Origin: Acidimicrobiia bacterium
GTDB lineage: Bacteria; Actinomycetota; Acidimicrobiia; Acidimicrobiales; Poriferisodalaceae
Direction of reading: 5' to 3'
DNA: 64,000 bases
NCBI GenBank assembly: GCA_022820925.1
Contig: JAJEEO010000009.1
Span: 1-64,000, forward strand
The notes beneath the pieces were generated by a model. The model had not been told where the DNA came from. It saw only the letters and a list, made by a program, of their open reading frames with translations, and did no database searches. The translations under genes were made by a program, and so were the position numbers. Below are positions 1-64,000 of the stretch, in pieces; positions within the stretch are counted from its first letter, which is position 1, and each line of letters opens with the position of its first letter.

Positions 1-78
1 CGCTTCACATCGGCTCACGATTGTGCCATGTCAGCACAGTGCGCGACAAGACATACAGCAGCACAGTCGTGTTGACGC

Positions 79-516
79 TCAGGTGCTGCGGCGAAGGCGG
101 ACGACTGGAATCTCCCGATCGACCGATGCCTGGTAGTCGCCGAATCGGGGCATGGCCTCGCACATCGCGTCGAACGCCTTGGCGCGCTCGCTGCCCGACA
201 GTTCAGCCGCAGTTGCCGCGAACGACTCGGTGCCGATCTCGACAGTGACCGCCGGGTTGGCGGAGACGTTGTGGTACCAAGCCGGATGGCTGGGGTGGCC
301 GCCGGCGGATGCGAACACGATCCAGTCGCCGTCGAGCTCGTGATAGGTGAGCGGGCTGGTGAGCTGACGCCCGCTGCGAGCGCCGGTCATGGTCAGCAGC
401 AGCATGGGATTGCCCTCGAACATGCCGCCGCAGCGCCCCTCGTTCTCGCGGAACTCGGCGATGATCTGCTCATTGAACGACAGCACCTGGCCGTCCTCCA
501 TCCCCTTCATCGACAT
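79..516 (-). CDS. F420-dependent nitroreductase-family (DUF385) protein
   Basis: A 145-residue protein of the deazaflavin (F420)-dependent nitroreductase family, small split-barrel reductases that use reduced F420 in actinomycetes; the substrate cannot be told. Family marks are MTGARSGRQLTSPLTY near residues 42-57, the central HPSHPAWYHN and the following NPAVTVEIG. The frame stays open far upstream, but the ATG at 516 is preferred because GGGAG lies eight bases before it and the family match starts only after it. The length fits the family. No partner gene is adjacent on this strand. Confidence 0.85.
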   Translation of the reverse strand: MSMKGMEDGQVLSFNEQIIAEFRENEGRCGGMFEGNPMLLLTMTGARSGRQLTSPLTYHELDGDWIVFASAGGHPSHPAWYHNVSANPAVTVEIGTESFAATAAELSGSERAKAFDAMCEAMPRFGDYQASVDREIPVVRLRRST

Positions 517-663
517 GACATGCACTCCCGCTCGATACAACCGACAGCCGAACCCTATGGCATCGCAGCGACTCGTCCATGGCGGCAGCCGGACCCAGCG
601 TTGTCCCGTGTCAGGGTTTTTGAGACGGGTCGTTGTTTGGTGCTGACCTGAAGGAGTGTCCTG

Positions 664-804
664 ATGGGCCGTCATGTGCGATTGGGGCAGCCTCAGTTGT
701 GCAGTGTTGCGGCTGTCTGCGGAAGCGGCCGTGACCGTCCTGCGGGTTTGCGCATGAGATCGCTGCGAGTTTGCACAATAGCGAACTGCGGAAATGATCA
801 GTAG
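664..804 (+). CDS. possible 46-residue ORF or remnant
   Basis: A short reading frame with a clear AAGGAG seven bases before its ATG, ending just before the ATPase gene. The peptide is Arg- and Cys-rich and I do not recognise it. It may be a leader peptide, a remnant of a larger gene or chance. Confidence 0.2.
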   Translation: MGRHVRLGQPQLCSVAAVCGSGRDRPAGLRMRSLRVCTIANCGNDQ

Positions 805-807
805 CGC

Positions 808-813
808 TAGGAT
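808..813 (+). promoter_or_regulatory. -10 box TAGGAT, leaderless promoter of the AAA/DUF4143 gene
   Basis: TAGGAT ends seven bases before the ATG at 821, so transcription would begin at or near the start codon. This agrees with the lack of a ribosome binding site. Confidence 0.5.
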
Positions 814-820
814 TCCGGGC

Positions 821-2089
821 ATGGAACTCATCGCCCGCCACCTTCGGCCCGAGATCGAAGAGGCGCTGGAATGGTCGCGGGTGGTCATGATCCACGGGGC
901 ACGCCAGACCGGCAAGACCACACTGGCGCGGGAAATAGCCGAAGCGCGCGGCGGCACGTACATATCGCTCGACGACGACGAGCAGCGCGAGAACGTGCAG
1001 TTCGACCCGATGGCGTTCCTGTCCAGCCAGCGCTACCCGTTGGCGGTAGACGAAGTGCAGCTCGGCGGCAACCGGGTCGTCGTGGCGGTGAAGCAGCTGG
1101 TAGACGAAGACCCGACTCCAGGCCGGTTCGTCCTCACGGGGTCCACCAACTTCCTTACCGTGCCCGGCATCAGCGAGTCGCTCGCGGGGCGAGTGCGCAT
1201 ATTTCGGCTCTGGCCGCTGTCAGAGGCCGAACTGGCCGGAGTTGCCCCCACCGAGATCGACCGCTGGTTTGAGGGCGACCCTCGGTCGGCCCCCGCAACC
1301 GATCTCGGACGGGCCGACTACTTCGCACGCGCCTGCCGGGGGGGCTATCCCGAGGTCGTGGGCCTCGGCCCGAGCCAGAGACGGCGCTGGTTCGACGACT
1401 ACGTCGAGACGGTGGTCCAGCGCGACATCCTCGCGCTCGCCGATGTCCGCAGAGCCGCCTCGCTGCCGCGCTTGTTGCGCTGGACAGCAGCGTTCACCAG
1501 CAGCGAGATCAACCAGACAGGCGCCGCCAAGGAACTCGAGGTGAGCCGATCGGTGATCGCCTCATATCTCGAATGGCTCCGAACCGTGTTCTTGTTGCAC
1601 GAACTGCCGGCCTGGTCACGAAACCTCTCGTCCCGCACGACCTCGCGCCCCAAAGTCCACCTCACCGACTCCGGACTGGCCGCGAGCCTGCTGGAAGTGG
1701 AGCCCGCCGCCTTGGCCTCGCCCACTGCCCCGGCATCGGGGCCGCTGCTGGAGACCTTCGCCGTCGCCGAGATCGCCCGCCAGCTCTCCGCCTCGCCCCG
1801 ACGGCGCGTCCTCTACCACTGGCGCAACCAGCAAGACCGCAGCTACCAAGGCCGCGAGATCGACCTGATCATCGAGGCTCCCAACGGCGATGTGGTCGCC
1901 GTGGAAATCAAGGCCACCGCCTCGCCCGCCCGCAAGCACACCGACCACCTCCGCTGGCTACGCGACAAGCTCGACGCCGCGGCCCCCGGAACGTACCGGG
2001 CGGGCATCCTGCTGCACACCGGCCCCCTCACCCTCACCGTCGGCGACCGCCTCCACATGCGCCCCATCAGCTGCCTGTGGTCAGACTGA
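821..2089 (+). CDS. AAA ATPase with DUF4143 domain
   Basis: A 422-residue protein of the AAA_14/DUF4143 family, common and mostly uncharacterised prokaryotic ATPases. Walker A is GARQTGKTT near residues 26-34 and Walker B is PLAVDEVQ near 75. The DUF4143 part contains a winged-helix-like stretch near residue 230 (EINQTGAAKELEVSRSVIAS) and ends in a PD-(D/E)XK-like core, EIDLIIEAPNGDVVAVEIK, near residues 345-363. This suggests a nucleic-acid-related or toxin-antitoxin-like role, unproven. The ATG at 821 is preferred over 794 because the family match begins there and a -10 box sits seven bases upstream. It stands alone. Confidence 0.85.
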   Translation: MELIARHLRPEIEEALEWSRVVMIHGARQTGKTTLAREIAEARGGTYISLDDDEQRENVQFDPMAFLSSQRYPLAVDEVQLGGNRVVVAVKQLVDEDPTPGRFVLTGSTNFLTVPGISESLAGRVRIFRLWPLSEAELAGVAPTEIDRWFEGDPRSAPATDLGRADYFARACRGGYPEVVGLGPSQRRRWFDDYVETVVQRDILALADVRRAASLPRLLRWTAAFTSSEINQTGAAKELEVSRSVIASYLEWLRTVFLLHELPAWSRNLSSRTTSRPKVHLTDSGLAASLLEVEPAALASPTAPASGPLLETFAVAEIARQLSASPRRRVLYHWRNQQDRSYQGREIDLIIEAPNGDVVAVEIKATASPARKHTDHLRWLRDKLDAAAPGTYRAGILLHTGPLTLTVGDRLHMRPISCLWSD

Positions 2090-2221
2090 CCCCTCCCCGC
2101 CAATCCTTGCCCTCAAATTACGTCGCATCGTTATCCGCTCTTTTGTCGGTGCCTTACCGGTAAAATTGTCCTCCTAACGTGCCGCCGCGCAGACACCCCG
2201 CTGGCTGGCAGGCTGTCTAGC

Positions 2222-3415
2222 GTGAATGTACGGGCGGCTTCCGCTGGGCGCGGCCAGCGGTTCGCGCGGGGCAGCCGGGGTCTGGTCGGTGGGGCCGGGG
2301 TGACGGCGCGGCGACTGCTGCTGCGGGCTGCGGCTGTGCTGATGGGTGTTGCGGTGGCGGCTGTCGGCTGCGCTGGTACTGAGACCGATGAGGATTCGGG
2401 CTCGGTTGCGGCGACATCGAGTGCGCGCACGGTCAGCGTGGCGTTCTATGCGCATTACGCACCGGTCAGCAGCTCGCTGGACCCGCGTCCAGGCACGGCA
2501 GGCTTCGACCTGCACGCGGGTTACGAAGCCGATCTGCTCGACGCCGTCGAAGCGATGCCGGGAATCGGGGTGACCTTCCTGCGTCACGGCGTCGACGACT
2601 GGGACGGGATCTGGCTGCTGCCCGCAGCCGAGGGCATCGACATGGCATGCGGCGGCATCACCATCGACGCTGGGCGCACCCGCGGCCCCGACGGCGATAT
2701 CGCCGTGCGGTTCACCGACGGCCACATCGAGTTCCGCCAGTCGCTGCTGGTGCGTGCCGCCGACGCGGCTCGGTTGGACACCTACGACGCGCTCGGCGGC
2801 GACGACACCGTCGGTGTGCAGACCGCCACCACTGGCGAGTCGCGGCTGCTGCAGCTCATCGGGGTTGCCGATGACGACGGGCGGCTCGCCGAGGGAACGA
2901 CCGTTGTCATCGACGCTGAAGGCAGCGGTGCTGACTCGTCGGTCGTGGAGGCAACTGCCGGCAGCGATCTGCGGATCAGCCCGGGCGGCGCGTCGGCTGA
3001 GCTTGTCGGCAGAACGCGGCTGATTCCCGCCGATCCTTCTCGGCCCGAGGTGGTGTACCTCGACCGGCTGCGGTCACCCGGCCTCGACACCGCAGACACC
3101 TCAGAGTCGCAGCTCGATGCCCTGCGCAACGGCACCGTCGATGCCATCGCGCAGGGCATCGTGGAGACCACGGCCGCCGCCGCTGCCTACGGCGACGAGT
3201 TCGCTGTCAGCGTGATCGACGAGCGAGTCGAGACCGGCGGCTGCACCGTCGACACCCACGACAACGACCTCGCAGACCGAATGAACACAGCGCTCGGGTG
3301 GCTCACCGACGGCGGCGAGATCGGCTTCGAAGAATGGGCCGACAACCCCGAGGTGTTCGTCGAGCGCGCCGCCTCATGGGCCGAATCTGCCCCGGCATCC
3401 GCAACCGACGAGTGA
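2222..3415 (+). CDS. solute-binding lipoprotein, family 3 (amino-acid type)
   Basis: A secreted lipoprotein with a type 2 periplasmic-binding fold. A hydrophobic segment ends in the lipobox AAVGC, so the mature protein starts at that Cys (about residue 44). The binding domain begins at VSVAFYAHY and keeps the family-3 pattern of a GFDLHAGYEADLLDAV helix followed by a GITIDAGRTRGPDG turn. The total of 397 residues is slightly long. The start is uncertain: GTG 2222 is given, but GTG 2300 would leave a more usual short signal peptide. No permease or ATPase is beside it, so it is an orphan binding protein. Confidence 0.75.
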   Translation: MNVRAASAGRGQRFARGSRGLVGGAGVTARRLLLRAAAVLMGVAVAAVGCAGTETDEDSGSVAATSSARTVSVAFYAHYAPVSSSLDPRPGTAGFDLHAGYEADLLDAVEAMPGIGVTFLRHGVDDWDGIWLLPAAEGIDMACGGITIDAGRTRGPDGDIAVRFTDGHIEFRQSLLVRAADAARLDTYDALGGDDTVGVQTATTGESRLLQLIGVADDDGRLAEGTTVVIDAEGSGADSSVVEATAGSDLRISPGGASAELVGRTRLIPADPSRPEVVYLDRLRSPGLDTADTSESQLDALRNGTVDAIAQGIVETTAAAAAYGDEFAVSVIDERVETGGCTVDTHDNDLADRMNTALGWLTDGGEIGFEEWADNPEVFVERAASWAESAPASATDE

Positions 3416-3468
3416 TCGGCAGCGTTCATGCATCCGAGCCCGTCAGCAAATTGCGAAACCGGCCGGGT

Positions 3469-3696
3469 TCAAGCGGTGAGCTGGTCCAGCTTGCTGGCGA
3501 TTCCCTCCAAGAGTTCGCGATGACCGCTCAGTGCTTCGCTCGTGCCACGCTGCGACTCCTCCAACCGGCCGAGCCGCTCATTCGTCTCGACCTGCGACTC
3601 CTCGATCCGCTGCAGCGACTTTCGATGCACCGCAAATGTCTCGTCGAGCATCTCGCCCACCGATGGCATTCCTTCCGGCAACGGCTCTTCGTCCAT
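3469..3696 (-). CDS. small coiled-coil protein, 75 residues
   Basis: An acidic, almost wholly helical protein with heptad-like spacing (IEESQVETNERLGRLEESQRG). No catalytic motif, signal peptide or membrane segment is visible. The ATG at 3696 has no Shine-Dalgarno site but lies six bases after a minus-strand TACGCT, so it is probably leaderless. The function is unknown. It is separate from the sox operon that ends next to it. Confidence 0.55.
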   Translation of the reverse strand: MDEEPLPEGMPSVGEMLDETFAVHRKSLQRIEESQVETNERLGRLEESQRGTSEALSGHRELLEGIASKLDQLTA

Positions 3697-3702
3697 GAGC
3701 CG

Positions 3703-3708
3703 AGCGTA
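3703..3708 (-). promoter_or_regulatory. -10 box TACGCT, leaderless promoter
   Basis: On the minus strand TACGCT ends six bases before the ATG at 3696. Confidence 0.45.
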
Positions 3709-3778
3709 ACCGCGACCTGTGCAACCGATGCAACTGATTTACTGCGCCCCGGGGTCTGGCCCCCGAGACTGGTGTGTT

Positions 3779-4390
3779 TCAGTCCGCGGAATGCGAGTGC
3801 GACGCTGCGGCGACCGACAGGCCGAATTCGTTGCCTGCGTCGATCAGCGCGTCGAAGAGATACTGGCCGAAAGATCGGTCACAGAAGATCAGGTAGGAGC
3901 GGACCCCGTCACGGTCATTGCGGGCGATGTCGCACGTGACCAGGGCCACTGAGGCCGAGACCACCGCACCGTCGGGCGTCATGTGGTCGCTCCAGTCGAG
4001 GCCGCACACCTTCTCGAGCATGCGCGCAGCGCTGGTGCCGGTCACCCGGAACATCGCCCGACCATGGGTCCAGTCCAGAGCGGAGCAGAACTCCTGCTCT
4101 TCGAGCCCGTCGAGGCCGGCGACTGCCGCGGCAACCTCAGCAGAGGTGCCCAGGATGATCCACTCGCCGGGCCGGGAGCCCAGCACGAGTGCCCCGTCGG
4201 CCGCCGCCCGCGAGGTTCCGAACGGCGCGTCGAGCAGATCAGCCGTGGGTCCCTCGGTGCCGGCGCGCACGAGCCACTTGGTGACAGCGCTCTCGTCGGA
4301 CAGCGTCAGATCACCGGCTCGCGAAGCCGGATAGCTCCGTACGACCGGGCTCTCGAAGGCCGGGCCTTGGGGCGATGCGCTCTCAGCCAC
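3779..4390 (-). CDS. soxG: sarcosine oxidase gamma subunit
   Basis: The 203-residue gamma subunit of heterotetrameric sarcosine oxidase, which oxidises sarcosine with O2 and tetrahydrofolate to glycine, peroxide and 5,10-methylene-THF. The SoxG/GcvT-like fold shows in FGTSRAAADGALVLGSRPGEW (split here for reading near residues 57-77) and in the later ALDWTHGRAMFRVTG and GVRSYLIFCDRSFGQYLFDAL. It is the last gene of soxB-soxD-soxA-soxG and overlaps the end of soxA by eight bases, which implies translational coupling. Weak sequence conservation is normal for this subunit; position and the SoxG motifs make the call secure. Confidence 0.9.
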   Translation of the reverse strand: MAESASPQGPAFESPVVRSYPASRAGDLTLSDESAVTKWLVRAGTEGPTADLLDAPFGTSRAAADGALVLGSRPGEWIILGTSAEVAAAVAGLDGLEEQEFCSALDWTHGRAMFRVTGTSAARMLEKVCGLDWSDHMTPDGAVVSASVALVTCDIARNDRDGVRSYLIFCDRSFGQYLFDALIDAGNEFGLSVAAASHSHSAD

Positions 4391-7232
4391 GGAGACGCTC
4401 CCCCGCCGGATCGAAGTGGGCGTGGTGGTCGATCACCGTCGCGCCTATGCGCTCCCCCGACTCCAGCAGCACCGTCACCTTCGTGCCGCCGGCAGCCAGA
4501 TCCGGTTCCACCTGGCCGAGACAGATCGACCGGTTCAGCGTCGGCGAGTAGCGCGAGGAGGTGATCCGGCCCAGGATCTCGTTGGTGTCGCCCCGCACGA
4601 TCTGCGCGGCCTCTTGGGGCACCACGCCGGGATCGTCGGGCTGGATGGCCACGACCATCGGGAGCGACCGGTCGGCCGCCCAGGCCAGTTCGGGCTTGCC
4701 GGCGAAATCGTCCTTGTCGAGCTTGATCAGCGACCCCAAGCCGGTGCTGGGTCCCAGCGTCAGCCCGTCGGTGTCCTGGCCCACGATGAAGTGCCCCTTC
4801 TCGAGGCGCATGATGCGCTGGCCCTCCAGGCCGAACGGCGCCACGCCGAGATCGCTGCCGGCATCCATGAGGGCTTCCCAGACATGCAGGCCGTGGCCGG
4901 CAGGCACGTGCAGCTCGAATGACAGCTCGCCGGTGAAGCCGATGCGCCACATGAAGCAGCCGGCCACGCCCGCCACCGTGGCTTGGCGGACGGTCATATA
5001 CGGGAATGCCTCAGCGTCGAGGTCGACACCCTCGCAGACCCTGCCCATGAGCTCGCGCGACTTGGGCCCGGCCACGTTGATGCTGGCGTACGCCGTGGTG
5101 ACGGGAGTGACGTGCACCTGCCAGTCCGGGCGCTCGGTCTGGAGCCAGTTCTCCACCCATTCCCACACGCCGCCGGCACCCGAGCTGGTGGTGGACATCA
5201 TGTAGTGGTCTTCGCCGAGCCGGCCGGTGACGCCGTCGTCGAGCACCACGCCGTCCTCGGCGCACATCATCCCGTAGCGCACCCGGCCGATGCCCAGCCT
5301 CATCCACTTGTTGACATAGAGCAGGCTCAGGAGCTTGGGCACGTCGGGGCCGCGCAGGTCGAGCTTGCCCAGCGGGGTGACGTCGATGAGCCCGACGTTG
5401 CGGCGGACGTTGCGCACCTCGGCTGCAGGGTCGCCGTAGTGATCGGGGCGCAGCCACTGGCCGGCCTGGATGACCGAGACGTTGTTGGCCTCGTGCCAAG
5501 GGTGGATCGACGACACCCGCACCGGCTCGAACATCCGCCCGGCGAGCGCACCGAGCGTGAGCGGTGCGTAGGGGGGCCGCCACACGGTGGTGCCGACCTC
5601 GCTGATCGTCTCGCCCCGCGCCTCGGCGATGGCTGCGACGGTGTTGACCGTTTCCAGCTTGCCCTGCGAGGGCCCCATCGTGGCCGTGGTGTAGCGCTTG
5701 GCCAGCTCCACCGAGTCGTAGCCCTCGTGCGCCGCGGCAACCAAGTCCTTGGAGCTGATGTCCTCGGACATGTCCACCATGCCGTGGGTGTCGGCGCGGT
5801 AGAGCTCGGGATGGGGATCACGGCCGAGCGGCGCTCGCTCGTCGGGCGCCCACGCGGGTTCGTCGCCTTCGACCGGCAGGGCCCGAGCGGTGCGGGCCTG
5901 CAGGCGATGGCGGACCGCCGCGGCACGGGCTGCGGCGAGGCGTCCTGTGGCGGCGCCGTGCTGACGCAGCCCGTCAAGATCGGCGTCACCGGCGAGCCCG
6001 CCCGTCGCCAGCACATTGCTGGGGGGGTCGGACGGGAAGAACCTGGCTGCGGCGGGGTCATAGACGGGACGGTCGCCTGCCATGTTGAGCAGCGATGTCG
6101 GCGCCGTCCAGCCGGCTGCTACCACGAGCAGGTCGGCGTCGATGGAGGCTCCGTCGGCTACGACTGCATCGACGGCCCGCGACGAGCCACGGGTTGAGCT
6201 GATGTGGCCCCCGGTGCGACCGTCGATCACGGCAGCGATCTCGGTGCCCACCCGTTCCAGGTCGGCGACCGCTGCGTCTCCTTCGGCATTCGCACTGAAC
6301 ACCACCGCCCGCTCGCCCGGCTTGACGCCCCAGAGGTTCACCAGGCGACGTGCTGCGCCCGAGGTGATGACGCCGGGCCGGTCGTTGCCCTCGAACACGT
6401 AGGGACGCTCGATCAGGCCGGGCGCTGCCACCAGCGTCTTGGCGCGGGCCTTGATGAGACGCTCAACCGCGATCGGGTGGTTGCGCTGGACGATGCCGAG
6501 CCAGTTATCCTCATATCTGCCAGTGACAGTCGAGTCGGTCAGCACCTCGACGTCGGAAGCGTCCAGCGCTGTGCGCAGCTCGACGAGCGCAGCCTGATCG
6601 GCGGCATCGCTCGAGTAGCGCAGATGGCCGCCCACGCTGTGCTCATGGGAGACCAGCATTACGCTGGCGCCCGCGCTGCTGGCGGCCAGCGCCGCCTCGA
6701 TGCCGGCCGGGCCTGCTCCGGCCACCACCACGTCGGGGTGGGTGTAGCGCTTGTCGTGGTAGGCGTGCGAGGTGTCGAGGTCGATCTTGCCGCCCGGGGC
6801 GAACGTGGCCAGCACCCGCTCGTAGGTGGGCCACAGCCATCGCGGCCGCATGAAGGTCTTGTAGTAGAAGCCGGGCGTCAGGAACCGCCCGAGCAGACTG
6901 TTCGCCGCCTTGATGTCGCGGTTCAGCGACGGCCACGCGTTCTGCGATCGGACGTCCATGCCGCTCTCCAGCAAGCGGTGGCCAGCCCGCACGTTGGGGT
7001 CGTCGCCCACCTGGACCATCAGGTTGGGATCCCAGTAGTCGGCGGTGAGAATCCCCCGGGGCCGGTGGTACTTCATGGAGCGGGAGAAGATCTGCTCCCC
7101 CGAAGCGGCCAGGGCAGAGGCGATCGTGTCGCCCTCGAAGCCGCTGAACCGCTTGCCGTTCCAGCGGAAGCGAAGCTTGGCAGCCCGGTCGATCACCTCG
7201 GTGGGCTGGACGCCCTGCCGGCTCATCGTCAT
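4383..7232 (-). CDS. soxA: sarcosine oxidase alpha subunit
   Basis: A large alpha subunit of 949 residues, the usual length. The N-terminal ferredoxin-like part has FRWNGKRFSGFEGDTIASAL near residues 18-37. A dinucleotide-binding domain follows with VVVAGAGPAGIEAAL near residue 170. The C-terminal third is a GcvT-like folate-binding domain (for example GPKSRELMGRVCEG and FELHVPAGHGLHVWEAL). The frame is open for another 300 bases upstream, overlapping soxD. The ATG at 7232 is chosen because AGGAAAGG lies nine bases before it and family similarity begins there. It follows soxD by 61 bases and overlaps soxG. Confidence 0.95.
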   Translation of the reverse strand: MTMSRQGVQPTEVIDRAAKLRFRWNGKRFSGFEGDTIASALAASGEQIFSRSMKYHRPRGILTADYWDPNLMVQVGDDPNVRAGHRLLESGMDVRSQNAWPSLNRDIKAANSLLGRFLTPGFYYKTFMRPRWLWPTYERVLATFAPGGKIDLDTSHAYHDKRYTHPDVVVAGAGPAGIEAALAASSAGASVMLVSHEHSVGGHLRYSSDAADQAALVELRTALDASDVEVLTDSTVTGRYEDNWLGIVQRNHPIAVERLIKARAKTLVAAPGLIERPYVFEGNDRPGVITSGAARRLVNLWGVKPGERAVVFSANAEGDAAVADLERVGTEIAAVIDGRTGGHISSTRGSSRAVDAVVADGASIDADLLVVAAGWTAPTSLLNMAGDRPVYDPAAARFFPSDPPSNVLATGGLAGDADLDGLRQHGAATGRLAAARAAAVRHRLQARTARALPVEGDEPAWAPDERAPLGRDPHPELYRADTHGMVDMSEDISSKDLVAAAHEGYDSVELAKRYTTATMGPSQGKLETVNTVAAIAEARGETISEVGTTVWRPPYAPLTLGALAGRMFEPVRVSSIHPWHEANNVSVIQAGQWLRPDHYGDPAAEVRNVRRNVGLIDVTPLGKLDLRGPDVPKLLSLLYVNKWMRLGIGRVRYGMMCAEDGVVLDDGVTGRLGEDHYMMSTTSSGAGGVWEWVENWLQTERPDWQVHVTPVTTAYASINVAGPKSRELMGRVCEGVDLDAEAFPYMTVRQATVAGVAGCFMWRIGFTGELSFELHVPAGHGLHVWEALMDAGSDLGVAPFGLEGQRIMRLEKGHFIVGQDTDGLTLGPSTGLGSLIKLDKDDFAGKPELAWAADRSLPMVVAIQPDDPGVVPQEAAQIVRGDTNEILGRITSSRYSPTLNRSICLGQVEPDLAAGGTKVTVLLESGERIGATVIDHHAHFDPAGERLRG

Positions 7233-7293
7233 GCCGCGCTGCCTTTCCTGCCGTCGGGCTGGAAACCCCAAGCAACTCCGGGTACGCACGCAC

Positions 7294-7566
7294 TCATGCT
7301 GCACCGCCTCGTTTGTCGCCGGGCAGGGGCGGATCGCGGAATTCGTTGGTGGCGGTGTTGCGCTCGATCGAGAACCAGCGGCGGCAGCCCGACGCGCAGT
7401 ACCAGTTCTCGCGCAGCCAGCCGGCCGGGTTGTCGCGCAGGTACAGGTAGGCCCGCCATTCCGATGGCGAGGCCGTGTTGGGGTCGGGACGGGCGTGCGA
7501 CTCGCCCCCGTACCGGAGGTCGGTCGAGTTGCGGGGACCGCAGTTGGGGCAAGGGACAAGCAACAT
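7294..7566 (-). CDS. soxD: sarcosine oxidase delta subunit
   Basis: The small zinc-binding delta subunit, 90 residues. Likely zinc ligands are Cys6 and Cys9 (LVPCPNCG), with His24 and Cys57/Cys61 (WYCASGC) completing the site. RDNPAGWLRENWY is typical of SoxD. The upstream frame is open, but the ATG at 7566 gives the normal length and N-terminus. It lies between soxB and soxA, the standard order. Confidence 0.95.
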   Translation of the reverse strand: MLLVPCPNCGPRNSTDLRYGGESHARPDPNTASPSEWRAYLYLRDNPAGWLRENWYCASGCRRWFSIERNTATNEFRDPPLPGDKRGGAA

Positions 7567-7636
7567 CAATGACCCACCACTGTCGTATTGGCGCCGGTGG
7601 GCCTCATGGCCCTGGGGGCAAGCGTCACGCCGGACA

Positions 7637-8947
7637 TCAGTGGCCCACCGACGCTGCACCCTTTTCGCCCACGAGTTCGCCGTTGTCGAAACGGCTGAGG
7701 GCGAAGGCCTCGATCAGCTTGGGCGTGCGGCCTGTAGCGGCGGCCTCGGCCATCTGCTCGCCGGAGACCGGTGCAGCCTTGAATCCGTAGGTGCCCCAGC
7801 CCACATCCACCAGGAAGCCATCGACAGGCGTGAAGCCCATCACCGGCGAGTAGTCGGGAGTCATGTCGCACAGGCCTGACCACTGGCGCAGAATCCGCAT
7901 ACGCGAAACGCCGGGCATCAGCTCGAGCACGTGCCCGGCCAGTCCCTCGGTGAACTCCAGCGAGCCGCGCACCGAGTAGTTGGCATAGGGGTCGACCGAG
8001 GCGCCGAACACCAGCTCGCCCCGGTCGGTCTGGCTCACGTACACGTGCAGCGAACCCGAGACCACCACCGTGGGCAGGAACATCTTCACCGGCTCGGTGA
8101 CGGCGGCCTGCAGCGGGTGGGTGGTGATGGGCAGCCGCACGCCGGCCATGGTCGAGATGAGCGATGCCCACCCGGCGGTGCAGTTGATCACGATCGGCGT
8201 GGAGATGTCGCCCCGGTTCGTGCGAACCCCGGTGACCCGGCCGCCTGCGCCTTTGCCGTCGGGCCCGTCGCCGCCTTCGCACACAATGTCGGTGACCTCG
8301 GTCTTCTGGTGCATCTCGACGCCCATGTGGTCCGCCGCCCGGGCGTAGCCCCACACCACCGCATCGTGGCGGACGACGCCGCCGGGCGGGTGATACAGGG
8401 CGCCTTGGATCGGGTAGCGGGGGTGGTCGGAGGTGTCGAGGCTCGGGCACTCCTTCTTGATCTCGTCGGGGCCGATCACGCTGGAGTTGACGCCGCCGAG
8501 CTTGTTGACCTCGGCGCGCCAGTGCATCGTGCGCAGGGAGGCGTCGGAGTGCGCCAGCGTCAGGTGGCCGCGTTGGCTGAACATCACGTTGATGTTCAGC
8601 TCCACCGCCATCTGCTCATACAGGTGCACCGAGCGGTCGTAGAAGGCCACGCCCTCGGGCGTGAGGTAGTTGGAGCGCACGATGGCGGTGTTGCGCCCCG
8701 AGCCGCCGCTGCCCAGATAGGCCTTGTCGAGCACGGCCACATCGGTCATGCCGTGGTCGCGGGCCAGGTAGTACGCGGTGGCCAGGCCGTGCACCCCGCC
8801 GCCGATCACCACGGCGTCGTAGGACCGCTTCAGATCGCAGTCGCGCCACACGCGCGGCCAGCTCTCGCCGCGCAGGCCCTTCCAGGCCAGCGCCGCCGCC
8901 GAGTACCTCGGCGGGCGTCGCCGCAGCCGACCCCCGATTGCTGCCAT
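7637..8947 (-). CDS. soxB: sarcosine oxidase beta subunit
   Basis: The 436-residue beta subunit, which carries FAD and covalent FMN and holds the sarcosine dehydrogenation site. An N-terminal Rossmann motif, AVVIGGGVHGLATAYYLA, lies near residues 45-62. GGVVRHDAV near residue 185 contains the His that matches the covalent FMN attachment site of the family. It is the first gene of the operon. The ATG at 8947 has no Shine-Dalgarno site but follows a minus-strand TACCCT by eight bases, so the operon mRNA is probably leaderless. A LysR-type gene diverges from the same 96-base gap and is the likely regulator. Confidence 0.95.
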   Translation of the reverse strand: MAAIGGRLRRRPPRYSAAALAWKGLRGESWPRVWRDCDLKRSYDAVVIGGGVHGLATAYYLARDHGMTDVAVLDKAYLGSGGSGRNTAIVRSNYLTPEGVAFYDRSVHLYEQMAVELNINVMFSQRGHLTLAHSDASLRTMHWRAEVNKLGGVNSSVIGPDEIKKECPSLDTSDHPRYPIQGALYHPPGGVVRHDAVVWGYARAADHMGVEMHQKTEVTDIVCEGGDGPDGKGAGGRVTGVRTNRGDISTPIVINCTAGWASLISTMAGVRLPITTHPLQAAVTEPVKMFLPTVVVSGSLHVYVSQTDRGELVFGASVDPYANYSVRGSLEFTEGLAGHVLELMPGVSRMRILRQWSGLCDMTPDYSPVMGFTPVDGFLVDVGWGTYGFKAAPVSGEQMAEAAATGRTPKLIEAFALSRFDNGELVGEKGAASVGH

Positions 8948-8955
8948 TGCAGTGC

Positions 8956-8961
8956 AGGGTA
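8956..8961 (-). promoter_or_regulatory. -10 box TACCCT, sox operon promoter
   Basis: Minus-strand TACCCT ends eight bases before the soxB start. The short divergent gap to the LysR gene also contains an AT-rich stretch around ATCGAT at 8998-9003, a plausible regulator-binding area. Confidence 0.4.
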
Positions 8962-9030
8962 AGCACCCCGCTCGGTGACGGGAAGTATCAATTTACGATC
9001 GATTCAGATGTCTTACCTCTCATTCTTGCC

Positions 9031-9036
9031 TACGAT
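9031..9036 (+). promoter_or_regulatory. -10 box TACGAT, leaderless promoter of the LysR gene
   Basis: TACGAT ends seven bases before GTG 9044. It supports that start over the in-frame ATG at 8975. Confidence 0.5.
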
Positions 9037-9043
9037 GTGCTGT

Positions 9044-9940
9044 GTGAACCTGCAGCGCCTGCGCTACTTCGTCACCGTGGCTGAGGAACTGCACTTCGGC
9101 CGAGCTGCGCAGCGACTGCACATGTCCCAGCCGCCGCTGAGCCAGCAGATCCGCCTTCTGGAGCACGAACTCGATGCACCGCTGTTCGACCGCAGCACTC
9201 GCCGCGTGGCCCTCACCGAGGCCGGGCGGTTCCTCTATCCCGAAGCGCTGCGCCTGCTGGCGGCCGCGGACGGTGTCGAGCGACTCATGTCGCAGCGCCG
9301 CGAAGGCCACACGGGCACGCTGCGCGTCGGATTTGTCGACTCGGCTGCCTACGAGGTCATGCCGCGGGTGCTGGCCGAGTACCGGCGGCGGCGGCCCCGG
9401 GTCGACTTCGAGCTGCACACGCTGAGCTCAGACGAGCAAGCACAGGCGCTGCGCGCCGGACGCATCGACTTGGGCATCGGCAGGGCCACCGGCGACGCCG
9501 ACCAGGTAGAGGCGACCTTGGTGATGAACGAGCGCCTGCTGCTGGCCGCGGGCGGCGCCCACGCGCTGGCCCAACAGCCGAATGCAGCACTGCGCGACGT
9601 GGCCGGCGAGCCGATCATCGGATTCGACCGGGGAGTATCTCCCAGCCTCCACGCAGTGCTGGCCGGGATGTTCAGCACCCAGGGTGTGGCGTACGACCCC
9701 ATGATCGAGGCCACCGAGTACACCACCATCCTCGGATTCGTGGCCGCAGGCGAGGGCGTCGCCATCGTTCCCGCCAGCGTGCAGACGTTCCGCCCGCCGG
9801 GCCTGCACTACGTGCCGATCAGCGACACCACCGCCTCGGTCCCCTTGCTGTTGCTCACCCGCTCCGGCGAACCGCTGCCGCTGGTCACCCAAGCCCTCGA
9901 CGTCGTCACCGAGCTCTACAGCCCGGCGCCGGCGGCCTGA
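9044..9940 (+). CDS. LysR-family transcriptional regulator
   Basis: A 298-residue LysR regulator. The winged-helix HTH opens at once (NLQRLRYFVTVAEELHFGRAA, split near residue 20) and continues AQRLHMSQPPLSQQIRLLE. A C-terminal effector-binding domain follows (GTLRVGFVDSA near residue 90). It is transcribed away from soxBDAG and probably regulates it, with sarcosine or a related methylamine as a possible effector (inference). The GTG at 9044 puts the HTH at residue 1-2, as usual for the family. It converges with the next gene, leaving 20 bases between stop codons. Confidence 0.9.
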   Translation: MNLQRLRYFVTVAEELHFGRAAQRLHMSQPPLSQQIRLLEHELDAPLFDRSTRRVALTEAGRFLYPEALRLLAAADGVERLMSQRREGHTGTLRVGFVDSAAYEVMPRVLAEYRRRRPRVDFELHTLSSDEQAQALRAGRIDLGIGRATGDADQVEATLVMNERLLLAAGGAHALAQQPNAALRDVAGEPIIGFDRGVSPSLHAVLAGMFSTQGVAYDPMIEATEYTTILGFVAAGEGVAIVPASVQTFRPPGLHYVPISDTTASVPLLLLTRSGEPLPLVTQALDVVTELYSPAPAA

Positions 9941-9960
9941 GGATCAAAATCGACGGTGGG

Positions 9961-11148
9961 TCAGATGGCGAGGTCGTTGAGGTTGTAGTCGCGGATGACG
10001 CGCTCGAACGTCTCGTCGTTGAAGCGGAAGTCGTCTTCGAGGCCGACGAAGGGGGCGTAGGTGTAGCGACGGTCGCCAGGGCGATGCTGTGCCCGGGCGT
10101 CGATGGCCACAGCGATCACCGATGACCGCTTGAACACCCGCTCCTCGTCGTAGACAACCACGCCGTCGCGCTCGTGCACCCGCAGTTGACCTGCCACACC
10201 CACCACCGATGAGCGCCGGTGGAAGCCGAACGTGACCGAGATGCGCGGGTCCGCCGAGGTGTTGGCATAGGAGCCGTGGACCATGTGACGGTTCACCACG
10301 GTGGCATCACCCGGCTCGCACAGCAGCGGGATGGCGTCGGGAAGCATGGTGCTGCCGCCGTTGTCGGCAACCTTCGCACGCAGGTCGATGCGCCCCAGCT
10401 TGTGGGTGCCGGGCACGATCCACAGCGCATTCGCCGCCGTGGTCTCATACAGCTGCACCTGGAAGTTGAAGCCGTGGATGCCCATGTCCCAGTCGGGGTT
10501 GTCCCAGTGGGTCACCCCGTCCTGATGCCATGACACCGAGCCGCCCAGCCCGGGCTCCTTCACGAAGATGGCGTCGTTGTAGGGGACGAAGTCGGGGCCG
10601 TTGATGCTCTCGGCGATCGACATCAGGTCGGGATGGCCGTACAGCCGCAGTGCCGAGGGCATCGACTGGCACATGCCGAAGATCAGGTAGACGACATCAG
10701 GCGGGGCATCGGCATCGGGGGTCGGCTGGTCCATCTGGACCTGGTGGCGGCCGCCGAGGGCGCTGGTGCCGCCGAACGGGTCGGAAAGCGGCGCGATGTG
10801 GATATACGGCTCGACTGCATAGTCGCGGCCCAGCGCGGTCCGGCCGTGGCGGTCCACCTCTGCGCCCTTGCGCACCGGCGCCCGCTCGATGACCTCGCCC
10901 ACCTCGGACCGGAGCTCGGCAATCTCGTCAGGGCCGACGACGCCGGTGAAGACATAGAAGCCGTGCTTCCAGTAGTTCTCCAGGATCTCGGGGTGCAGCT
11001 TGCCGTCGGGCCCATACCGGACGGGACCTCGGTTGCCGGTCTCGTGCGCGCGCTGCACGCCGCCGGCGAGGTAGTCGGCCATGTCTGCGAGGTGCTGCTC
11101 CCGCGTCGGCGCATCGGCCGCTTCCGTTCGATCCGCAACGTCAGTCAT
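9961..11148 (-). CDS. phytanoyl-CoA dioxygenase family protein
   Basis: A 395-residue Fe(II)/2-oxoglutarate-dependent oxygenase of the PhyH family. The iron site is visible as WHQDG (His-x-Asp, near residue 212) and a distal His in NRHMVHGSYANTS near residue 290. An Arg in ADPRISVTFGFHRRSS would bind 2-oxoglutarate. The substrate is unknown; bacterial PhyH proteins hydroxylate varied small molecules and ectoine-like solutes. The ATG at 11148 has GGGGAG four bases upstream. A crotonase gene diverges from it, but no pathway link can be shown. Confidence 0.88.
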   Translation of the reverse strand: MTDVADRTEAADAPTREQHLADMADYLAGGVQRAHETGNRGPVRYGPDGKLHPEILENYWKHGFYVFTGVVGPDEIAELRSEVGEVIERAPVRKGAEVDRHGRTALGRDYAVEPYIHIAPLSDPFGGTSALGGRHQVQMDQPTPDADAPPDVVYLIFGMCQSMPSALRLYGHPDLMSIAESINGPDFVPYNDAIFVKEPGLGGSVSWHQDGVTHWDNPDWDMGIHGFNFQVQLYETTAANALWIVPGTHKLGRIDLRAKVADNGGSTMLPDAIPLLCEPGDATVVNRHMVHGSYANTSADPRISVTFGFHRRSSVVGVAGQLRVHERDGVVVYDEERVFKRSSVIAVAIDARAQHRPGDRRYTYAPFVGLEDDFRFNDETFERVIRDYNLNDLAI

Positions 11149-11240
11149 CGCGCTCCCCCAGGCAGTCCCCGTCCGAACGATGGTAATCGGGCAACCCGCC
11201 GGCTCTCTCGTCGATATCCGCGTTCTGCGAGCATGAAGCC

Positions 11241-12029
11241 ATGGAATTCGCTGAGTACGCAGACCGATATCGCACCGCCGAGGTGACCCGCGACGACGCC
11301 GGGGTGGTGACCGTTCGCATGAACACCCGCGGCGGGCCGCTGCAGTGGGGAGGCCGACCGCACCGTGAGCTGCCCGAGCTGTTCATGGCGCTGGCGTCGG
11401 ACCGCGACATCAAGGTGGTGATCCTCACCGGCACCGGCGACTCGTTCATCGAGCTGCCCGACGAGGTCAATGCGCTCGCCGAGGGGCGCGCCAACGCGAC
11501 GGTGTGGGACCGCATCATCTGGGAGGGCAACCGGCTCGTCGACCAGATGCTCGACATCGAGGTGCCGATGATCGCGGCAGTGAACGGCCCGGTCACCGTG
11601 CATTCGGAGCTGGCGGTGCTGTGCGACATCGTGCTGGCTGCCGAGGGCGCCTACTTCCAGGACGCCCCGCACTTTCCCGGCGGGCTGGTGCCCGGCGACA
11701 GCATGCAGATCGTCTGGCCTCTGCTGCTGGGCCCGAACCGGGGCCGCTACTTCCTGCTCACCGGCCAGCAGATCGACGCCGCCGAGGCCCACGAGCTCGG
11801 CATCGTGGGCGAGGTGCTGCCCGCCGCAGGTCTGATGGACCGGGCCCGCGAGATCGCCGCCGACCTCGCCCAGCTCAACCCGATCCTGCTGCGCAACACG
11901 CGCCACGCGCTGGTGCGCCCGCTGCGGCGCGCCATGGCTGACGACCTGCACACGGGCCTCGCACTCGAGGCGATCGCCTCGATGTCGGCCCGCGAGTGGT
12001 TCCGCGACCAAGCCGCCGACGACGCCTAG
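11241..12029 (+). CDS. enoyl-CoA hydratase/isomerase (crotonase) family protein
   Basis: A 262-residue crotonase-fold protein. The first oxyanion strand is VVILTGTGDSFIELP near residue 57 and the second region is NGPVTVHSELAVLCDIVLAA near 115. YFQDAPHFPGGLVPGDS near 138 resembles the subgroup that includes 6-oxocamphor hydrolase-like enzymes, so the substrate need not be a normal enoyl-CoA. The ribosome binding site is weak. It diverges from the PhyH gene and converges on the DyP peroxidase. Confidence 0.8.
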   Translation: MEFAEYADRYRTAEVTRDDAGVVTVRMNTRGGPLQWGGRPHRELPELFMALASDRDIKVVILTGTGDSFIELPDEVNALAEGRANATVWDRIIWEGNRLVDQMLDIEVPMIAAVNGPVTVHSELAVLCDIVLAAEGAYFQDAPHFPGGLVPGDSMQIVWPLLLGPNRGRYFLLTGQQIDAAEAHELGIVGEVLPAAGLMDRAREIAADLAQLNPILLRNTRHALVRPLRRAMADDLHTGLALEAIASMSAREWFRDQAADDA

Positions 12030-12050
12030 AGCGCCGCTGCGATTGGCCTC

Positions 12051-12980
12051 TCAGCCGGTGATGGCGTCGAGGGTTTCCTCGCTGGGAGCGAAGTAGAACG
12101 AGCCAGAGGCCGGGTTCGAGAAGTCGGTGATGGCGTCGCGAACGCCGTCGGCGTCGTCGAGGCCGTACATCCGGCGCAGGCGGCGCCGCAGCGGGGCCTG
12201 GTCCTTGCAGAACGCCATGAAGTACAGGCCCACGGTGCCGTCGTGGAACGCATACGGCGTGGAGCGGCGGGCGATCTCGTTGATCTTGTCGCTGCCCTCG
12301 TTGCCGTGGTTGCCGTCCGCGCGCAGCTCGACGTGGCTGAGGTGGCTGTAGGGCTCCTGGCTGTCGGTCTTGTCGGTCTCGGGGTACTTCTTGCGCCCGA
12401 AGTTCTTTTCCTGCTGCTCGTCGGAGAGCGCATTCCAGCCGTCGAGGTCGTGCACCCAGCGCTGGGCGATGATGTGGCTGCCGCCCGCGCCCGGGTCGCC
12501 GTCGGGCACGATGGCCACGGCGGGCTGGTCCTCGTCGGCGGGGTTGCCGGTGCCGTCCTTGAAGCCGGTCATGTCCAGCGAGTCGCCGTAGATGAACGTG
12601 GGCGTCTCACGAGCGACGGCCATGTGGCCGGCCAGCGCGGTGCGGGCGTCGTACTGCACCTTCCACACCTTGTCCTTGTCGTCGTGGTTCAGCCACAGCA
12701 GCAGTTCCTCCTGCGTGCCCTTGGCCTCTCGCCCAGAACCGTCTTCTGACTTGACGGTCACGTACTCCTGGAAGTCGTCGGGCACGTCGTCGGTGAGGTC
12801 ACCCAGCAGGCCCGGGCCGATGCCGACGGTCAGGTTGATGCCCTGGGAGTCCGCTGCTGCTCTGGTGGCTGCAATCACGGACTTGATGACACCGAGGTCA
12901 GCGCCCTCGACGCGACTCAGGTGGACGTACCACTGGTTGGCGCCCATTTCGTTGAAGATGGCCTTCTGCGGCGTCGGCAT
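12051..12980 (-). CDS. DyP-type heme peroxidase (YfeX-like)
   Basis: A 309-residue dye-decolorising peroxidase. The family GxxDG motif is GFKDGTGNP near residue 158 and its Asp is the distal catalytic acid. The proximal heme ligand is probably the first His of SHLSHVEL near residue 228, aligned from memory with E. coli YfeX, and IARRSTPY supplies the distal Arg. No Tat signal or encapsulin tail is visible, so it is cytoplasmic. The ATG at 12980 is fixed by AAGGAG five bases upstream; the long open frame beyond it is antisense to the next gene. The divergent neighbour is the AhpD-like selenoprotein candidate, so the pair may form a peroxide-defence locus. Confidence 0.92.
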   Translation of the reverse strand: MPTPQKAIFNEMGANQWYVHLSRVEGADLGVIKSVIAATRAAADSQGINLTVGIGPGLLGDLTDDVPDDFQEYVTVKSEDGSGREAKGTQEELLLWLNHDDKDKVWKVQYDARTALAGHMAVARETPTFIYGDSLDMTGFKDGTGNPADEDQPAVAIVPDGDPGAGGSHIIAQRWVHDLDGWNALSDEQQEKNFGRKKYPETDKTDSQEPYSHLSHVELRADGNHGNEGSDKINEIARRSTPYAFHDGTVGLYFMAFCKDQAPLRRRLRRMYGLDDADGVRDAITDFSNPASGSFYFAPSEETLDAITG

Positions 12981-13193
12981 CTGTGCTCCTTGAGGGGTTC
13001 GATGGTGCAAGCGAAAGCGATCCCGTCGGGCAGCCCGAGCGGCGGCACGGCGAGATTGCGAGGCTGATCGTAGGCCAACCAGCACGGCGCGCGCACCGCC
13101 GCTTCCCACCCTTCGACATGGCTGCGGTCGGAGAGTTCGAGGTGTGCCAGCATGTGGCGATTGAGCCGGCCACCGACCAGCGGAGATGCAGCC

Positions 13194-14309
13194 ATGAGCA
13201 TCGCAGCACCACAGCGCACGTATGACACTGGGCTGCCGATCCGGGACGATCTGGGAGCCGCCCATGGGGAGATCGCGGCCCGCTGGTCGCGGCCGGGCAC
13301 CTGGTGGACCGGCGAGCAGCGAGCTGAGATCGTGCGGCAGGTTCGCGCAGCCCGAGATCACCGCACCGACGATGGCGGCGCGCTGCCGCCGTGGGTGCAG
13401 CCCAGCGGCATCGAGGGTCTTGTGGATGCTGACGGCCCGCTGCCCGCCGCGGCGGCCGATGCGGTGTGGCGCATCACCAATCACCCGGGAACGCTGACCG
13501 AAGACTGGTACCAGTCGATCATCGATCGCGGCGTCGATCCGCTGGCCTATGTGGAGTTGGTGGGCCTGGTCGCACAGTCCAACTGCGTCGATCGCTTCGC
13601 CGACGCGCTGGAGCTGCCGCGCATCGAGCTGGACGAGCCCGCCGACGGCCCGCCGGGGCGGGAAGGCGCGCCTGCGGCCGTGAAGTACCACTGGGTGCCC
13701 ACGGCGGACATCAAGATGCCCAACGTCATCAAGGCGCTCAGCGCCGTGCCGGCGGAGAACGAAGCCCTGTTCATCCTCTCCGACGCCCAGTACGTGCCCA
13801 TGGAGCGCGTGCGAGGCGATGTGGTGTCGGACCGCAACTCGCTCACCCGGCCCCAGATCGAGGTGCTCGCAGCGCGGACATCGAAGCTCAACGAGTGCTT
13901 CTACTGAACGTCTGCACATGCGTTGCTGCTCGGTCTGAGCGGCCAGCAGAAGGACATGGACGTCAGCTACGAGGCCGTCAACGGCTCCGACGGCGGTGAC
14001 GGGGGCGTGCCCCACGGCGCGCTGCTCGCCCGCATTGCCGAGGCGATGTGGGAAGGCGATGCCACCGAGATGGCAGCGGCCCGAGCCGCCCTCACCGACG
14101 CCGCCGGCGCCGATGTGATGGTCGACGCGGTGGCGGTCAGCGCCAACTTCCACATGATGACCCGCGTCGCCGACGGCACCGGCACCCCGCTGGATCCGGG
14201 CACCTACGACATGTCGGCGCCGGTGCGCGAGGCCTGCGACCTGAACGGCTTCGTCTCACGCCGCGACCCCCAAGGCGAGCGCCAAACCGCGCAAGGCGCA
14301 TCGAACTGA
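13194..14309 (+). CDS. AhpD-like (CMD-family) two-domain protein, candidate selenoprotein with TGA-encoded Sec
   Basis: Read through an in-frame TGA at 13905-13907 this is one 371-residue protein. The N-terminal half (about 65-170) resembles a degenerate AhpD/carboxymuconolactone-decarboxylase domain (DPLAYVELVGLVAQSN). The second domain carries the active site: Glu223, Cys235, the TGA at codon 238 and His242. The spacing Glu-x11-Cys-x2-(Cys)-x3-His equals that of AhpD, so the TGA replaces the catalytic second Cys (CxxU). The frame continues for 133 codons with family-like sequence (ANFHMMTRVADGTGTPLD). A hairpin right after the TGA looks like a bacterial SECIS. The ATG at 13194 has GGAG eight bases upstream. 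The expected role is thiol- or selenol-dependent peroxide reduction. The alternative is a nonsense-mutated pseudogene; no selA/B/C/D gene lies in the window. Confidence 0.82.
13925..13943 (+). promoter_or_regulatory. candidate bacterial SECIS hairpin
   Basis: Seven paired positions, GCTGCTC (13925-13931) with GAGCGGC (13937-13943) including one U-G pair, close a five-base loop GGTCT. The stem begins 17 bases after the TGA. The E. coli fdhF SECIS also has a GGUCU apical loop above a short stem at a comparable distance from its UGA. Confidence 0.75.
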
Positions 14310-14360
14310 CCGTCCGGCATCTGCCACGGAGCGCACAGCTCCGCCGATGGGGGCTCAGCC

Positions 14361-16112
14361 TCAGGACTTGAAGCGCTTCGTCGGCATATGGGGGCCGATG
14401 TAGCCCACGTGCACCTTGCCGGTCGGCCCTCGCGTGTCGTCGTGGAAGTAGAGCCGCGGCGCCATCGACCCGTTCGCCAGCTTCAGGTGCGACTGCATCA
14501 CGGTCCGGCCTGAGGGGTCGACGCCCTTCGAGACCGGCAGCACGCGGTGCTGGCGCAACTCGGGGCGGCGCATCACCTCTTCGGACTCGTTCATGGCCAG
14601 CTTCTTGGCGTTCGCGAACCAGGCGCGCTCGTGCTTGCTTCGGGCGCACCAGTCGCGGAAGTCGCCGAAGTCGTCGCCCTTGTGCGCGTACACCTCAAGG
14701 GCGAGCAGGCCGTCGAACACGCTGCGAGCCCACGACCTGGACTCGATGGCACTGTCGAGGTCGGCGATGCGGTGCTCGGCCTCGGGCGGGATCTCGACCT
14801 TGCGCAGGTTGATGCGCGCAAGCGAGAGGGCTTGGCGAATGGAGGTCACCTGCGGGTACTTGGTGTGGGAGGGATCGGCATCGGCGATCGCGGCGGTCTC
14901 AGACGACATCAGGGCCCTGACGGTCTGATCGCGCGACTCCTCCAGCAGCTCGTGCAGTTGCTCGACCCGCTGCTGGGCCATCTCGAGTTCTTCGAGCACG
15001 TCGTAGAGCTGCTCGGACTGCTCGTCACGCTCGGACCGGGCGGCGGCTCGCTCTTCGCGGGCTTGGTAGAGCGCGGCCCAGACAGCCTCCACTTCTGCCT
15101 CGAGGGCCTCGGCACGCTCGGCCGCGTCGGTGTCGGGCGAGGGCTCATGCCGCTCGCGGCGATCACCCAGCAGCTGGCGGGAGCGGCGGTAGAGCTCGGG
15201 CGGATCGCGGTCGACAAGCATCGACTGGAGCAAGCGGCCGAACCAGCGCCCCGTCTCGTCGGGCTCGCTACGCACGAATTCCGCGGCAAGTGTGCGATGA
15301 CGGTGCGGCTCGTGCTCGCCGGGCAGGTACAGCCGAGCCTCGCCGGGCTGAATGTCGAGCTCAGGTCCCATCGCCACCTGGAAGGGATTGATCGTCTGCG
15401 CCGGCAGCACGTAGACACGGGCGAGTCCAGCCAGTTGGCGTGCCGTTGCCCGAGCGCGGTCCATCGTGGGACCCGGCCCGTCGAGGTAGTCGTGCGCCAG
15501 TACGACGTAGGGCATCACCCGGTTTGCGCCGCGCAAGGCGTTGGCGAGCGGCACGACCGCTTGGCGTGTCGGTTCGACCGCCAGCGGGCGGGTGCCCAGC
15601 CGTTCCGTTGCCATGCGGGGTCGGCCGCCTCCGCGTTCGGCGTCATCCAGCAGCGTGCACACGAGGTCCTGCACCTCGCCGACGTTGGCGGCCGCGGCCT
15701 GTTCGTGACCCATCTCCACATCGACCCACACCCAGCCGTCGGTGCCGTTGGTCAGCACGCGCAGGACCACCACCGATGAACTCGACGGTCCCTGCTGGTC
15801 CAGTTCCAGCAGCGTCTCGGAGACGCCGCCGTGCGCCGCCGTCTCGCGGCGCAGGTTCACCCGCACCTCATCGTTGGCGGCCTCGCCGCCGAAGCCGTTC
15901 GAGGGCCCGTCGGCGGTCGGCCCGCCCGGCGCGGGCGTCGGCGAGGGTGTTTCTGTGCTCGCACCGGCGTCGCCGCCGAGCTGCGGGTGCAGCGTCCGAG
16001 CCCATGCCCGAAACGTGCGCGCAGCAAGCTCGTGCAGACCTGGACGGTCGTCATTCCACATCGCCCGGTACACCACCGGAGTCGCAGTGGGCCGCATCTG
16101 GGCGGAGCTCAC
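14361..16112 (-). CDS. uncharacterised 583-residue protein with central coiled coil
   Basis: I do not recognise this gene. Residues 1-80 are Pro/Gly/Thr-rich after RAMWNDDRPGLHELAARTF. Residues about 85-310 form a globular region (VVVLRVLTNGTDGWVWVDVE). About 325-405 is an acidic coiled coil rich in Glu, Arg and Gln. The C-terminal globular part (about 420-583) ends in HVGYIGPHMPTKRF, which looks like a conserved tail. There is no signal peptide or membrane segment. The start is GTG 16112, with ATG 16097 as an alternative. Its base composition resembles its neighbours. It converges with the selenoprotein candidate and shows no operon partner. Confidence 0.7.
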   Translation of the reverse strand: MSSAQMRPTATPVVYRAMWNDDRPGLHELAARTFRAWARTLHPQLGGDAGASTETPSPTPAPGGPTADGPSNGFGGEAANDEVRVNLRRETAAHGGVSETLLELDQQGPSSSSVVVLRVLTNGTDGWVWVDVEMGHEQAAAANVGEVQDLVCTLLDDAERGGGRPRMATERLGTRPLAVEPTRQAVVPLANALRGANRVMPYVVLAHDYLDGPGPTMDRARATARQLAGLARVYVLPAQTINPFQVAMGPELDIQPGEARLYLPGEHEPHRHRTLAAEFVRSEPDETGRWFGRLLQSMLVDRDPPELYRRSRQLLGDRRERHEPSPDTDAAERAEALEAEVEAVWAALYQAREERAAARSERDEQSEQLYDVLEELEMAQQRVEQLHELLEESRDQTVRALMSSETAAIADADPSHTKYPQVTSIRQALSLARINLRKVEIPPEAEHRIADLDSAIESRSWARSVFDGLLALEVYAHKGDDFGDFRDWCARSKHERAWFANAKKLAMNESEEVMRRPELRQHRVLPVSKGVDPSGRTVMQSHLKLANGSMAPRLYFHDDTRGPTGKVHVGYIGPHMPTKRFKS

Positions 16113-16215
16113 GGGGCCGCCTCGGATACGGGGCCTGGGGCTGGTGCCGCCACGCCGACGTGCGATCTCGCCGGTGGGACCGGAGCGCCGCTGCGGGCAT
16201 CCCCGGTCGTCACAG

Positions 16216-16752
16216 CTAGCCCTGTTCGTAGACGGGTGTGATGAGGGCGCGAGCCAGCGTCGTGCCGAACATGTTGAAGCCGCAGATCGCGGGCGAGACG
16301 CCCTCGTTTATCGGCAGCGCGTCAACGCTCAGCGCGTGCACGGCGAACATGTAGCGGTGCGGTCCGTGACCCGCCGGCGGCGCCGAGCCCAGGTAGCCGG
16401 AGAGCCCGGCATCATTGCGAAGCTGCTTGGCGCCCTCGGGCAGCCCGCTGCCCTCGGCATCGCCGGCGCCTGAGGCAAGCTCGGTGCACGACGCCGCAAT
16501 GTCGTACACCACCCAGTGCCAGAAACCGCTGCCGGTCGGCGCGTCGGGGTCGAAGCAGGTCACGGCGTAGCTCTGGGTCCCGTCGGGCGCGCCGGACCAC
16601 GCCAGGTGCGGCGATCGATCTTCGCCGCCGGCACCGAAGATGCCCGAGACCTGCGGCATCGGCAGCATCTGACCATCCGCTACGTCGTCGCTTCGCACCT
16701 CGAACGACGCAACTGCGGGAAGGAAGTCATAGGGACTGGGAGGCTGTGGCAT
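16216..16752 (-). CDS. YbhB/YbcL family (PEBP, Raf-kinase-inhibitor-like) protein
   Basis: A 178-residue phosphatidylethanolamine-binding-protein fold. The family anion-binding motifs are visible: SPHLAWSGAPDGTQSYAV near residues 47-64, then CFDPDAPTGSGFWHWVVYD near 66-84, and the later GPHRYMFAVHAL. The molecular role of bacterial members is unknown. The ATG at 16752 has AAAGG upstream; the extra upstream codons are not family-like. It lies alone, divergent from the sugar island. Confidence 0.9.
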   Translation of the reverse strand: MPQPPSPYDFLPAVASFEVRSDDVADGQMLPMPQVSGIFGAGGEDRSPHLAWSGAPDGTQSYAVTCFDPDAPTGSGFWHWVVYDIAASCTELASGAGDAEGSGLPEGAKQLRNDAGLSGYLGSAPPAGHGPHRYMFAVHALSVDALPINEGVSPAICGFNMFGTTLARALITPVYEQG

Positions 16753-17084
16753 CACAGGCACCTTTCTGTTCGCTGGACCGGTGGGATGTCGATGAGGCAC
16801 TCGGTCCGCTGTGCGACCGGATCCACCGCGTCGGCGCCAGGCCGAACCGCGCGCCAGGCCATGACACTATTCGTTCACGGTCGTTTCGTTCACGGTCGTT
16901 CGCGGTTCTGTCGCCGGACGCCGCCCAAGCATGCTGACCTGCCGCCCTGGCAGTGCGCTGGCGGCGCGCGGCCAGCACGGTGGGGCGTGGGCATTCATGC
17001 CGGTATGCAGCACCCTCAGCGCCGCTCAGGGCAACGAATTGGCACGCACTTGCCGTTTTGGGCTAAACAAGCGGCGTGTTCACC

Positions 17085-17106
17085 GCCCGGAGTGCGCACT
17101 CCGGGC
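17085..17106. repeat. 22-bp perfect palindrome
   Basis: The arm GCCCGGAGTGC is followed directly by its exact complement. It could be a dimeric regulator site or an RNA hairpin. Confidence 0.5.
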
Positions 17107-17139
17107 TGCACATCACACAACCCAAACTGACAGACCAAG

Positions 17140-17165
17140 GACCGGCCCGCTTCTGCGGGCCGGTC
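17140..17165 (+). terminator. strong hairpin, terminator-like
   Basis: Eleven-base arms (GACCGGCCCGC and its complement) close a TTCT loop, followed by TTTGGGTTG. ACAACCCAAA at 17117-17126 pairs with the bases just after the stem, extending the structure. The unit recurs imperfectly at about 17188-17210 (CGCTTCTGCGGGCCGG). Confidence 0.5.
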
Positions 17166-17304
17166 TTTGGGTTGTACAGCCCGGGTCGCTTCTGCGGGCC
17201 GGCCTTCGGACAGCACAGCGGGTTGCACAGCCCGGCCGGCTAGCGGCTGCTCGCTCGGCCGATCCGCCGCGTCACGACGACTTGGCCAGCAGGTGCATGG
17301 GCAG

Positions 17305-17326
17305 ATCCTGCAATCGCTTGCAGGAT
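17305..17326. promoter_or_regulatory. LacI-family operator upstream of GH13 gene
   Basis: A near-perfect palindrome centred on TGCAATCGCTTGCA (17309-17322), with arms extending to ATCC/GGAT. It lies about 60 bases before the GH13 start. It matches the LacI-type consensus TGCAAnCGnTTGCA and two other sites in the window. Confidence 0.8.
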
Positions 17327-17386
17327 GAGGGCAGACTGGCAACCGCCAGCGAAGCACTTCACCGATGGATGACTGGAGACGGCGCG

Positions 17387-19102
17387 ATGGCTCACAGCCC
17401 GACATCCGCCCGCCACACGCTCTCTCCGTGGTGGACGGACGCCGTGGGCTACCAGGTGTATCTGCGGTCCTTCGCCGACTCGAACGACGACGGCGTCGGC
17501 GATCTGGCCGGCATCGGGTCCAAGCTCGGCTACCTGAGCGACCTCGGCGTCGACTTTGTCTGGATCACGCCCTTCTATCCCACGCCCGGACACGACTGGG
17601 GCTACGACGTCGCCGACTACTGCGACGTGGACCCGCTGTTCGGCGATCTGGCCGCCTTCGAGGCGCTGGTGGCCGATGCCGCCGACCGCGGCATGCGCGT
17701 CGTGACCGACCTGGTGCCCAACCACACGAGCAGCGATCACCGCTGGTTCCAAGCAGCGATCGGCAACGCCGGCGAGGCGGAGCGGGCGCGTTACCGCGAC
17801 TACTACATCTGGCGAGACCCCGCCCCCGACGGCGGGCCGCCCAACAACTGGGTCGGCTACTTCGGCGGTCCGGCGTGGACGCTGGAGCCCGAGTCCGGCC
17901 AGTACTACTTGCACCTGTTCCTGCCGTCACAGCCTGACCTGAACTGGCGCAACCCCGCTGTGGCCGACGAGTGGGACCAGATCCTGCGGTTCTGGCTGGA
18001 CCGCGGCGTCGCCGGCTTCCGGGTCGACGTGGCCGGCGGCCTGGTCAAGGACGCCGAGCTGCGCTCGAATCCGCAGCTCCTGCCCATCCCGCCCAGAGCA
18101 TCCCGCTGGGAGCAGTGGGACTGCTTCGAGCATCTGTACGACGTCTTCCAGCCCGAGAGCCAGGACGTGTTCCGTCGCTGGCGGAAGATCTGCGACTCCT
18201 ACGGGGCGTTCCTGCACGGCGAGACGTACCACCTCGACCCGCGGGGCATGGACGACCTGCTGCCGCCCGACGGCATGCACGGCGGCTACTGGTTCGCGCC
18301 GATGCACATCGACTGGGAGCCCGCCGCCATCCGCAGAACGCTCCGCGGCCCGTCGAGCGCCTTGGCCGGCCGGCTGCTGTGGGCGATGAGCAGCCACGAC
18401 ATGCCACGGGCGCCCACCCGCTTCGCGTCAGTGCCCGACGCCGACCACGCTGCAGGCGCCTCGCAGCACTGGGGCGCTGCGCGCACACTCGCGTTCAACG
18501 TGCTCGCCGCGTTCCTGCCCGGCACTTTGGTGCTGTACCAGGGCGAAGAACTCGGGCTGGCCGACGGCGAGGTGGCCGCCGAGGACAAGCTGGATCCCGT
18601 CGGTCCCGACGACGATGTGGCCGCAGGGCGAGACGGCTGCCGCACGCCCATGCCGTGGGGCGACGGCCCCCACAACGGCTTCTCGGCGGCCGAGCCGTGG
18701 CTGCGCTCTGCTGAGCGTCCCGCAGGCGAGACGGCCGCGGCGCAGTCCCGGGACGAGCGGTCGTGGCTGGCCGCGTACCGGGCGCTGCTGGACGTGCAGC
18801 AGCGAGTGCGGCCGGATCTCTCGAATGGGTCTGCCGGCGGCAGCGAGTCGGTGGAGTGGACCGACAGCGGCGGCGGTCCGGTCATCTCCTACCGCCGCGG
18901 CCGCATCGGGGTCGCAGCCAGTGTCGGCGGGACGTCGGCCGAAGTGGAGATCCCGGCCGCCGCCACCGTGCTGTACGACTCGGCGGCTGTGTGCCCCCAT
19001 CCCCATGACGGCGTGTCGTGCGCCGGCGAGACCAGCGGGCCAGGACAGTCGAACGGGACCTATCTGCTCGCCCCGGCGAGCGCGGTGGTGTGGCAGGAAT
19101 GA
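17387..19102 (+). CDS. GH13 alpha-glucosidase-type hydrolase
   Basis: A 571-residue glycoside hydrolase 13 enzyme of the oligo-1,6-glucosidase/alpha-glucosidase type: cytoplasmic, no signal peptide. The family regions appear in order: VVTDLVPNHTSSDHRWF near residue 105, the nucleophile in GFRVDVAGG near 208, the acid/base Glu in FLHGETYHL near 277, and the transition-state Asp in SSHDMPRAPTRF near 335. The length is typical. The ATG at 17387 has GGAGA seven bases upstream; ATG 17369 is possible. It is followed by, and overlaps (ATGA), the LacI-type gene, and a LacI operator lies upstream, so repression by that regulator is likely. The exact sugar linkage is unknown. Confidence 0.88.
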   Translation: MAHSPTSARHTLSPWWTDAVGYQVYLRSFADSNDDGVGDLAGIGSKLGYLSDLGVDFVWITPFYPTPGHDWGYDVADYCDVDPLFGDLAAFEALVADAADRGMRVVTDLVPNHTSSDHRWFQAAIGNAGEAERARYRDYYIWRDPAPDGGPPNNWVGYFGGPAWTLEPESGQYYLHLFLPSQPDLNWRNPAVADEWDQILRFWLDRGVAGFRVDVAGGLVKDAELRSNPQLLPIPPRASRWEQWDCFEHLYDVFQPESQDVFRRWRKICDSYGAFLHGETYHLDPRGMDDLLPPDGMHGGYWFAPMHIDWEPAAIRRTLRGPSSALAGRLLWAMSSHDMPRAPTRFASVPDADHAAGASQHWGAARTLAFNVLAAFLPGTLVLYQGEELGLADGEVAAEDKLDPVGPDDDVAAGRDGCRTPMPWGDGPHNGFSAAEPWLRSAERPAGETAAAQSRDERSWLAAYRALLDVQQRVRPDLSNGSAGGSESVEWTDSGGGPVISYRRGRIGVAASVGGTSAEVEIPAAATVLYDSAAVCPHPHDGVSCAGETSGPGQSNGTYLLAPASAVVWQE

Positions 19103-20118
19103 CCGGCCCGATGGTTCGGATCGGCGAGGTCGCCCGAGCCGCGGGAGTGTCCACCGCAACCGTCAGCCGAGCCTTGAGGGGCTTGCCCCACGTCGCGCCG
19201 GCCACACGGCAAAAGGTGCTCACGGCCGCTGCCGAACTCGACTACCGGCCCAACCTGCCGGCAGCCCGGCTCGCCGCCGGAACGACCAACACGATTGCCG
19301 CTGCCGTGCCGGACCCGGCCGCATGGTTCAACGCGACGATCGTGGGTGCCTTGGGCCGCCACACGACCGCTGCGGGCTACGACCTGCTGCTGTCGGGTGT
19401 CGCGAATTCCGATGAGCGCCGACGCTTCATCGAGCTGAACGGCGTGAGATCGGGTCGCAGCGACGCGGTGGTGCTGATCGACGTCGCAGTGGACTCCGAC
19501 GTCGCGAGCGCCTTCGTCGCTCAGGGCGGCTGTGCTGTCACCGTCGGCTTCCGCACATCGGCACTCAGCTCGGTGACGGTCGACAACGTGGCCGCCGGCC
19601 GCACCGCCACCGAGATCCTGATCGACCACGGTCACCGGCGCATCGGGCTGCTCAGCCTCAGCGGCGGCGATTCGCTCAACTTCTCCATTCCCAGCCAGCG
19701 AGCCGAGGGCTACGCCCGGGCGCACGCCACAGCGGGGCTGACGCCGGACCCGGCATTGACCGTCTCGACAAGCAACAGCTGGGCCGAGGCACACCGGGCG
19801 GCCCATGTGCTGCTCGGCGCCGCGGAGCCGCCGAGCGCAATCTTCGCCATGTGCGACGAGCAGGCGTTCGGCGTCATGCTCGCGGCACGCGACCTGGGTC
19901 TGCACATCCCGGACGATCTGTCGCTCGTCGGGGTCGACGACCACGACCAGAGCCGCCTCGTAGGCCTGACCACGGTGCGACAGCACGTCGCCGACCAGGG
20001 TGTCGCCGCGGCCGACCTCGTGCTGCGTGCGCTGGAATCCGGCACCTCACCGCCCCAGCACACCCAGCTCGACACTGCGCTGATTGTGCGCGATTCGGTG
20101 GGGCGGCCCCCGAGCTGA
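19099..20118 (+). CDS. LacI-family transcriptional repressor
   Basis: A 339-residue LacI regulator. The HTH is RIGEVARAAGVSTATVSRAL near residues 7-26, with the hinge DYRPNLPAARLAAG after it. The sugar-binding domain shows GHRRIGLLSLSGGD and DDLSLVGVDDHDQSRL. It overlaps the GH13 stop by four bases (ATGA). The three LacI-type palindromes in the window (17305, 20269, 29004) lie before GH13, before the transporter operon and between the ATPase and aldolase genes, so it is the obvious regulator of the island. ATG 19111 is an alternative start. Confidence 0.92.
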   Translation: MTGPMVRIGEVARAAGVSTATVSRALRGLPHVAPATRQKVLTAAAELDYRPNLPAARLAAGTTNTIAAAVPDPAAWFNATIVGALGRHTTAAGYDLLLSGVANSDERRRFIELNGVRSGRSDAVVLIDVAVDSDVASAFVAQGGCAVTVGFRTSALSSVTVDNVAAGRTATEILIDHGHRRIGLLSLSGGDSLNFSIPSQRAEGYARAHATAGLTPDPALTVSTSNSWAEAHRAAHVLLGAAEPPSAIFAMCDEQAFGVMLAARDLGLHIPDDLSLVGVDDHDQSRLVGLTTVRQHVADQGVAAADLVLRALESGTSPPQHTQLDTALIVRDSVGRPPS

Positions 20119-20268
20119 GCCCAGCGCCGACGTGCCCAGCGTCGAACGCGCATGGGATATGGCGGGAATGCACGACGTGATCTCATGTCGCAGTCGAGTG
20201 TCGGTGACCAGCAAGGCACTCGGTGGCCGAGTCCTTTCGGCGGTCCGCTAGGCTTCGACGACGGCGTC

Positions 20269-20282
20269 TGCAAGCGCTTGCA
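20269..20282. promoter_or_regulatory. LacI-family operator upstream of transporter operon
   Basis: A perfect 14-bp palindrome, TGCAAGCGCTTGCA, 46 bases before the binding-protein ATG. It is the best match to the LacI-type consensus in the window. Confidence 0.85.
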
Positions 20283-20328
20283 ACGTGTACGAGGGCGCAC
20301 TGTCGCGCAGCCCCACAGGGAGGAACAC

Positions 20329-21729
20329 ATGAGAGATCACAGCAAACGACGCACCCGCCTGCGCGGGGCGCGTCTCTTGGCTATCGCACTGGCATTCGGG
20401 CTGATCGCAGCCGCGTGCGGCAGTGACGATGACGAGGATGCCGCAGCGACGACCGCTGCTGCCGCGCCGGCGACCACGGCCGCCGCGCCGGCCACCACCG
20501 AAGGCGCTGACTCCCTCGAAGGCACCAAGGTCACGGTCTTCGGTCCCGAGTCGAGCGACGAAGAGGCCGGCGCGCTGCGCGACGCTCTCGATCATTTCGC
20601 CGCGCAGACCGGCATCGAGATCACCTACACCGGTGCCCGCGACGCCGCGGATCAGATCAACGCGCAAGCCGCGGGCGGCAACCCGCCGGACATCTTCATC
20701 TTCCCGCAGCCGGGCAAGCTGGCCGACTTCGCTCGTGACGGGCACCTCGTCGCGCTTCCCGCCGACGTGATCGCCGCGATGAACGAGCACTGGACGCCTG
20801 CATGGACCGCATTCGGCGATGTCGACGGCACCCAGTACGGCATCCCGAACAAGTCCGACCTCAAGTCGCTGGTCTGGTACAAGCCGGCGCTGTTCGAGTC
20901 GAAGGGCTACTCGGTACCGGGCACATGGGACGAACTGAAGGCGCTGTCGGCGGAGATGATCGCCAACGGCGACACGCCGTTCTGCATCGGCATCGAGAGC
21001 GGTCCTGCCACGGGCTGGACCTTCACCGACTGGGTCGAAGACCTGATGCTGCGCTTCCACACGCCGGAGGACTACGACGCATGGGTTGCCGGTGAGCTGG
21101 CATTCTCCAGCGACGAGGTCAGCGGCGTGTTCACCGAGGTGCTCGACCTGTGGAACACGCCGGGCATGGTGTTCGCCGCGGGCGGCTCCATCGCTGCGAC
21201 GCCGTTCGGCGACAACGGCCAGCCGCTGGTCGACAACGACTGCATGATGCACCGTCAGGCGTCCTTCTACGCCGCGTTCATCCCCGAGGGAACCGTGTTC
21301 GCTGACGGCTCCGCCGATGCAGTCGACACCTTCTACTTCCCGTCGGTCAGGGGCGACCAGCCTGTGCTGGGCGCCGGCACGCTGGTGGGCGCCTTCCGTG
21401 ACGCTCCCGAGGTGTGGGAGGTCATGAAGTACTTCGGCAGCTCCGAGTACGCCGAGGTTCGCCAGCGGGCGCAGACCGAGCGCAAGGGCGGCGGTCTGTC
21501 CGGCTTCCTGTCGGCTGCGACCAACCAGGACCCGAGCGTGTACCAGCCGCTCGAGCAGTCCTTCCTCAGCATCTTGCAGAACGCCGATGTCGTGCGCTTC
21601 GACGGGTCCGACCTCATGCCTGCCGAGGTGGGTGCCGGCACGTTCTGGACCGAGGGCACCGCAGTAGTCAACGGCGACAAGACCGTTGCCGAGGCAACAG
21701 CGGCCATCGACGACAGCTGGCCGCAGTAA
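20329..21729 (+). CDS. sugar ABC transporter substrate-binding lipoprotein
   Basis: A 466-residue extracellular solute-binding protein (family 1, carbohydrate type). The signal peptide ends in the lipobox IAAAC near residue 28, followed by an acidic and Ala/Thr-rich linker. The binding domain starts at KVTVFGPESSDEE, with GGNPPDIFIFPQPG and later ERKGGGLSGFLS. The start is certain: AGGGAGGA lies four bases before ATG 20329. It is first in the transporter operon behind a perfect LacI operator, and a strong hairpin separates it from the permeases. The ligand is not readable from sequence; context suggests a glucoside or sulfosugar glycoside. Confidence 0.92.
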   Translation: MRDHSKRRTRLRGARLLAIALAFGLIAAACGSDDDEDAAATTAAAAPATTAAAPATTEGADSLEGTKVTVFGPESSDEEAGALRDALDHFAAQTGIEITYTGARDAADQINAQAAGGNPPDIFIFPQPGKLADFARDGHLVALPADVIAAMNEHWTPAWTAFGDVDGTQYGIPNKSDLKSLVWYKPALFESKGYSVPGTWDELKALSAEMIANGDTPFCIGIESGPATGWTFTDWVEDLMLRFHTPEDYDAWVAGELAFSSDEVSGVFTEVLDLWNTPGMVFAAGGSIAATPFGDNGQPLVDNDCMMHRQASFYAAFIPEGTVFADGSADAVDTFYFPSVRGDQPVLGAGTLVGAFRDAPEVWEVMKYFGSSEYAEVRQRAQTERKGGGLSGFLSAATNQDPSVYQPLEQSFLSILQNADVVRFDGSDLMPAEVGAGTFWTEGTAVVNGDKTVAEATAAIDDSWPQ

Positions 21730-21774
21730 GCGGCAGGAGTCGTTCGAGGACGGCGAGGAGACAACATGCGTGAA

Positions 21775-21808
21775 CGGAGGCCGGCCCGCCGACTTGGGCC
21801 GGCCTCCG
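21775..21808 (+). terminator. intra-operon hairpin after the binding-protein gene
   Basis: Two perfect 13-base arms (21775-21787 and 21796-21808) close an eight-base loop, with no T-run. This position, between binding protein and permease, is typical of a partial terminator or mRNA-stabilising hairpin that keeps binding-protein levels high. Confidence 0.65.
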
Positions 21809-21895
21809 GCGCGTTCGGACTCCGATTGAGCTCTCCGGGCAGACGCGCCGATCAGCGCTTTTCTCTGCCGGCCGGACGCCTGTAAGACTGCAGCA

Positions 21896-23473
21896 ATGGC
21901 AGCGCTGTGGGGGGCCTTCATCGGCGTGGTGATATCCGTCGGTGCCAGCGCTGCCCTGTTCTGGGGCACTCACCGGCTGTTCGCACTCGTCGAGCGCCGC
22001 TGGGCGATCGTTGCCGCAGTCTCGGGCGCAATCGTCGGCGCCGCCGCGGGCGCGCTGTTGTCGGGGATTCGCAGCGGACCCGAGTCCGAGCCGTTGCTGG
22101 CCGGATCACAGCTCGTCTGGATTCTCGGCGGCGCAGCCGTGGGCGGTCTGGCCGGCACCGTCGCCGGGCTCCGCTGGCCGCTCTCGGCGGCACGCATCGG
22201 CGCGGTGCAGAGCCGCCTGCGGGCGCTCACGTTCGTGGGGCCGGCGATGCTGTTCGTCGCGTTGGGGCTGATCATCCCGCTGCTGCGCACCATCTACCTG
22301 TCGCTGTTCGACAAGCGGGGCACAGACTTTCGCGGGCTGGCCAACTACGGCGAGATTTTCACCAATGCCCAGAGTCTGGATCTCTCCGGCTGGTCGGGCA
22401 TTTTCGGCAGCCAGCTGTTCTACGGCGCCGTCGTGCTGTTCGCCTTGATGGCCGCTATAGCGCTGTACCGCGGCCGTCGCAGGGGCGTCCGAGCCGACTT
22501 CTCGCCCGGCACGGTCGGGATCGGGCTCGGCGCCGGCCTGCTGCTGAGCTTCGCCGTGTTCGCCAGCTTGCGCGGCACGGTCATGAACAACCTGTGGTGG
22601 GTCGTGGCGGTGACGTTCCTGTCCACGGCGCTCGGCCTGCTCGCCGCAGTGATCGCGGATCGCGTCAAGCGCGAATCGCTCGCCAAGAGCCTCATCTTCT
22701 TGCCGATGGCGATCTCCTTCGTCGGCGCAGGGATCATCTGGCGCTTCATGTACATTGCGCGGCCTCCGCAGAAGAACCAGACCGGACTGCTCAACGCCCT
22801 CTGGGTCTGGTTCGGCACGCTTCGGCCGTCGAGCGGAGGGGCGTGGGCTGCCGTCGCCGTCCTGGCTGCGGTGACGGTCCTGCTCGCGGGCCTCTGCGCC
22901 TTTGGGGTGCGGCGGCGGCAGACGGCGATTGCAGTGGGGTCTGCAACCGCAGCCATCCCGCTCCTGTGGCTGATCTACCGCTTCGTGGGGCCCGGCGTGG
23001 GCGGCTCGGTCGCAGGTCCCAATGACGAGCCCATCGCAGGCACCATCCTGTTCGTCCAGGAGTCGCCGTACAACAACGTGTGGCTGATGGTGGTGCTGAT
23101 CTGGATCCAGACCGGCTTCGCCATGGTCATCCTGTCCGCAGCCATCAAGGCAGTGCCCGCCGACCTGATCGAAGCCGCCCGCGTGGACGGCGCCGACGAG
23201 CGGCAGGTCTTCTTCCAGGTGACGCTGCCCACCATCGTGCCGACGATCACCGTCGTCATGACCGCCATGATCGTGCTGGTCATGAAGGTGTTCGACATCG
23301 TCCGGGTCATGACGAACGGAAACTTCGGCACCCAGGTCATCGCCAACGAGATGTGGCAGCGCAGCTTCACCGAGTTCAACCTGGGGCTGGGATCGGCCCT
23401 GGCCGTCGTGCTCTTCCTCGGAGTGGTACCGGTCATGGGCCTCAACATCAGACGGATGCAGCGCGGTGAGTAG
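21896..23473 (+). CDS. sugar ABC transporter permease (MalF/UgpA type)
   Basis: A 525-residue inner-membrane permease, longer than the usual 290-320. Extra hydrophobic segments sit at the N-terminus (AALWGAFIGVVISVGASA and two more before residue 100) and two more lie between residues 310 and 385. The cytoplasmic EAA loop is IEAARVDGADERQVFFQVTLP near residue 424 (split at 21 letters in the protein), the contact with the ATPase. It precedes the second permease by two bases. Expression probably depends on the operator upstream of the binding protein. Confidence 0.88.
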   Translation: MAALWGAFIGVVISVGASAALFWGTHRLFALVERRWAIVAAVSGAIVGAAAGALLSGIRSGPESEPLLAGSQLVWILGGAAVGGLAGTVAGLRWPLSAARIGAVQSRLRALTFVGPAMLFVALGLIIPLLRTIYLSLFDKRGTDFRGLANYGEIFTNAQSLDLSGWSGIFGSQLFYGAVVLFALMAAIALYRGRRRGVRADFSPGTVGIGLGAGLLLSFAVFASLRGTVMNNLWWVVAVTFLSTALGLLAAVIADRVKRESLAKSLIFLPMAISFVGAGIIWRFMYIARPPQKNQTGLLNALWVWFGTLRPSSGGAWAAVAVLAAVTVLLAGLCAFGVRRRQTAIAVGSATAAIPLLWLIYRFVGPGVGGSVAGPNDEPIAGTILFVQESPYNNVWLMVVLIWIQTGFAMVILSAAIKAVPADLIEAARVDGADERQVFFQVTLPTIVPTITVVMTAMIVLVMKVFDIVRVMTNGNFGTQVIANEMWQRSFTEFNLGLGSALAVVLFLGVVPVMGLNIRRMQRGE

Positions 23474-23475
23474 CG

Positions 23476-24483
23476 GTGAGTAGCACCGTGACCCGCTCGG
23501 ACGGAGCGGCCCCCGGAGCGCCGCGACCGGGTGGACGCGCGCGGGACCCCGCCGGACGCGGCAGTGACCGCCTGGGCGCGGTCATCTATCGCTTCCTGCG
23601 CTCGATTCCGGCCTGGGTGCTGTGGCTGATGGTGATCATCTGGAGCGTTCCGACCGGCAGCTTGTTCCTCAACTCGTTCCGCCACCGCGACGATCAACGC
23701 GCCTCAGGCTGGTGGACATCGTTCACCGAAGGGAACTGGACGCTCGAGAACTACTCAGACGTGCTGTCCTCGGGTCAGCAGACCGGCGGGCTCTGGCAGG
23801 CGCTGCTCAACTCGTTTGCCATTGCCATCCCGGCGACCATCATCCCGATCGCCATCGCCGCCTTGGCGGCCTACGCATTCGCGTGGATTCCCTTCCGGGG
23901 CCGAGAGTGGCTGTTCATCGGGACGGTCTCGCTGCTGGCCCTGCCCAACCAGGTGGCATTGCTGCCGCTGCTGCAGATGTTCGCCGGCGGCGCCCACTGG
24001 ACCATCCCGGGAACTGAGACCGTCCTCACGCTGTTCCCCGATTTCAGCCTTGCGGGCACCGCGACGGCCGTGTGGCTGACCCACACTGCGTTCGCCTTGC
24101 CGTTTGCCATCTTCCTGCTGCACAACTACATCTCGACGCTGCCCGGCGAGCTGTTCGAAGCGGCCCGCATCGATGGTGCCGATCACTTCACCATCTTCTG
24201 GCGAATCGTTGTGCCGCTGTCGGTCCCTGCACTGGCGGCCTTCGCCATCTTCCAGTTCCTGTGGACATGGAACGACTACTTGATCGCCTTGACCATGCTG
24301 GGGGCCGCGGGTGAGAACTATCCGGCGACTATCAAGATCGCTTCGATGGCCGGCGAATTCGGCCTCCGGGAGCACCTGCTGTCTGCGGGAGCGTTTGTGC
24401 AGGCAGGAGTGCCGATGCTGGTGTTCTTCTTCTTGCAGCGGTTCTTTGTGCGGGGGCTGCTGGCGGGTTCTGTGAAATCCTGA
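23476..24483 (+). CDS. sugar ABC transporter permease (MalG/UgpE type)
   Basis: A 335-residue second permease of the importer. After a basic, Pro/Gly-rich N-terminus, hydrophobic segments start near residue 47. The EAA loop is FEAARIDGADHFTIFWRIVV near residue 225. It starts at a GTG two bases after the first permease stop, inside a small GCGGTGAGTAG duplication; that sequence supplies the only ribosome-binding-like bases. It pairs with the 21896 permease and probably uses the separately encoded ATPase at 27790. Confidence 0.9.
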   Translation: MSSTVTRSDGAAPGAPRPGGRARDPAGRGSDRLGAVIYRFLRSIPAWVLWLMVIIWSVPTGSLFLNSFRHRDDQRASGWWTSFTEGNWTLENYSDVLSSGQQTGGLWQALLNSFAIAIPATIIPIAIAALAAYAFAWIPFRGREWLFIGTVSLLALPNQVALLPLLQMFAGGAHWTIPGTETVLTLFPDFSLAGTATAVWLTHTAFALPFAIFLLHNYISTLPGELFEAARIDGADHFTIFWRIVVPLSVPALAAFAIFQFLWTWNDYLIALTMLGAAGENYPATIKIASMAGEFGLREHLLSAGAFVQAGVPMLVFFFLQRFFVRGLLAGSVKS

Positions 24484-24489
24484 GTCGCC

Positions 24490-25443
24490 GTGGAAGCAAC
24501 ATCGAATCTGGTGAGAACCGAGCCGCGGCCACTGGGCCGCGAGACCCAGGTGGGGCCGCTGGCGCTGGGCCTGTGGCGCTTCACCGGCACGGACGTCGGG
24601 GCCAACGCTGCGCTGGTCGAGGCCGGGCTGGATCTGGGCATGAACCTGGTCGACATCGCCGACGTGTACGGGCTCGACTGGGGCGGCACCGGCTTCGGCA
24701 GCTGCGAGGAGAACTTGGGCGCGGTGCTGAGGGCTCGCCCCGATGTGCGCGACCGCGTGGTGCTGGCCACCAAGGGGGGCATCGTGCCGCCGGTGCCGTA
24801 CGACTCGAGTGCGAGAGCGTTGCGGGCTGCCTGCGAGGCCTCGCTGGCACGGCTCGGGACGGATCGCATCGACCTGTACCAGGTGCACCGGCCCGACATG
24901 TTCACCCATCCGGCCGAGCTGGCCGACACCCTCGACACGCTGGTGGCCGATGGGCTGGTGGGCGCCGTCGGGGTGTCCAACTACACGCCTGCGCAGACGC
25001 GGGCCCTGGCGGCCCACCTGGACGCCCCGCTGGTGAGCACCCAGCCCGAGTACTCAGCCGCCTGCCTGGACGCGCTGCGCGACGGCACGCTCGACCTGTG
25101 CTCGGAGATGGGCATCGTGCCGCTGGCATGGAGCCCGCTGGCAGGCGGGCGACTCATGGCACAGGGCCCGCTCGGGGACGGGCGACTCATGGCACAAGGT
25201 TCGGTCGAGGGCGTTCGGCCGGAACTGCTGGCCACGCTGGACCGGCTGGCCGAGCGGGAGGGCGTCGACCGAGCCGCGGTGTGCGTTGCGTTCGTACTCG
25301 CCCACCCCACGGCACCAGTCGCGATCGTCGGCACCCAGCAGCCCGAACGACTCGAAGCGTTGCAGGCGGCGCTCGGCGTGCAGCTCGATCGCAACGACGT
25401 CTACGACATCGTCGAAGCCTCCGAGGGCGTACCGCTGCCGTGA
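24490..25443 (+). CDS. aldo/keto reductase
   Basis: A 317-residue NAD(P)H-dependent aldo/keto reductase. The catalytic tetrad is readable: Asp and Tyr in DIADVYG (near residues 56-61), Lys in LATKGG (near 95), His in QVHRPD (near 135). It begins with GTG six bases after the permease stop, so it is part of the transporter operon. A short internal duplication gives GRLMAQG twice (near residues 220 and 231). In the sulfoquinovose monooxygenase pathway an AKR reduces the 6-oxo-glucose product to glucose; that role would fit here but is inferred. Confidence 0.88.
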   Translation: MEATSNLVRTEPRPLGRETQVGPLALGLWRFTGTDVGANAALVEAGLDLGMNLVDIADVYGLDWGGTGFGSCEENLGAVLRARPDVRDRVVLATKGGIVPPVPYDSSARALRAACEASLARLGTDRIDLYQVHRPDMFTHPAELADTLDTLVADGLVGAVGVSNYTPAQTRALAAHLDAPLVSTQPEYSAACLDALRDGTLDLCSEMGIVPLAWSPLAGGRLMAQGPLGDGRLMAQGSVEGVRPELLATLDRLAEREGVDRAAVCVAFVLAHPTAPVAIVGTQQPERLEALQAALGVQLDRNDVYDIVEASEGVPLP

Positions 25444-25492
25444 CGAGGCACCACGTCACCGCGAGCGGGCCTCCCACGAACTCGGTGCTGCG

Positions 25493-26632
25493 GTGAGTGC
25501 GGAACCGTCCCACGGCACCGAGCCGATGCGCTTCGGCGTCATCGGCACCGGGATGATGGGCATCGAGCACATCGCCAATGTGATCGCGCTCGACGGCGCC
25601 GAGCTGACCGCTGTCTGTGACAACTGGGAGCCGTCGCTCAAGGCGGCCCAGCACGAGCTGGCGTCCAGCGGGCTCGACCCGGTGCCGGCGTTCGGCGACC
25701 ACCACGAGCTGCTCGACGCGGGGCTGTGCGATGCGGTGGTGGTCGCGACGCCGAACCACCTCCATACCGACATCGTCCTGGATGTGGCGGCTGCCAGCCT
25801 GCCCCAGCTTGTCGAGAAGCCGCTGGCCACCACGCTGGACGACTGCCGCCGCATCATCGGCGGAATCGAGGCGCTCGGGACCGAGGCCCCGCTGGTGTGG
25901 GTGGGCCTCGAGTACCGCTTCATGGCACCGGTGGCGGCGCTGATCGAGCAGGCTCACGCCGGGACGATCGGCGAGGTCCGCATGGTGGCCATGCGTGAGC
26001 ATCGCTTCCCCTTCCAACCGAAGGTGCGCGACTGGAACCGGTTCAACTGCAATACGGGCGGGACCTTGGTCGAGAAGTGCTGCCACTTCTTCGACCTCAT
26101 GCGAGTGATCGCCCGAAGCGAGCCGGTGCGTGTGATGGCGTCGGGCGCGCAGGACCTGAACCATCTTGACGAGCGCTACGGCGGCGAGACGCCCGACATC
26201 TTGGACAACGCCTTCGTGATCGTGGACTTCGCGTCGGGCGCTCGGGCGCTGCTGGACCTGTGCATGTTCGCCGACGCCACCCGAAACCAGGAGGAGATCT
26301 CGGTTGTGGGCGACGACGGCAAGCTCGAAGCGCTGATCCCCGACGACGTGGTGCGGACCGGCGTGCGCGGGCGTGACTGGATCGGCAACGTGCACGAGCG
26401 GACGGTCAGCAGCACCGCACCGGTCGTGGGCCACCATCACGGTTCGTCCTACATCGAGCTGGAGCGCTTCCGCGATGCAGTGCTGGAATCGGCGCCGGCG
26501 GAGTGCACGCTGGCCGATGGGCTGTGGTCGGCAGCGATCGGCCGGGCCGCTCATGTGTCGATCGACGAGGGCAGGCCGGTGCAGATGAGCGAACTGCTCA
26601 CCCCTGCAGAACTCGCCGGGCGGGGCCAGTGA
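25493..26632 (+). CDS. Gfo/Idh/MocA family oxidoreductase, possibly a glycosidase of GH188 type
   Basis: A 379-residue protein with an N-terminal NAD-binding domain (RFGVIGTGMMGIEH) and the family motif VEKPLATT near residue 108. The C-terminal domain has NTGGTLVEKCCHFFDLMRVI near residue 186, the usual catalytic stretch. Family members are dehydrogenases or NAD-dependent glycosidases; some that cleave sulfoquinovosides (GH188) occur beside AKR and SsuD-like genes, as here. It lies between those two genes in the operon. GTG 25493 is given as start; ATG 25526, right at the Rossmann fold, is an alternative without a ribosome binding site. Confidence 0.82.
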   Translation: MSAEPSHGTEPMRFGVIGTGMMGIEHIANVIALDGAELTAVCDNWEPSLKAAQHELASSGLDPVPAFGDHHELLDAGLCDAVVVATPNHLHTDIVLDVAAASLPQLVEKPLATTLDDCRRIIGGIEALGTEAPLVWVGLEYRFMAPVAALIEQAHAGTIGEVRMVAMREHRFPFQPKVRDWNRFNCNTGGTLVEKCCHFFDLMRVIARSEPVRVMASGAQDLNHLDERYGGETPDILDNAFVIVDFASGARALLDLCMFADATRNQEEISVVGDDGKLEALIPDDVVRTGVRGRDWIGNVHERTVSSTAPVVGHHHGSSYIELERFRDAVLESAPAECTLADGLWSAAIGRAAHVSIDEGRPVQMSELLTPAELAGRGQ

Positions 26633-26640
26633 GCCCCGCG

Positions 26641-26705
26641 GCGCAGCTTGCGGAGCCGCGGCAATGAGCAATGTGGCGCAGCTTGCGGAGCCGCAGCGAT
26701 GAGCA
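26641..26705 (+). repeat. tandem duplication of a ribosome binding site and start codon
   Basis: Two 30-base copies, 26641-26670 and 26676-26705, differ at two bases. Each contains TTGCGGAGCCGC followed by an ATGAGCA. The first ATG (26664) opens a 12-codon peptide that ends in TGA overlapping the real ATG at 26699. Confidence 0.75.
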
Positions 26706-27769
26706 CAGCGCCGCCGGAGATCGCGTGGTTCTCGGCGCTGTGCGACGACGACTACGAGTTCCTGGGCGTGCCAGACCCGACGCTGGCCAGCACGTGGGAG
26801 CACTGCGCCGACATCGTCACCGCAGCAGAGCGCAACGGCTTCGACAACGTGCTGCTGCCCTCGGGCTACACCCTGGGCATCGACGCCACTGCCTTCGCCG
26901 CAGGCATCGCCACGCGCACACAGCGCATCAACCTGTTGCTGGCCGTGCGCATGGGCGAGCTGTGGCCGCCGCAGCTTGCCCGCCAGCTCGCATCCATCGA
27001 CCAGATGGCCGGCGGGCGGCTCACCATCAACATCATCTCCAGCGACCTGCCCGGCGCGCCGCTGCCCTCAGGCCCCCGCTACCAGCGCACTCGCGAGCAC
27101 ATGGCGGTGCTGCGGACCCTGCTCGACGGCCAGCCCGTGGATTTCGACGGCGAGTTCGTCTCGGTGCAGCTCGACCCCCCACGCGTCGGCACGGTCAGCG
27201 GCCGCTGCCCGCCCTTCTACTTCGGCGGATTCTCTGACGATGCCAAGCACACCGCGGCGGTCGCCGCCGACGTGTTTCTCACCTGGCCCGACACGGTCGC
27301 AGGCGTGGCAGCGACGGTCACCGAGATGCGAGACCGGGCAGCGGCAGTAGGGCGCGAGCTGAAGTTCGGATTGCGCTCGCACGTGATCGTGCGGCCAACC
27401 GGCGCGGAGGCCATCGACGCCACCCGCCGGCTGGTCAGCCAGCTCGACGACGACACTGGGGCCGCGATCCGGTCGCGGGCGCTCGACTCGGCCTCGGTCG
27501 GCGTGCGGCGCCAGGCCGAGCTGCGCGACAGCGCCGACGGCGACGGATTCGCCGAGGACGGCCTGTGGACCGGCATCGGCCGGGCCCGCAGCGGCGCCGG
27601 GGCGGCCATCGTGGGCGACCCCGACGAGGTAGCCGCCAAGCTGGATGCCTACCGGGCCGTGGGCATCGATGCGTTCATCCTGTCTGGCTACCCGCATCTG
27701 GCCGAGTGCGATCTGTTCGGCCGGCTGGTGCTGCAGACCATGCCGCACCGCAAGCTCTGGAACCCCTGA
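26699..27769 (+). CDS. FMN-dependent alkanesulfonate monooxygenase-like (SsuD/SmoC-type) enzyme
   Basis: A 356-residue LLM-class flavin-dependent monooxygenase clearly related to SsuD. Shared blocks include PPFYFGGFSDDAK, VFLTWPDTV, LRSHVIVRPTGAEA, LVSQLDDDTGAAI and AFILSGYPHLAEC. The Trp of LTW, the Arg and His of LRSH and the His of SGYPH correspond to sulfonate-pocket positions of SsuD and sulfoquinovose monooxygenase. Such enzymes need FMNH2 from a partner reductase, which is not seen in the window. It ends the transporter operon. The start at 26699 is chosen from GCGGAG and similarity; the same site is duplicated just upstream. Confidence 0.88.
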   Translation: MSTAPPEIAWFSALCDDDYEFLGVPDPTLASTWEHCADIVTAAERNGFDNVLLPSGYTLGIDATAFAAGIATRTQRINLLLAVRMGELWPPQLARQLASIDQMAGGRLTINIISSDLPGAPLPSGPRYQRTREHMAVLRTLLDGQPVDFDGEFVSVQLDPPRVGTVSGRCPPFYFGGFSDDAKHTAAVAADVFLTWPDTVAGVAATVTEMRDRAAAVGRELKFGLRSHVIVRPTGAEAIDATRRLVSQLDDDTGAAIRSRALDSASVGVRRQAELRDSADGDGFAEDGLWTGIGRARSGAGAAIVGDPDEVAAKLDAYRAVGIDAFILSGYPHLAECDLFGRLVLQTMPHRKLWNP

Positions 27770-27789
27770 GCCCGCAGCTCGGGAGCGAC

Positions 27790-28959
<1,170 letters not shown>

Positions 28960-29003
28960 GTGACCCCCATCTCAGGCGCACATGCGTGCTTGGCCGAGGC
29001 TAG

Positions 29004-29021
29004 TCCGTAAGCGGTTGCGGA
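29004..29021. promoter_or_regulatory. LacI-family operator between divergent ATPase and aldolase genes
   Basis: The imperfect palindrome TCCGTAAGCGGTTGCGGA sits 44 bases before the ATPase start and 35 bases before the aldolase start. It keeps the AAGCGnTT core of the sites at 17305 and 20269 and may control both directions. Confidence 0.65.
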
Positions 29022-29056
29022 CCTGACTCGAAAGAGGGCGTGGCAGACTTCGCACA

Positions 29057-29818
29057 GTGAATGCTCGCGACTTCGCCGCGCAGACCGCCGAGCCGTTCGA
29101 GGCCGATCCACACCTCGAGCGTGCTCGGTTGATGGACGATCTGGCCCGCGCCTACCGGCTGTTCGGGGTGCTGCGCTGGGGCGAGCTGGGCGACGGCCAC
29201 ATCACCTGCCGCGACCCGATCCAGCCCGACCACATGTGGCTGCTGCGCTACGGCGTGCCCTTCGAACGGGCGACGGTCGACGACCTGGTTCTCGTGGCGC
29301 CCGACGGCACCGCCGCCGACCAGCAGGGCAGGCCGGCAACCATCAACCACAGCGCCTACACCATCCATCACCCCATCCACGAGGCCCGGCCCGACATCGG
29401 CGCCGCCGCACATACCCACACCCAGTGGGGCACGCCGTTCTCTGCCGAACGGCGGATGATCGAGCCGATCAACCAGGAAGCGACGTGCTTCTTCGAAGAC
29501 CACGCACTCTTCGACGACGGGGAGGTGCAGGTCCGCACTACCGACGGCGGCAAGCGCATTGCCGCTGCACTCGGCGGCTGCCGCACGGTGATACTGGCCA
29601 ACCACGGGCTGCTGACGGTGGGGGCGAGCCCGGCCGACGCGGTGGGCTGGTTCGTGCTCGCCGAGCGCGTGGCTGAGGTGCAGATGAAGGCCACCGGCGG
29701 CATCCCGATCTCCGCCGAGGATGCACGGACCGCCCGCGAGGACCTGACCGAGGGCGACTTCGGCTGGATCCTGTTCGGCTGGGCGGCCCGCCGCCACCTG
29801 CCGCACGAGTTCGCCTGA
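29057..29818 (+). CDS. class II aldolase/adducin family protein
   Basis: A 253-residue class II aldolase-fold protein. Zinc ligands are the two His of AAHTHTQWGTPFS near residue 120 and the His of ILANHGLLTVG near 183; the acid would be the Glu in the NQEATCFFEDHALF region. Members cleave or epimerise sugar phosphates or decarboxylate; the substrate here is unknown. GTG 29057 is the only start that includes the whole fold. It diverges from the transporter ATPase across a LacI-type operator, so it may belong to the sugar regulon. Confidence 0.85.
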   Translation: MNARDFAAQTAEPFEADPHLERARLMDDLARAYRLFGVLRWGELGDGHITCRDPIQPDHMWLLRYGVPFERATVDDLVLVAPDGTAADQQGRPATINHSAYTIHHPIHEARPDIGAAAHTHTQWGTPFSAERRMIEPINQEATCFFEDHALFDDGEVQVRTTDGGKRIAAALGGCRTVILANHGLLTVGASPADAVGWFVLAERVAEVQMKATGGIPISAEDARTAREDLTEGDFGWILFGWAARRHLPHEFA

Positions 29819-29897
29819 GCAGGCGGGCGGAATGGTCCACCTTCCCACCGGGTCACCTGTGGTCTCCCGCTCTTGTTCCCCGTGTCCATGTGATTGG

Positions 29898-29928
29898 GCT
29901 CACGGGCCGCTCGGGCCACGACTTCGCC
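29898..29928 (+). repeat. 31-bp dispersed intergenic repeat, copy 1
   Basis: Identical over 31 bases to 31789-31819. Both copies lie in the short gap before a gene start, flanking glpD on either side. Confidence 0.7.
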
Positions 29929-29949
29929 AATCGGCTCGGCCTCTGAGCA

Positions 29950-31749
29950 GTGAACGACACTGCCGGTGACAGCCGGCTGGGTCCGTCCCAGCGCGCCGCC
30001 TGGCTCGACGAGCTCAGCGGCGGCCATGGCGACGGCCGCGTCGACGTGGTGGTCATCGGCGGCGGCGTCACCGGCGCCGGCTGCGCACTGGACCTGGCGC
30101 TGCGGGGCCGCAGCGTTGCCCTGCTCGAGCAGCGCGACCTGGCGTCGGGCACATCGAGCCGCTCGTCCAAGCTGATCCACGGCGGGCTGCGCTACCTGCA
30201 GCGCCTCGAGTTCGGGCTGGTGTCGGAGTCGCTCAACGAGCGTCGGCTGCTGCTGGGCCGGCTGGCGCCTCACCTGGTGCGCCCGGTGCAGTTCCTCTAC
30301 CCCATCCGCCGGGGCTGGCGCGAACGGCTGCGCACCGGTGCGGGAATCCTGCTGTACAGCCTGATGGCCGGGATGGGCCCCCATGCCATCGGCTCGCACC
30401 GGCACCTCGGCGCCGCCGGCACGCAGAACCTGGCGCCGGGCCTCGACTCCGGCGTGGTGCGTGGCGGCATCGCCTACTGGGACGGACAGACCGACGACGC
30501 CCGCCTGGTCGTCGCGATCGCCCGCACGGCCGCGGCGCATGGGGCGCGCATCCTCACCTCCACCCGCGTCCAGGAATTGATCGTCGCCGAGGGAGCGGTG
30601 CGGGGCGTCATCGCGCACTGCGGCGAGACCGGTCGCACGTTCAGGCTGGATGCCGATGCGGTGATCAACGCCACCGGCGTGTGGACGAGCCAGATCGAGC
30701 AGCTCGCCGAACGCGACTCGCAGGACACCGACGGTTCGCGGACCCGCATCCGTGCCTCCAAGGGGATCCACCTGCTGGTTCCCAGGGACCGGATCGACCT
30801 GGGCTGCGGGCTCATCGTGCCCACCCCGCCCAGCGTCCTGTTCGTGGTCCCGTGGGGGGATCGGTGGATCATCGGCACCACCGACAGCGACTGGGATCTC
30901 GGCTACGCCCATCCTGCTGCGAGCAGCGCCGACATCGATCTGCTGCTGCAGCGGCTCAACGGCGTGCTGGCCGACCCGATCAGCCACGACGACATCTGCG
31001 GCGTCTATGCGGGCCTGCGCCCGCTGGTGGCCGGCGACAGCCCGTCCGACGCCGAGCAGTCCGCCAAGCTGAGCCGCGAGCACAGCGTCACCCGGGCGGC
31101 CCGCGGGCTGATCTCGGTGGCCGGCGGCAAGTACACGACCTACCGCGTCATGGCAGCCGACACGGTCGAGATGGCGCTCGCCGAAGTCGCGGCTGCTCAC
31201 GGCCGCACGCCGCCCAAGCTCTCGCGCCGGCGACGGAATGCCGCAGCCCGCCGATCCGCCACCGGCGTGACGCCGCTGGTGGGTGCCGCTGGCTATGAGG
31301 ATCGGCGGCGGCGCCAGGACGAGATTGCGGCGAGTGCCGGCATCAGCCGGGCCGCCGCGGTGCACCTGCTCGAGCGCCACGGCGACCGCATCGACGAAGT
31401 GGTCGAGCTGATCGCCGAACAGTCCGACCTGGCTGCGCCCCTGGCCGAGGGCCATCGGTACCTGCGCGCCGAGGTCACTCACGCCGTGCGCAGCGAGGCC
31501 GCCTTGCATCTCGACGACGTGCTGACACGGCGCACCCGGCTCTCGGTGGAGGCATGGGATCGGGGCGTTGACGTGGCGCAGGACACCGCCGAGCTGATGG
31601 GTGCCGAGCTGGGCTGGTCACCCGAGACCATCGAGCGCGAGGTGTGGCACTACCGCGCCCGGGTCGAGGCCGAGCGCGAGAGCCAGACCCGGCCCGACGA
31701 CCAGACCGCCGATGCGGCCCGACTCGGCGCCCCCGACATCCGCCGCTGA
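29950..31749 (+). CDS. glpD: aerobic glycerol-3-phosphate dehydrogenase
   Basis: A 599-residue FAD-dependent, membrane-associated dehydrogenase that oxidises glycerol 3-phosphate to dihydroxyacetone phosphate and feeds electrons to quinone. The FAD site is VVVIGGGVTGAGCALDLALR near residue 34. The family signature SSRSSKLIHGGLRYL follows near 73, then WIIGTTDSDWD near 309 and a C-terminal DAO_C domain. The length is typical. It starts at GTG 29950 just after the 31-bp repeat. No glpK or glpF is present. If the nearby island degrades sulfoquinovosyl glycerol, GlpD could handle the glycerol after phosphorylation (inference). Confidence 0.94.
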   Translation: MNDTAGDSRLGPSQRAAWLDELSGGHGDGRVDVVVIGGGVTGAGCALDLALRGRSVALLEQRDLASGTSSRSSKLIHGGLRYLQRLEFGLVSESLNERRLLLGRLAPHLVRPVQFLYPIRRGWRERLRTGAGILLYSLMAGMGPHAIGSHRHLGAAGTQNLAPGLDSGVVRGGIAYWDGQTDDARLVVAIARTAAAHGARILTSTRVQELIVAEGAVRGVIAHCGETGRTFRLDADAVINATGVWTSQIEQLAERDSQDTDGSRTRIRASKGIHLLVPRDRIDLGCGLIVPTPPSVLFVVPWGDRWIIGTTDSDWDLGYAHPAASSADIDLLLQRLNGVLADPISHDDICGVYAGLRPLVAGDSPSDAEQSAKLSREHSVTRAARGLISVAGGKYTTYRVMAADTVEMALAEVAAAHGRTPPKLSRRRRNAAARRSATGVTPLVGAAGYEDRRRRQDEIAASAGISRAAAVHLLERHGDRIDEVVELIAEQSDLAAPLAEGHRYLRAEVTHAVRSEAALHLDDVLTRRTRLSVEAWDRGVDVAQDTAELMGAELGWSPETIEREVWHYRARVEAERESQTRPDDQTADAARLGAPDIRR

Positions 31750-31788
31750 GCGGGCTTTCGCCCATTGCCTCCCGCTCTCGTCCGCTGC

Positions 31789-31819
31789 GCTCACGGGCCG
31801 CTCGGGCCACGACTTCGCC
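31789..31819 (+). repeat. 31-bp dispersed intergenic repeat, copy 2
   Basis: Exact match to 29898-29928, 1.9 kb away in the same orientation. Confidence 0.7.
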
Positions 31820-31835
31820 TCTCGGCTCAGCCTCC

Positions 31836-31841
31836 TAGATT
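31836..31841 (+). promoter_or_regulatory. -10 box TAGATT, leaderless promoter
   Basis: TAGATT ends six bases before the crotonase ATG at 31848. Confidence 0.5.
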
Positions 31842-31847
31842 GACGCG

Positions 31848-32606
31848 ATGGTCGTTGATTACGAAGTCCAGGGGCGGGTGGCGATCTTCACGCTGAACCG
31901 GCCCGAAGCCCGCAATGCCATCAGCCACGAAGTGTCCTCGGAGATGGAAGCCCATCTCGACGCCTTCGAGGCCGACCCCGAGGTGTGGGTCGGGATCCTG
32001 GCCGGCACCGGCACCGTGTTCAGCGCCGGCGCCGACCTGAAGTCGGTGGCCGCCAAGAAGCCCATCGAGACCGAGAAGGGCGGCTTCGCCGGGCTCGCCC
32101 GCTACCCCCGCACCAAGCCGCTCATCGCGGCGGTTGACGGGGCGGCGCTGGCCGGCGGCCTCGAGATCGTGCTGTCGTGCGATCTCGTGGTGGCCTCGCC
32201 GCGGGCCCGCTTCGGCATTCCCGAGGTGAAGCGATCGCTGGTGGCCGCCGCCGGCGGGCTGTTCCGCCTGCCGCAGGTGGTGGGCCGCAACGTGGCGCTG
32301 GAGCTGGCCATGACAGGCGACCCGATCTCAGCCGAGCGTGCCTACCAGCTCGGGCTGGTCAACGAGATGGCCGACGAGGGCGAGGTGGTGCCCGCCGCGA
32401 TCGAGCTCGCCGGGCGGATCATCGCGAACGCTCCGAAGGCCGTGCGCGAGAGCCGTGCCGTGGTGCTCGAGAGCCATGCGCGCTCCGAGGAGGACGGCTG
32501 GGAGATCACCAAGGACCACTTCCGCAACATCCTCGGCACCGAGGACTTCCTCGAGGGCCCCCGCTCTTTCGTCGAGAAGCGCGACCCCATCTGGACCGGC
32601 CGCTGA
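31848..32606 (+). CDS. enoyl-CoA hydratase (crotonase family)
   Basis: A 252-residue enoyl-CoA hydratase. The CoA/oxyanion regions are LNRPEARNAIS near residue 17, VFSAGADLKSVA near 56 and AVDGAALAGGLEIVLSCD near 96. The catalytic Glu is probably in FGIPEVKRSL near 124. It has its own leaderless promoter, so it is not in an operon with glpD. The physiological substrate is unknown; fatty-acid or amino-acid breakdown is likely. Confidence 0.88.
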   Translation: MVVDYEVQGRVAIFTLNRPEARNAISHEVSSEMEAHLDAFEADPEVWVGILAGTGTVFSAGADLKSVAAKKPIETEKGGFAGLARYPRTKPLIAAVDGAALAGGLEIVLSCDLVVASPRARFGIPEVKRSLVAAAGGLFRLPQVVGRNVALELAMTGDPISAERAYQLGLVNEMADEGEVVPAAIELAGRIIANAPKAVRESRAVVLESHARSEEDGWEITKDHFRNILGTEDFLEGPRSFVEKRDPIWTGR

Positions 32607-32695
32607 CCCAACCGGCGGCCGCCAGCTCCGCTTGGGGCGCTCGGCACCCGCTGTAGCCGTCGGCGTGATTGCCCGGCCGGCACCAGCGCTCGCCA

Positions 32696-32718
32696 GCCAC
32701 GCAGCAGATCACCGGATC
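32696..32718 (+). repeat. 23-bp direct repeat, left copy
   Basis: Matches 36197-36219 at 21 of 23 positions. The two copies flank the HNH gene and the Panacea pair, 3.5 kb apart. Confidence 0.55.
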
Positions 32719-32793
32719 AGGGCCCGACTGCTCTGCCGGGCCCCGCCAGCCGAGTCGCCGACAGCTCGTGATCGGGGTGTCCCCCCGGCGGGT

Positions 32794-34830
32794 TCAGCGC
32801 GGCGGGGCTCGCTGCCCGGCTCGGCTGCCGGCTCGGCTGCCTCGCTGACCTGTCGGCTGGTCGGTGGAATGGCCCACCGCTCGGCTCGTCGGCTGACCTG
32901 TCGGCGGGGCTCGCTGCCCGGCTCGGCTGCCGGCTCGGCTGCCTCGCTGACCTGTCGGCTGGTCGGTGGAATGGCCCACCGCTCGGCTCGTCGGCTGACC
33001 TGTCGGCTGGTTCTTCGTCGCGCGTAGGGACTGGCGTCCTGGCGGGCCTGCGGGCTGGCTCGCCGCCGGATGCGACGGCCGGCTCTTCGCCGGGTGTAGG
33101 GGCCCGCCCGTTGGCTGATTTCGCGGCTGGCCTGTCGTTTGGTCTGCCGGCTGCAACCTTGGCTGGTCTGGCGTGCGGGCCGTTGGCTGACCTCGGGGCT
33201 GGTCTGTCGGGCTGGGTGACGTCCGGGATGTCGGTGGGTCCGGTGGTTGGTCGGGGGGTCGGAGTCGGAAGCCGGGGATGTCGGGGTTCCAACGTGCGGT
33301 GAAGCCTTGCCGGTGGATCTTGTCGTTGTGGCAGTCGACGCAGACGGTGACGAGATTGGCGTAGTCGGTGGGTCCGTCGTGTCGCCAGTGGTCGATGTGG
33401 TGGTGCTGGCAGCGCTCGGGCGGTATGCCGCACCCCACGCAGCCTTGGTCGCGCAACGCCAACGCGGCGCGTTGGAGGTCGGTGGCGGTGCGGGTGGTGC
33501 GTCCCATCCGCAGATCCCCCGTGGCGGTCTCGAAGACCGCCGGCAGCAGCTGGGCGTCGACGGCAATCTTGGCGATCTCGCCGATCGGGATCGGCGTGCC
33601 GTCAGCGAGCCGGCCGTTGGCGAGCTGGTGGTTGAGCGTGTCGTAGTCGGCGACCACGATCAGCGACGTGCCTGAGGGCCGCTTGGCGTCCGGTTCGACC
33701 ATGAGCTGTGTGATCGCGTCCGCGGTGCGCTGGGGTGGTGTGCGCCGCTGTGTGCGGTCTTCGTTGCGGAACAGCCGCCGCTCCGCAGCGGCGATGACGG
33801 TGCCGAGGCGGGCGCCGGTGAGCGGGTCGACTTCGAGGTGCACGACGGTCATGCCGTCGCTGTGGCGTGTCGCGATGCTGCCGTTGCGTGCCAGGCGCTG
33901 GCGCTCCAGCACCGACGCGCCGTCGTCGGCGCTGATGTCGGCGACGTGGCGGGCGACGGTGCGGCGGAACTCGTCATAGCCCTCCAGCCGCGCACGCCCC
34001 ACCAGGAACGCTTCGTCGACCGGGGCATCACCGGCGGCGCGGGCAATCAGCTGCGCATGACCCACCGGCACCGACCCGTCAGCCAGCCCCGCCCGGGTCG
34101 CGTCGAGCTCGCCGAGCCGAACCGCGTCCCTGACCTCGCCGCGGGCCCTGCGGCCCGACACTGCCATCAGGTTCGTCGCAGCATGCGCAGCAGCGCCGTC
34201 GCCGCTGCGACGAGCGATCTCTCCCAACGTGTCGGCTTTCATCGCCGCCAGCCGCGACTCCGCCCGAGCGATCTCACCCAACCGCGCACGCAGACCCGCC
34301 CCGCACAACCCAGCAACATCGATCGCATCCACCCGCACCCCGCCTGGCGCGTCCTGGCTGTCGGGGCTGGACTCGCCGCCACCCGGCCCGACGCCTGCGG
34401 ACGGCGTGCCCGCGACCGGCGCGACCTGGCTGTGGGGACTGGTCTGGTCGCCGCCGGGCGGGGCGGTATCTGCTGCGTCCACCCGCACCCCGCCTGGCGC
34501 GCCTTGGCTGTGAGGGGGGGCCTGGTCGCCGCCGGGCCGAGCGGCTGCTGGGGGCACCGCCCCGTCTGCCGCGATGCTGTCGTGCAGCGCGTGTTCGGCA
34601 GCGTCGGGCCGCACGGCTGCAGGGGGTACGACCCTGTCTGCGGCGTTGCTGTGTTGCGGGGTGTCCCGGTCGCAGTCGGGTAGCACGGCTGTGGGAGGTG
34701 CGGCGACGGCGCCGCGGTGCCTGGCGGCGGTGGGGGAGGCGTCCCCGGCGGGTGCGCGCTTGCCCTGCGAGCCGGTGCCGACGCCATCTCTCAACATGAG
34801 TACAACCGTACGAAGGGGGTGTGACAGCAT
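32794..34830 (-). CDS. DUF222 / HNH endonuclease domain protein (13E12-like)
   Basis: An actinobacterial 13E12-repeat-type protein. Residues 1-170 are Pro/Ala/Gly-rich with tandem-like units (APGGVRVDAADTA). DUF222 spans about 175-430. The HNH domain at about 450-510 shows GCVGCGIPPERC, HHHIDHW and VTVCVDCHNDKIH, which give the zinc and metal ligands. The last 170 residues are low-complexity Gln/Pro/Thr/Ser/Arg and contain a perfect 34-residue tandem duplication from a 102-bp repeat. The start may be ATG 34830 or 34797. Family members occur in many copies in actinobacteria and may be mobile; a homing-like nuclease role is inferred. Confidence 0.85.
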   Translation of the reverse strand: MLSHPLRTVVLMLRDGVGTGSQGKRAPAGDASPTAARHRGAVAAPPTAVLPDCDRDTPQHSNAADRVVPPAAVRPDAAEHALHDSIAADGAVPPAAARPGGDQAPPHSQGAPGGVRVDAADTAPPGGDQTSPHSQVAPVAGTPSAGVGPGGGESSPDSQDAPGGVRVDAIDVAGLCGAGLRARLGEIARAESRLAAMKADTLGEIARRSGDGAAAHAATNLMAVSGRRARGEVRDAVRLGELDATRAGLADGSVPVGHAQLIARAAGDAPVDEAFLVGRARLEGYDEFRRTVARHVADISADDGASVLERQRLARNGSIATRHSDGMTVVHLEVDPLTGARLGTVIAAAERRLFRNEDRTQRRTPPQRTADAITQLMVEPDAKRPSGTSLIVVADYDTLNHQLANGRLADGTPIPIGEIAKIAVDAQLLPAVFETATGDLRMGRTTRTATDLQRAALALRDQGCVGCGIPPERCQHHHIDHWRHDGPTDYANLVTVCVDCHNDKIHRQGFTARWNPDIPGFRLRPPDQPPDPPTSRTSPSPTDQPRGQPTARTPDQPRLQPADQTTGQPRNQPTGGPLHPAKSRPSHPAASQPAGPPGRQSLRATKNQPTGQPTSRAVGHSTDQPTGQRGSRAGSRAGQRAPPTGQPTSRAVGHSTDQPTGQRGSRAGSRAGQRAPPR
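32800..33003. repeat. perfect 102-bp tandem duplication in the HNH gene 3' end
   Basis: 32800-32901 and 32902-33003 are identical. The unit is 34 codons long, so the frame is kept. Related shorter motifs (GGCTGACCTGTCGG and variants) continue to about 33220. Confidence 0.9.
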
Positions 34831-35005
34831 GCAGCTCGGGAGGACGGTGCCACCCTCGCCAGCGGCCGCTCGCAGCTCAGACTCGAGGATCCCCTCGCAC
34901 CGTGGCCAGCGGCGGCTCGCAGCTCAGACTCGAGGATCCCCCGGCACCGCCCTGAGGCGCATGTCCCTCGCGTCGCAACAACGGGTTGTGCACACGGCTC
35001 GCGGT

Positions 35006-35323
35006 TCAGTCATTCGGGTCGTCCTCGAGCATGGCCCAGTAGTCGGGATCGACCTCGTAGTCGGCGATCTCGACCACACCCGCCTCCACAAGGACGCCGG
35101 CGAATACCAGAGCACCGAAGACGGGGTCGACAATGTGGAGGGTGCGGACCTCGGGGTGCCGGTCGAAGAGCAGGTTCTCGAAGTCCCGGAACCCGATGAG
35201 CGCGGCAGCAAGCGGCCCCGACCAGAAGTCCCACTCCGACGGCCGTCCGGCGGCGCTTCGCTCAGGCCCGTACGCCGTCGTGATCTTCTCGGCCGCGGCT
35301 GCGCCGACACGAACCTCGAACAT
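35006..35323 (-). CDS. unrecognised 105-residue protein, putative toxin partner of Panacea antitoxin
   Basis: I do not recognise this family. The protein is small and acidic at its C-terminus (YEVDPDYWAMLEDDPND), with a hydrophobic middle (VFGALVFAGVLVEAGVVEI). It has no signal peptide and no obvious nuclease or NTPase motif. Its ATG at 35323 overlaps the stop of the upstream Panacea gene as TGATG, indicating tight coupling. Panacea-domain proteins neutralise varied toxins encoded next to them, and this is the only adjacent co-directional gene, so toxin is a reasonable inference. TTG 35326 is a less likely start. Confidence 0.6.
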   Translation of the reverse strand: MFEVRVGAAAAEKITTAYGPERSAAGRPSEWDFWSGPLAAALIGFRDFENLLFDRHPEVRTLHIVDPVFGALVFAGVLVEAGVVEIADYEVDPDYWAMLEDDPND

Positions 35324-35874
35324 CAACCGGCGGCCGCAAACCCGTACCGCTCCGCAACCGACTCCGACAACCGCTCGCTCGTCGGGGTCGCAGCCTGCGG
35401 GAAGTCGAGGAACGCTGTCGAGAACGGGATCGTCTCGCCGACCTCCGTCAGCCGCCAGCCCGGCTCCTGATGAGACAGCTCGCTGACCTGAGTACCGGTC
35501 ATCCCGGCAAGCTCGGCGAGCACGTCTTCGATGGTTCGCATCTCCTCGACCGCAAACGAGGACAGGTCTGCTTCGCGCTTGGGCACCAGCCGGTGCTGAG
35601 GGCGACCCAGGAAATCCTCCTCGATCAACTCGGCCTCGCCCGCATCAATCAGCCGTCGCCGCACCGGCAGAAGCTGATGCGGGGCCGGTCCATGAGGAAG
35701 CTTCTGAAACTGGCAACCCGACACCACGCGGTGATGTCGCCGCAAGTGCGTGAACTCCACGAAGAACAGCACCTTGTTGAGCTTCGTAGCGCCCCCAGCA
35801 CGATCGCCCCGCAAGCGAGAGGCGACATGCAACAACAACTCGGCGAACTTGTCCTCGTCGTAGGCGACCTCCAT
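35323..35874 (-). CDS. Panacea (DUF4065/SocA-like) domain protein, probable antitoxin
   Basis: A 183-residue protein whose first 120 residues match the Panacea domain: KFAELLLHVASRLRG, ATKLNKVLFFVEFTHLRRHH and QKLPHGPAPHQLLPVRRRL. Panacea is a promiscuous antitoxin domain (PanAT systems), and SocA of Caulobacter is a relative. The C-terminal part (about 120-183) probably contacts the partner. The start at 35874 is set by a minus-strand TACGAT ending seven bases upstream, giving a leaderless message; ATG 35883 and 35925 are in frame but less likely. The downstream gene overlaps by one base. Confidence 0.78.
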   Translation of the reverse strand: MEVAYDEDKFAELLLHVASRLRGDRAGGATKLNKVLFFVEFTHLRRHHRVVSGCQFQKLPHGPAPHQLLPVRRRLIDAGEAELIEEDFLGRPQHRLVPKREADLSSFAVEEMRTIEDVLAELAGMTGTQVSELSHQEPGWRLTEVGETIPFSTAFLDFPQAATPTSERLSESVAERYGFAAAG

Positions 35875-35881
35875 GAGGACC

Positions 35882-35887
35882 ATCGTA
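35882..35887 (-). promoter_or_regulatory. -10 box TACGAT, leaderless promoter of the Panacea pair
   Basis: On the minus strand TACGAT ends seven bases before ATG 35874. Confidence 0.5.
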
Positions 35888-36196
35888 GGAGAGGGGTGTG
35901 ACGTCATCGCCGGATGGTGAGACATCAGTCACGAGAGTGAGCGACGCTGCCAGGAACCACACCAACGCACAAGCGCGGCACCCTCCCGGGAACAGGTCGC
36001 TCCCGACTGGTTGCTTGCGTGTTTCGACCATGTTGCCCTCCCGGCGTGAACGGATCGCGCACCGTACCGAGCACGCCGCGCACGAAGGCCAGCGAATTAA
36101 CCGGCTCGCCCCAGCAACCCGGCACGCCCCAGCAACTCGGCACGCACTAGCCCGGCCGCCACGCCCAGCCCGCCCCGCCACAGCGCCAGCCGGCCC

Positions 36197-36219
36197 GCCA
36201 CGCAGCAGATCGCCCGATC
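36197..36219 (+). repeat. 23-bp direct repeat, right copy
   Basis: The core GCCACGCAGCAGATC is shared exactly with 32696-32710, and the next eight bases differ at two positions. Confidence 0.55.
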
Positions 36220-36350
36220 GCGCCCCGCCGGGCCCGCGAAATGCAGTTCCGCGCATGCTTGTCTGGCCTGTCCGGAAGCTCGGGCCGTGATCGAATGCCG
36301 TAAGGGTTTGTGCACAGCCGCAAACACCCGCGCCTGACCCCGATCAAGTA

Positions 36351-36363
36351 CCCCCCCCCCCCC
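36351..36363 (+). repeat. run of 13 C
   Basis: A 13-base poly-C tract just upstream of the broken surface-protein gene. It is long enough for slipped-strand length change or for sequencing error. Confidence 0.9.
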
Positions 36364-36382
36364 GCAGATCGGGGTCGGGCAG

Positions 36383-37574
36383 TTGAGCACCCCCTCGGCG
36401 CCGGCGGGGACTGCATCAGGAGCCGGCCGCCGGGCGCGCCGCACCGCCCGAGCCAACGGGCCGAGCCTGCTCACAGCCACGCTGGCAGTGCTGCTGCTGG
36501 GGTCGCTGCTGGTGGTGGTGCCCGCCCCGGCATGTCAGCGCGGCGGGGCTCGTTGCCCGGCTCGGCCGTTGACCTGATTGGCTGACCGGCTGATCGGCTG
36601 GCTGTTCGCCGGGTCCGCTGGCCGGCCCCGAGACCGGCTACGCCAACGTCGAGGTCGCACCGGTCATCGTGACCGTCACAGACGACGACACCGCCACCGC
36701 CGAGGAAGAAGACGACGACCAACAAGCCGACGGCGAGCAGGCAGAAGGCGAGCAGGCCGGCGGGCAGACCCAGCCCGAGGCACAAGCAGGCCAGCAGACC
36801 GAACCCGAGTCAGGCACCGAGACCGACGGCGAGCAGGCCGGCGGCGAGTCGGGCACCGACACTGGGCCCCAGGCGCAGGCGGCCCAGCAAGCCGAGCCCG
36901 CAGGCGACCGCGACATCCTGCAGGCCCTCTACAACGCCACCGGCGGCGCCGGCTGGACCAGCAGCGCCAACTGGCTCACCGATCAGCCGCTCGGCGAATG
37001 GCACGGCGTCACCACCGACGCCCAGGGCCGGGTGACCGGGCTGTCGCTGCGAGACAACAACCTCACCGGCACCCTGCCCGCAGCCATCGGCGGCCTCGCC
37101 CAGCTCGAGGTGCTGTCGCTCGACCGCAACAGCATCGGCGGGTCGCTGCCCGCTGAGCTGGGCAGCCTGAGCCGCCTGACGCGGCTGGCGATGAACCGCA
37201 ACAGCCTCACCGGTGCCATTCCCGCCGAGCTGGGCAGCCTGCCGAGCCTGAGCATCATCGGCCTGGCCCGCAACCAGCTCAGCGGCACCCTGCCCACCGC
37301 GCTCGGCAGCCTGTCCAGCCTCACCAAGCTGTCGCTGCACGACAACACCGCGCTCAGCGGCCCGCTGCCCGCGGGCTTCGGCACCATCGCCGGCCTGTCA
37401 CGGCTCGCCGTCTCACGCACCGGCCTCAGCGGCACGCTGCCCCAAGGCCTCACCAACAGCGCCATGCGCTACCTGCACTTCGACGACACCGGCCTGTGCG
37501 CCCCCGCCGACAGCGCCTTCCAGACCTGGCTGGCTGGCGTCACCAGCCACAACGGCGCCACCTGCGGCTCCTAG
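36383..37574 (+). pseudogene. broken leucine-rich-repeat surface protein gene
   Basis: The pieces of one secreted protein lie in two frames. Frame A (36383-36577) gives a signal peptide: a basic RRARRTARANG, a hydrophobic LLTATLAVLLLGSLLVVV and a PAPAC end. It then runs into HNH-like repeat DNA and stops. Frame B, open from about 36599, starts with the end of a Calx-beta-like domain (VEVAPVIVTVTDDD), then a Glu/Gln/Gly-rich linker and about six leucine-rich repeats of plant-type consensus (LTGTLPAAIGGLAQLEVLSL), ending near a Cys pair. A GTG at 36669 could still express the LRR part without export. The missing middle and the 32-base match to the HNH gene end suggest a deletion or insertion. 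Confidence 0.65.
36535..36566 (+). repeat. 32-bp segment shared with the HNH gene 3' end
   Basis: Matches 32794-32825 at 31 of 32 bases. The matching segment begins exactly at the HNH stop codon. Here it marks the junction where the signal-peptide frame is lost. Confidence 0.7.
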
Positions 37575-37700
37575 CCCCCACCGGGGGTACTTCGCCGGTC
37601 GCGGCGTAGGGCAGACTCGCGGTCTGCACCGGCTGTCCGGCCGGGTGCTCAACTGGCAGATTCCGACACATCAGCCCGTCGCTCACTGAGGAGCAACGCC

Positions 37701-38687
37701 ATGACCTACACCGCGCCGACCGACAGGTTCCGCTTCGATGCGCTGCGCGGCGGCGTAGAGGGCAAACGCGTGCTCATCACCGGTGCCGGCAAGGACGGCG
37801 GCATCGGCCAGGCAATGGCGCTGAGCGCCGGGCTCAACGGCGCCGACTCGGTGGGCATCCATTTCCATCGCAGCTACGAGGACGGGTTCGACCTGGTCGA
37901 TCGCCTGCGCGACGAGGGCGTGCATGCCTTCCCCGTGCAGGCCGATGTCACCAATCTGCGAGACCTGTGGGCCATACGCAGCTACGTCATCGACCAGATG
38001 GGCGGCCTGCCGCCGAACCTGGTGATCTGCAACTCCGGGCTCACCGAGTCGGGCTACAGCCTCGGCCGCACGCTGCGGCCAGTGGAGGGCGAGTCGTCGT
38101 CGCTGCGGCGGGCCCGGGTGCGCCAGGCGTTCATCGAGAACCTGGAGCAGTCACGGCTGGTGCTCGACACCAAGGTCGACGGCTTCCTGGCATCGACCCA
38201 CCTGTGGGCGGGCGAGGCGGTGTACGCCGGCGAGCAGGCGCAGTTCGTGTACGTGTCGTCCCGGCAGGCGGTGGACCCTGGGCCGGCGGTGCCCGGCTAC
38301 GCGCTGAGCAACTGGGCGGTGCTGCAGCTTCCCAAGGTGCTCAAGGTGAACCTGGGCCGCAGCGCCGACCTGGTCAGCTGCTTCACGCTGCTGCTGCCGT
38401 TCATCCGCACCGGCATGACCAACGAGTACGCCGGCAACGAACGGGTCTTCGGGCGCTGGCAGCCGCGGATGCTGGAGCCCTGCGAGATGGCCGAGGCGTT
38501 CATGGAGTTGCTGGCCCGGCCCACCGACGAGACCGACGGCGCCATGTACGAGCTGATGGTGAGCGCTGCCGACGAGGCCGACCCGGTGGGTCCGCCGGCA
38601 GTGGAGCTGGTCTGGCACCAGCTCGCGCTCAACCTCGACGAGCAGCCCGTCGGCTGGAGCGCCGCCGACCCGCTGCGCTTCGCCTGA
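37701..38687 (+). CDS. SDR-family protein lacking the usual catalytic Lys
   Basis: A 328-residue short-chain dehydrogenase-like protein. The cofactor motif is TGAGKDGGIGQAM near residue 26, with NSGLTESG in place of the NAG motif. The expected Tyr-x3-Lys reads YALSN near residue 200, so Lys is replaced by Asn; SSR before it keeps the Ser. It is longer than usual, with an insertion around 125-150. It may be a non-canonical reductase or have lost activity. AGGAG lies seven bases before ATG 37701. A clear terminator follows; it stands alone. Confidence 0.8.
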   Translation: MTYTAPTDRFRFDALRGGVEGKRVLITGAGKDGGIGQAMALSAGLNGADSVGIHFHRSYEDGFDLVDRLRDEGVHAFPVQADVTNLRDLWAIRSYVIDQMGGLPPNLVICNSGLTESGYSLGRTLRPVEGESSSLRRARVRQAFIENLEQSRLVLDTKVDGFLASTHLWAGEAVYAGEQAQFVYVSSRQAVDPGPAVPGYALSNWAVLQLPKVLKVNLGRSADLVSCFTLLLPFIRTGMTNEYAGNERVFGRWQPRMLEPCEMAEAFMELLARPTDETDGAMYELMVSAADEADPVGPPAVELVWHQLALNLDEQPVGWSAADPLRFA

Positions 38688-38700
38688 ACAGAGCCCACAT

Positions 38701-38736
38701 CACGAGGGCCGCACCCCGAAGAGTGCGGCCCTTGTG
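38701..38736 (+). terminator. hairpin terminator after the SDR gene
   Basis: Ten-base perfect arms (AGGGCCGCAC and its complement, 38705-38714 and 38723-38732) close an eight-base loop, with partial outer pairing CAC/GTG. It is 13 bases after the stop codon. Confidence 0.75.
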
Positions 38737-38898
38737 GGATTGGCGCTTGTGCGCCGTCTAGGTCCACCAGCGACCCTAGGGTCGCACGCCCAATGTACAC
38801 AAGCGAATTCCGCCGGAGCGACAGCGGGATGCAGAGAGCGGGCAGGCCCTGCCGTCGATCGTGGACATCGGGCTGATCAGGCGGCTCGATAGCTGAAG

Positions 38899-38917
38899 TT
38901 AGGTTCACCTTACAAAA
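38899..38917. promoter_or_regulatory. IdeR/DtxR-like iron box
   Basis: TTAGGTTCACCTTACAAAA matches the 19-bp IdeR/DtxR consensus at about 13 positions, best in the left half. It covers the -35 region of the iron-transporter promoter, so iron-loaded IdeR would repress transcription. Confidence 0.65.
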
Positions 38918-38938
38918 TGTGACAACCGTTGCTATAGT
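38910..38938 (+). promoter_or_regulatory. promoter of the iron transporter genes
   Basis: -35 TTACAA (38910-38915), 17-base spacer, -10 TATAGT (38933-38938). The -10 box ends eight bases before ATG 38947, so the mRNA should start at the start codon. Confidence 0.7.
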
Positions 38939-38946
38939 GCGGCGCC

Positions 38947-40065
38947 ATGCTCAAGAACGAGACGACCGCACCCCCCCGGCAGCGAGCCGACGTCGCCGCC
39001 AAGCGGTGCCGGCAACTCGCAGCGCTCGTCGTTGCCCTCGGCGTGGCGGCGGCGGCCTGCGGCTCCGCACGCACGCTGGAAGGCACCGCTGCGGAGATCT
39101 ACGACGGGGAGTGCGTCGCGGAGTCGGACCGGCAGCTCACGGTCTATTCGGGCCGCACCGAGAATCTGATCCAGCCCGTCCTCGACGCCTTCGCGTGCGA
39201 GACCGGCATCACGGTGGCGGTCCGGTGGGGCGCCTCCACTGATCTGGCTCTGCTGCTGGCCGAGGAAGGCGACCGCACACCCGCCGACGTGTTCCTGTCG
39301 CGCTCGCCCGGCCCCGTGGGCTTCCTGGCCAACCAGGGGCTGCTCGCCACCGTCGACGGCGACGTGGCGAACCTGGTCACGGCCGACCACCGGTCCGACA
39401 CCCGGACATGGGTCGGCTTCAGCGGTCGCCAGCGCGTGCTCGTCTACAACCTCGACAGCGTCGCCGACGACGAGCTGCCCGCATCGATCTTCGACCTCAC
39501 CGACGAGCGCTACCGCGGGCGGGTGGCCATCCCGGCGACCAACGGCTCGTTCGTCGACTGGTTCACGGTGTTCCGCGACCAGCACGGCAGCGACACCGCG
39601 GCGCAATGGCTCGACGACATGGTGGCCAACGATGCCCGCTACTACCCCAACAACCGGTCCATCGTCGAGGCTGCCGGGCGCGGCGAGATCGACATGGGAC
39701 TGGTGAATCACTACTACCAGTACCAAGTGGCTGCGGCCTTGGGCGACGATCACCGCGCCGCCAACTGGGACTTCGCCGGCGACGACGTCGGCTCGATGCT
39801 CATCATCACCGCCGCCACGGTGACCTCCGCCAGCGACGACCCGGGGCTCTCCAACCAGTTCATCGCCTACCTGCTGAGCCAAGCCGCCCAGCAGTACTTC
39901 AGCAACGAGACGCTCGAGTACCCGCTGGCGGCCGGCGTGGCGCCCGCAGGCGTCCTGCCCCCGCTGGGCGGACCCGAAATCGGCAGCATCGACTTCGACG
40001 CCTTGGGCGACGGCTTCGCCCGCTCGACGGAGATCATCGAAGCAAGCGGCATCCTGAACGAGTGA
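38947..40065 (+). CDS. iron(III) ABC transporter substrate-binding lipoprotein (FbpA type)
   Basis: A 372-residue ferric-iron-binding protein. The hydrophobic segment LAALVVALGVAAAAC ends in a lipobox near residue 38. The binding domain has LTVYSGRTENLIQPVLDAF and VAVRWGAST, and the family iron ligands appear as the Tyr pair in VNHYYQYQ near residue 257. It is expressed from a leaderless promoter covered by an IdeR-like box and is followed by the permease gene. No ATPase gene is adjacent, so it is encoded elsewhere or shared. Confidence 0.9.
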   Translation: MLKNETTAPPRQRADVAAKRCRQLAALVVALGVAAAACGSARTLEGTAAEIYDGECVAESDRQLTVYSGRTENLIQPVLDAFACETGITVAVRWGASTDLALLLAEEGDRTPADVFLSRSPGPVGFLANQGLLATVDGDVANLVTADHRSDTRTWVGFSGRQRVLVYNLDSVADDELPASIFDLTDERYRGRVAIPATNGSFVDWFTVFRDQHGSDTAAQWLDDMVANDARYYPNNRSIVEAAGRGEIDMGLVNHYYQYQVAAALGDDHRAANWDFAGDDVGSMLIITAATVTSASDDPGLSNQFIAYLLSQAAQQYFSNETLEYPLAAGVAPAGVLPPLGGPEIGSIDFDALGDGFARSTEIIEASGILNE

Positions 40066-40093
40066 CCTCAGCACGGCCGGCCGGAGCGGCGCG

Positions 40094-41704
40094 ATGATCG
40101 GGGCTCTCCGGCGGCGACGCAGCCGCGCCCCTGCTGCACTGCGCATCGCAGGGGTGGTGCTGGCATTCGCGTTCGCCTTCCCCGGGGTGTACCTGGTGTA
40201 CCGGGCGCTGCGAGACGGCACCGGTCCCGAAGGCTTGCTGTGGAGCGCCCGCACCCTCGGCCCGCTGTGGCGATCGCTGCGCCTGGCAGTGTCGGTGTCG
40301 GCGAGCGCGCTGGTGCTCGGCACCGGCTTGGCGTGGCTCACCATGCGGACCGACCTGCCGCTGCGCAAGCTGTGGCGGGTGCTGCTGCCGCTGCCGCTCG
40401 TGTATCCGACGTTCGTGGGCGCGGCTGCGTTCATCCGCACGCTCAATCCCGGCGGTCTGGCCAATGACCTGCTCAGCAGTATCGGCATCGATTCGGTGCC
40501 CGAGCTGCGGGGCTTCTGGGGCGCATGGTTCGTGTTGGTGATGATGACCTTTCCCTACGTGTACCTGCCGGTGGCGGCACGGCTGCGGCACCTTCCCGGG
40601 AGCCTCGAGGAGAGCGCCCGGCTGCTCGGCGACAGCGCGTTTGCCGTGTTCCGCCGCATCTGCCTGCCGCACGCGGGCACCGCCATCGGCGCCGGGACGC
40701 TGCTGGTGTTCCTCTACACGCTGAGCGATTTCGGCGCCGTGCAGCTCATGCGCTACGACACGCTCACACGGGCCATCGCGACGAACTACCTGGCCAACCC
40801 GCCCGTCGCCCTGGCGCTCAGCCTGATGCTGCTGGTGCTCGCAGCGATCGTGGTGCTGGCCGAGCGGTGGTTCTCGCGCCGCCTGCCCGACGCGATGTCC
40901 GCCAAGGGCGACCGGCCGCTCGACTACCGGCTCGGCCGGTGGCGGCCGTACGCCACCGCAGCGCTGGCGCTGACGGTGTTCGCGAGCGTCATCGCACCGT
41001 TCATCGCCCTGGCCGACTGGGCGCGCCGCGGCCTGTTCCGCTCGCTCACCGGCGACCGCGCGCTCACCGTCGACTACGCGGCCATTGCCGAATCCACGTT
41101 CAACACCGTGTGGGTGAGCGTCGTGGCCGCAGTGGTGTCGGTGGCGGCGGTGCTGCCGATCGCCCTGCTGGTGGGGCGCTACCGATCCCGGACCGGATCG
41201 CTGGCGCACGCGGTGGTCATCAGCACGTTCGCACTCCCCGGGCTGCTCATTGCGCTGTCGATGCGCTTCTGGACGCTGCGCACCGACCTCGTGCTCGACT
41301 TGCTGGGCGACACTGCGGCGCTGCTGATCTTCGCCTACATCGTGCGCTTCGGCTCGCTCGCGATGGGCATCAGCGTGGTCGCCGTGCGCAGCGTGCCAGA
41401 GCGCCTGCACGATTCGGCCCGCCTCCTCGGCGCCGGTCCCCTGCGGCGATTCCTCACCGTGGACATGCCGGTCATGGGACCCGCGCTCGGGGCAGGCGCG
41501 GGCTTGGTGCTGCTGTCGGTGATGAAGGAACTGCCGATCAGCCTGTTCGTGTCGCCGCTCGGCTTCTCCACGCTGACCACCCGGATCTACGGATCCTTCG
41601 AGGATGCCTTCATCGCCGAAGCCGGGCTGCTGAGCGTGATCCTGGTGGTGCTGTCGTTCGTGCTCACCTGGTTCCTGGTGGTCCGCCGCCAGGAACACGC
41701 CTGA
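40094..41704 (+). CDS. iron(III) ABC transporter permease (FbpB type, two fused permease domains)
   Basis: A 536-residue inner-membrane protein with about twelve hydrophobic segments, the usual fused form for iron(III) importers. Both EAA loops are visible: LEESARLLGDSAFAVFRRI near residue 170 and LHDSARLLGAGPLRRFLTV near 436. The start lies 28 bases after the binding-protein stop, so the two form an operon under the iron box. It converges with the acyl-CoA ligase, ten bases apart. Confidence 0.92.
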   Translation: MIGALRRRRSRAPAALRIAGVVLAFAFAFPGVYLVYRALRDGTGPEGLLWSARTLGPLWRSLRLAVSVSASALVLGTGLAWLTMRTDLPLRKLWRVLLPLPLVYPTFVGAAAFIRTLNPGGLANDLLSSIGIDSVPELRGFWGAWFVLVMMTFPYVYLPVAARLRHLPGSLEESARLLGDSAFAVFRRICLPHAGTAIGAGTLLVFLYTLSDFGAVQLMRYDTLTRAIATNYLANPPVALALSLMLLVLAAIVVLAERWFSRRLPDAMSAKGDRPLDYRLGRWRPYATAALALTVFASVIAPFIALADWARRGLFRSLTGDRALTVDYAAIAESTFNTVWVSVVAAVVSVAAVLPIALLVGRYRSRTGSLAHAVVISTFALPGLLIALSMRFWTLRTDLVLDLLGDTAALLIFAYIVRFGSLAMGISVVAVRSVPERLHDSARLLGAGPLRRFLTVDMPVMGPALGAGAGLVLLSVMKELPISLFVSPLGFSTLTTRIYGSFEDAFIAEAGLLSVILVVLSFVLTWFLVVRRQEHA

Positions 41705-41714
41705 GCGGCCGACG

Positions 41715-43247
41715 CTAGGTGGGCCAGTACTCGGCCTTGTGCTCGCGCTTGAGCACCTTGCCGGTCGGGCCCTTGAGCAATTCGTCCCGAAGTTCGACCG
41801 TCTTGGGCACCTTGAACGTGGCCAGCGTCTCGCGGCTGAAGTCGACGAGCTCTTCGGGGGTGGTGTCTTGGCCGTCACGCAGCACCACGAGCGCGTGGAC
41901 TGCCTCGCCCCAGCGATCGTCGGGCACGCCGAAGACGCACACGTCCGCGACGGCGGGGTGCTCGGCCAGGGCGTTCTCCACCTCGACGGGGTACACGTTG
42001 TACCCGCCGGTGATGATCATGAACTGCTTGCGGTCGACGAGGTACGCGTAACCCTCGCTGTCCACGTAACCCAGGTCGCCCGTGTGCAGCCAGCCGTCTC
42101 GCAACGTTTCGGCAGTGAGCTCGGGCGCATCCAGATAGCCCGCCATCACCGAGGCGCTGCGCACACGGATCTCGCCTTGCTCCCCCGGCGCGAGCGCCTC
42201 GCCGCTGGTCCCGGCGGTCTCCAACTCGACGTGATGCATGGGCCGGCCGCACGAGCGCAGCAGGTGCTCGTCGCCCGCCATCGCCCGCAGGTGATCGGCG
42301 TGGGAAAGGCGCGTGAACCAGCCGCCCGCCCCCTCGGTCGAGCCGCACCACTGCTCGATCTCGGCGTCGGGAAAGGTGGCCAGGGTGCGCCGGATCATCG
42401 CCGGCGTGGTCGGGGCCGACCCGTACACCACCTTGCGCAGGCTGGAGCAATCGGCGGGCGCCGCCTCGTGGGCGTCGAGCACCGCACCGAGCATCGTCGG
42501 CACCCACACCGTCGCGGTCACGCTGTGCTGAGAGATGGCGTCGAGGCAGTCACGGGGAGTGAACGCCGGCAGCACGACGTTCGTCCAGCCCAGCACCACG
42601 TGCCAGATGCCCAGCAGCCCCGGCACACCGGCACCCGGCAGGCAATGCAGCCAGATGTCGTCGGGCCGCATCTCGGCATCCATCGCCGTATGCGCGAGTG
42701 CGTGGGTGACATTGCGATGGGTCCACAGCGCCCCCTTGGGCGCACCGGTCGACCCGGTCGTGTAGCAGATGGCGGACAGGTCGGCCTCGGTCACCTCGAC
42801 GGGCGGCAATTCGCTGGGCTGGCCGGCGTCGATCAACGCTGTCAGCTCGCCGTAGTCGGCAGCGGCATCACCGCAGTTGGTGAACCCGAGCGAGCTCTGC
42901 GCCACCAGCGGCGCGAAGTCGTCGCTGCACAGCCCGTGGCGCACCCCGCTGTGCGCCAGCAGCGTGTCGATCTCGCCCGGCGAGTACCGGTAGTTCAGCC
43001 CGACCCGCACCGCGCCGAGACGCGCCAGGGCGAAGATGGCCTCGTTGTGGAGCGGGCCGTCGGCGAACAGGGTCGCGACCCGGTCGCCGGCCTCCACGCC
43101 CGCTTCGGCCAGCCCGCAGGCCAGCCGCTCCGCCCGCTCGGCGACGTCCGCCCAGGTGAACTGCAGCCCCTCGGCGGGATAGATGTAGGCCACGTCGTCG
43201 GGCCGCCGCCGCGCCGTGCGGCGCAGCAGATCCCACAGCGTGCTCAT
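41715..43247 (-). CDS. acyl-CoA synthetase (AMP-binding family)
   Basis: A 510-residue ANL-superfamily ligase that activates an acid with ATP and CoA. The phosphate-binding loop is YTTGSTGAPKGALWTHRN near residue 162. WLHTGDLGYVDSEGYAYLVDRKQ near 385 (split by hinge residues) and the C-terminal Lys in KGPTGKVLKREH near 495 are the other hallmarks. It is last in MaoC - crotonase - ligase and overlaps the crotonase stop by four bases (ATGA). The substrate is unknown; the set fits degradation of a fatty, steroid side-chain or aromatic acid. Confidence 0.92.
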   Translation of the reverse strand: MSTLWDLLRRTARRRPDDVAYIYPAEGLQFTWADVAERAERLACGLAEAGVEAGDRVATLFADGPLHNEAIFALARLGAVRVGLNYRYSPGEIDTLLAHSGVRHGLCSDDFAPLVAQSSLGFTNCGDAAADYGELTALIDAGQPSELPPVEVTEADLSAICYTTGSTGAPKGALWTHRNVTHALAHTAMDAEMRPDDIWLHCLPGAGVPGLLGIWHVVLGWTNVVLPAFTPRDCLDAISQHSVTATVWVPTMLGAVLDAHEAAPADCSSLRKVVYGSAPTTPAMIRRTLATFPDAEIEQWCGSTEGAGGWFTRLSHADHLRAMAGDEHLLRSCGRPMHHVELETAGTSGEALAPGEQGEIRVRSASVMAGYLDAPELTAETLRDGWLHTGDLGYVDSEGYAYLVDRKQFMIITGGYNVYPVEVENALAEHPAVADVCVFGVPDDRWGEAVHALVVLRDGQDTTPEELVDFSRETLATFKVPKTVELRDELLKGPTGKVLKREHKAEYWPT

Positions 43248-44062
43248 CGGCCGCTGAACCGGGGCGGCCGCTTCTCGGCGAACGCGGCCAGGCCCTCGCG
43301 GTAGTCGTCGGTGGTCACCAGCTCGGCCTGCAGCCGCGCCTCGGCCTCGTTCACGTCGGCCCACGTCATATCGACTGCGCGGCGCAGCAGGGCCTTCTGG
43401 CGGCGGAACGCCAGCGTGGGCCCCGCCGCGATGCGCCGGGCGAGCGCCGAGGCCACCGCCAGCAGCCGGCTGCCGGCCACTGAGCGGTTCACGAGCCCCC
43501 ACTCGGCCGCCTGCGGACCTCGGATCACGTCGGCGGTGTAGATCATCTCCATCGCCCGCCCCATGCCGACCAGCCGAGGCAGGTGGTAGTGGCCGCCCGA
43601 GTCGAGCGCCACGCCCAGGTTCGCGAACGGCGAGCTGAAACGGGCATTGTCGGCCGCGATCACCACGTCGCAGTTCAGGGCGAGACCGAGGCCCACCCCC
43701 ATCGCTGCGCCGTTCACTGCCGCCACGCTCGGCTTGGCAAACTCCCAGAGCTGTTCGAGGACGGGGGTGATCGTCTGCGAGATGATGGCGTAGGCATCCT
43801 CGCCGGGCTCAGCCTCTGACAGGTCGCGGCCCGAGCAGAACGCCCGGCCCGCTCCGGTCAGCAGCAGGCAGCGCACACCGTCGTCGGCTTCTGCGGCCTC
43901 GAACGCAGATGACAGCTCGGCCAGCATTGCCTGGTTGGCGGCGTTCATGGCCCGAGGCCGGTTCAGGGTGATCGTGCGGACGCCGCCCTCGTCGCTGACG
44001 TCCAGCGTCTCGAAGGCGGGTCGGCCGCCGGTGTTCTCTGGGCTCGTCGTGGACTGGCTCAT
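43244..44062 (-). CDS. enoyl-CoA hydratase/isomerase
   Basis: A 272-residue crotonase. Key regions are RTITLNRPRAMNAANQ near residue 28, RAFCSGRDLSEAEPG near 73 and AVNGAAMGVGLGLALNCDVV near 113. FANLGVALDSGGHYHLPRLV near 145 has Asp where many hydratases have the second Glu, as in isomerase-type members. The start at 44062 overlaps the MaoC stop and the end overlaps the ligase start, so all three are translationally coupled. Confidence 0.9.
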   Translation of the reverse strand: MSQSTTSPENTGGRPAFETLDVSDEGGVRTITLNRPRAMNAANQAMLAELSSAFEAAEADDGVRCLLLTGAGRAFCSGRDLSEAEPGEDAYAIISQTITPVLEQLWEFAKPSVAAVNGAAMGVGLGLALNCDVVIAADNARFSSPFANLGVALDSGGHYHLPRLVGMGRAMEMIYTADVIRGPQAAEWGLVNRSVAGSRLLAVASALARRIAAGPTLAFRRQKALLRRAVDMTWADVNEAEARLQAELVTTDDYREGLAAFAEKRPPRFSGR

Positions 44063-44523
44063 CGTGGATCGTCCTCTGGGCGGGTCAGGGCGAACAAGGC
44101 CAGGTTCACGCAGGTGAGCACGAGCGTGCCGTTCTGGTTCAGCACCCGCCACTCGATGTGAGCCAGCCCGCCCACCTCGCGTTCTTCCTTCTCGATGATC
44201 TCGAGCTCGACGTGGACGGTGTCGCCGATGAACGTCGGCACCGGGAAGCGCAGGCGGTCCATGCCGTAGTTGGCGATCACGCTGCGGGTGTCGGCCGGCA
44301 GCAGCAGACCGCCGGCAATCGCCTGCACCATCAGCCCGGGAGCGATGCGCTGCCCGAACATCGACTCCGCCGAGGTGACGACGTCGGAGTGCAGCAGGAA
44401 CCAGTCGCCGGTGAACATGCACCAGTTGACGACATCGGTCTCGGTGATGGTTCGCGCCCGGGTGACCTGCGTGTCGCCCACCTCGATCTCGTCGAAGTAG
44501 CGCATCAGCAACGGTTCTGCCAT
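44059..44523 (-). CDS. MaoC-like (hot-dog fold) dehydratase
   Basis: A 154-residue hot-dog-fold protein of the MaoC/R-hydratase group. It contains ARTITETDVVNWCMFTGDWFLLHSD (in two parts near residue 24), the hydratase 2 motif with its Asp and His, then FGQRIAPGLMVQAIAGGL near 57. It hydrates enoyl-CoA or a related thioester. First gene of the three-gene operon, with GGGAGGGG three bases before the ATG at 44523. Confidence 0.88.
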   Translation of the reverse strand: MAEPLLMRYFDEIEVGDTQVTRARTITETDVVNWCMFTGDWFLLHSDVVTSAESMFGQRIAPGLMVQAIAGGLLLPADTRSVIANYGMDRLRFPVPTFIGDTVHVELEIIEKEEREVGGLAHIEWRVLNQNGTLVLTCVNLALFALTRPEDDPR

Positions 44524-44611
44524 GGTCCCCTCCCGGTCAGTCCTCGAGTCGGCCGGTGTGTGGCCCCTCAGCTTCGCCTGCGGCGGCGGGTGCGTGCACG
44601 GCTCACGCCCG

Positions 44612-45667
44612 CTACAGCGCTGCCACCACGACGTCGTCGGGCGACACAGAGATTTCGTCCCCGTCGATCCCCAGCGCTGGGATGGCCGGGAAGTCGAGGC
44701 CGACCTCGTCCACGATCGACTTCACTCGCAGGAACGCACCCCGCCACAGATCGGTGCGCTGGTCTGCGTGGGGCACCGCCAGCCCCGCCCGGCGGGCGAG
44801 GTCTTCGAGGCGGTGATGCCACTTCACCCAGCCGCTCGGCAGATGGCCCCAGAACTGTTCGTTCGGCTCGTCCATGAAGACCGAGAAGTAGGCGTGCGAG
44901 CCCACCAGGTTGCGCAGCACTGCCGCCTGCTCGTCGGGGTCGATGTTGGGCAGGTAGCGGCGCATGTGGTGGGTGGCGAGGCTGAAGTGGCGCGATTCAT
45001 CACGGGCCACCAGCCGCATCAGCGAGCGCAGGATCGGATGCGACGAGTCCTGCGCGAGTTGGCCGAACATGAACGTGCCCGCAGCCTCGCCGGCAGCGAA
45101 GGCCGACACGATGGTGCCGAAGCGGTAGCGCTCATGTGCCGACTGGTAGCCCCGCCAGTAGCGGTTGATCTGCGACTGGACCCACGCGATGTTGCGCATG
45201 GCCGCACGCTCGAGCTCGTTCGCCGGCGTCATCGCGTCGCCGAAGGTCGGGTGCATGGTCCGGCACACCCGCATCGCCATCTCGTCGTGATGGTTCTCGT
45301 CGCGTGTCACCGTCACCAGCATCCGCCGAACGGCGTCGTGCTCACGCGCCTCAAAGGCGGCGATCAGCGCCCGGGCGAAGGTGAGCACACCGGCGGCTTC
45401 GAAGCTGCCGTGCATGGCAAACCAGTAGGCCAGGCCCAGGCGCTCGTCGGGCGAGAGATCGTCGGGCGCGAGCGCCGCCCAGTCAACCTCGCCGGCCAAG
45501 CTGTAGTGCTCACGCTCGGCCCGTTCGTAGGTGCCCCACAGGCGCTGCGGCCCGCGGTCCCAACTCAGCGGCATGATGCGAGGGCCGTCGTCGTCCAGCG
45601 CCGGCGGCCACGCCTCCGCGTCGGATGCGGCCAAGGCGGCCCAGTCGGCTGCCGCGGCCTCGTTCAC
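44612..45667 (-). CDS. ferritin-like diiron oxygenase/desaturase-type protein
   Basis: A 351-residue helical protein with two metal-binding helices: TRDENHHDEMAMRVC near residue 125 and VARDESRHFSLATHHM near 222. Each supplies the E-x2-H type ligands of a diiron centre. It resembles acyl-ACP desaturase or AurF-like N-oxygenases; I cannot choose between them. There is no signal or membrane segment. The long open frame upstream is a shadow of the EthD gene. GTG 45667 is the best start, 20 bases after the EthD stop, so the two are probably co-transcribed. Confidence 0.75.
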   Translation of the reverse strand: MNEAAAADWAALAASDAEAWPPALDDDGPRIMPLSWDRGPQRLWGTYERAEREHYSLAGEVDWAALAPDDLSPDERLGLAYWFAMHGSFEAAGVLTFARALIAAFEAREHDAVRRMLVTVTRDENHHDEMAMRVCRTMHPTFGDAMTPANELERAAMRNIAWVQSQINRYWRGYQSAHERYRFGTIVSAFAAGEAAGTFMFGQLAQDSSHPILRSLMRLVARDESRHFSLATHHMRRYLPNIDPDEQAAVLRNLVGSHAYFSVFMDEPNEQFWGHLPSGWVKWHHRLEDLARRAGLAVPHADQRTDLWRGAFLRVKSIVDEVGLDFPAIPALGIDGDEISVSPDDVVVAAL

Positions 45668-45687
45668 GCCGTCGCCTGGCGGCGAGC

Positions 45688-46461
45688 TCACCTGTGGTCG
45701 ACCATCACGTGTTCTTTGGCCAGGAACATCACTGAGCGACCGAAGTCGATGAAGTTGGCCTCGTCTTCGTAGGCCCGGCGGGACGCCGCCCGGTTCTCCG
45801 GGATCGGGTTGCCCATGGCGCTGCGGTCCATCCAGATCTCGGCGTGGCCGGTGTAGGGCTCCACCTTCGATCCTCGTGAGCGGTTGACGGCCGAGGTGAA
45901 GGAGTGCTCGTCGGCGTGCACCTGCTGGTAGCGCAGGATGCCCGACGACTGGGCCTGCCGCCGGATGATCGGCCCGTGGTGGGTGCGCCAGTACCACTGG
46001 GCCTCGTCGATGCTCAGCGACGGCAGGTGGCGGAAGCTGAAGTACAGCTTGACCAGGCTCGACCGCTCGGTGGCCACGATGTTCTCCGGTGTCGGGTTCA
46101 CCTGGGGGTACTCGTAGCAGTAGTACGCGGAGGAGTTCTCGATGTCGGCGAAGTTGAGCTCGTCCTCCACCAGCACCCGGTCGAACTCGCGGCCTTCGTC
46201 GGTGCGCATCGCGGTGAGCATCGCTTCCTTGGATTCCCACCACACCTCGGCGACCCCGTCGTAGGGCTCTTCCATCTCGCCGCGCCGGCCCGGCAGGCGG
46301 CTGTGGTCGTCGCTGGTGGTGTGCACCTGCACGTAGCGCAGGAACTTGGCCGTGGCCGAGTGCGATACCACCAGCGGGCCGTGCACGTTCAGCCAGTAGT
46401 CCTGCATCTCCGCCCGGGTCATGCCCTTCTTGCGCCGCAGCAAGAACGTGAGTCGCAGCAT
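45688..46461 (-). CDS. EthD-domain protein (two domains)
   Basis: A 257-residue protein with two ferredoxin-like EthD dimeric alpha/beta-barrel domains: LTFLLRRKKGMTRAEMQDYW then NVHGPLV (residues 4-30), and SIDEAQWYWRTHHGPIIR in the second half. EthD-like proteins accompany oxidative degradation genes; the exact reaction is unknown. GGAGGAGG lies six bases before the ATG at 46461. It is first in an operon with the diiron protein and diverges from an amidohydrolase. Confidence 0.82.
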   Translation of the reverse strand: MLRLTFLLRRKKGMTRAEMQDYWLNVHGPLVVSHSATAKFLRYVQVHTTSDDHSRLPGRRGEMEEPYDGVAEVWWESKEAMLTAMRTDEGREFDRVLVEDELNFADIENSSAYYCYEYPQVNPTPENIVATERSSLVKLYFSFRHLPSLSIDEAQWYWRTHHGPIIRRQAQSSGILRYQQVHADEHSFTSAVNRSRGSKVEPYTGHAEIWMDRSAMGNPIPENRAASRRAYEDEANFIDFGRSVMFLAKEHVMVDHR

Positions 46462-46650
46462 GGTCCGCCTCCTCCGCCGTCAAGCGATCGAGCTTGGTGG
46501 CGACATTAGTTGTGAGCCGTTCCGCGCTCGCCCGAGCGGCGACCCGCAGTTGGCGGTCCTGGGGCAGTGAACGGCGAGCCCGGAAGTGGTGCAGGGCCGA
46601 CTGGTAGTTTCGAATCCGGTGCCGGCAGGCACCGAGAGGGGGCGCACACC

Positions 46651-47826
46651 ATGCCGATCACCGAGTTCTTTCCCGGGATCAAGATCGTCGACTCCGACAC
46701 CCACTGGACCGAGCCGCACGACCTGTGGACCAGCCTCGCCCCGGCGAAGTACCGCGACCTCGTGCCCCAGATCCGCGAGCACGACGGCAAGCGCAAGTGG
46801 GTCGTCAACGGCGACATCCCGATCGCGGGCGACTCGGCGGTGTCGGCGATCCTGCCCGACGGCGAGAAGATGCTCGGGCTGAAGTTCCTCAAGCACGACA
46901 TCGAGATGGTGCACGCGGCGTCCTACGACTGCGATGCCCGCCTCGAGCTGATGGACGCCATGGGCGTCAGCCACGGCATCGTGTACCCCAACGTCGGCGG
47001 CTTCGGGAACCAGAACTTCCTCAAGGTGGAGGACCGGGCGCTGCGCATCGCGTGCGTGGAGATCTACAACGACTGGATGGCCGACCTGCAGGCCCGCTCG
47101 GGCGGCCGCATCCTGCCGATGGCGCTGGTGCCGTGGTGGGACATCGAGGCCAGCGTGCTCGAGGTCGACCGGGCGCACCGCAACGGCGCCAAGGGCATCG
47201 TGATGTGCTCGAACCCGCACGATTCGGGCATGCCCAACTTCGCCCAGCCCGACTGGCGGCCGTTCTGGGAGATCTGCGAGGCGCTGGAGATGCCGGTCAA
47301 CTTCCACATCGGCGCGTCGGAGGGCGACATCGACTGGTCGGGCAAGGTGCCCTATGACACCTGGTCGGGCGATGTGAAGATCTCCCTCGGCGGGGCGGCG
47401 ATCTTCCTGGGCCAGCTTCGCTGGATGGTGAACCTGCTGGTGAGCGACGTGCCCGAGCGCTACCCGAACCTCAACTTCGTGTCGGTGGAGAGCGGCATCG
47501 GCTGGATCCCGTTCCTGCTCGACGCGCTCGACTACCAGTGCGGCGAGACAGCGCCCGAGCACCTGGCGCACCTGTCGATGAAGCCCTCGGAGTACTTCCG
47601 GCGGCAGTTCTACGGCTGCTTCTGGTTCGAGTCGCAGACGCTGGCGCCGGCGATCGACCACATCGGGGCCACCCAGATCATGTTCGAGACCGACATCCCG
47701 CACCCGACGTGCCTGTACCCCCGCAGCGTCGAGCGGGTGCGTGACGCGATCGGCAATCTGGATGCCGCCACCCAGAAGCGGATCCTGCAGGACAACGCCG
47801 CAGAGCTCTACAAGATCGACGTGTAG
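46651..47826 (+). CDS. amidohydrolase 2 (ACMSD-like) family protein
   Basis: A 391-residue TIM-barrel metal-dependent hydrolase or decarboxylase. The N-terminal metal motif is altered to VDSDTHWTEP (D-x-H in place of H-x-H) near residue 12. Further ligands are NFHIGASEGD near 208 and FETDIPHPT near 346. Such proteins are common in actinobacterial steroid and aromatic degradation loci. GAGAGGGGG precedes the ATG at 46651. It diverges from the EthD-diiron operon and may act in the same pathway. Confidence 0.85.
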   Translation: MPITEFFPGIKIVDSDTHWTEPHDLWTSLAPAKYRDLVPQIREHDGKRKWVVNGDIPIAGDSAVSAILPDGEKMLGLKFLKHDIEMVHAASYDCDARLELMDAMGVSHGIVYPNVGGFGNQNFLKVEDRALRIACVEIYNDWMADLQARSGGRILPMALVPWWDIEASVLEVDRAHRNGAKGIVMCSNPHDSGMPNFAQPDWRPFWEICEALEMPVNFHIGASEGDIDWSGKVPYDTWSGDVKISLGGAAIFLGQLRWMVNLLVSDVPERYPNLNFVSVESGIGWIPFLLDALDYQCGETAPEHLAHLSMKPSEYFRRQFYGCFWFESQTLAPAIDHIGATQIMFETDIPHPTCLYPRSVERVRDAIGNLDAATQKRILQDNAAELYKIDV

Positions 47827-47892
47827 CGCCCGGCGGCGACGCTGGGCCGTCAGCAAGGCGGGCGTGCAGCCTGTGCGCTGCCAGCGGCGTGG

Positions 47893-48375
47893 TCAGGCGG
47901 CGGGGCGGGCGCCGCGGCTGAGGCAGTCGGCACCCCAGCGGGCCATGTCGGCGTCGAGATCGAGCGGGACATTGCGCGGGGCGTCGGCTTCGTAGAGCTC
48001 AGGCGGCACCTCCCACATGATCTCGAACTCGATGCCGTCAGGGTCGTGGCAGTACAGGCTGCGGCTGACGCCGTGGTTGTTCTCGCCCACCAGCGCACCC
48101 ATCCCGGCCAGGCGGGTCTTGGCGTCGGCCAGCTCGGCCAGCGTGGCGACCTCCCAGGCCAGGTGGTACAGGCCAACGTGACGCGCCGGCGCGCCCTCGC
48201 CGGCCGCGTCGAACAGCCCGAGCTCGTGGTCGGTGTTGGAGTCGGGCGATGCCATGAACACCGCTGTGCCGTAGCGGTTCACCACCTCGAGCCCCAGCGC
48301 ATCGTTGTAGAAGCGCGCCGACGCCTCGGGGTCGTTCACCCACAGCACCGCATGTCGAATGCCGAGCGTGGCCAT
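47893..48375 (-). CDS. VOC-family protein (glyoxalase/extradiol dioxygenase-like)
   Basis: A 160-residue vicinal-oxygen-chelate protein. The first module begins GIRHAVLWVNDPEASARFY and the second contains HVGLYHLAWEV. Metal ligands are likely His8, the His of YHLAW and the Glu in DGIEFEIMWE. It resembles ring-cleavage or glyoxalase-type enzymes. The ATG at 48375 is decided by a minus-strand TACGAT seven bases upstream; the long open frame beyond is a shadow. It follows the acyl-CoA dehydrogenase but has its own promoter. Confidence 0.85.
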   Translation of the reverse strand: MATLGIRHAVLWVNDPEASARFYNDALGLEVVNRYGTAVFMASPDSNTDHELGLFDAAGEGAPARHVGLYHLAWEVATLAELADAKTRLAGMGALVGENNHGVSRSLYCHDPDGIEFEIMWEVPPELYEADAPRNVPLDLDADMARWGADCLSRGARPAA

Positions 48376-48382
48376 GTGACCG

Positions 48383-48388
48383 ATCGTA
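48383..48388 (-). promoter_or_regulatory. -10 box TACGAT, leaderless promoter of the VOC gene
   Basis: Minus-strand TACGAT ends seven bases before ATG 48375, in the 23-base gap after the acyl-CoA dehydrogenase stop. Confidence 0.5.
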
Positions 48389-48398
48389 TCGAGGGGCC

Positions 48399-49634
48399 TC
48401 AGTTGCGGCGGGCGTCTTTGTAGGGGATGTCCTTGGCGTCGTCGGGCTCTTTGGGCAGGCCCAGCACCCGCTCGCCGATGATGTTGCGCTGGATCTCGTC
48501 GGTGCCGCCGGCGATCGACATGGCCGGGGTGGACATCAGGATCTCCGACACGATGCCGTCGGCGTTGGAGCCGGGGCCGACGAGCATGCCCATCGAGCCG
48601 GCGATCATCGTGTGGGCGATGTGGCAGGCCCGTGCGGTCACCGACATGTTCAGCTTGGTGAGCGAGCCCTCGGGGCCGGGCGGCTTGCCGGCGGCACGTG
48701 CGGCTCGGGCGCGCTGGGTGGTCCACGACGAGATGCGGCGCAGCGTCTCGACCCGGGCGATCTGCTGGCGGACCACCGGGTCGCTGACCCGGCCCGTGCG
48801 CTGCGCTTCGGGCACGACGAGGTTCGCCCGTCCGGCGCGCTGGGGGTACCACTTGTAGGTGGCGAAGTACTCGTCGCTCTCCTGGCGGGCCCGCTCGACC
48901 GTGGGGCCGCCGTCGGCGGGGTAGCGGGGGCGGCGCGTGGCGACCGCCGCCCGTTCGTGGGTGAGCGTGGTGAGGCCGATGCGCCAGCCGTCGCCCGGGT
49001 TGCCGACCAGCTCGTTGCCGGGCACCCGGGCATCTTCGAAGAACACCTCGTTGAACGTGGCGTGGCCGTTCATCTGGCGCAGCGGGCGCACCTCCACGCC
49101 GGGCTGATCCATCGGGATCAGGAAGTACGAGATGCCCTGGTGCTTGGGCACGTCCCAGTTGGTGCGCGCCATCAAGATGCCGAACCGGGCCTTGTGCGCG
49201 CCCGAGTTCCACACCTTCTGGCCGTTGACGAACCACTCGTCGCCGTCGCGGTCGGCCCGGGTCACCAGTCCCGCCAGGTCCGAGCCGTTGGTGGGCTCGG
49301 AGAAGAGCTGGCACCACTTGTGCTCGCCGGTCAGGATCGGGCGCAGGTGACGCCGCTTCTGGTCGTCGTCGGCGTGGGCGAGCAGCGTCGGCGCCACGAG
49401 GTACATGCTGACGCCCGCCGCAACGCCCACTGCGCCGACTGCGTCGAATTCGCGGGCCACTACGGCGTCCATCGAGGGCGGCAGGCCTCGCCCGTGCCAC
49501 TCCGTCGGCCACGACGGCGTGCCCCAGCCGGTGTCGGCCAGCAGGTTGCGCCACTCGATGAGCGGCCGCTCGCGGTGCCAGTGCTCTTCCAGCCACGTCC
49601 GGGCTTCGTCGCGAACCTCGTCAACGCTGGCCAT
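48399..49634 (-). CDS. acyl-CoA dehydrogenase
   Basis: A 411-residue FAD-dependent acyl-CoA dehydrogenase. FSEPTNGSDLAGLVTRA near residue 122 and WFVNGQKVWNSGAHKARFG near 146 are the family substrate and flavin motifs. The C-terminal MSIAGGTDEIQRNIIGERVL near 378 is the classical ACAD signature. A catalytic base is not obvious by eye. The ATG at 49634 is six bases after a minus-strand TACGCT. An array of phased repeats lies in the divergent gap upstream, facing an SDR gene. Confidence 0.92.
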   Translation of the reverse strand: MASVDEVRDEARTWLEEHWHRERPLIEWRNLLADTGWGTPSWPTEWHGRGLPPSMDAVVAREFDAVGAVGVAAGVSMYLVAPTLLAHADDDQKRRHLRPILTGEHKWCQLFSEPTNGSDLAGLVTRADRDGDEWFVNGQKVWNSGAHKARFGILMARTNWDVPKHQGISYFLIPMDQPGVEVRPLRQMNGHATFNEVFFEDARVPGNELVGNPGDGWRIGLTTLTHERAAVATRRPRYPADGGPTVERARQESDEYFATYKWYPQRAGRANLVVPEAQRTGRVSDPVVRQQIARVETLRRISSWTTQRARAARAAGKPPGPEGSLTKLNMSVTARACHIAHTMIAGSMGMLVGPGSNADGIVSEILMSTPAMSIAGGTDEIQRNIIGERVLGLPKEPDDAKDIPYKDARRN

Positions 49635-49640
49635 GCGCGC

Positions 49641-49646
49641 AGCGTA
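49641..49646 (-). promoter_or_regulatory. -10 box TACGCT, leaderless promoter of the acyl-CoA dehydrogenase
   Basis: Minus-strand TACGCT ends six bases before ATG 49634. Confidence 0.5.
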
Positions 49647-49743
49647 GAACCGCCGCACCAACGCCGCCCAACCCAGCAGCGGCGCGTCGCGATGGGCCTC
49701 ATGACAGCGCCGTGCAACGAGTCACGATGCGCGTTATCGAATA

Positions 49744-49818
49744 ACTATTGGTCGCAATGCGACGAATAGTTTTCGTCATGTCGTGACCAATAGTTTTCGT
49801 CGCACTACGACGAATAGT
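49744..49818. repeat. 24-bp-phased repeat array, likely regulator-binding sites
   Basis: GACSAATAGT occurs at 49761, 49785 and 49809, exactly 24 bp apart, and once inverted at 49744-49753. The first two direct copies continue TTTCGTC, making the palindrome GACGAA-TAGTT-TTCGTC (one mismatch in the second). It lies between the divergent acyl-CoA dehydrogenase and SDR genes in an AT-rich patch, so it is probably a multi-site operator. Confidence 0.75.
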
Positions 49819-49901
49819 GCTGCTGCATGGCACCGGGACATTGATCGTGCGGTTCGGCGTTGCTTGTCTCTCGGGGCAAGAGGACACATCGTCCATGGGG
49901 T

Positions 49902-49907
49902 TACGTT
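49902..49907 (+). promoter_or_regulatory. -10 box TACGTT, leaderless promoter
   Basis: TACGTT ends six bases before ATG 49914. The surrounding GGTTACGTTGAGCCGATGGAT is nearly repeated at 52292, again at a gene start. Confidence 0.55.
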
Positions 49908-49913
49908 GAGCCG

Positions 49914-50702
49914 ATGGATTTGGGACTGACGGGCAGGCGCGCCGTGATCACGGGCGCATCGAAGGGCATCGGGCTGGGGTGCGCACTCGCGCTGGCCCGC
50001 GAAGGCTGTGATGTCGCATTGGCCGCCCGGTCGGCCGATGTGCTGGCGCGGGCTGCCAGAGAAGTGCGGGCGGCGGCGCCCGAGGCGGCCGTGACGACGC
50101 ACGCTGTCGACCTGTCGACGGCCGACGGCCGCCGGACGCTGCTTGCCGAGACCGGCTGCGACGGCGGCGAGGCCGGGCTGGTGGATATCTGGGTGAACAA
50201 CGCCGGGGCGATACCTGCCGGCGACATCGTGACGGTCGACGACGCCACGTGGCGAGACGCCTGGGACCTGAAGGTCTTCGGTTACATCGACCTGTGCCGG
50301 GCCGTGCTGCCGCTGATGACGGCCCGCGGTAGCGGGGTCATCGTCAACGTGATTGGCGTGGCGTCGCTGCGGCCGCAGCCGTCCTACATCGCCGGCGGGG
50401 TGGGCAACAGCGGCCTGGTCGCCATGACCGCTGCGCTCGGCAGCCACAGCCTGCGTGACGGCGTGCGCGTGGTTGCCGTCAACCCGGGGCTGATCATCAC
50501 CGACCGGATGGGCGACATGCTGCGTCGCCAAGCGATCGACGAGCTTGGCGACGAGTCGCGCTGGGAGGAACTGATCCCCGCCGACCCGGCGCCGGGCACG
50601 GTGGAGCAGGTAGCCGACGTCGTGGCCTTCCTCGCATCAGACCGGGCAAGCCACGTGAGCGGAACCTCGATCACCATCGACGGCGGCGCATCCTCCCGCT
50701 GA
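49914..50702 (+). CDS. short-chain dehydrogenase/reductase
   Basis: A 262-residue SDR. The cofactor motif is TGASKGIGLGCAL near residue 12, the NNAGAIPAG motif near 93, and the catalytic region VIGVASLRPQPSYIAGGVGN near 146 has Tyr but Gly where Lys is expected, as in a known divergent SDR subgroup. The C-terminal SGTSITIDGGASSR is typical. The leaderless start at 49914 is preferred over the frame opening at 49860. It faces the acyl-CoA dehydrogenase across the phased repeats. Confidence 0.85.
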   Translation: MDLGLTGRRAVITGASKGIGLGCALALAREGCDVALAARSADVLARAAREVRAAAPEAAVTTHAVDLSTADGRRTLLAETGCDGGEAGLVDIWVNNAGAIPAGDIVTVDDATWRDAWDLKVFGYIDLCRAVLPLMTARGSGVIVNVIGVASLRPQPSYIAGGVGNSGLVAMTAALGSHSLRDGVRVVAVNPGLIITDRMGDMLRRQAIDELGDESRWEELIPADPAPGTVEQVADVVAFLASDRASHVSGTSITIDGGASSR

Positions 50703-50785
50703 GACGTCCGCTGCGCGGGGCGGGTTCGGAGCGGTCGCTAGTGTCCCGCGGCGAGGGGAACTGAGCAGCGCGGCGGGAGGCAGCT

Positions 50786-52204
50786 ATGGACGTGCCCGAC
50801 TTTCGGACGGTGACGGTGGAGGCGCTGGCGGCGCAGGTGCGCGACCGGACGCTGAGCGCTGCGGCCGTCACAGAGCATGCGCTGGAGCGGATCGAGGTGC
50901 TGAACCCGCAGCTCAATGCGTTCGTGGCGCTCGATGCGGACAGCGCTCGCTCGCAGGCTGCTGCCATTGACGAGCGGCTCGACGCGGGCGAGGACGTCGG
51001 CCCGCTGGCGGGCATTCCGATCGGGGTCAAGGACTTGGCCGACGCTGCGGGGTTCGTCACCACGCGGGGGGCGATGCACTTGCGTGATTCGCCGCCTGTC
51101 GCGGCCGATTCCACCGAGGTCGCCCGCATGCGTGCTGCTGGGGCAGTGATCCTGGGCAAGACCAACACTCCCGAGTTCGGCTGCATGGGCGACACCTACA
51201 ACCCGGTGTTCGGTGCCACCTGGAACCCGTGGAACCTGTCCCGTTCCGCTGGCGGCTCGTCGGGCGGCACTAGCGCTGCGGTGGCGTCAGGCATGGTGCC
51301 GGCGGGCACGGGTTCCGATGGCGGCGGCTCCATTCGCATCCCGTCGTCGATCTGCGGCATGTCGGGCCTCAAGCCCAGCCACGGACGTGTGCCCAGCGGG
51401 CCGCCGCCGCCCGGGCTGTTGGATCTGTCATGCGTCGGACCGATGGCACGCCGCATTCGAGACGTGGCCTACTGCCTGGATGCCGTCATCGGCCCACATC
51501 CCTCAGACCTGCGCAGCCTGCCGGCGCCCACTGAATCGTGGCGCGCTGCGCTCGACGATCCTCCCCTGCCGACACGGGTGCTGTGGGTGCCGTCGTTCGA
51601 CGGTGACGCGGTGGATTCGGAGATCCTGGCGAGCTGCGCTGCTGCAGTCGAGTTGCTGGCGGCCGAAGGCGTCGAAGTGGTCGAAGCGGGGACGCTGTTC
51701 GACACCGTGTCAGCCGCGTTCGCGCCGCTGTTCCTCGGTGGGTTGATCGCCCCCGCCTACCGGTCATTGCTGGGCACGCCCGCATGGGACGACGTCACCG
51801 ACTTGCTCGCCGTGGCCCTCGAGGAAGCTCTGGAGAACGTGACTGTGGAGGCGATCTCATCGGCTCGCCAGCAGGCCACCGAGCTGTCCATGCAGCTCGG
51901 CGAGGCCATGTCGGGCTTCGATGCGATGCTGCTGCCGACCATGGCGTCGCAGACCCCGGTGGTCGGCGGGGACGGGCTCATCGACGGAGTCGAGACCGAG
52001 AACTGGGTGCGGTTCACGCCGCTCGCCAACCTCACCCGGCGGCCGGCGGGAACGGTGTGCAGCGGGTTCACCGAAGACGGCATGCCGATCGGGCTCGGCG
52101 TGCTCGGCCACCAGACCGACGATGTGGGCGTGCTCCAGACCGTGGCGGTGCTCGAAGACCTGCTCGGGCTCGATCCGATCGCACCCGACATCGACGCCGG
52201 CTGA
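50786..52204 (+). CDS. amidase (amidase-signature family)
   Basis: A 472-residue amidase-signature hydrolase. The Ser-cisSer-Lys triad is readable: Lys in IGVKDLADAAG near residue 79, Ser in SAGGSSGGTSAAVASG near 155, and the nucleophile Ser in GSDGGGSIRIPSS near 178. Members hydrolyse amides, carbamates or glutaminyl-tRNA; no gatB or gatC is nearby, so a small-molecule amidase is more likely. GGGAGG lies five bases before ATG 50786. The following cupin gene has its own promoter. Confidence 0.93.
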   Translation: MDVPDFRTVTVEALAAQVRDRTLSAAAVTEHALERIEVLNPQLNAFVALDADSARSQAAAIDERLDAGEDVGPLAGIPIGVKDLADAAGFVTTRGAMHLRDSPPVAADSTEVARMRAAGAVILGKTNTPEFGCMGDTYNPVFGATWNPWNLSRSAGGSSGGTSAAVASGMVPAGTGSDGGGSIRIPSSICGMSGLKPSHGRVPSGPPPPGLLDLSCVGPMARRIRDVAYCLDAVIGPHPSDLRSLPAPTESWRAALDDPPLPTRVLWVPSFDGDAVDSEILASCAAAVELLAAEGVEVVEAGTLFDTVSAAFAPLFLGGLIAPAYRSLLGTPAWDDVTDLLAVALEEALENVTVEAISSARQQATELSMQLGEAMSGFDAMLLPTMASQTPVVGGDGLIDGVETENWVRFTPLANLTRRPAGTVCSGFTEDGMPIGLGVLGHQTDDVGVLQTVAVLEDLLGLDPIAPDIDAG

Positions 52205-52293
52205 GGCTGGATCCGTCGCGCCAGGGCAGAGCGTCGAGGGACACCCTCCCCCCGACGCCTCCTCGATCCGACCAGATGGCGGCGCCAGAGGGT

Positions 52294-52299
52294 TACGTT
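52294..52299 (+). promoter_or_regulatory. -10 box TACGTT, leaderless promoter of the cupin gene
   Basis: TACGTT ends six bases before GTG 52306, which decides that start over ATG 52276. Confidence 0.55.
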
Positions 52300-52305
52300 G
52301 GGCCG

Positions 52306-52767
52306 GTGGATGCCGACGAGGTGATCGAGCTGCTGGGGCTCGAGCCGCTGGCGGGCGAAGGCGGCCAGTGGGCGCAGACCTGGCGAGACCGGCACTCCTC
52401 CGCGATCTACTTCTTGGTACGGCCCGGCGACTTCTCGGCGCTGCATCGGCTGGGCGGCGTGGAGCTGTGGCACCACTACGCCGGCGCCGCAGTCGAGATG
52501 CTCTTGCTCGTACCGGACGGCACCGTGCTGCGGCCGCGGCTCGGGGCCGACCTGGCGGCCGGCGAGCGGCCAGTGGTGGCCGTCGGGGCGGGCACCTGGA
52601 TGGCAGCCGGCACGACTGGGGAGTGGTCGCTGGTGGGCACGACCATGGCGCCGCCCTTCGACGAAGCGAGCTTCGAGCTCGGCGACCGGGCAGTGCTGTC
52701 GGCTGCGTACCCCGGGGCTGCGGAAGACATCGCACGCTTCACCCGCGAGGATGCCGCCGATGGCTGA
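52306..52767 (+). CDS. DUF985 cupin-like protein
   Basis: A 153-residue cupin-fold protein of the DUF985 family. Diagnostic stretches are SSAIYFLVRPGDFSALHRL near residue 31, ELWHHYAGAAVEMLLL near 53 and AGTWMAAGTTGEWSLVGTTM near 101, with the late PPFDEASFELGDR. The function is unknown; relatives may act on sugars or as epimerase-like cupins. The downstream SDR start overlaps its end by eight bases, so the two are co-translated. Confidence 0.85.
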   Translation: MDADEVIELLGLEPLAGEGGQWAQTWRDRHSSAIYFLVRPGDFSALHRLGGVELWHHYAGAAVEMLLLVPDGTVLRPRLGADLAAGERPVVAVGAGTWMAAGTTGEWSLVGTTMAPPFDEASFELGDRAVLSAAYPGAAEDIARFTREDAADG

Positions 52768-53632
52768 AAACGTCGGGCTGCCACAGGCCGAGCAATCGCG
52801 GGCCGAACCGTCGCCGCCGGTTGAGCCGGGCGAACCGCGGCCGGCTGAGTCGTCCGCGGGAGACCATCTGGCGCCGCCGGACGAGCTGATTCGGCTGGAC
52901 GGCCGGGTCATCGTGGTGACCGGCGCTGGCGGCGGCATCGGCACCGGCATCGCCCGCCGGCTCATCGCTGCGGGCGCGGACGTGGTGGCACACACCCGCT
53001 CGTCGCCGGTTAATCACTTGACGGGTCTCGACGGAACGCCGATCGCTTCGGTGCAGGCCGACCTGGCTGAGCCGGACAGCCCGCAGCGCGTCGTCGATGC
53101 CGCTCTCGAACACCATGGCCGCCTCGACGGGCTGGTCAACAACGCCGCCATCCAGCCGCTGGTGCACTTCGCCGACCTCAGCGATGCCGACTGGGCCGAG
53201 ATGATCGACGTCAACCTGACCGCGGTGCACCGGCTGACCCATGCCGCTGCGGGCACGATGCGCGCTCACGGCACCGGCGGGTCGATCGTCCACATCGCCT
53301 CGATCGAAGGGCACCAGCCCACCGACCTGCACGGTCACTACGCAACAGCCAAGGCCGGCTTGCTGATGCACGCCCGGGCTGCTGCGGGCGCGTACGGCCC
53401 CGACGGCATCCGCGTCAACAGCATCTCGCCGGGCCTGATCGACCGTCCCGGCCTCGCCGACGACTGGCCCGAAGGCGTGGAGCGCTGGCACGCAGCGGCG
53501 CCGTTGGGCCGGCTCGGCACCGCAGCAGACGTCGGCGACGCGTGCGTCTTCCTGTGCTCGGACCTCGCCAGGTGGATCACCGGCGTGGACCTCGTGGTCG
53601 ACGGCGGCGTGCTGACTCGGCCGACCTGGTAG
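52760..53632 (+). CDS. short-chain dehydrogenase/reductase
   Basis: A 290-residue SDR with an extra Pro/Glu-rich N-terminal stretch of about 45 residues. The cofactor motif is VVTGAGGGIGTGIA near residue 53, NNAAIQPL near 131, and the complete Ser-Tyr-Lys set in IASIEGHQ and HYATAKAG near 175-195. The end GVDLVVDGGVLTRP is typical. The ATG at 52760 has GAGG nine bases upstream, while ATG 52751 has no room for one. It overlaps the DUF985 gene. Confidence 0.9.
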   Translation: MAENVGLPQAEQSRAEPSPPVEPGEPRPAESSAGDHLAPPDELIRLDGRVIVVTGAGGGIGTGIARRLIAAGADVVAHTRSSPVNHLTGLDGTPIASVQADLAEPDSPQRVVDAALEHHGRLDGLVNNAAIQPLVHFADLSDADWAEMIDVNLTAVHRLTHAAAGTMRAHGTGGSIVHIASIEGHQPTDLHGHYATAKAGLLMHARAAAGAYGPDGIRVNSISPGLIDRPGLADDWPEGVERWHAAAPLGRLGTAADVGDACVFLCSDLARWITGVDLVVDGGVLTRPTW

Positions 53633-53647
53633 GGCGACCGGGCTCGA

Positions 53648-54751
53648 TCAGCGTGCCGGGGGTGCGTAGATCAGCCCGCCCTCGCTCCAGCGTGCATTGG
53701 GGCTGCCGGCCCGCTGCAGCCCGACCGGCACGAGGTGACGGGTGTAGATCTCGTCGTAGTTCCCGACCTGTCTGACGACTTGGTAGAACGCGTCGGGTGC
53801 CAGGCCCATGGCGGACTGCAGCTCGCCCTCGCCGCCGAGCAGCCGGACCGCCTCAGCGTCGATCTGCCCGCTGGCCATCAGGTCGTCGACGTTGGCCGAG
53901 GTGATGCCCTTCTCATCGAAGATGATCGTGGCGTAGACCGTCCAGTTGACGATGTCGCCGAAGGCGGACTGGTTGGGCGGGTACACCGGGGCGAGCGGTT
54001 CCTTCGAGAACGGCTGCGCCGGGAAGATCACCCACTCCTGGTCGCCCTGCTGGCGGGCCCGGCGGCCGACGAGCGCCGACCCGTCGGTGGTCATCACATC
54101 GCAGGCGCCGGCGGTGAAGTTCTGCGTGATGATGTCGATGTCCTCGAAGGTCTGCAGCGAGATCTCGATGCCCGCTGCGTCGGCTGCGTCGGCCATGTTC
54201 TGCTCGGTCGTGGTGCCCGCCGTGGCGCAGACGATGGCGCCCGCGACGTCGGCCACGGTTGACTCGGCGGTGAACCCGTCGCTGGCGCGGCCCATCAGCT
54301 GCTGCCCGTCGTAGTACGTGACCGGCGCGAAGTCGAGCGCGAGCTCTGTGTCGCGGCTTTGCGTATAGGTCGTGTTGCGCACCAGCACGTCGATGATGCC
54401 GGTCTGCAATGCGAGGAACCGCTCGGCAGAGGTGAGGGGCACGAAGTTCACCGCGTCGGCGTCGCCCAGCATGGTGATGGCCAGCGCCCGGCAGTAATCG
54501 GCATCGAAGCCGGTGGTGCTGCCGTCGGGTTGCGTCTCGGAGAAGGCCACCGCAGCGCCGTAGACCCCGCAGTTGAGGATGCCCCGCGACCTCACGGTCT
54601 CGAGCAGGTCTTCTGCCTGGGTCTGGCGGACCGGCACCGGTGGCGCCGGTGCCGCCGTGGTCTCTGCGGTCACACCGCCTCCCGACGTGCAGCCCGCGAC
54701 CGCAAGCGCAGCGACAGCAACGGCCGCGATGAGTCGATTGCGAGCACGCAT
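53648..54751 (-). CDS. amino-acid ABC transporter substrate-binding lipoprotein (AapJ-like)
   Basis: A 367-residue family-3 binding protein of the long general L-amino-acid type. The signal peptide ends in the lipobox LAVAGC near residue 22. The binding domain has VRSRGILNCGVYGAAVAF near 54, GFDADYCRALAITMLGDAD near 84 and RNTTYTQSRDTELALDFAPV near 127, the classic family-3 block. GGGGGTG precedes ATG 54751. No permease or ATPase is adjacent. It diverges from a tiny membrane-protein gene. Confidence 0.9.
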   Translation of the reverse strand: MRARNRLIAAVAVAALAVAGCTSGGGVTAETTAAPAPPVPVRQTQAEDLLETVRSRGILNCGVYGAAVAFSETQPDGSTTGFDADYCRALAITMLGDADAVNFVPLTSAERFLALQTGIIDVLVRNTTYTQSRDTELALDFAPVTYYDGQQLMGRASDGFTAESTVADVAGAIVCATAGTTTEQNMADAADAAGIEISLQTFEDIDIITQNFTAGACDVMTTDGSALVGRRARQQGDQEWVIFPAQPFSKEPLAPVYPPNQSAFGDIVNWTVYATIIFDEKGITSANVDDLMASGQIDAEAVRLLGGEGELQSAMGLAPDAFYQVVRQVGNYDEIYTRHLVPVGLQRAGSPNARWSEGGLIYAPPAR

Positions 54752-54805
54752 TCGTGTCACACCCCCTTGGTGCAATGAACCAGTGACAACACGCATGTGA
54801 AGAGC

Positions 54806-54943
54806 ATGGTGGACAGAGACAGAGATTTCACGATGATCCCATCAACCGAGAACCGATCCCGTACGGGCGACTGGCTGCTTGCCATCGCCGTAGCGCTCGC
54901 CGGCTGCCTGCTGGTGTTGAGCTGGAGCATGCCCAGCGGCTGA
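54806..54943 (+). CDS. 45-residue single-pass membrane protein
   Basis: A short gene reading MVDRDRDFTMIPSTENRSR, then TGDWLLAIAVALAGCLLVLSW and SMPSG. The hydrophobic stretch is long enough for one transmembrane helix, with a charged N-terminal side. Start codons are possible at 54806 or 54833 (Met10); GAAGAG lies just before the first. It ends 11 bases before the RidA-like gene and diverges from the amino-acid binding protein. The function is unknown. Confidence 0.5.
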   Translation: MVDRDRDFTMIPSTENRSRTGDWLLAIAVALAGCLLVLSWSMPSG

Positions 54944-54954
54944 GCCGGGCCTTC

Positions 54955-55770
54955 GTGCTGCGGCCTGACCGCCCCGATCACTACTGTCCGGGCAGTCCTG
55001 TGGCAGCGCTCAAGGAGGCCAACGTGCTGATCGACAATCCCCGGGGCGGGTACCGCTTCCTCACCGGCATCTCGCCCTTCTCGAGCGGCGTGGTCGCCGC
55101 GGCAGGACACGAGATCATTCACGCCACGCTCGGCGCGTATCTGCCGTGGCGGGAGGGCTTCGAGCTGATCGATGCCCGCCTCAGCGAGATCGGCCGTGAG
55201 CGCCAGGCGCTGTGCGCCATCGAGCTGCGCTGCCCTGCGCCGTATTCGATGCCCGACTTCATCGAATTCAACGCCGGCTACATCGAGCTCGTCCGGTCAT
55301 GGGATCTCTATGTCGGCGATCACAACCCGATGGCCCGCACCAATGTGGCTCCTGCGCACCTTCCGCCCGCCGAGCCGGTCCTGCATGCGTTCTCCTACAC
55401 CGTCGAGGCGCCAGACGCCCCGACGACGTTCGTGGTCTCGGGCGCGGGGGAGATCCCCGAGGCGACGCTCGACGACAACGAGATCATCCGCAAGGGCGAG
55501 ACCGATCCCGAGGCCATGCGCGAGAAGGCGGCCTTCGTGACCGCCACCATGGGTTCACGTCTGGCGGCCATGGGCGCCGGCTGGGATCTCGTCACCACAA
55601 CCGACGTGTACACGGTGTTCATGCACCAGGGGCTGCTCGAGGACGCCGTGATCGGGGCGATGGGCGCCGCGACCCGCCATGGCCTGCGCTGGTACCGGTC
55701 GCGGCCGCCGGTCATAGATCTCGACTACGAGATGGATGTGCGCGGCGTGCGACACGAGATCGCTGTGTAG
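54955..55770 (+). CDS. RidA/YjgF-like family protein
   Basis: A 271-residue protein whose middle resembles Rid-family sequences: SSGVVAAAGHEIIHATLGAY near residue 43, ALCAIELRCPAPYSMPDFIEF near 83 (two parts) and NPMARTNVAPAHLPPAEPVL near 123. Rid proteins deaminate reactive enamines, but many long relatives are unstudied. The C-terminal region (about 175-271) may be a second, diverged Rid module. It starts with GTG 54955 close after the small membrane protein. The family assignment is by eye. Confidence 0.5.
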   Translation: MLRPDRPDHYCPGSPVAALKEANVLIDNPRGGYRFLTGISPFSSGVVAAAGHEIIHATLGAYLPWREGFELIDARLSEIGRERQALCAIELRCPAPYSMPDFIEFNAGYIELVRSWDLYVGDHNPMARTNVAPAHLPPAEPVLHAFSYTVEAPDAPTTFVVSGAGEIPEATLDDNEIIRKGETDPEAMREKAAFVTATMGSRLAAMGAGWDLVTTTDVYTVFMHQGLLEDAVIGAMGAATRHGLRWYRSRPPVIDLDYEMDVRGVRHEIAV

Positions 55771-55818
55771 AAACGCTCACAGGCCGACGAACTGACATGC
55801 GCGACCGGCCGACGGAAC

Positions 55819-55824
55819 TACGCT
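55819..55824 (+). promoter_or_regulatory. -10 box TACGCT, leaderless promoter of the TetR gene
   Basis: TACGCT ends nine bases before ATG 55834. Confidence 0.4.
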
Positions 55825-55833
55825 GAGCGGCCA

Positions 55834-56481
55834 ATGTCATCGGTTCCACAGCCCGAACAGCATGCGTCGAGACTCATCCGCGACCGCGGGCGTGGACCCG
55901 AAGAGGTCACACAACGCCTGCTGGACTCGGCGATCATCGTGTTCGGCAAGCGCGGTTTCGAGGCGGCCACTGTCTCGGAGATCGCGCGTAACTGCGGCCT
56001 GACTACCGGCGCGATCTATGCACGCTGGGCCAGCAAGCGCGAGATGTTCGTGGCCACCGTCGAACACGCCTCCGCGCAGCGGATGCTGCTGCTGATCAAG
56101 GACATCGACGCGACCACGGCCGAGAAGCTCGCGATGCTCGGCTCCAATCTGCTCACCGATGCCCGCGACCAGACCCGCGACCTGTGGATTGAGGCGTGCG
56201 TCAGCGGCAGCCGCGACAGCATGCTGCACGACTCGATCACCCAGGCGCAAGAGACCGAGGCCGTCGAGCTCACCGAGATTGTGGAGGCGGGCAAGGCCGA
56301 GGGCGCCATCGATCCGTCGTTGAGCACCGATGCTGTCGTGTTCCTGTGCCAATCGCTGGGTCTCGGGACCTATCTGGCCATGCGCTCGCAGGTCCCCGAG
56401 CGTCCGAGGCCCGACGATGACGTTTGGAACCCCCTGATGGCCCGCCTCATCGACGCCCTGCGCCCCGAGGCGACCGACTGA
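55834..56481 (+). CDS. TetR-family transcriptional regulator
   Basis: A 215-residue TetR regulator. The HTH spans LLDSAIIVFGKRGFEAATVS and EIARNCGLTTGAIYARWASK (residues about 30-70). The C-terminal domain is variable and ligand-binding (DQTRDLWIEACVSGSRDSML). It follows the RidA-like gene by 63 bases but has its own -10 box. The target is unknown; the phased palindromes at 49744 are one candidate only by proximity. Confidence 0.9.
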   Translation: MSSVPQPEQHASRLIRDRGRGPEEVTQRLLDSAIIVFGKRGFEAATVSEIARNCGLTTGAIYARWASKREMFVATVEHASAQRMLLLIKDIDATTAEKLAMLGSNLLTDARDQTRDLWIEACVSGSRDSMLHDSITQAQETEAVELTEIVEAGKAEGAIDPSLSTDAVVFLCQSLGLGTYLAMRSQVPERPRPDDDVWNPLMARLIDALRPEATD

Positions 56482-56642
56482 CCCTGCGCCGCGCCCGCTG
56501 AGCGGAGCGCTGTGTCAGCTGAAGCCGAGCCCGCCGTCAGCGGTATGCCGCAAACTCCCGTGCGGCCTCAGCAGCGCTGATCTCGGTCACAAAACCGGAT
56601 GAGCTGATGACGCAACCTGCGTCGGCTCAGCGCACCTGAGGG

Positions 56643-57197
56643 CTATTGGGCAGCGGGGTGGGGGTGAGCGGCTTCGAGGCGCGCTAGGCGCTGGGTGTGA
56701 TCCAAGGCGACCTCGTTGAACTCGGCCCTGAACTCTCGCAGCTCGGTTCGCAGACTTCCCTCGACCGCAGCGATCTCCGAACGCAGACTCTCCCCCAATG
56801 CCGCAATCTCCGAACGCAGACTCTCCTCCACCGCAGCAATCTCGGAGCGCAGACTCTCCTCCACCGCAGCAATCTCGGAGCGCAGACTCTCCTCCACCGC
56901 AGCGATCTCCGAACGCAGACCTGTCTCAAGGGCTGCGTTTTCCGCCCTCACGCCGACACCGAGCGACGCGATGTCACCGCGCAGCGAGAGATAGCCGGCC
57001 GTGGCGGCCGCGATCAGCGCTCCCGCAAGTGTCACCAGCAGCGACATCTGCCATGCCGGGCGGGCCGGTTGCTGGCCCGCACGCAGCAAGGCGGCGAGCC
57101 GTTCCAGCGTGGCGTCGTCAAGCACCACAGGTGCCATCGACTGCGGTGAAGCAGCGGCCCCGGCCCCGGCGTCCATGCCTTCAACGATAGTCGCCAT
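56643..57197 (-). CDS. membrane-anchored coiled-coil protein with 11-residue repeats
   Basis: A 184-residue protein. After an Ala-rich N-terminus and VLDDATLERLAALLR, one hydrophobic segment (MSLLVTLAGALIAAATAGYL, about residues 50-70) anchors it. Five tandem 11-residue units of the form LRSEIAAVEES follow (56754-56918), then LRTELREFRAEFNE. Hendecad repeats favour a right-handed or straight coiled coil. It resembles the DUF1640/CCDC90-like layout, but the family is not certain. The 33-bp DNA repeats could expand or contract. The start may be 57197 or GTG 57209. Confidence 0.65.
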   Translation of the reverse strand: MATIVEGMDAGAGAAASPQSMAPVVLDDATLERLAALLRAGQQPARPAWQMSLLVTLAGALIAAATAGYLSLRGDIASLGVGVRAENAALETGLRSEIAAVEESLRSEIAAVEESLRSEIAAVEESLRSEIAALGESLRSEIAAVEGSLRTELREFRAEFNEVALDHTQRLARLEAAHPHPAAQ

Positions 57198-57221
57198 GGC
57201 TCCGTCCACCCTCGTCGCAGT

Positions 57222-57238
57222 GTGTCATATAGTGACAC
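57222..57238. promoter_or_regulatory. inverted repeat GTGTCA-n5-TGACAC in an AT-rich patch
   Basis: Perfect 6-bp arms 57222-57227 and 57233-57238, overlapping TAGTGACACTA. It lies just upstream of the coiled-coil gene and is probably its operator or promoter. The patch 57222-57290 is much more AT-rich than its surroundings. Confidence 0.45.
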
Positions 57239-57415
57239 TATGTGAAATTCTATGAAATTAGAGATACATTTTCTCCGTCAGCGGTTGGCCGTCAATACGG
57301 CCGCTCATGGGGCAGACCAGGCTTCGATCACCTCGCCAGCTCGTGCAGCTTCAGAAAGCGAATCGCCGACAACAAGATCAGCCGGCGATGCCGGCGACCT
57401 GAGAGACTGGGATGC

Positions 57416-57787
57416 GTGGCCCAGAACGTTCTCGGAGACGAACTGCAGCCGTGCTCCTATGACCCGCTCACCGGCTGGTTCCGCGACGGCTGCTGCAACA
57501 CCGACTCGGGCGACTTCGGCGTCCACACGGTGTGCGCAGTGATGACCGCAGAGTTTCTGGAATTCTCCAAGTCGGCCGGCAACGACCTGTCGACGCCGCA
57601 GCCGGCCACCGGCTTCGACGGGCTGCGACCGGGCGACCAGTGGTGCCTGTGCGCCTCACGCTGGACCGAAGCGCTCGAGGCGGGCGTCGCGCCCCCCATA
57701 GTGCTGGAGTCAACGCACGCCCGCACCCTGGAGTGGGCAAGCCTGAGCGACCTCACAGCCCACCGCCACACCGGCAACAACACCTGA
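57416..57787 (+). CDS. DUF2237 family protein
   Basis: A 123-residue protein matching DUF2237 along its length: NVLGDELQPCSYDPLTGWF at the N-terminus, DGCCNTDSGDFGVHTVCAVM near residue 24 and GLRPGDQWCLCASRWTEAL near 68. Conserved Cys residues (CC, CLC) suggest metal or redox chemistry, but the function is unknown. GTG 57416 fits the family start; the open frame upstream to 57242 is AT-rich and unrelated. Confidence 0.88.
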   Translation: MAQNVLGDELQPCSYDPLTGWFRDGCCNTDSGDFGVHTVCAVMTAEFLEFSKSAGNDLSTPQPATGFDGLRPGDQWCLCASRWTEALEAGVAPPIVLESTHARTLEWASLSDLTAHRHTGNNT

Positions 57788-57853
57788 CCCCCGCACAGCG
57801 GCAGCGGCACCTCGACGCGCCGGCTGCTTGTGCCCTAGGCCCTTCGGCGGGCG

Positions 57854-57859
57854 TAGCGT
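57854..57859 (+). promoter_or_regulatory. -10 box TAGCGT, leaderless promoter
   Basis: TAGCGT ends six bases before GTG 57866. Confidence 0.45.
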
Positions 57860-57865
57860 GGCGGT

Positions 57866-58243
57866 GTGGTCGCATCGTTGCTGGCGGCCGCTGTGGCGCT
57901 TGCCCACGGGCTGCTGGCCGTCTTCATCGTGGTCGGCGCACCGCTGGCTGCACGCAGTCCCCGGCTGATGCGCTGGTACCTCGTGGCGCTCGCGCCGATC
58001 GCCGCGATCAACCTGCCCGGGTTGCCGTGCCCGCTGACCGTCTGGGAGAAGGATCTCTGGCGTCTCGCGGGCAACACGCCGTACCGGGGCGGCTTCATCT
58101 CCCAGTACTTCGTCGAGCCGTTCTACGCCCCCGGCTTGGACGCCCGCGGCGAGACGGTGCTGCTGTTGGCAGTGACCGCCTGGTGCTTGGGCTGGCTGCT
58201 GTACGCCGCCGCATCACGCCTGCGCCTGCGCGCCGCACGCTGA
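57866..58243 (+). CDS. DUF2784 family membrane protein
   Basis: A 125-residue integral membrane protein with three or four hydrophobic helices (VASLLAAAVALAHGLLAVF at the start, TVLLLAVTAWCLGWLLYAA near the end). The DUF2784 motif CPLTVWEKDLWRLAG lies near residue 55, then YRGGFISQYF. The role is unknown. Confidence 0.88.
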   Translation: MVASLLAAAVALAHGLLAVFIVVGAPLAARSPRLMRWYLVALAPIAAINLPGLPCPLTVWEKDLWRLAGNTPYRGGFISQYFVEPFYAPGLDARGETVLLLAVTAWCLGWLLYAAASRLRLRAAR

Positions 58244-58370
58244 GCAGGGCACGGCTTCGCCGGATCCGAACACGCCCGTCAGCGGCATTCAGAAATCGAG
58301 ACGCCCCGAAAGCTGCAGAATCCGCCGCGGCACAGGCAGCCAAGTTGCCGCAGTGACGACTCGGTCCTGA

Positions 58371-59492
58371 ATGTCGGATCGCCCGACCTGCGATTACCGT
58401 GAGATTCAGCACCAGTCACCCGACTGGTCGAGGCTGAGGATTCCCCCGGTGCATCCCGAGCACATTCGAGTCGGAGACGGCTACGACCGTCGCCACGGCC
58501 TCGAGTGCGAGCGCCTCGACGACCACGACGGCATCTGGTCGTCATGCGAGGAGCTGTGCACGCTGGCGCGGGCCCGGATCGATCTGGTCTGGAGCGCGCT
58601 GAGCGCCTCTATTCGTCGAGAGACTCGACTGCGACGGGCACTCGAGAGCCATGTCGAGTCGCTGGCCGGGCTGCTGTTCGCCCGCGATTCGCTGATGCCC
58701 GACTCGCGCATCAGAGGCGATGTCGTCCACCCGCTCGCAGCACTGATCGTCACGGCGTTGCAGTCGGAGCGGCGTGCTGTGCGGAATCATCTCAGCAACC
58801 CATGCTCCCGCCACATCGAGGGGATCACCGTCGACGTCGGCACCTTCGATCCCGGCCCTGCCGAGCCCGGCGGGCAAGCGATCCAGGTCGGCGTCATCGA
58901 AGTCGGGCCGGGCAACATCGACGCGGCGACGCACACCACCCGAGCGGTGATGTGCCTGCGGCCCTCGGTGGTGCTCGTGGTGGGGGTCGCCGGCGGGCTC
59001 AAGGACGTCGCGATGGGCGATGTCGTCGCGTCCAACAAGATCTACTGGTCCGAATCGGGCCGGAGCGAAGCTGATCTCGACATCACGTGGCCCGACTTCG
59101 GGCCCGTCTCGCTCGAGCTCGTGCAATGCGCCCGAGCGGTCGCTTCCCACGACGCCTGGCAGACTCGCTGCCAGGCTCTCGGTCCTGACGATCCGGCTCC
59201 ACGGGCGTGGGTGGCGCCGATCGCCGTGGGCGAGCGAGTGATCGCATCGAGCCGATCGACCGACGCCCGGCGCGTCAGACACCCATGCAGCGACGCATTG
59301 GCGGTTGCGATGGAGGACGTGGGCGTGACGCGTGCCGCTGAGCTCGCCGGCATTCGGTGCCTGGCGATCCGCGGCATCTCCGATCTTCTCGACGGCAAGG
59401 AGGCCGCCGACGCCGCCGGAGGCCAGCGGGTCGCTGCAGATCACGCCGCGGCGTTTGCGTTCGAGCTGCTGGCAGAGCTCTACGGCAGGTGA
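58371..59492 (+). CDS. nucleoside phosphorylase-domain protein with unknown N-terminal region
   Basis: A 373-residue protein. The C-terminal two thirds form a PNP/UDP-phosphorylase-like domain: VGVIEVGPGNIDAATHTTRA near residue 172, RPSVVLVVGVAGGLKDVAMG near 197 and AMEDVGVTRAAELAGIRCLA near 311, ending GISDLLDGKEAAD. The Met-Glu-Asp and Ser-Asp residues match nucleoside-binding and catalytic positions. The first 140 residues are charged, helical and not recognised. PNP domains with extra N-terminal regions occur as effectors or sensors in bacterial conflict systems, and the next locus is a toxin-antitoxin pair; a defence role is only inference. Confidence 0.75.
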   Translation: MSDRPTCDYREIQHQSPDWSRLRIPPVHPEHIRVGDGYDRRHGLECERLDDHDGIWSSCEELCTLARARIDLVWSALSASIRRETRLRRALESHVESLAGLLFARDSLMPDSRIRGDVVHPLAALIVTALQSERRAVRNHLSNPCSRHIEGITVDVGTFDPGPAEPGGQAIQVGVIEVGPGNIDAATHTTRAVMCLRPSVVLVVGVAGGLKDVAMGDVVASNKIYWSESGRSEADLDITWPDFGPVSLELVQCARAVASHDAWQTRCQALGPDDPAPRAWVAPIAVGERVIASSRSTDARRVRHPCSDALAVAMEDVGVTRAAELAGIRCLAIRGISDLLDGKEAADAAGGQRVAADHAAAFAFELLAELYGR

Positions 59493-59603
59493 CGCAGTCG
59501 ACGGCTGCGCCCTGCTTCGCCAGATCAGGACTCGATGAGCGGAATGAGCTTCAACTCACAACTTCGCGGGCGGTCGCCGCGGTTCCCAACGAGTACCGGG
59601 GCG

Positions 59604-60053
59604 CTAGGTCTCGTCGGCTGGATCTGCTCGTTGCAGCCAGAGGTCGAGTGTTGCGGTCATCCACGTCGGCACGCCGGTGCCCAGAAAGTCGTTGTCGTTG
59701 GTCCACACTCCGGCGCCGAGCGACAACGCGCACGCCACGACAGGCCAATCGTCCGGGTCGCGCAACGAACGAGCCCGCGCCTCGTCTTCACGTGCCAAGT
59801 AGATCGGCTCGGCGACGACGTCGACGCTTCCCATGACCGCTTCCAGGCAAGCCGTCACCAGGTCACGCTGGGTCGTCGGCGCGAGCCCGTGCTGCTCGCC
59901 GAATCGCTCAATTCGGGAAGGGAGCATCCACTGCGTCTCCTGCCACATGCGTTCGGGGAGAAACAGGTCGAGGCGGTTGTCACGCAGGCGTTCCCGTCCG
60001 GCCTCGCGCAGCAGCTCGCCGACGAGAACGCTGGTGTCAACGACGAGCCTCAT
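59604..60053 (-). CDS. PIN-domain toxin (VapC-like)
   Basis: A 149-residue PIN-domain ribonuclease. Acidic residues of the active site lie in LVVDTSVLVGEL (Asp6), in the middle Glu of PERMWQETQWML, and in RDPDDWPVVACAL and VWTNDNDFLG near 96-122. Its start overlaps the end of the Phd-type gene by 17 bases, the usual antitoxin-toxin arrangement. Targets of such toxins are tRNA or rRNA in known cases. Confidence 0.9.
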   Translation of the reverse strand: MRLVVDTSVLVGELLREAGRERLRDNRLDLFLPERMWQETQWMLPSRIERFGEQHGLAPTTQRDLVTACLEAVMGSVDVVAEPIYLAREDEARARSLRDPDDWPVVACALSLGAGVWTNDNDFLGTGVPTWMTATLDLWLQRADPADET

Positions 60054-60390
60054 CGGGTTGGGGGACCCAGTGCGCGGTCGAATAGACGACCCCCTCTAAC
60101 GGGTCATTGCTCACTCGAGCCGAGTGCAGCTGGATTCTCCAGTCGCGGCCGTCGTCGGCACCGACGATCTCGGACACCAGTTCGTCCTCGGTCAGACCCC
60201 GCTCTTCGAGCACTTCGGTGACCAGAACGTCCAGGCGCTCGAGTGCTTGTGCCCCAGCGCGCCGGTCCTTGGCGACGATCGGCACGAAGAAGCCGACCGG
60301 CTCGCCGTGCTTCTCGATAACGAGCGTCTCGCCGGAGCCGATCAGCTTCGTCGCATGGTCGCGGAACTCCCGCACACCTACCGACCTCAT
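60037..60390 (-). CDS. Phd/YefM-family antitoxin
   Basis: A 117-residue antitoxin. The N-terminal Phd fold reads SVGVREFRDHATKLIGSGET and LVIEKHGEPVGFFVPI, a DNA-binding dimer module. The C-terminal half (about 50-117) is charged and should wrap the PIN toxin. The start is set by AGGAGG nine bases before ATG 60390. It probably represses its own promoter, which lies in the gap toward the DUF983 gene. Confidence 0.88.
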   Translation of the reverse strand: MRSVGVREFRDHATKLIGSGETLVIEKHGEPVGFFVPIVAKDRRAGAQALERLDVLVTEVLEERGLTEDELVSEIVGADDGRDWRIQLHSARVSNDPLEGVVYSTAHWVPQPDEARR

Positions 60391-60635
60391 CTGAGCCGCC
60401 TCCTGCGCCGGTGGATTGATTTGTGACCACAAGCATAGCCACACCGCTTCGTGCCCGGACAACCGCCGATGACGGCGACGCGATGAGTCGAGCCCATTTC
60501 TCGTGATGGTTCGGTCGTGTCGAATTCCTTCATGGCGTTTGACTAGCCGGTGAGGTCGCCCTCCAAGAAGTGAATTTCCGGCGAGCTGACAACTGCCGCT
60601 GATTGCGGTAGGCGAGCGCCTGCTTCGGCGGCGCA

Positions 60636-61025
60636 ATGTCGGGCGGGCAGACTGCGGGGGTGCGCGTTCTGTGGCGCGGATTGACGCTGGCGTGCCCGTC
60701 GTGCGGCGGCCGCGGTCTGTTCCGGCGCTGGGGGCTGTTTGCCATGCGAGAGCGGTGCCCGAGCTGTGGCCTCAAGTTCGAGCGCATGGAAGGTCACTGG
60801 CTGGGCGCCGTGGCGGTGAACACGGTGGTGTCGGCAACGGCGGTGATCCTGACCGTCGTGGTGGCCATGCTCGTCTGGGGCACCGATGTCAGCCGCGGCC
60901 TGCTGCTGGCGATCGCGGCCCCTGTCGGGGTCGGCATGCCGGTGCTGTTCGACCCGGTGTCGCGCACGCTGTGGACGGCAATCGACGTACTCGTCAGGCC
61001 CCCGAGCCCAGCCGATTTCGACTGA
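60636..61025 (+). CDS. DUF983 family membrane protein
   Basis: A 129-residue protein with two CxxC knuckles (LACPSCGGRG and RCPSCGLKFE) before two hydrophobic helices (VVSATAVILTVVVAMLVW; GLLLAIAAPVGVGMPVLF). This is the DUF983 layout. The function is unknown; a zinc ribbon is likely. It precedes the sulfatase gene by 37 bases, but that gene has its own promoter box. Confidence 0.88.
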   Translation: MSGGQTAGVRVLWRGLTLACPSCGGRGLFRRWGLFAMRERCPSCGLKFERMEGHWLGAVAVNTVVSATAVILTVVVAMLVWGTDVSRGLLLAIAAPVGVGMPVLFDPVSRTLWTAIDVLVRPPSPADFD

Positions 61026-61049
61026 TCCAACCGGTGCCTGGGCTGGGTG

Positions 61050-61055
61050 TAGGTT
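61050..61055 (+). promoter_or_regulatory. -10 box TAGGTT, leaderless promoter of the sulfatase gene
   Basis: TAGGTT ends seven bases before GTG 61063. Confidence 0.5.
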
Positions 61056-61062
61056 CCGCTCG

Positions 61063-62613
61063 GTGACGCGCTCGGGACGACGCCCGAACATCCTCGTCGT
61101 GATGGCGGATCAGCTGGCGCCCCACTTCACGGGTGCGTACGGCCATCCGGTGGTGCAGACCCCGGCGCTGGATGCGCTCGTCGAGCGCGGCGTGCGCTTC
61201 GATGCGGCGTACTGCAACTTCCCGCTGTGCGCCCCGTCACGGTTCTCGATGCTGTCGGGCCAGCTGCCGGCGTCGATCGGGGCGTGGGACAACGGCGCCG
61301 AGTTCGCTGCGTCGGTGCCCACGCTGATGCATTACCTGCGACTGCTGGGCTACCGCACGACGCTGTCGGGAAAGATGCACTTCATCGGCCCCGACCAGCT
61401 CCATGGCTTCGAGCAGCGCCTCACTACCGACATCTATCCCTCGGGCTTTGCGCTCACGCCCGACTGGGATGCGGCGTCGGGGCCGCCGAGCGACTGGTAC
61501 ACCATGGCCACCCTGTCCGAAGCGGGCCCGGTGGTGACCAACTACCAGCACGACTTCGACGAGGAGGTCGGCTTCGCTGCGGTGCGGCACCTCTATGACC
61601 TGGCCCGTGCCCCAGACGAGCGGCCGTTCTTCGTGGTGGCTTCGTTCACCCATCCCCACGATCCCTACGAGGCCCGGCCGCAGTGGTGGGACCTGTACGA
61701 CCACGACAGCATCGACCTGCCCGACCCGATCGCTCCCGACGCCGTCGATGCGCACACCCGGCGGCTGCGCCGGGGCATCGGGGCCGACGGCGTCGGCTTC
61801 ACCGAGGAGCAGTGCCGCAACGCCCGCCACGGCTACTACGCCAACACCAGCTGTTTCGACTCGTGGGTGGGGCGCCTGGTGGAAGTGCTGGACGAGACGG
61901 GCCGCACCGACGACACCGTCGTGATCGCCATCAGCGACCACGGCGACATGCTGGGCGACCGCGGCACGTTCTTCAAGATGTGCTTCTTCGAGCGGGCGGC
62001 GCGGGTGCCGTTCGTGATGGCCGGGCCGGGCGTGGCCAACCGTGCCGTTCCCGATGTGTGCTCGCTGGTCGACCTGCTGCCGACGCTGCTCGACATCGCG
62101 ACCGACGGGGGCGGTGAGGGCTGGCCTGAGATGAGCACGCCGCCGGCGGGGCGGAGCCTGTGGGAGCTGGCGTCGGGCGGCGGTGGCGGTGGCAGCGACG
62201 GCGAGGACGGTGGCGAGGCGATCGGCGAGTACACGGCGGTGCTGACCACCCAGCCGATGTTCATGATCCGCCGGAGGCGCCACAAGTGGATCCACTGCGA
62301 GGGCGACCCGGCCCTGCTGTACGACCTGGTCGACGATCCGCTCGAGCGCAACAACCTGGCGGCTGACCCTGCTAACGCCGATCTGGTCGCCGCGTTCGCT
62401 GCGGAAACCGCCGAACGCTGGGACAGCACCGCGCTGCGCGACCAGGTGCTCGCGTCGCAGCGCTCCCGGCGGGTGGTGAGCGCCGCGGCACACGCCGCCG
62501 GCATCGACTGGTGGGACTACAGCCCGCAGCGAAACGCCGCCGGCGAGTACGTCCGCGACGGCATGAACTGGCTCAACACCAGCCGCGGCAGCCGCATCAC
62601 CGCCCCACCCTGA
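61063..62613 (+). CDS. betC: choline sulfatase
   Basis: A 516-residue type I sulfatase that hydrolyses choline O-sulfate to choline and sulfate. The formylglycine motif is CAPSRFSMLSGQ near residue 50. Metal and substrate residues lie in VVMADQLAPH near 11, TTLSGKMHFIGPDQLHGFE near 98 and ISDHGDMLGDRG near 290. IGAWDNGAEF and the C-terminal QRNAAGEYVRDGMNWLN are choline-sulfatase marks. It is cytoplasmic and lacks a signal peptide. GTG 61063 gives the family start. A Gly/Ser-rich insertion lies near 370. No betA/betB or choline transporter is adjacent; a formylglycine-generating enzyme must be elsewhere. Confidence 0.88.
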   Translation: MTRSGRRPNILVVMADQLAPHFTGAYGHPVVQTPALDALVERGVRFDAAYCNFPLCAPSRFSMLSGQLPASIGAWDNGAEFAASVPTLMHYLRLLGYRTTLSGKMHFIGPDQLHGFEQRLTTDIYPSGFALTPDWDAASGPPSDWYTMATLSEAGPVVTNYQHDFDEEVGFAAVRHLYDLARAPDERPFFVVASFTHPHDPYEARPQWWDLYDHDSIDLPDPIAPDAVDAHTRRLRRGIGADGVGFTEEQCRNARHGYYANTSCFDSWVGRLVEVLDETGRTDDTVVIAISDHGDMLGDRGTFFKMCFFERAARVPFVMAGPGVANRAVPDVCSLVDLLPTLLDIATDGGGEGWPEMSTPPAGRSLWELASGGGGGGSDGEDGGEAIGEYTAVLTTQPMFMIRRRRHKWIHCEGDPALLYDLVDDPLERNNLAADPANADLVAAFAAETAERWDSTALRDQVLASQRSRRVVSAAAHAAGIDWWDYSPQRNAAGEYVRDGMNWLNTSRGSRITAPP

Positions 62614-62622
62614 GCGACGGCT

Positions 62623-62637
62623 CCGCCGAAGCGGCGG
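62623..62637. terminator. small hairpin between convergent genes
   Basis: CCGCCG and CGGCGG arms around AAG, ten bases after the sulfatase stop. Stable but short, without a T-run. Confidence 0.35.
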
Positions 62638-62715
62638 TTGTCAGCGCCTGCGCCTCGGTGCCGGTGAGGTGGTAGTCGCCCGCATGCGTGAACCGGGCAA
62701 CTGGCGACGGCCGCT

Positions 62716-64000
62716 TCAGGTGCTCCGTGACTCGCCGGTTCGACGGAGGAAGGCGTCGTAGGGATCGCCGTCGTCTTCGGAATCGATGATGGCCTTCTCC
62801 TTGGGGAGCGCTTCGAGCACGTCGCTGACGAACGTGACGAGGGCTTCGGGGTTCTCGACCTGCCGGCCGGCGGCCCGGGAGAGCTCGTTGCGGTGCTCGA
62901 TGAACTCATAGATGAGCTGGGCGTCGTCGAGCCGGTCGCGATAACGGGCCGGGATCGCGGCGATGACCGGTTCGTAGCGCTCCGACAGCCAGCGGTAGGC
63001 CTTCACCGCCTCGGGCAGCGGCCCGCCGGCGTCGTGCTCGAGCGACAGGCCGTAGGCGTCGAGCGCATTGAGCAGCGTGCGGGCCTGGTTCTCCTGCACT
63101 TCCAGCCCGGTCAGCTTGCGCAGGCGCAAGTGGGCGTGCCCCTCCTCCACGACGACGGGCCGGATGCGCAGCCGCGAGCCGTCGGACGACTGCACCACAG
63201 ACAGCTCCTCCACGTCGAAGCCCATCGCGTTCAGGCGCCCGATCCGCTCGTTGATGCGCCACCGCTCGTCGGCGGAGATCTCGTCTTCGCGGGTGAGCTC
63301 CGCCCACACCCGGTGGTACCGGTCGAGCAGGTCGTCGGTGATCTCGACCGGGTCCACGTCGTCTTCGAGCAGCCCGCCCGCAATGGCGTCGTACAGGCCG
63401 CCGGTGATGTTCTCGACGCCGAGGGCGAGGTCGTGGCGGCGCAGCGCATCGGTGAGAGCGGGGCGGCATTCGGCGGTCTCGGCGTCGACCAGGTACGCCA
63501 TCAGGGCGCCCGCGTCACGCCGGAACAGGATGTTCGCCAGCGAGATGTCGCCCCAGTACACGCCTTCGAGATGCAGCCTGGTGAACAGCACCACCGCTGC
63601 GTCGAGGAGCCGGTCGCGCAGCAGCGACGGCGACGTAGTGCGGAACAGGTACTGGTACGGCAGGGCGAAGTCCAAGAAGCGGGTGACGAGCACCGACTGC
63701 AGCGACGAGCCGTCGGCGGCGCGGCGCCCGCTCACCACGCCCACGGCACGCACCGCCGGCAGCCGCTCATCTTCGAGGTGGCGCAGCACGCGGTATTCGT
63801 GCTCGGCCAGCGCCTGCTCGGTCTCCTTGAGGGCATAGACCCGGCCGTCGTACTGCACCATGCGCACGACGTGGCGGCTGAGCCCTCGCCGCACCCGGAT
63901 CAGCCGCTCGGTGACGTCGTGCCATTCCGCGAGCGGCCGGTCCCACGGCAGATCCAGATAGTCGGGATGGCCCTGCCGGGTGAGGATCGTGAGCCCAGAC
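62716..64000 (-). CDS. DUF4032 / kinase-like fold protein (5' end beyond window)
   Basis: At least 427 residues are visible; the frame is still open at the window edge, so the N-terminus is missing. The first visible residues (HPDYLDLPWDRPLAEWHD) are typical of DUF4032. A kinase-like core follows: VYALKETEQALAEHEYRVL, a catalytic-loop-like GVYWGDISLANILF and the metal-binding LVDAETAE. DUF4032 follows from VQENQARTLLNALDAYG. These proteins are actinobacterial, with a proposed lipopolysaccharide-kinase-like domain, and the substrate is unknown. It converges with betC. Confidence 0.85.
   Translation of the reverse strand, partial: SGLTILTRQGHPDYLDLPWDRPLAEWHDVTERLIRVRRGLSRHVVRMVQYDGRVYALKETEQALAEHEYRVLRHLEDERLPAVRAVGVVSGRRAADGSSLQSVLVTRFLDFALPYQYLFRTTSPSLLRDRLLDAAVVLFTRLHLEGVYWGDISLANILFRRDAGALMAYLVDAETAECRPALTDALRRHDLALGVENITGGLYDAIAGGLLEDDVDPVEITDDLLDRYHRVWAELTREDEISADERWRINERIGRLNAMGFDVEELSVVQSSDGSRLRIRPVVVEEGHAHLRLRKLTGLEVQENQARTLLNALDAYGLSLEHDAGGPLPEAVKAYRWLSERYEPVIAAIPARYRDRLDDAQLIYEFIEHRNELSRAAGRQVENPEALVTFVSDVLEALPKEKAIIDSEDDGDPYDAFLRRTGESRST

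Follow-up and report, generated by a model that had tools for sequence, protein, structure and literature searches.

RESULTS

The locus and its reading frame

The window analyzed here comprises the first 64,000 nucleotides of contig JAJEEO010000009.1 from an uncultured Acidimicrobiia bacterium (GCA_022820925.1). On its forward strand, positions 13194..14309 hold a candidate selenoprotein gene of 371 aa, assigned to the NF041238 (AhpD_rel_CFYUT) family by its read-through translation, its match to the family model and the purifying selection acting on it. The frame starts at ATG 13194 and stops at TGA 14307-14309, and a single internal in-frame TGA occupies codon 238 (13905-13907, forward strand). 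Eight nucleotides 5' of the start codon lies GGAG (13182..13185, forward strand), judged from the sequence a likely ribosome-binding site; the sequence CAGCGGAGA is retained in 9/10 genus members. Translated through the TGA, the product carries the motif ECFYUTSAH, in which CFYUT corresponds to residues 235-239. A sequence-only reading of this DNA had placed the TGA at the position of the second active-site Cys of AhpD, counted 133 further codons after it and predicted that automatic ORF callers would split the gene. Coordinates, residues and count all hold, and a mechanical caller indeed cuts at the TGA and begins a second ORF from TTG 13923.

Compared across ten members of the genus, the frame has a dN/dS of 0.07 up to the TGA and 0.12 beyond it, indicating purifying selection on both sides. 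Given the latter value, the 133-codon downstream half is constrained as protein; the sequence-only reading had named a lack of conservation there as grounds for giving up its proposal. The same half holds residues that are invariant in the alignment of family copies (His242, Leu278, Phe319 and Gly330). Adjoining the gene on the reverse strand, 14361-16112 encodes a 583-aa protein without a Pfam or NCBIfam match. Its identity varies sharply among genus members (~48-86%), most neighbors being above 90%.

Conservation of the UGA codon and the selenocysteine machinery

Homologs were collected by searching 61 related genomes and the genome_contigs set, and 64 copies were extracted, with duplicate records removed. 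Codon 238 is TGA in 64/64 aligned copies and never TAA or TAG, these copies being related rather than independent. In phylum-wide samples, among the matches listed above the NF041238 cut-off, each contains exactly one TGA. Homologs with Cys at codon 238 had been anticipated; the alignment instead gave TGA in every copy, and no Cys-form homolog above the family cut-off was found in two phylum samples or among the relatives.

The host genome is a 3.28-Mb draft whose close relatives are metagenome-assembled Acidimicrobiia/Acidimicrobiales. The genome search that had been suggested for selA, selB, selD and tRNA-Sec found all four above their cut-offs. The tRNA-Sec, at 67 bits against a cut-off of 47, has the anticodon TCA (ARAGORN). 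Roughly 12 kb away, selA (395 bits against 268) and selB (272 bits against 242) are grouped together; selD reaches 356 bits against a cut-off of 125. Judged by gene content, the organism uses selenocysteine. The selD gene (G000:C13:426129-427082) is itself a selenoprotein gene, with an in-frame TGA at the active-site position (SHGAGUACK).

A SECIS hairpin follows the UGA

Starting 17 nt past the TGA is a putative SECIS hairpin core (13925..13943, forward strand) in which a 7-bp stem (13925-13931 with 13937-13943) closes the loop GGTCT (13932-13936). Stem, loop and distance are as first described, and the string GGTCT, said to be shared with the E. coli fdhF SECIS, is also present after the fdhF UGA. 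The core, GCUGCUC-GGUCU-GAGCGGC, folds with -10.6 kcal/mol (z -2.8). In the folding check proposed for this region, the core thus stands out, whereas the single-sequence folding energy of a 50-nt stretch is not unusual (z -0.06). Because the longer stretch gave no signal, the case for a SECIS is drawn from the aligned copies and from the core by itself.

Across 62 distinct sequences, the stem positions pair in 94.2% of cells, compared with 31-52% in slid controls, and double-changed stem cells number 12 versus 3.1 in shuffles. All 64 of the related copies use CTC for Leu246, a codon that supplies three bases of the stem (codon entropy 0), whereas at other conserved Leu columns of the same alignment synonymous codons vary freely, with entropies of 1.96-2.35 bits. 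This CTC invariance is the most telling single sign of a SECIS. The published bSECIS model (PMC13188914) describes an apical loop of 3-9 nt, a stem of 4-16 bp, a G within the first two loop positions, a distance of 16-37 nt from the UGA and an MFE of at most -7.5. Every one of these features is found here: a 5-nt loop GGUCU, a stem of 7 bp, a loop 24 nt from the UGA and -10.6 kcal/mol. An Rfam search of the hairpin region gave no match. The pattern TGA-N21-CTCNGTNNGAG has only two genomic occurrences, both in NF041238 genes (this one and a second on contig C11), and its reversed control has none. Together with the TGA shared by all aligned copies and the selection acting downstream of it, this places the arrangement well outside what chance would give.

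The product belongs to a cataloged selenoprotein family

The translation matches NF041238, a model of an alkylhydroperoxidase-related (seleno)protein that spans both domains described below, with 346.8 bits against a curated cut-off of 175. The match covers model positions 1-356 of 357, and the CFYUT motif is encoded with a UGA codon. This family has a history. The 2005 account of the Sargasso Sea selenoproteome (PMC1088965) introduced it as "hypothetical protein 1", noting its CXXU motif and predicting a SECIS. In a 2026 review (PMC13188914), NF041238 stands among the prokaryotic selenoprotein families as "AhpD-related protein (hypothetical protein 1, Sargasso Sea metagenome)" of the CxxU type. 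The present protein resembles these entries in its full-length match, CFYUT motif, CxxU site and size of about 360 aa. Other selenoproteins with an AhpD-type domain and a CxxU site, namely AhpD-like 1 and AhpD-like 2 from the GOS survey and NF041537, are separate families with a different domain make-up.

More general models stay below their cut-offs: Pfam CMD PF02627 (16.3 versus 23), TIGR00778 (16.4 versus 27.8) and TIGR01926 (42.1 versus 81.8). Judged by these comparisons of sequence, the protein is a distant relative of the AhpD-like peroxidases with a family of its own. Because Pfam CMD and TIGR00778 score below their cut-offs, it is the motif and the fold on which any assignment of catalytic chemistry depends.

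In a sample of 379 genomes from the phylum to which a deltaproteobacterial relative belongs, 57 have NF041238 above its cut-off, and no phage record carrying the protein was found. Copies from other phyla mostly carry an N-terminal CxxC, whereas the clade of the window lacks it and has a DyP gene. Counting all loci, 23/69 distinct Sec-type copies have this CxxC and none of the window clade does; many members of the family have a CxLC-type motif in their N-terminal domain (e.g., CSLCRERKQALSP), which is likewise absent from the clade. The genome itself contains a second NF041238 selenoprotein gene (G000:C11:16151-17281, 321 bits), which shares the TGA and the SECIS. Also on that contig, a further short frame resembling AhpD (G000:C11:27045-27428) is interrupted by an in-frame TGA and scores only 31 bits against NF041238; it may encode a single-domain AhpD-like selenoprotein.

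Predicted structure and active site

An AlphaFold2 model of the whole protein, built from 49 sequences (pLDDT 91.4, pTM 0.91), has two AhpD-fold domains. The N-terminal one (approximately residues 13-145; 13230..13628, forward strand) has no catalytic Cys pair; the C-terminal one (approximately residues 163-349; 13680..14240, forward strand) is predicted to be catalytic. By VIA-align, the C-terminal domain of the model matches 6k40 with Z 16.0 over 164 residues (rmsd 2.7). Profile searches also rank AhpD-like enzymes top (6k40, E 1e-13), the closest sequence-profile match being D. radiodurans AhpD. Modeled alone (pLDDT 90.9), the N-terminal domain has AhpD/CMD proteins in all of its best 15 structural rows, the highest Z being 8.8 (120 residues) and the first unrelated row standing at 2.8; Sestrin is absent from these rows. 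Aligned as a whole, the model matches both domains of human Sestrin2 (5t0n, 5dj4) with Z 17.2 over 249 residues (rmsd 4.0), helical folds yielding generous Z values and a common fold being no proof of function. Foldseek alone returned no match under E 0.001, so the structural claim rests on the second look with VIA-align. Similarly, when the profiles of the two halves were compared, they matched only weakly and over a short span (38 columns, probability 41%), so the case for a duplication rests on structure. On the model, the product is predicted to be a fused, Sestrin-like AhpD pseudo-dimer with a catalytic C-terminal domain and a degenerate N-terminal domain.

Around the UGA, the partner thiol of the CxxU site, Cys235 (13896..13898), and the predicted proton-relay residues Glu223 (13860..13862) and His242 (13917..13919), all on the forward strand, are invariant. 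The claim that these residues keep AhpD spacing is borne out by an AhpD-like enzyme of R. eutropha (YP_296737.1), in which Glu74/Cys86/Tyr88/Cys89/His93 are spaced as Glu223/Cys235/Tyr237/U238/His242 are here. The layout Glu-x11-Cys-x2-Cys(Sec)-x3-His coincides with a predicted AhpD fold (Z 16). Single-domain AhpD-like and peroxidase-related enzymes (TIGR01926; 6k40, 2prr, 3c1l) share the C-terminal fold and the Glu/Cys/Tyr/Cys-or-Sec/His layout. The protein differs from them in having Sec for the second Cys and an extra, fused, degenerate domain.

Human Sestrin2 likewise has two fused AhpD-fold domains, one catalytic and the other degenerate, as the model predicts here. In Sestrin2, however, the catalytic domain is N-terminal, with a single Cys125, and the C-terminal one is degenerate, whereas here the CxxU lies C-terminal and pairs Cys with Sec. 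Sestrins also have an acidic DDYDY hinge for GATOR2 (PMC11429811). Profile search found no sequence match between Sestrin2 and the protein, and an open-access literature search for papers joining Sestrins and bacterial selenoproteins returned nothing relevant. Bacterial fused two-Cys AhpD dimers, e.g., of Corynebacterium ureicelerivorans and Comamonas aquatica, are by description alike in their C-terminal catalytic pair and Cys-less N-terminal AhpD-like domain; they keep Cys where this protein has Sec (PMC11429811).

A divergent DyP-type peroxidase gene is a conserved neighbor

Upstream and divergent lies a DyP-type peroxidase gene (12051..12980, reverse strand; PF20628 and TIGR01413 above cut-off), a candidate partner. 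It adjoins the selenoprotein gene in 28/28 near-clade copies from six genera, counting copies whose contig extends far enough; in the next clade, at a comparable level of identity, no DyP gene was found close by. Between the two genes is a conserved block, GATCGTAGGCCAAC (13066..13079), identical in 10 genus members, and its ATCGTA core is retained in 15/16 aligned copies of other genera. The intergenic conservation lies around ATCGTAGG. Read toward the DyP gene, the block gives TACGAT, a possible -10 element; a search of the intergenic region for a sigma-70-type promoter gave no match.

DISCUSSION

What the in-frame TGA means can be judged from its conservation and its context. If it were a true stop, the gene would either yield a protein truncated at its C terminus or be a pseudogene in decay that keeps a remnant ORF downstream, and an ORF caller does divide the gene at this point. 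Such a history is extremely improbable and in practice is refuted by conservation: 64/64 copies agree on TGA to the exclusion of TAA and TAG, dN/dS stays at 0.12 beyond it, the downstream half keeps its invariant residues from His242 to Gly330, and the genome has the full Sec machinery. Less probable still is a codon created by sequencing error or frameshift. The assembly is a draft, and a read error at 13905-13907 had been named as a possible refutation, but separate genus assemblies and other phyla share the same TGA, and the separate assemblies refute such an error. Readthrough as Trp or Cys, formally possible for any in-frame UGA, is as improbable as a true stop in a genome with tRNA-Sec, SelA, SelB and SelD and at a TGA tied to a SECIS hairpin. 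Decoding of UGA 238 as selenocysteine is, on these comparisons, strongly supported; SelB and Sec-tRNA-Sec, bound to the hairpin, would carry it out. The gene very probably encodes an NF041238 selenoprotein with a Cys235-x-x-Sec238 active site, a degree of confidence that does not extend to the substrate.

Function is less certain. In the proposed mechanism, the C-terminal domain would hold the Cys235-x-x-Sec238 couple, served by an AhpD-type proton relay of Glu223, Tyr237 and His242, and the N-terminal domain, without a catalytic pair, would complete the pseudo-dimer. The selenolate would attack a peroxide or an oxidized partner, a Cys235-Sec238 selenenylsulfide would form as resolution, and a thioredoxin- or lipoamide-like donor would reduce it again. 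On balance, the protein is probably an alkyl or lipid hydroperoxidase or an AhpD-type reductase. There is a lesser but appreciable chance that the selenoprotein is no peroxidase and acts as a thiol-disulfide oxidoreductase, a dehalogenase-like enzyme or another type from the CMD superfamily. The CMD/AhpD fold hosts differing chemistries, and the match to the debrominase Bmp8 (6ohi) reaches Z 15.4, a value less than 1 away from those of the AhpD-like enzymes, so the substrate assignment stays loose. Against a non-peroxidase stand the Glu/Cys/Tyr/His relay spacing, which is that of peroxidase-type enzymes, the rank of D. radiodurans AhpD as closest profile match and the DyP peroxidase next door. 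That conserved neighbor makes a role of the hydroperoxidase- or reductase-like selenoprotein in peroxide defense quite possible, if short of probable. More doubtful is the idea that the predicted Sestrin-like selenoenzyme and the DyP-type heme peroxidase may form one divergent peroxide-defense unit under a shared control region. In the papers searched, neither the DyP pairing nor a Sestrin-like architecture for NF041238 was found described.

The sequence-only reading fared well in its main elements, a selenoprotein with a CxxU site and SECIS, related to AhpD, in an actinobacterial host and with a tandem two-domain layout, all of which are supported. Its view that the two-domain form is new or little described does not stand, since NF041238 already models the protein at full length and figures in the 2026 review (PMC13188914). 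The selenoprotein family is already cataloged, and its two-domain layout, also present outside Actinomycetota, is that of NF041238; novelty is limited to modest detail on the architecture and neighborhood of a known family. Within those bounds, a selenoprotein whose gene is split by ORF callers is confirmed in a lineage hardly mentioned for selenoproteins in the papers searched. The otherwise uncharacterized NF041238 gains a predicted structure, a predicted active site and a candidate partner, and its predicted Sestrin-like arrangement may serve as a useful point of comparison on how one domain of a fused AhpD dimer falls silent.
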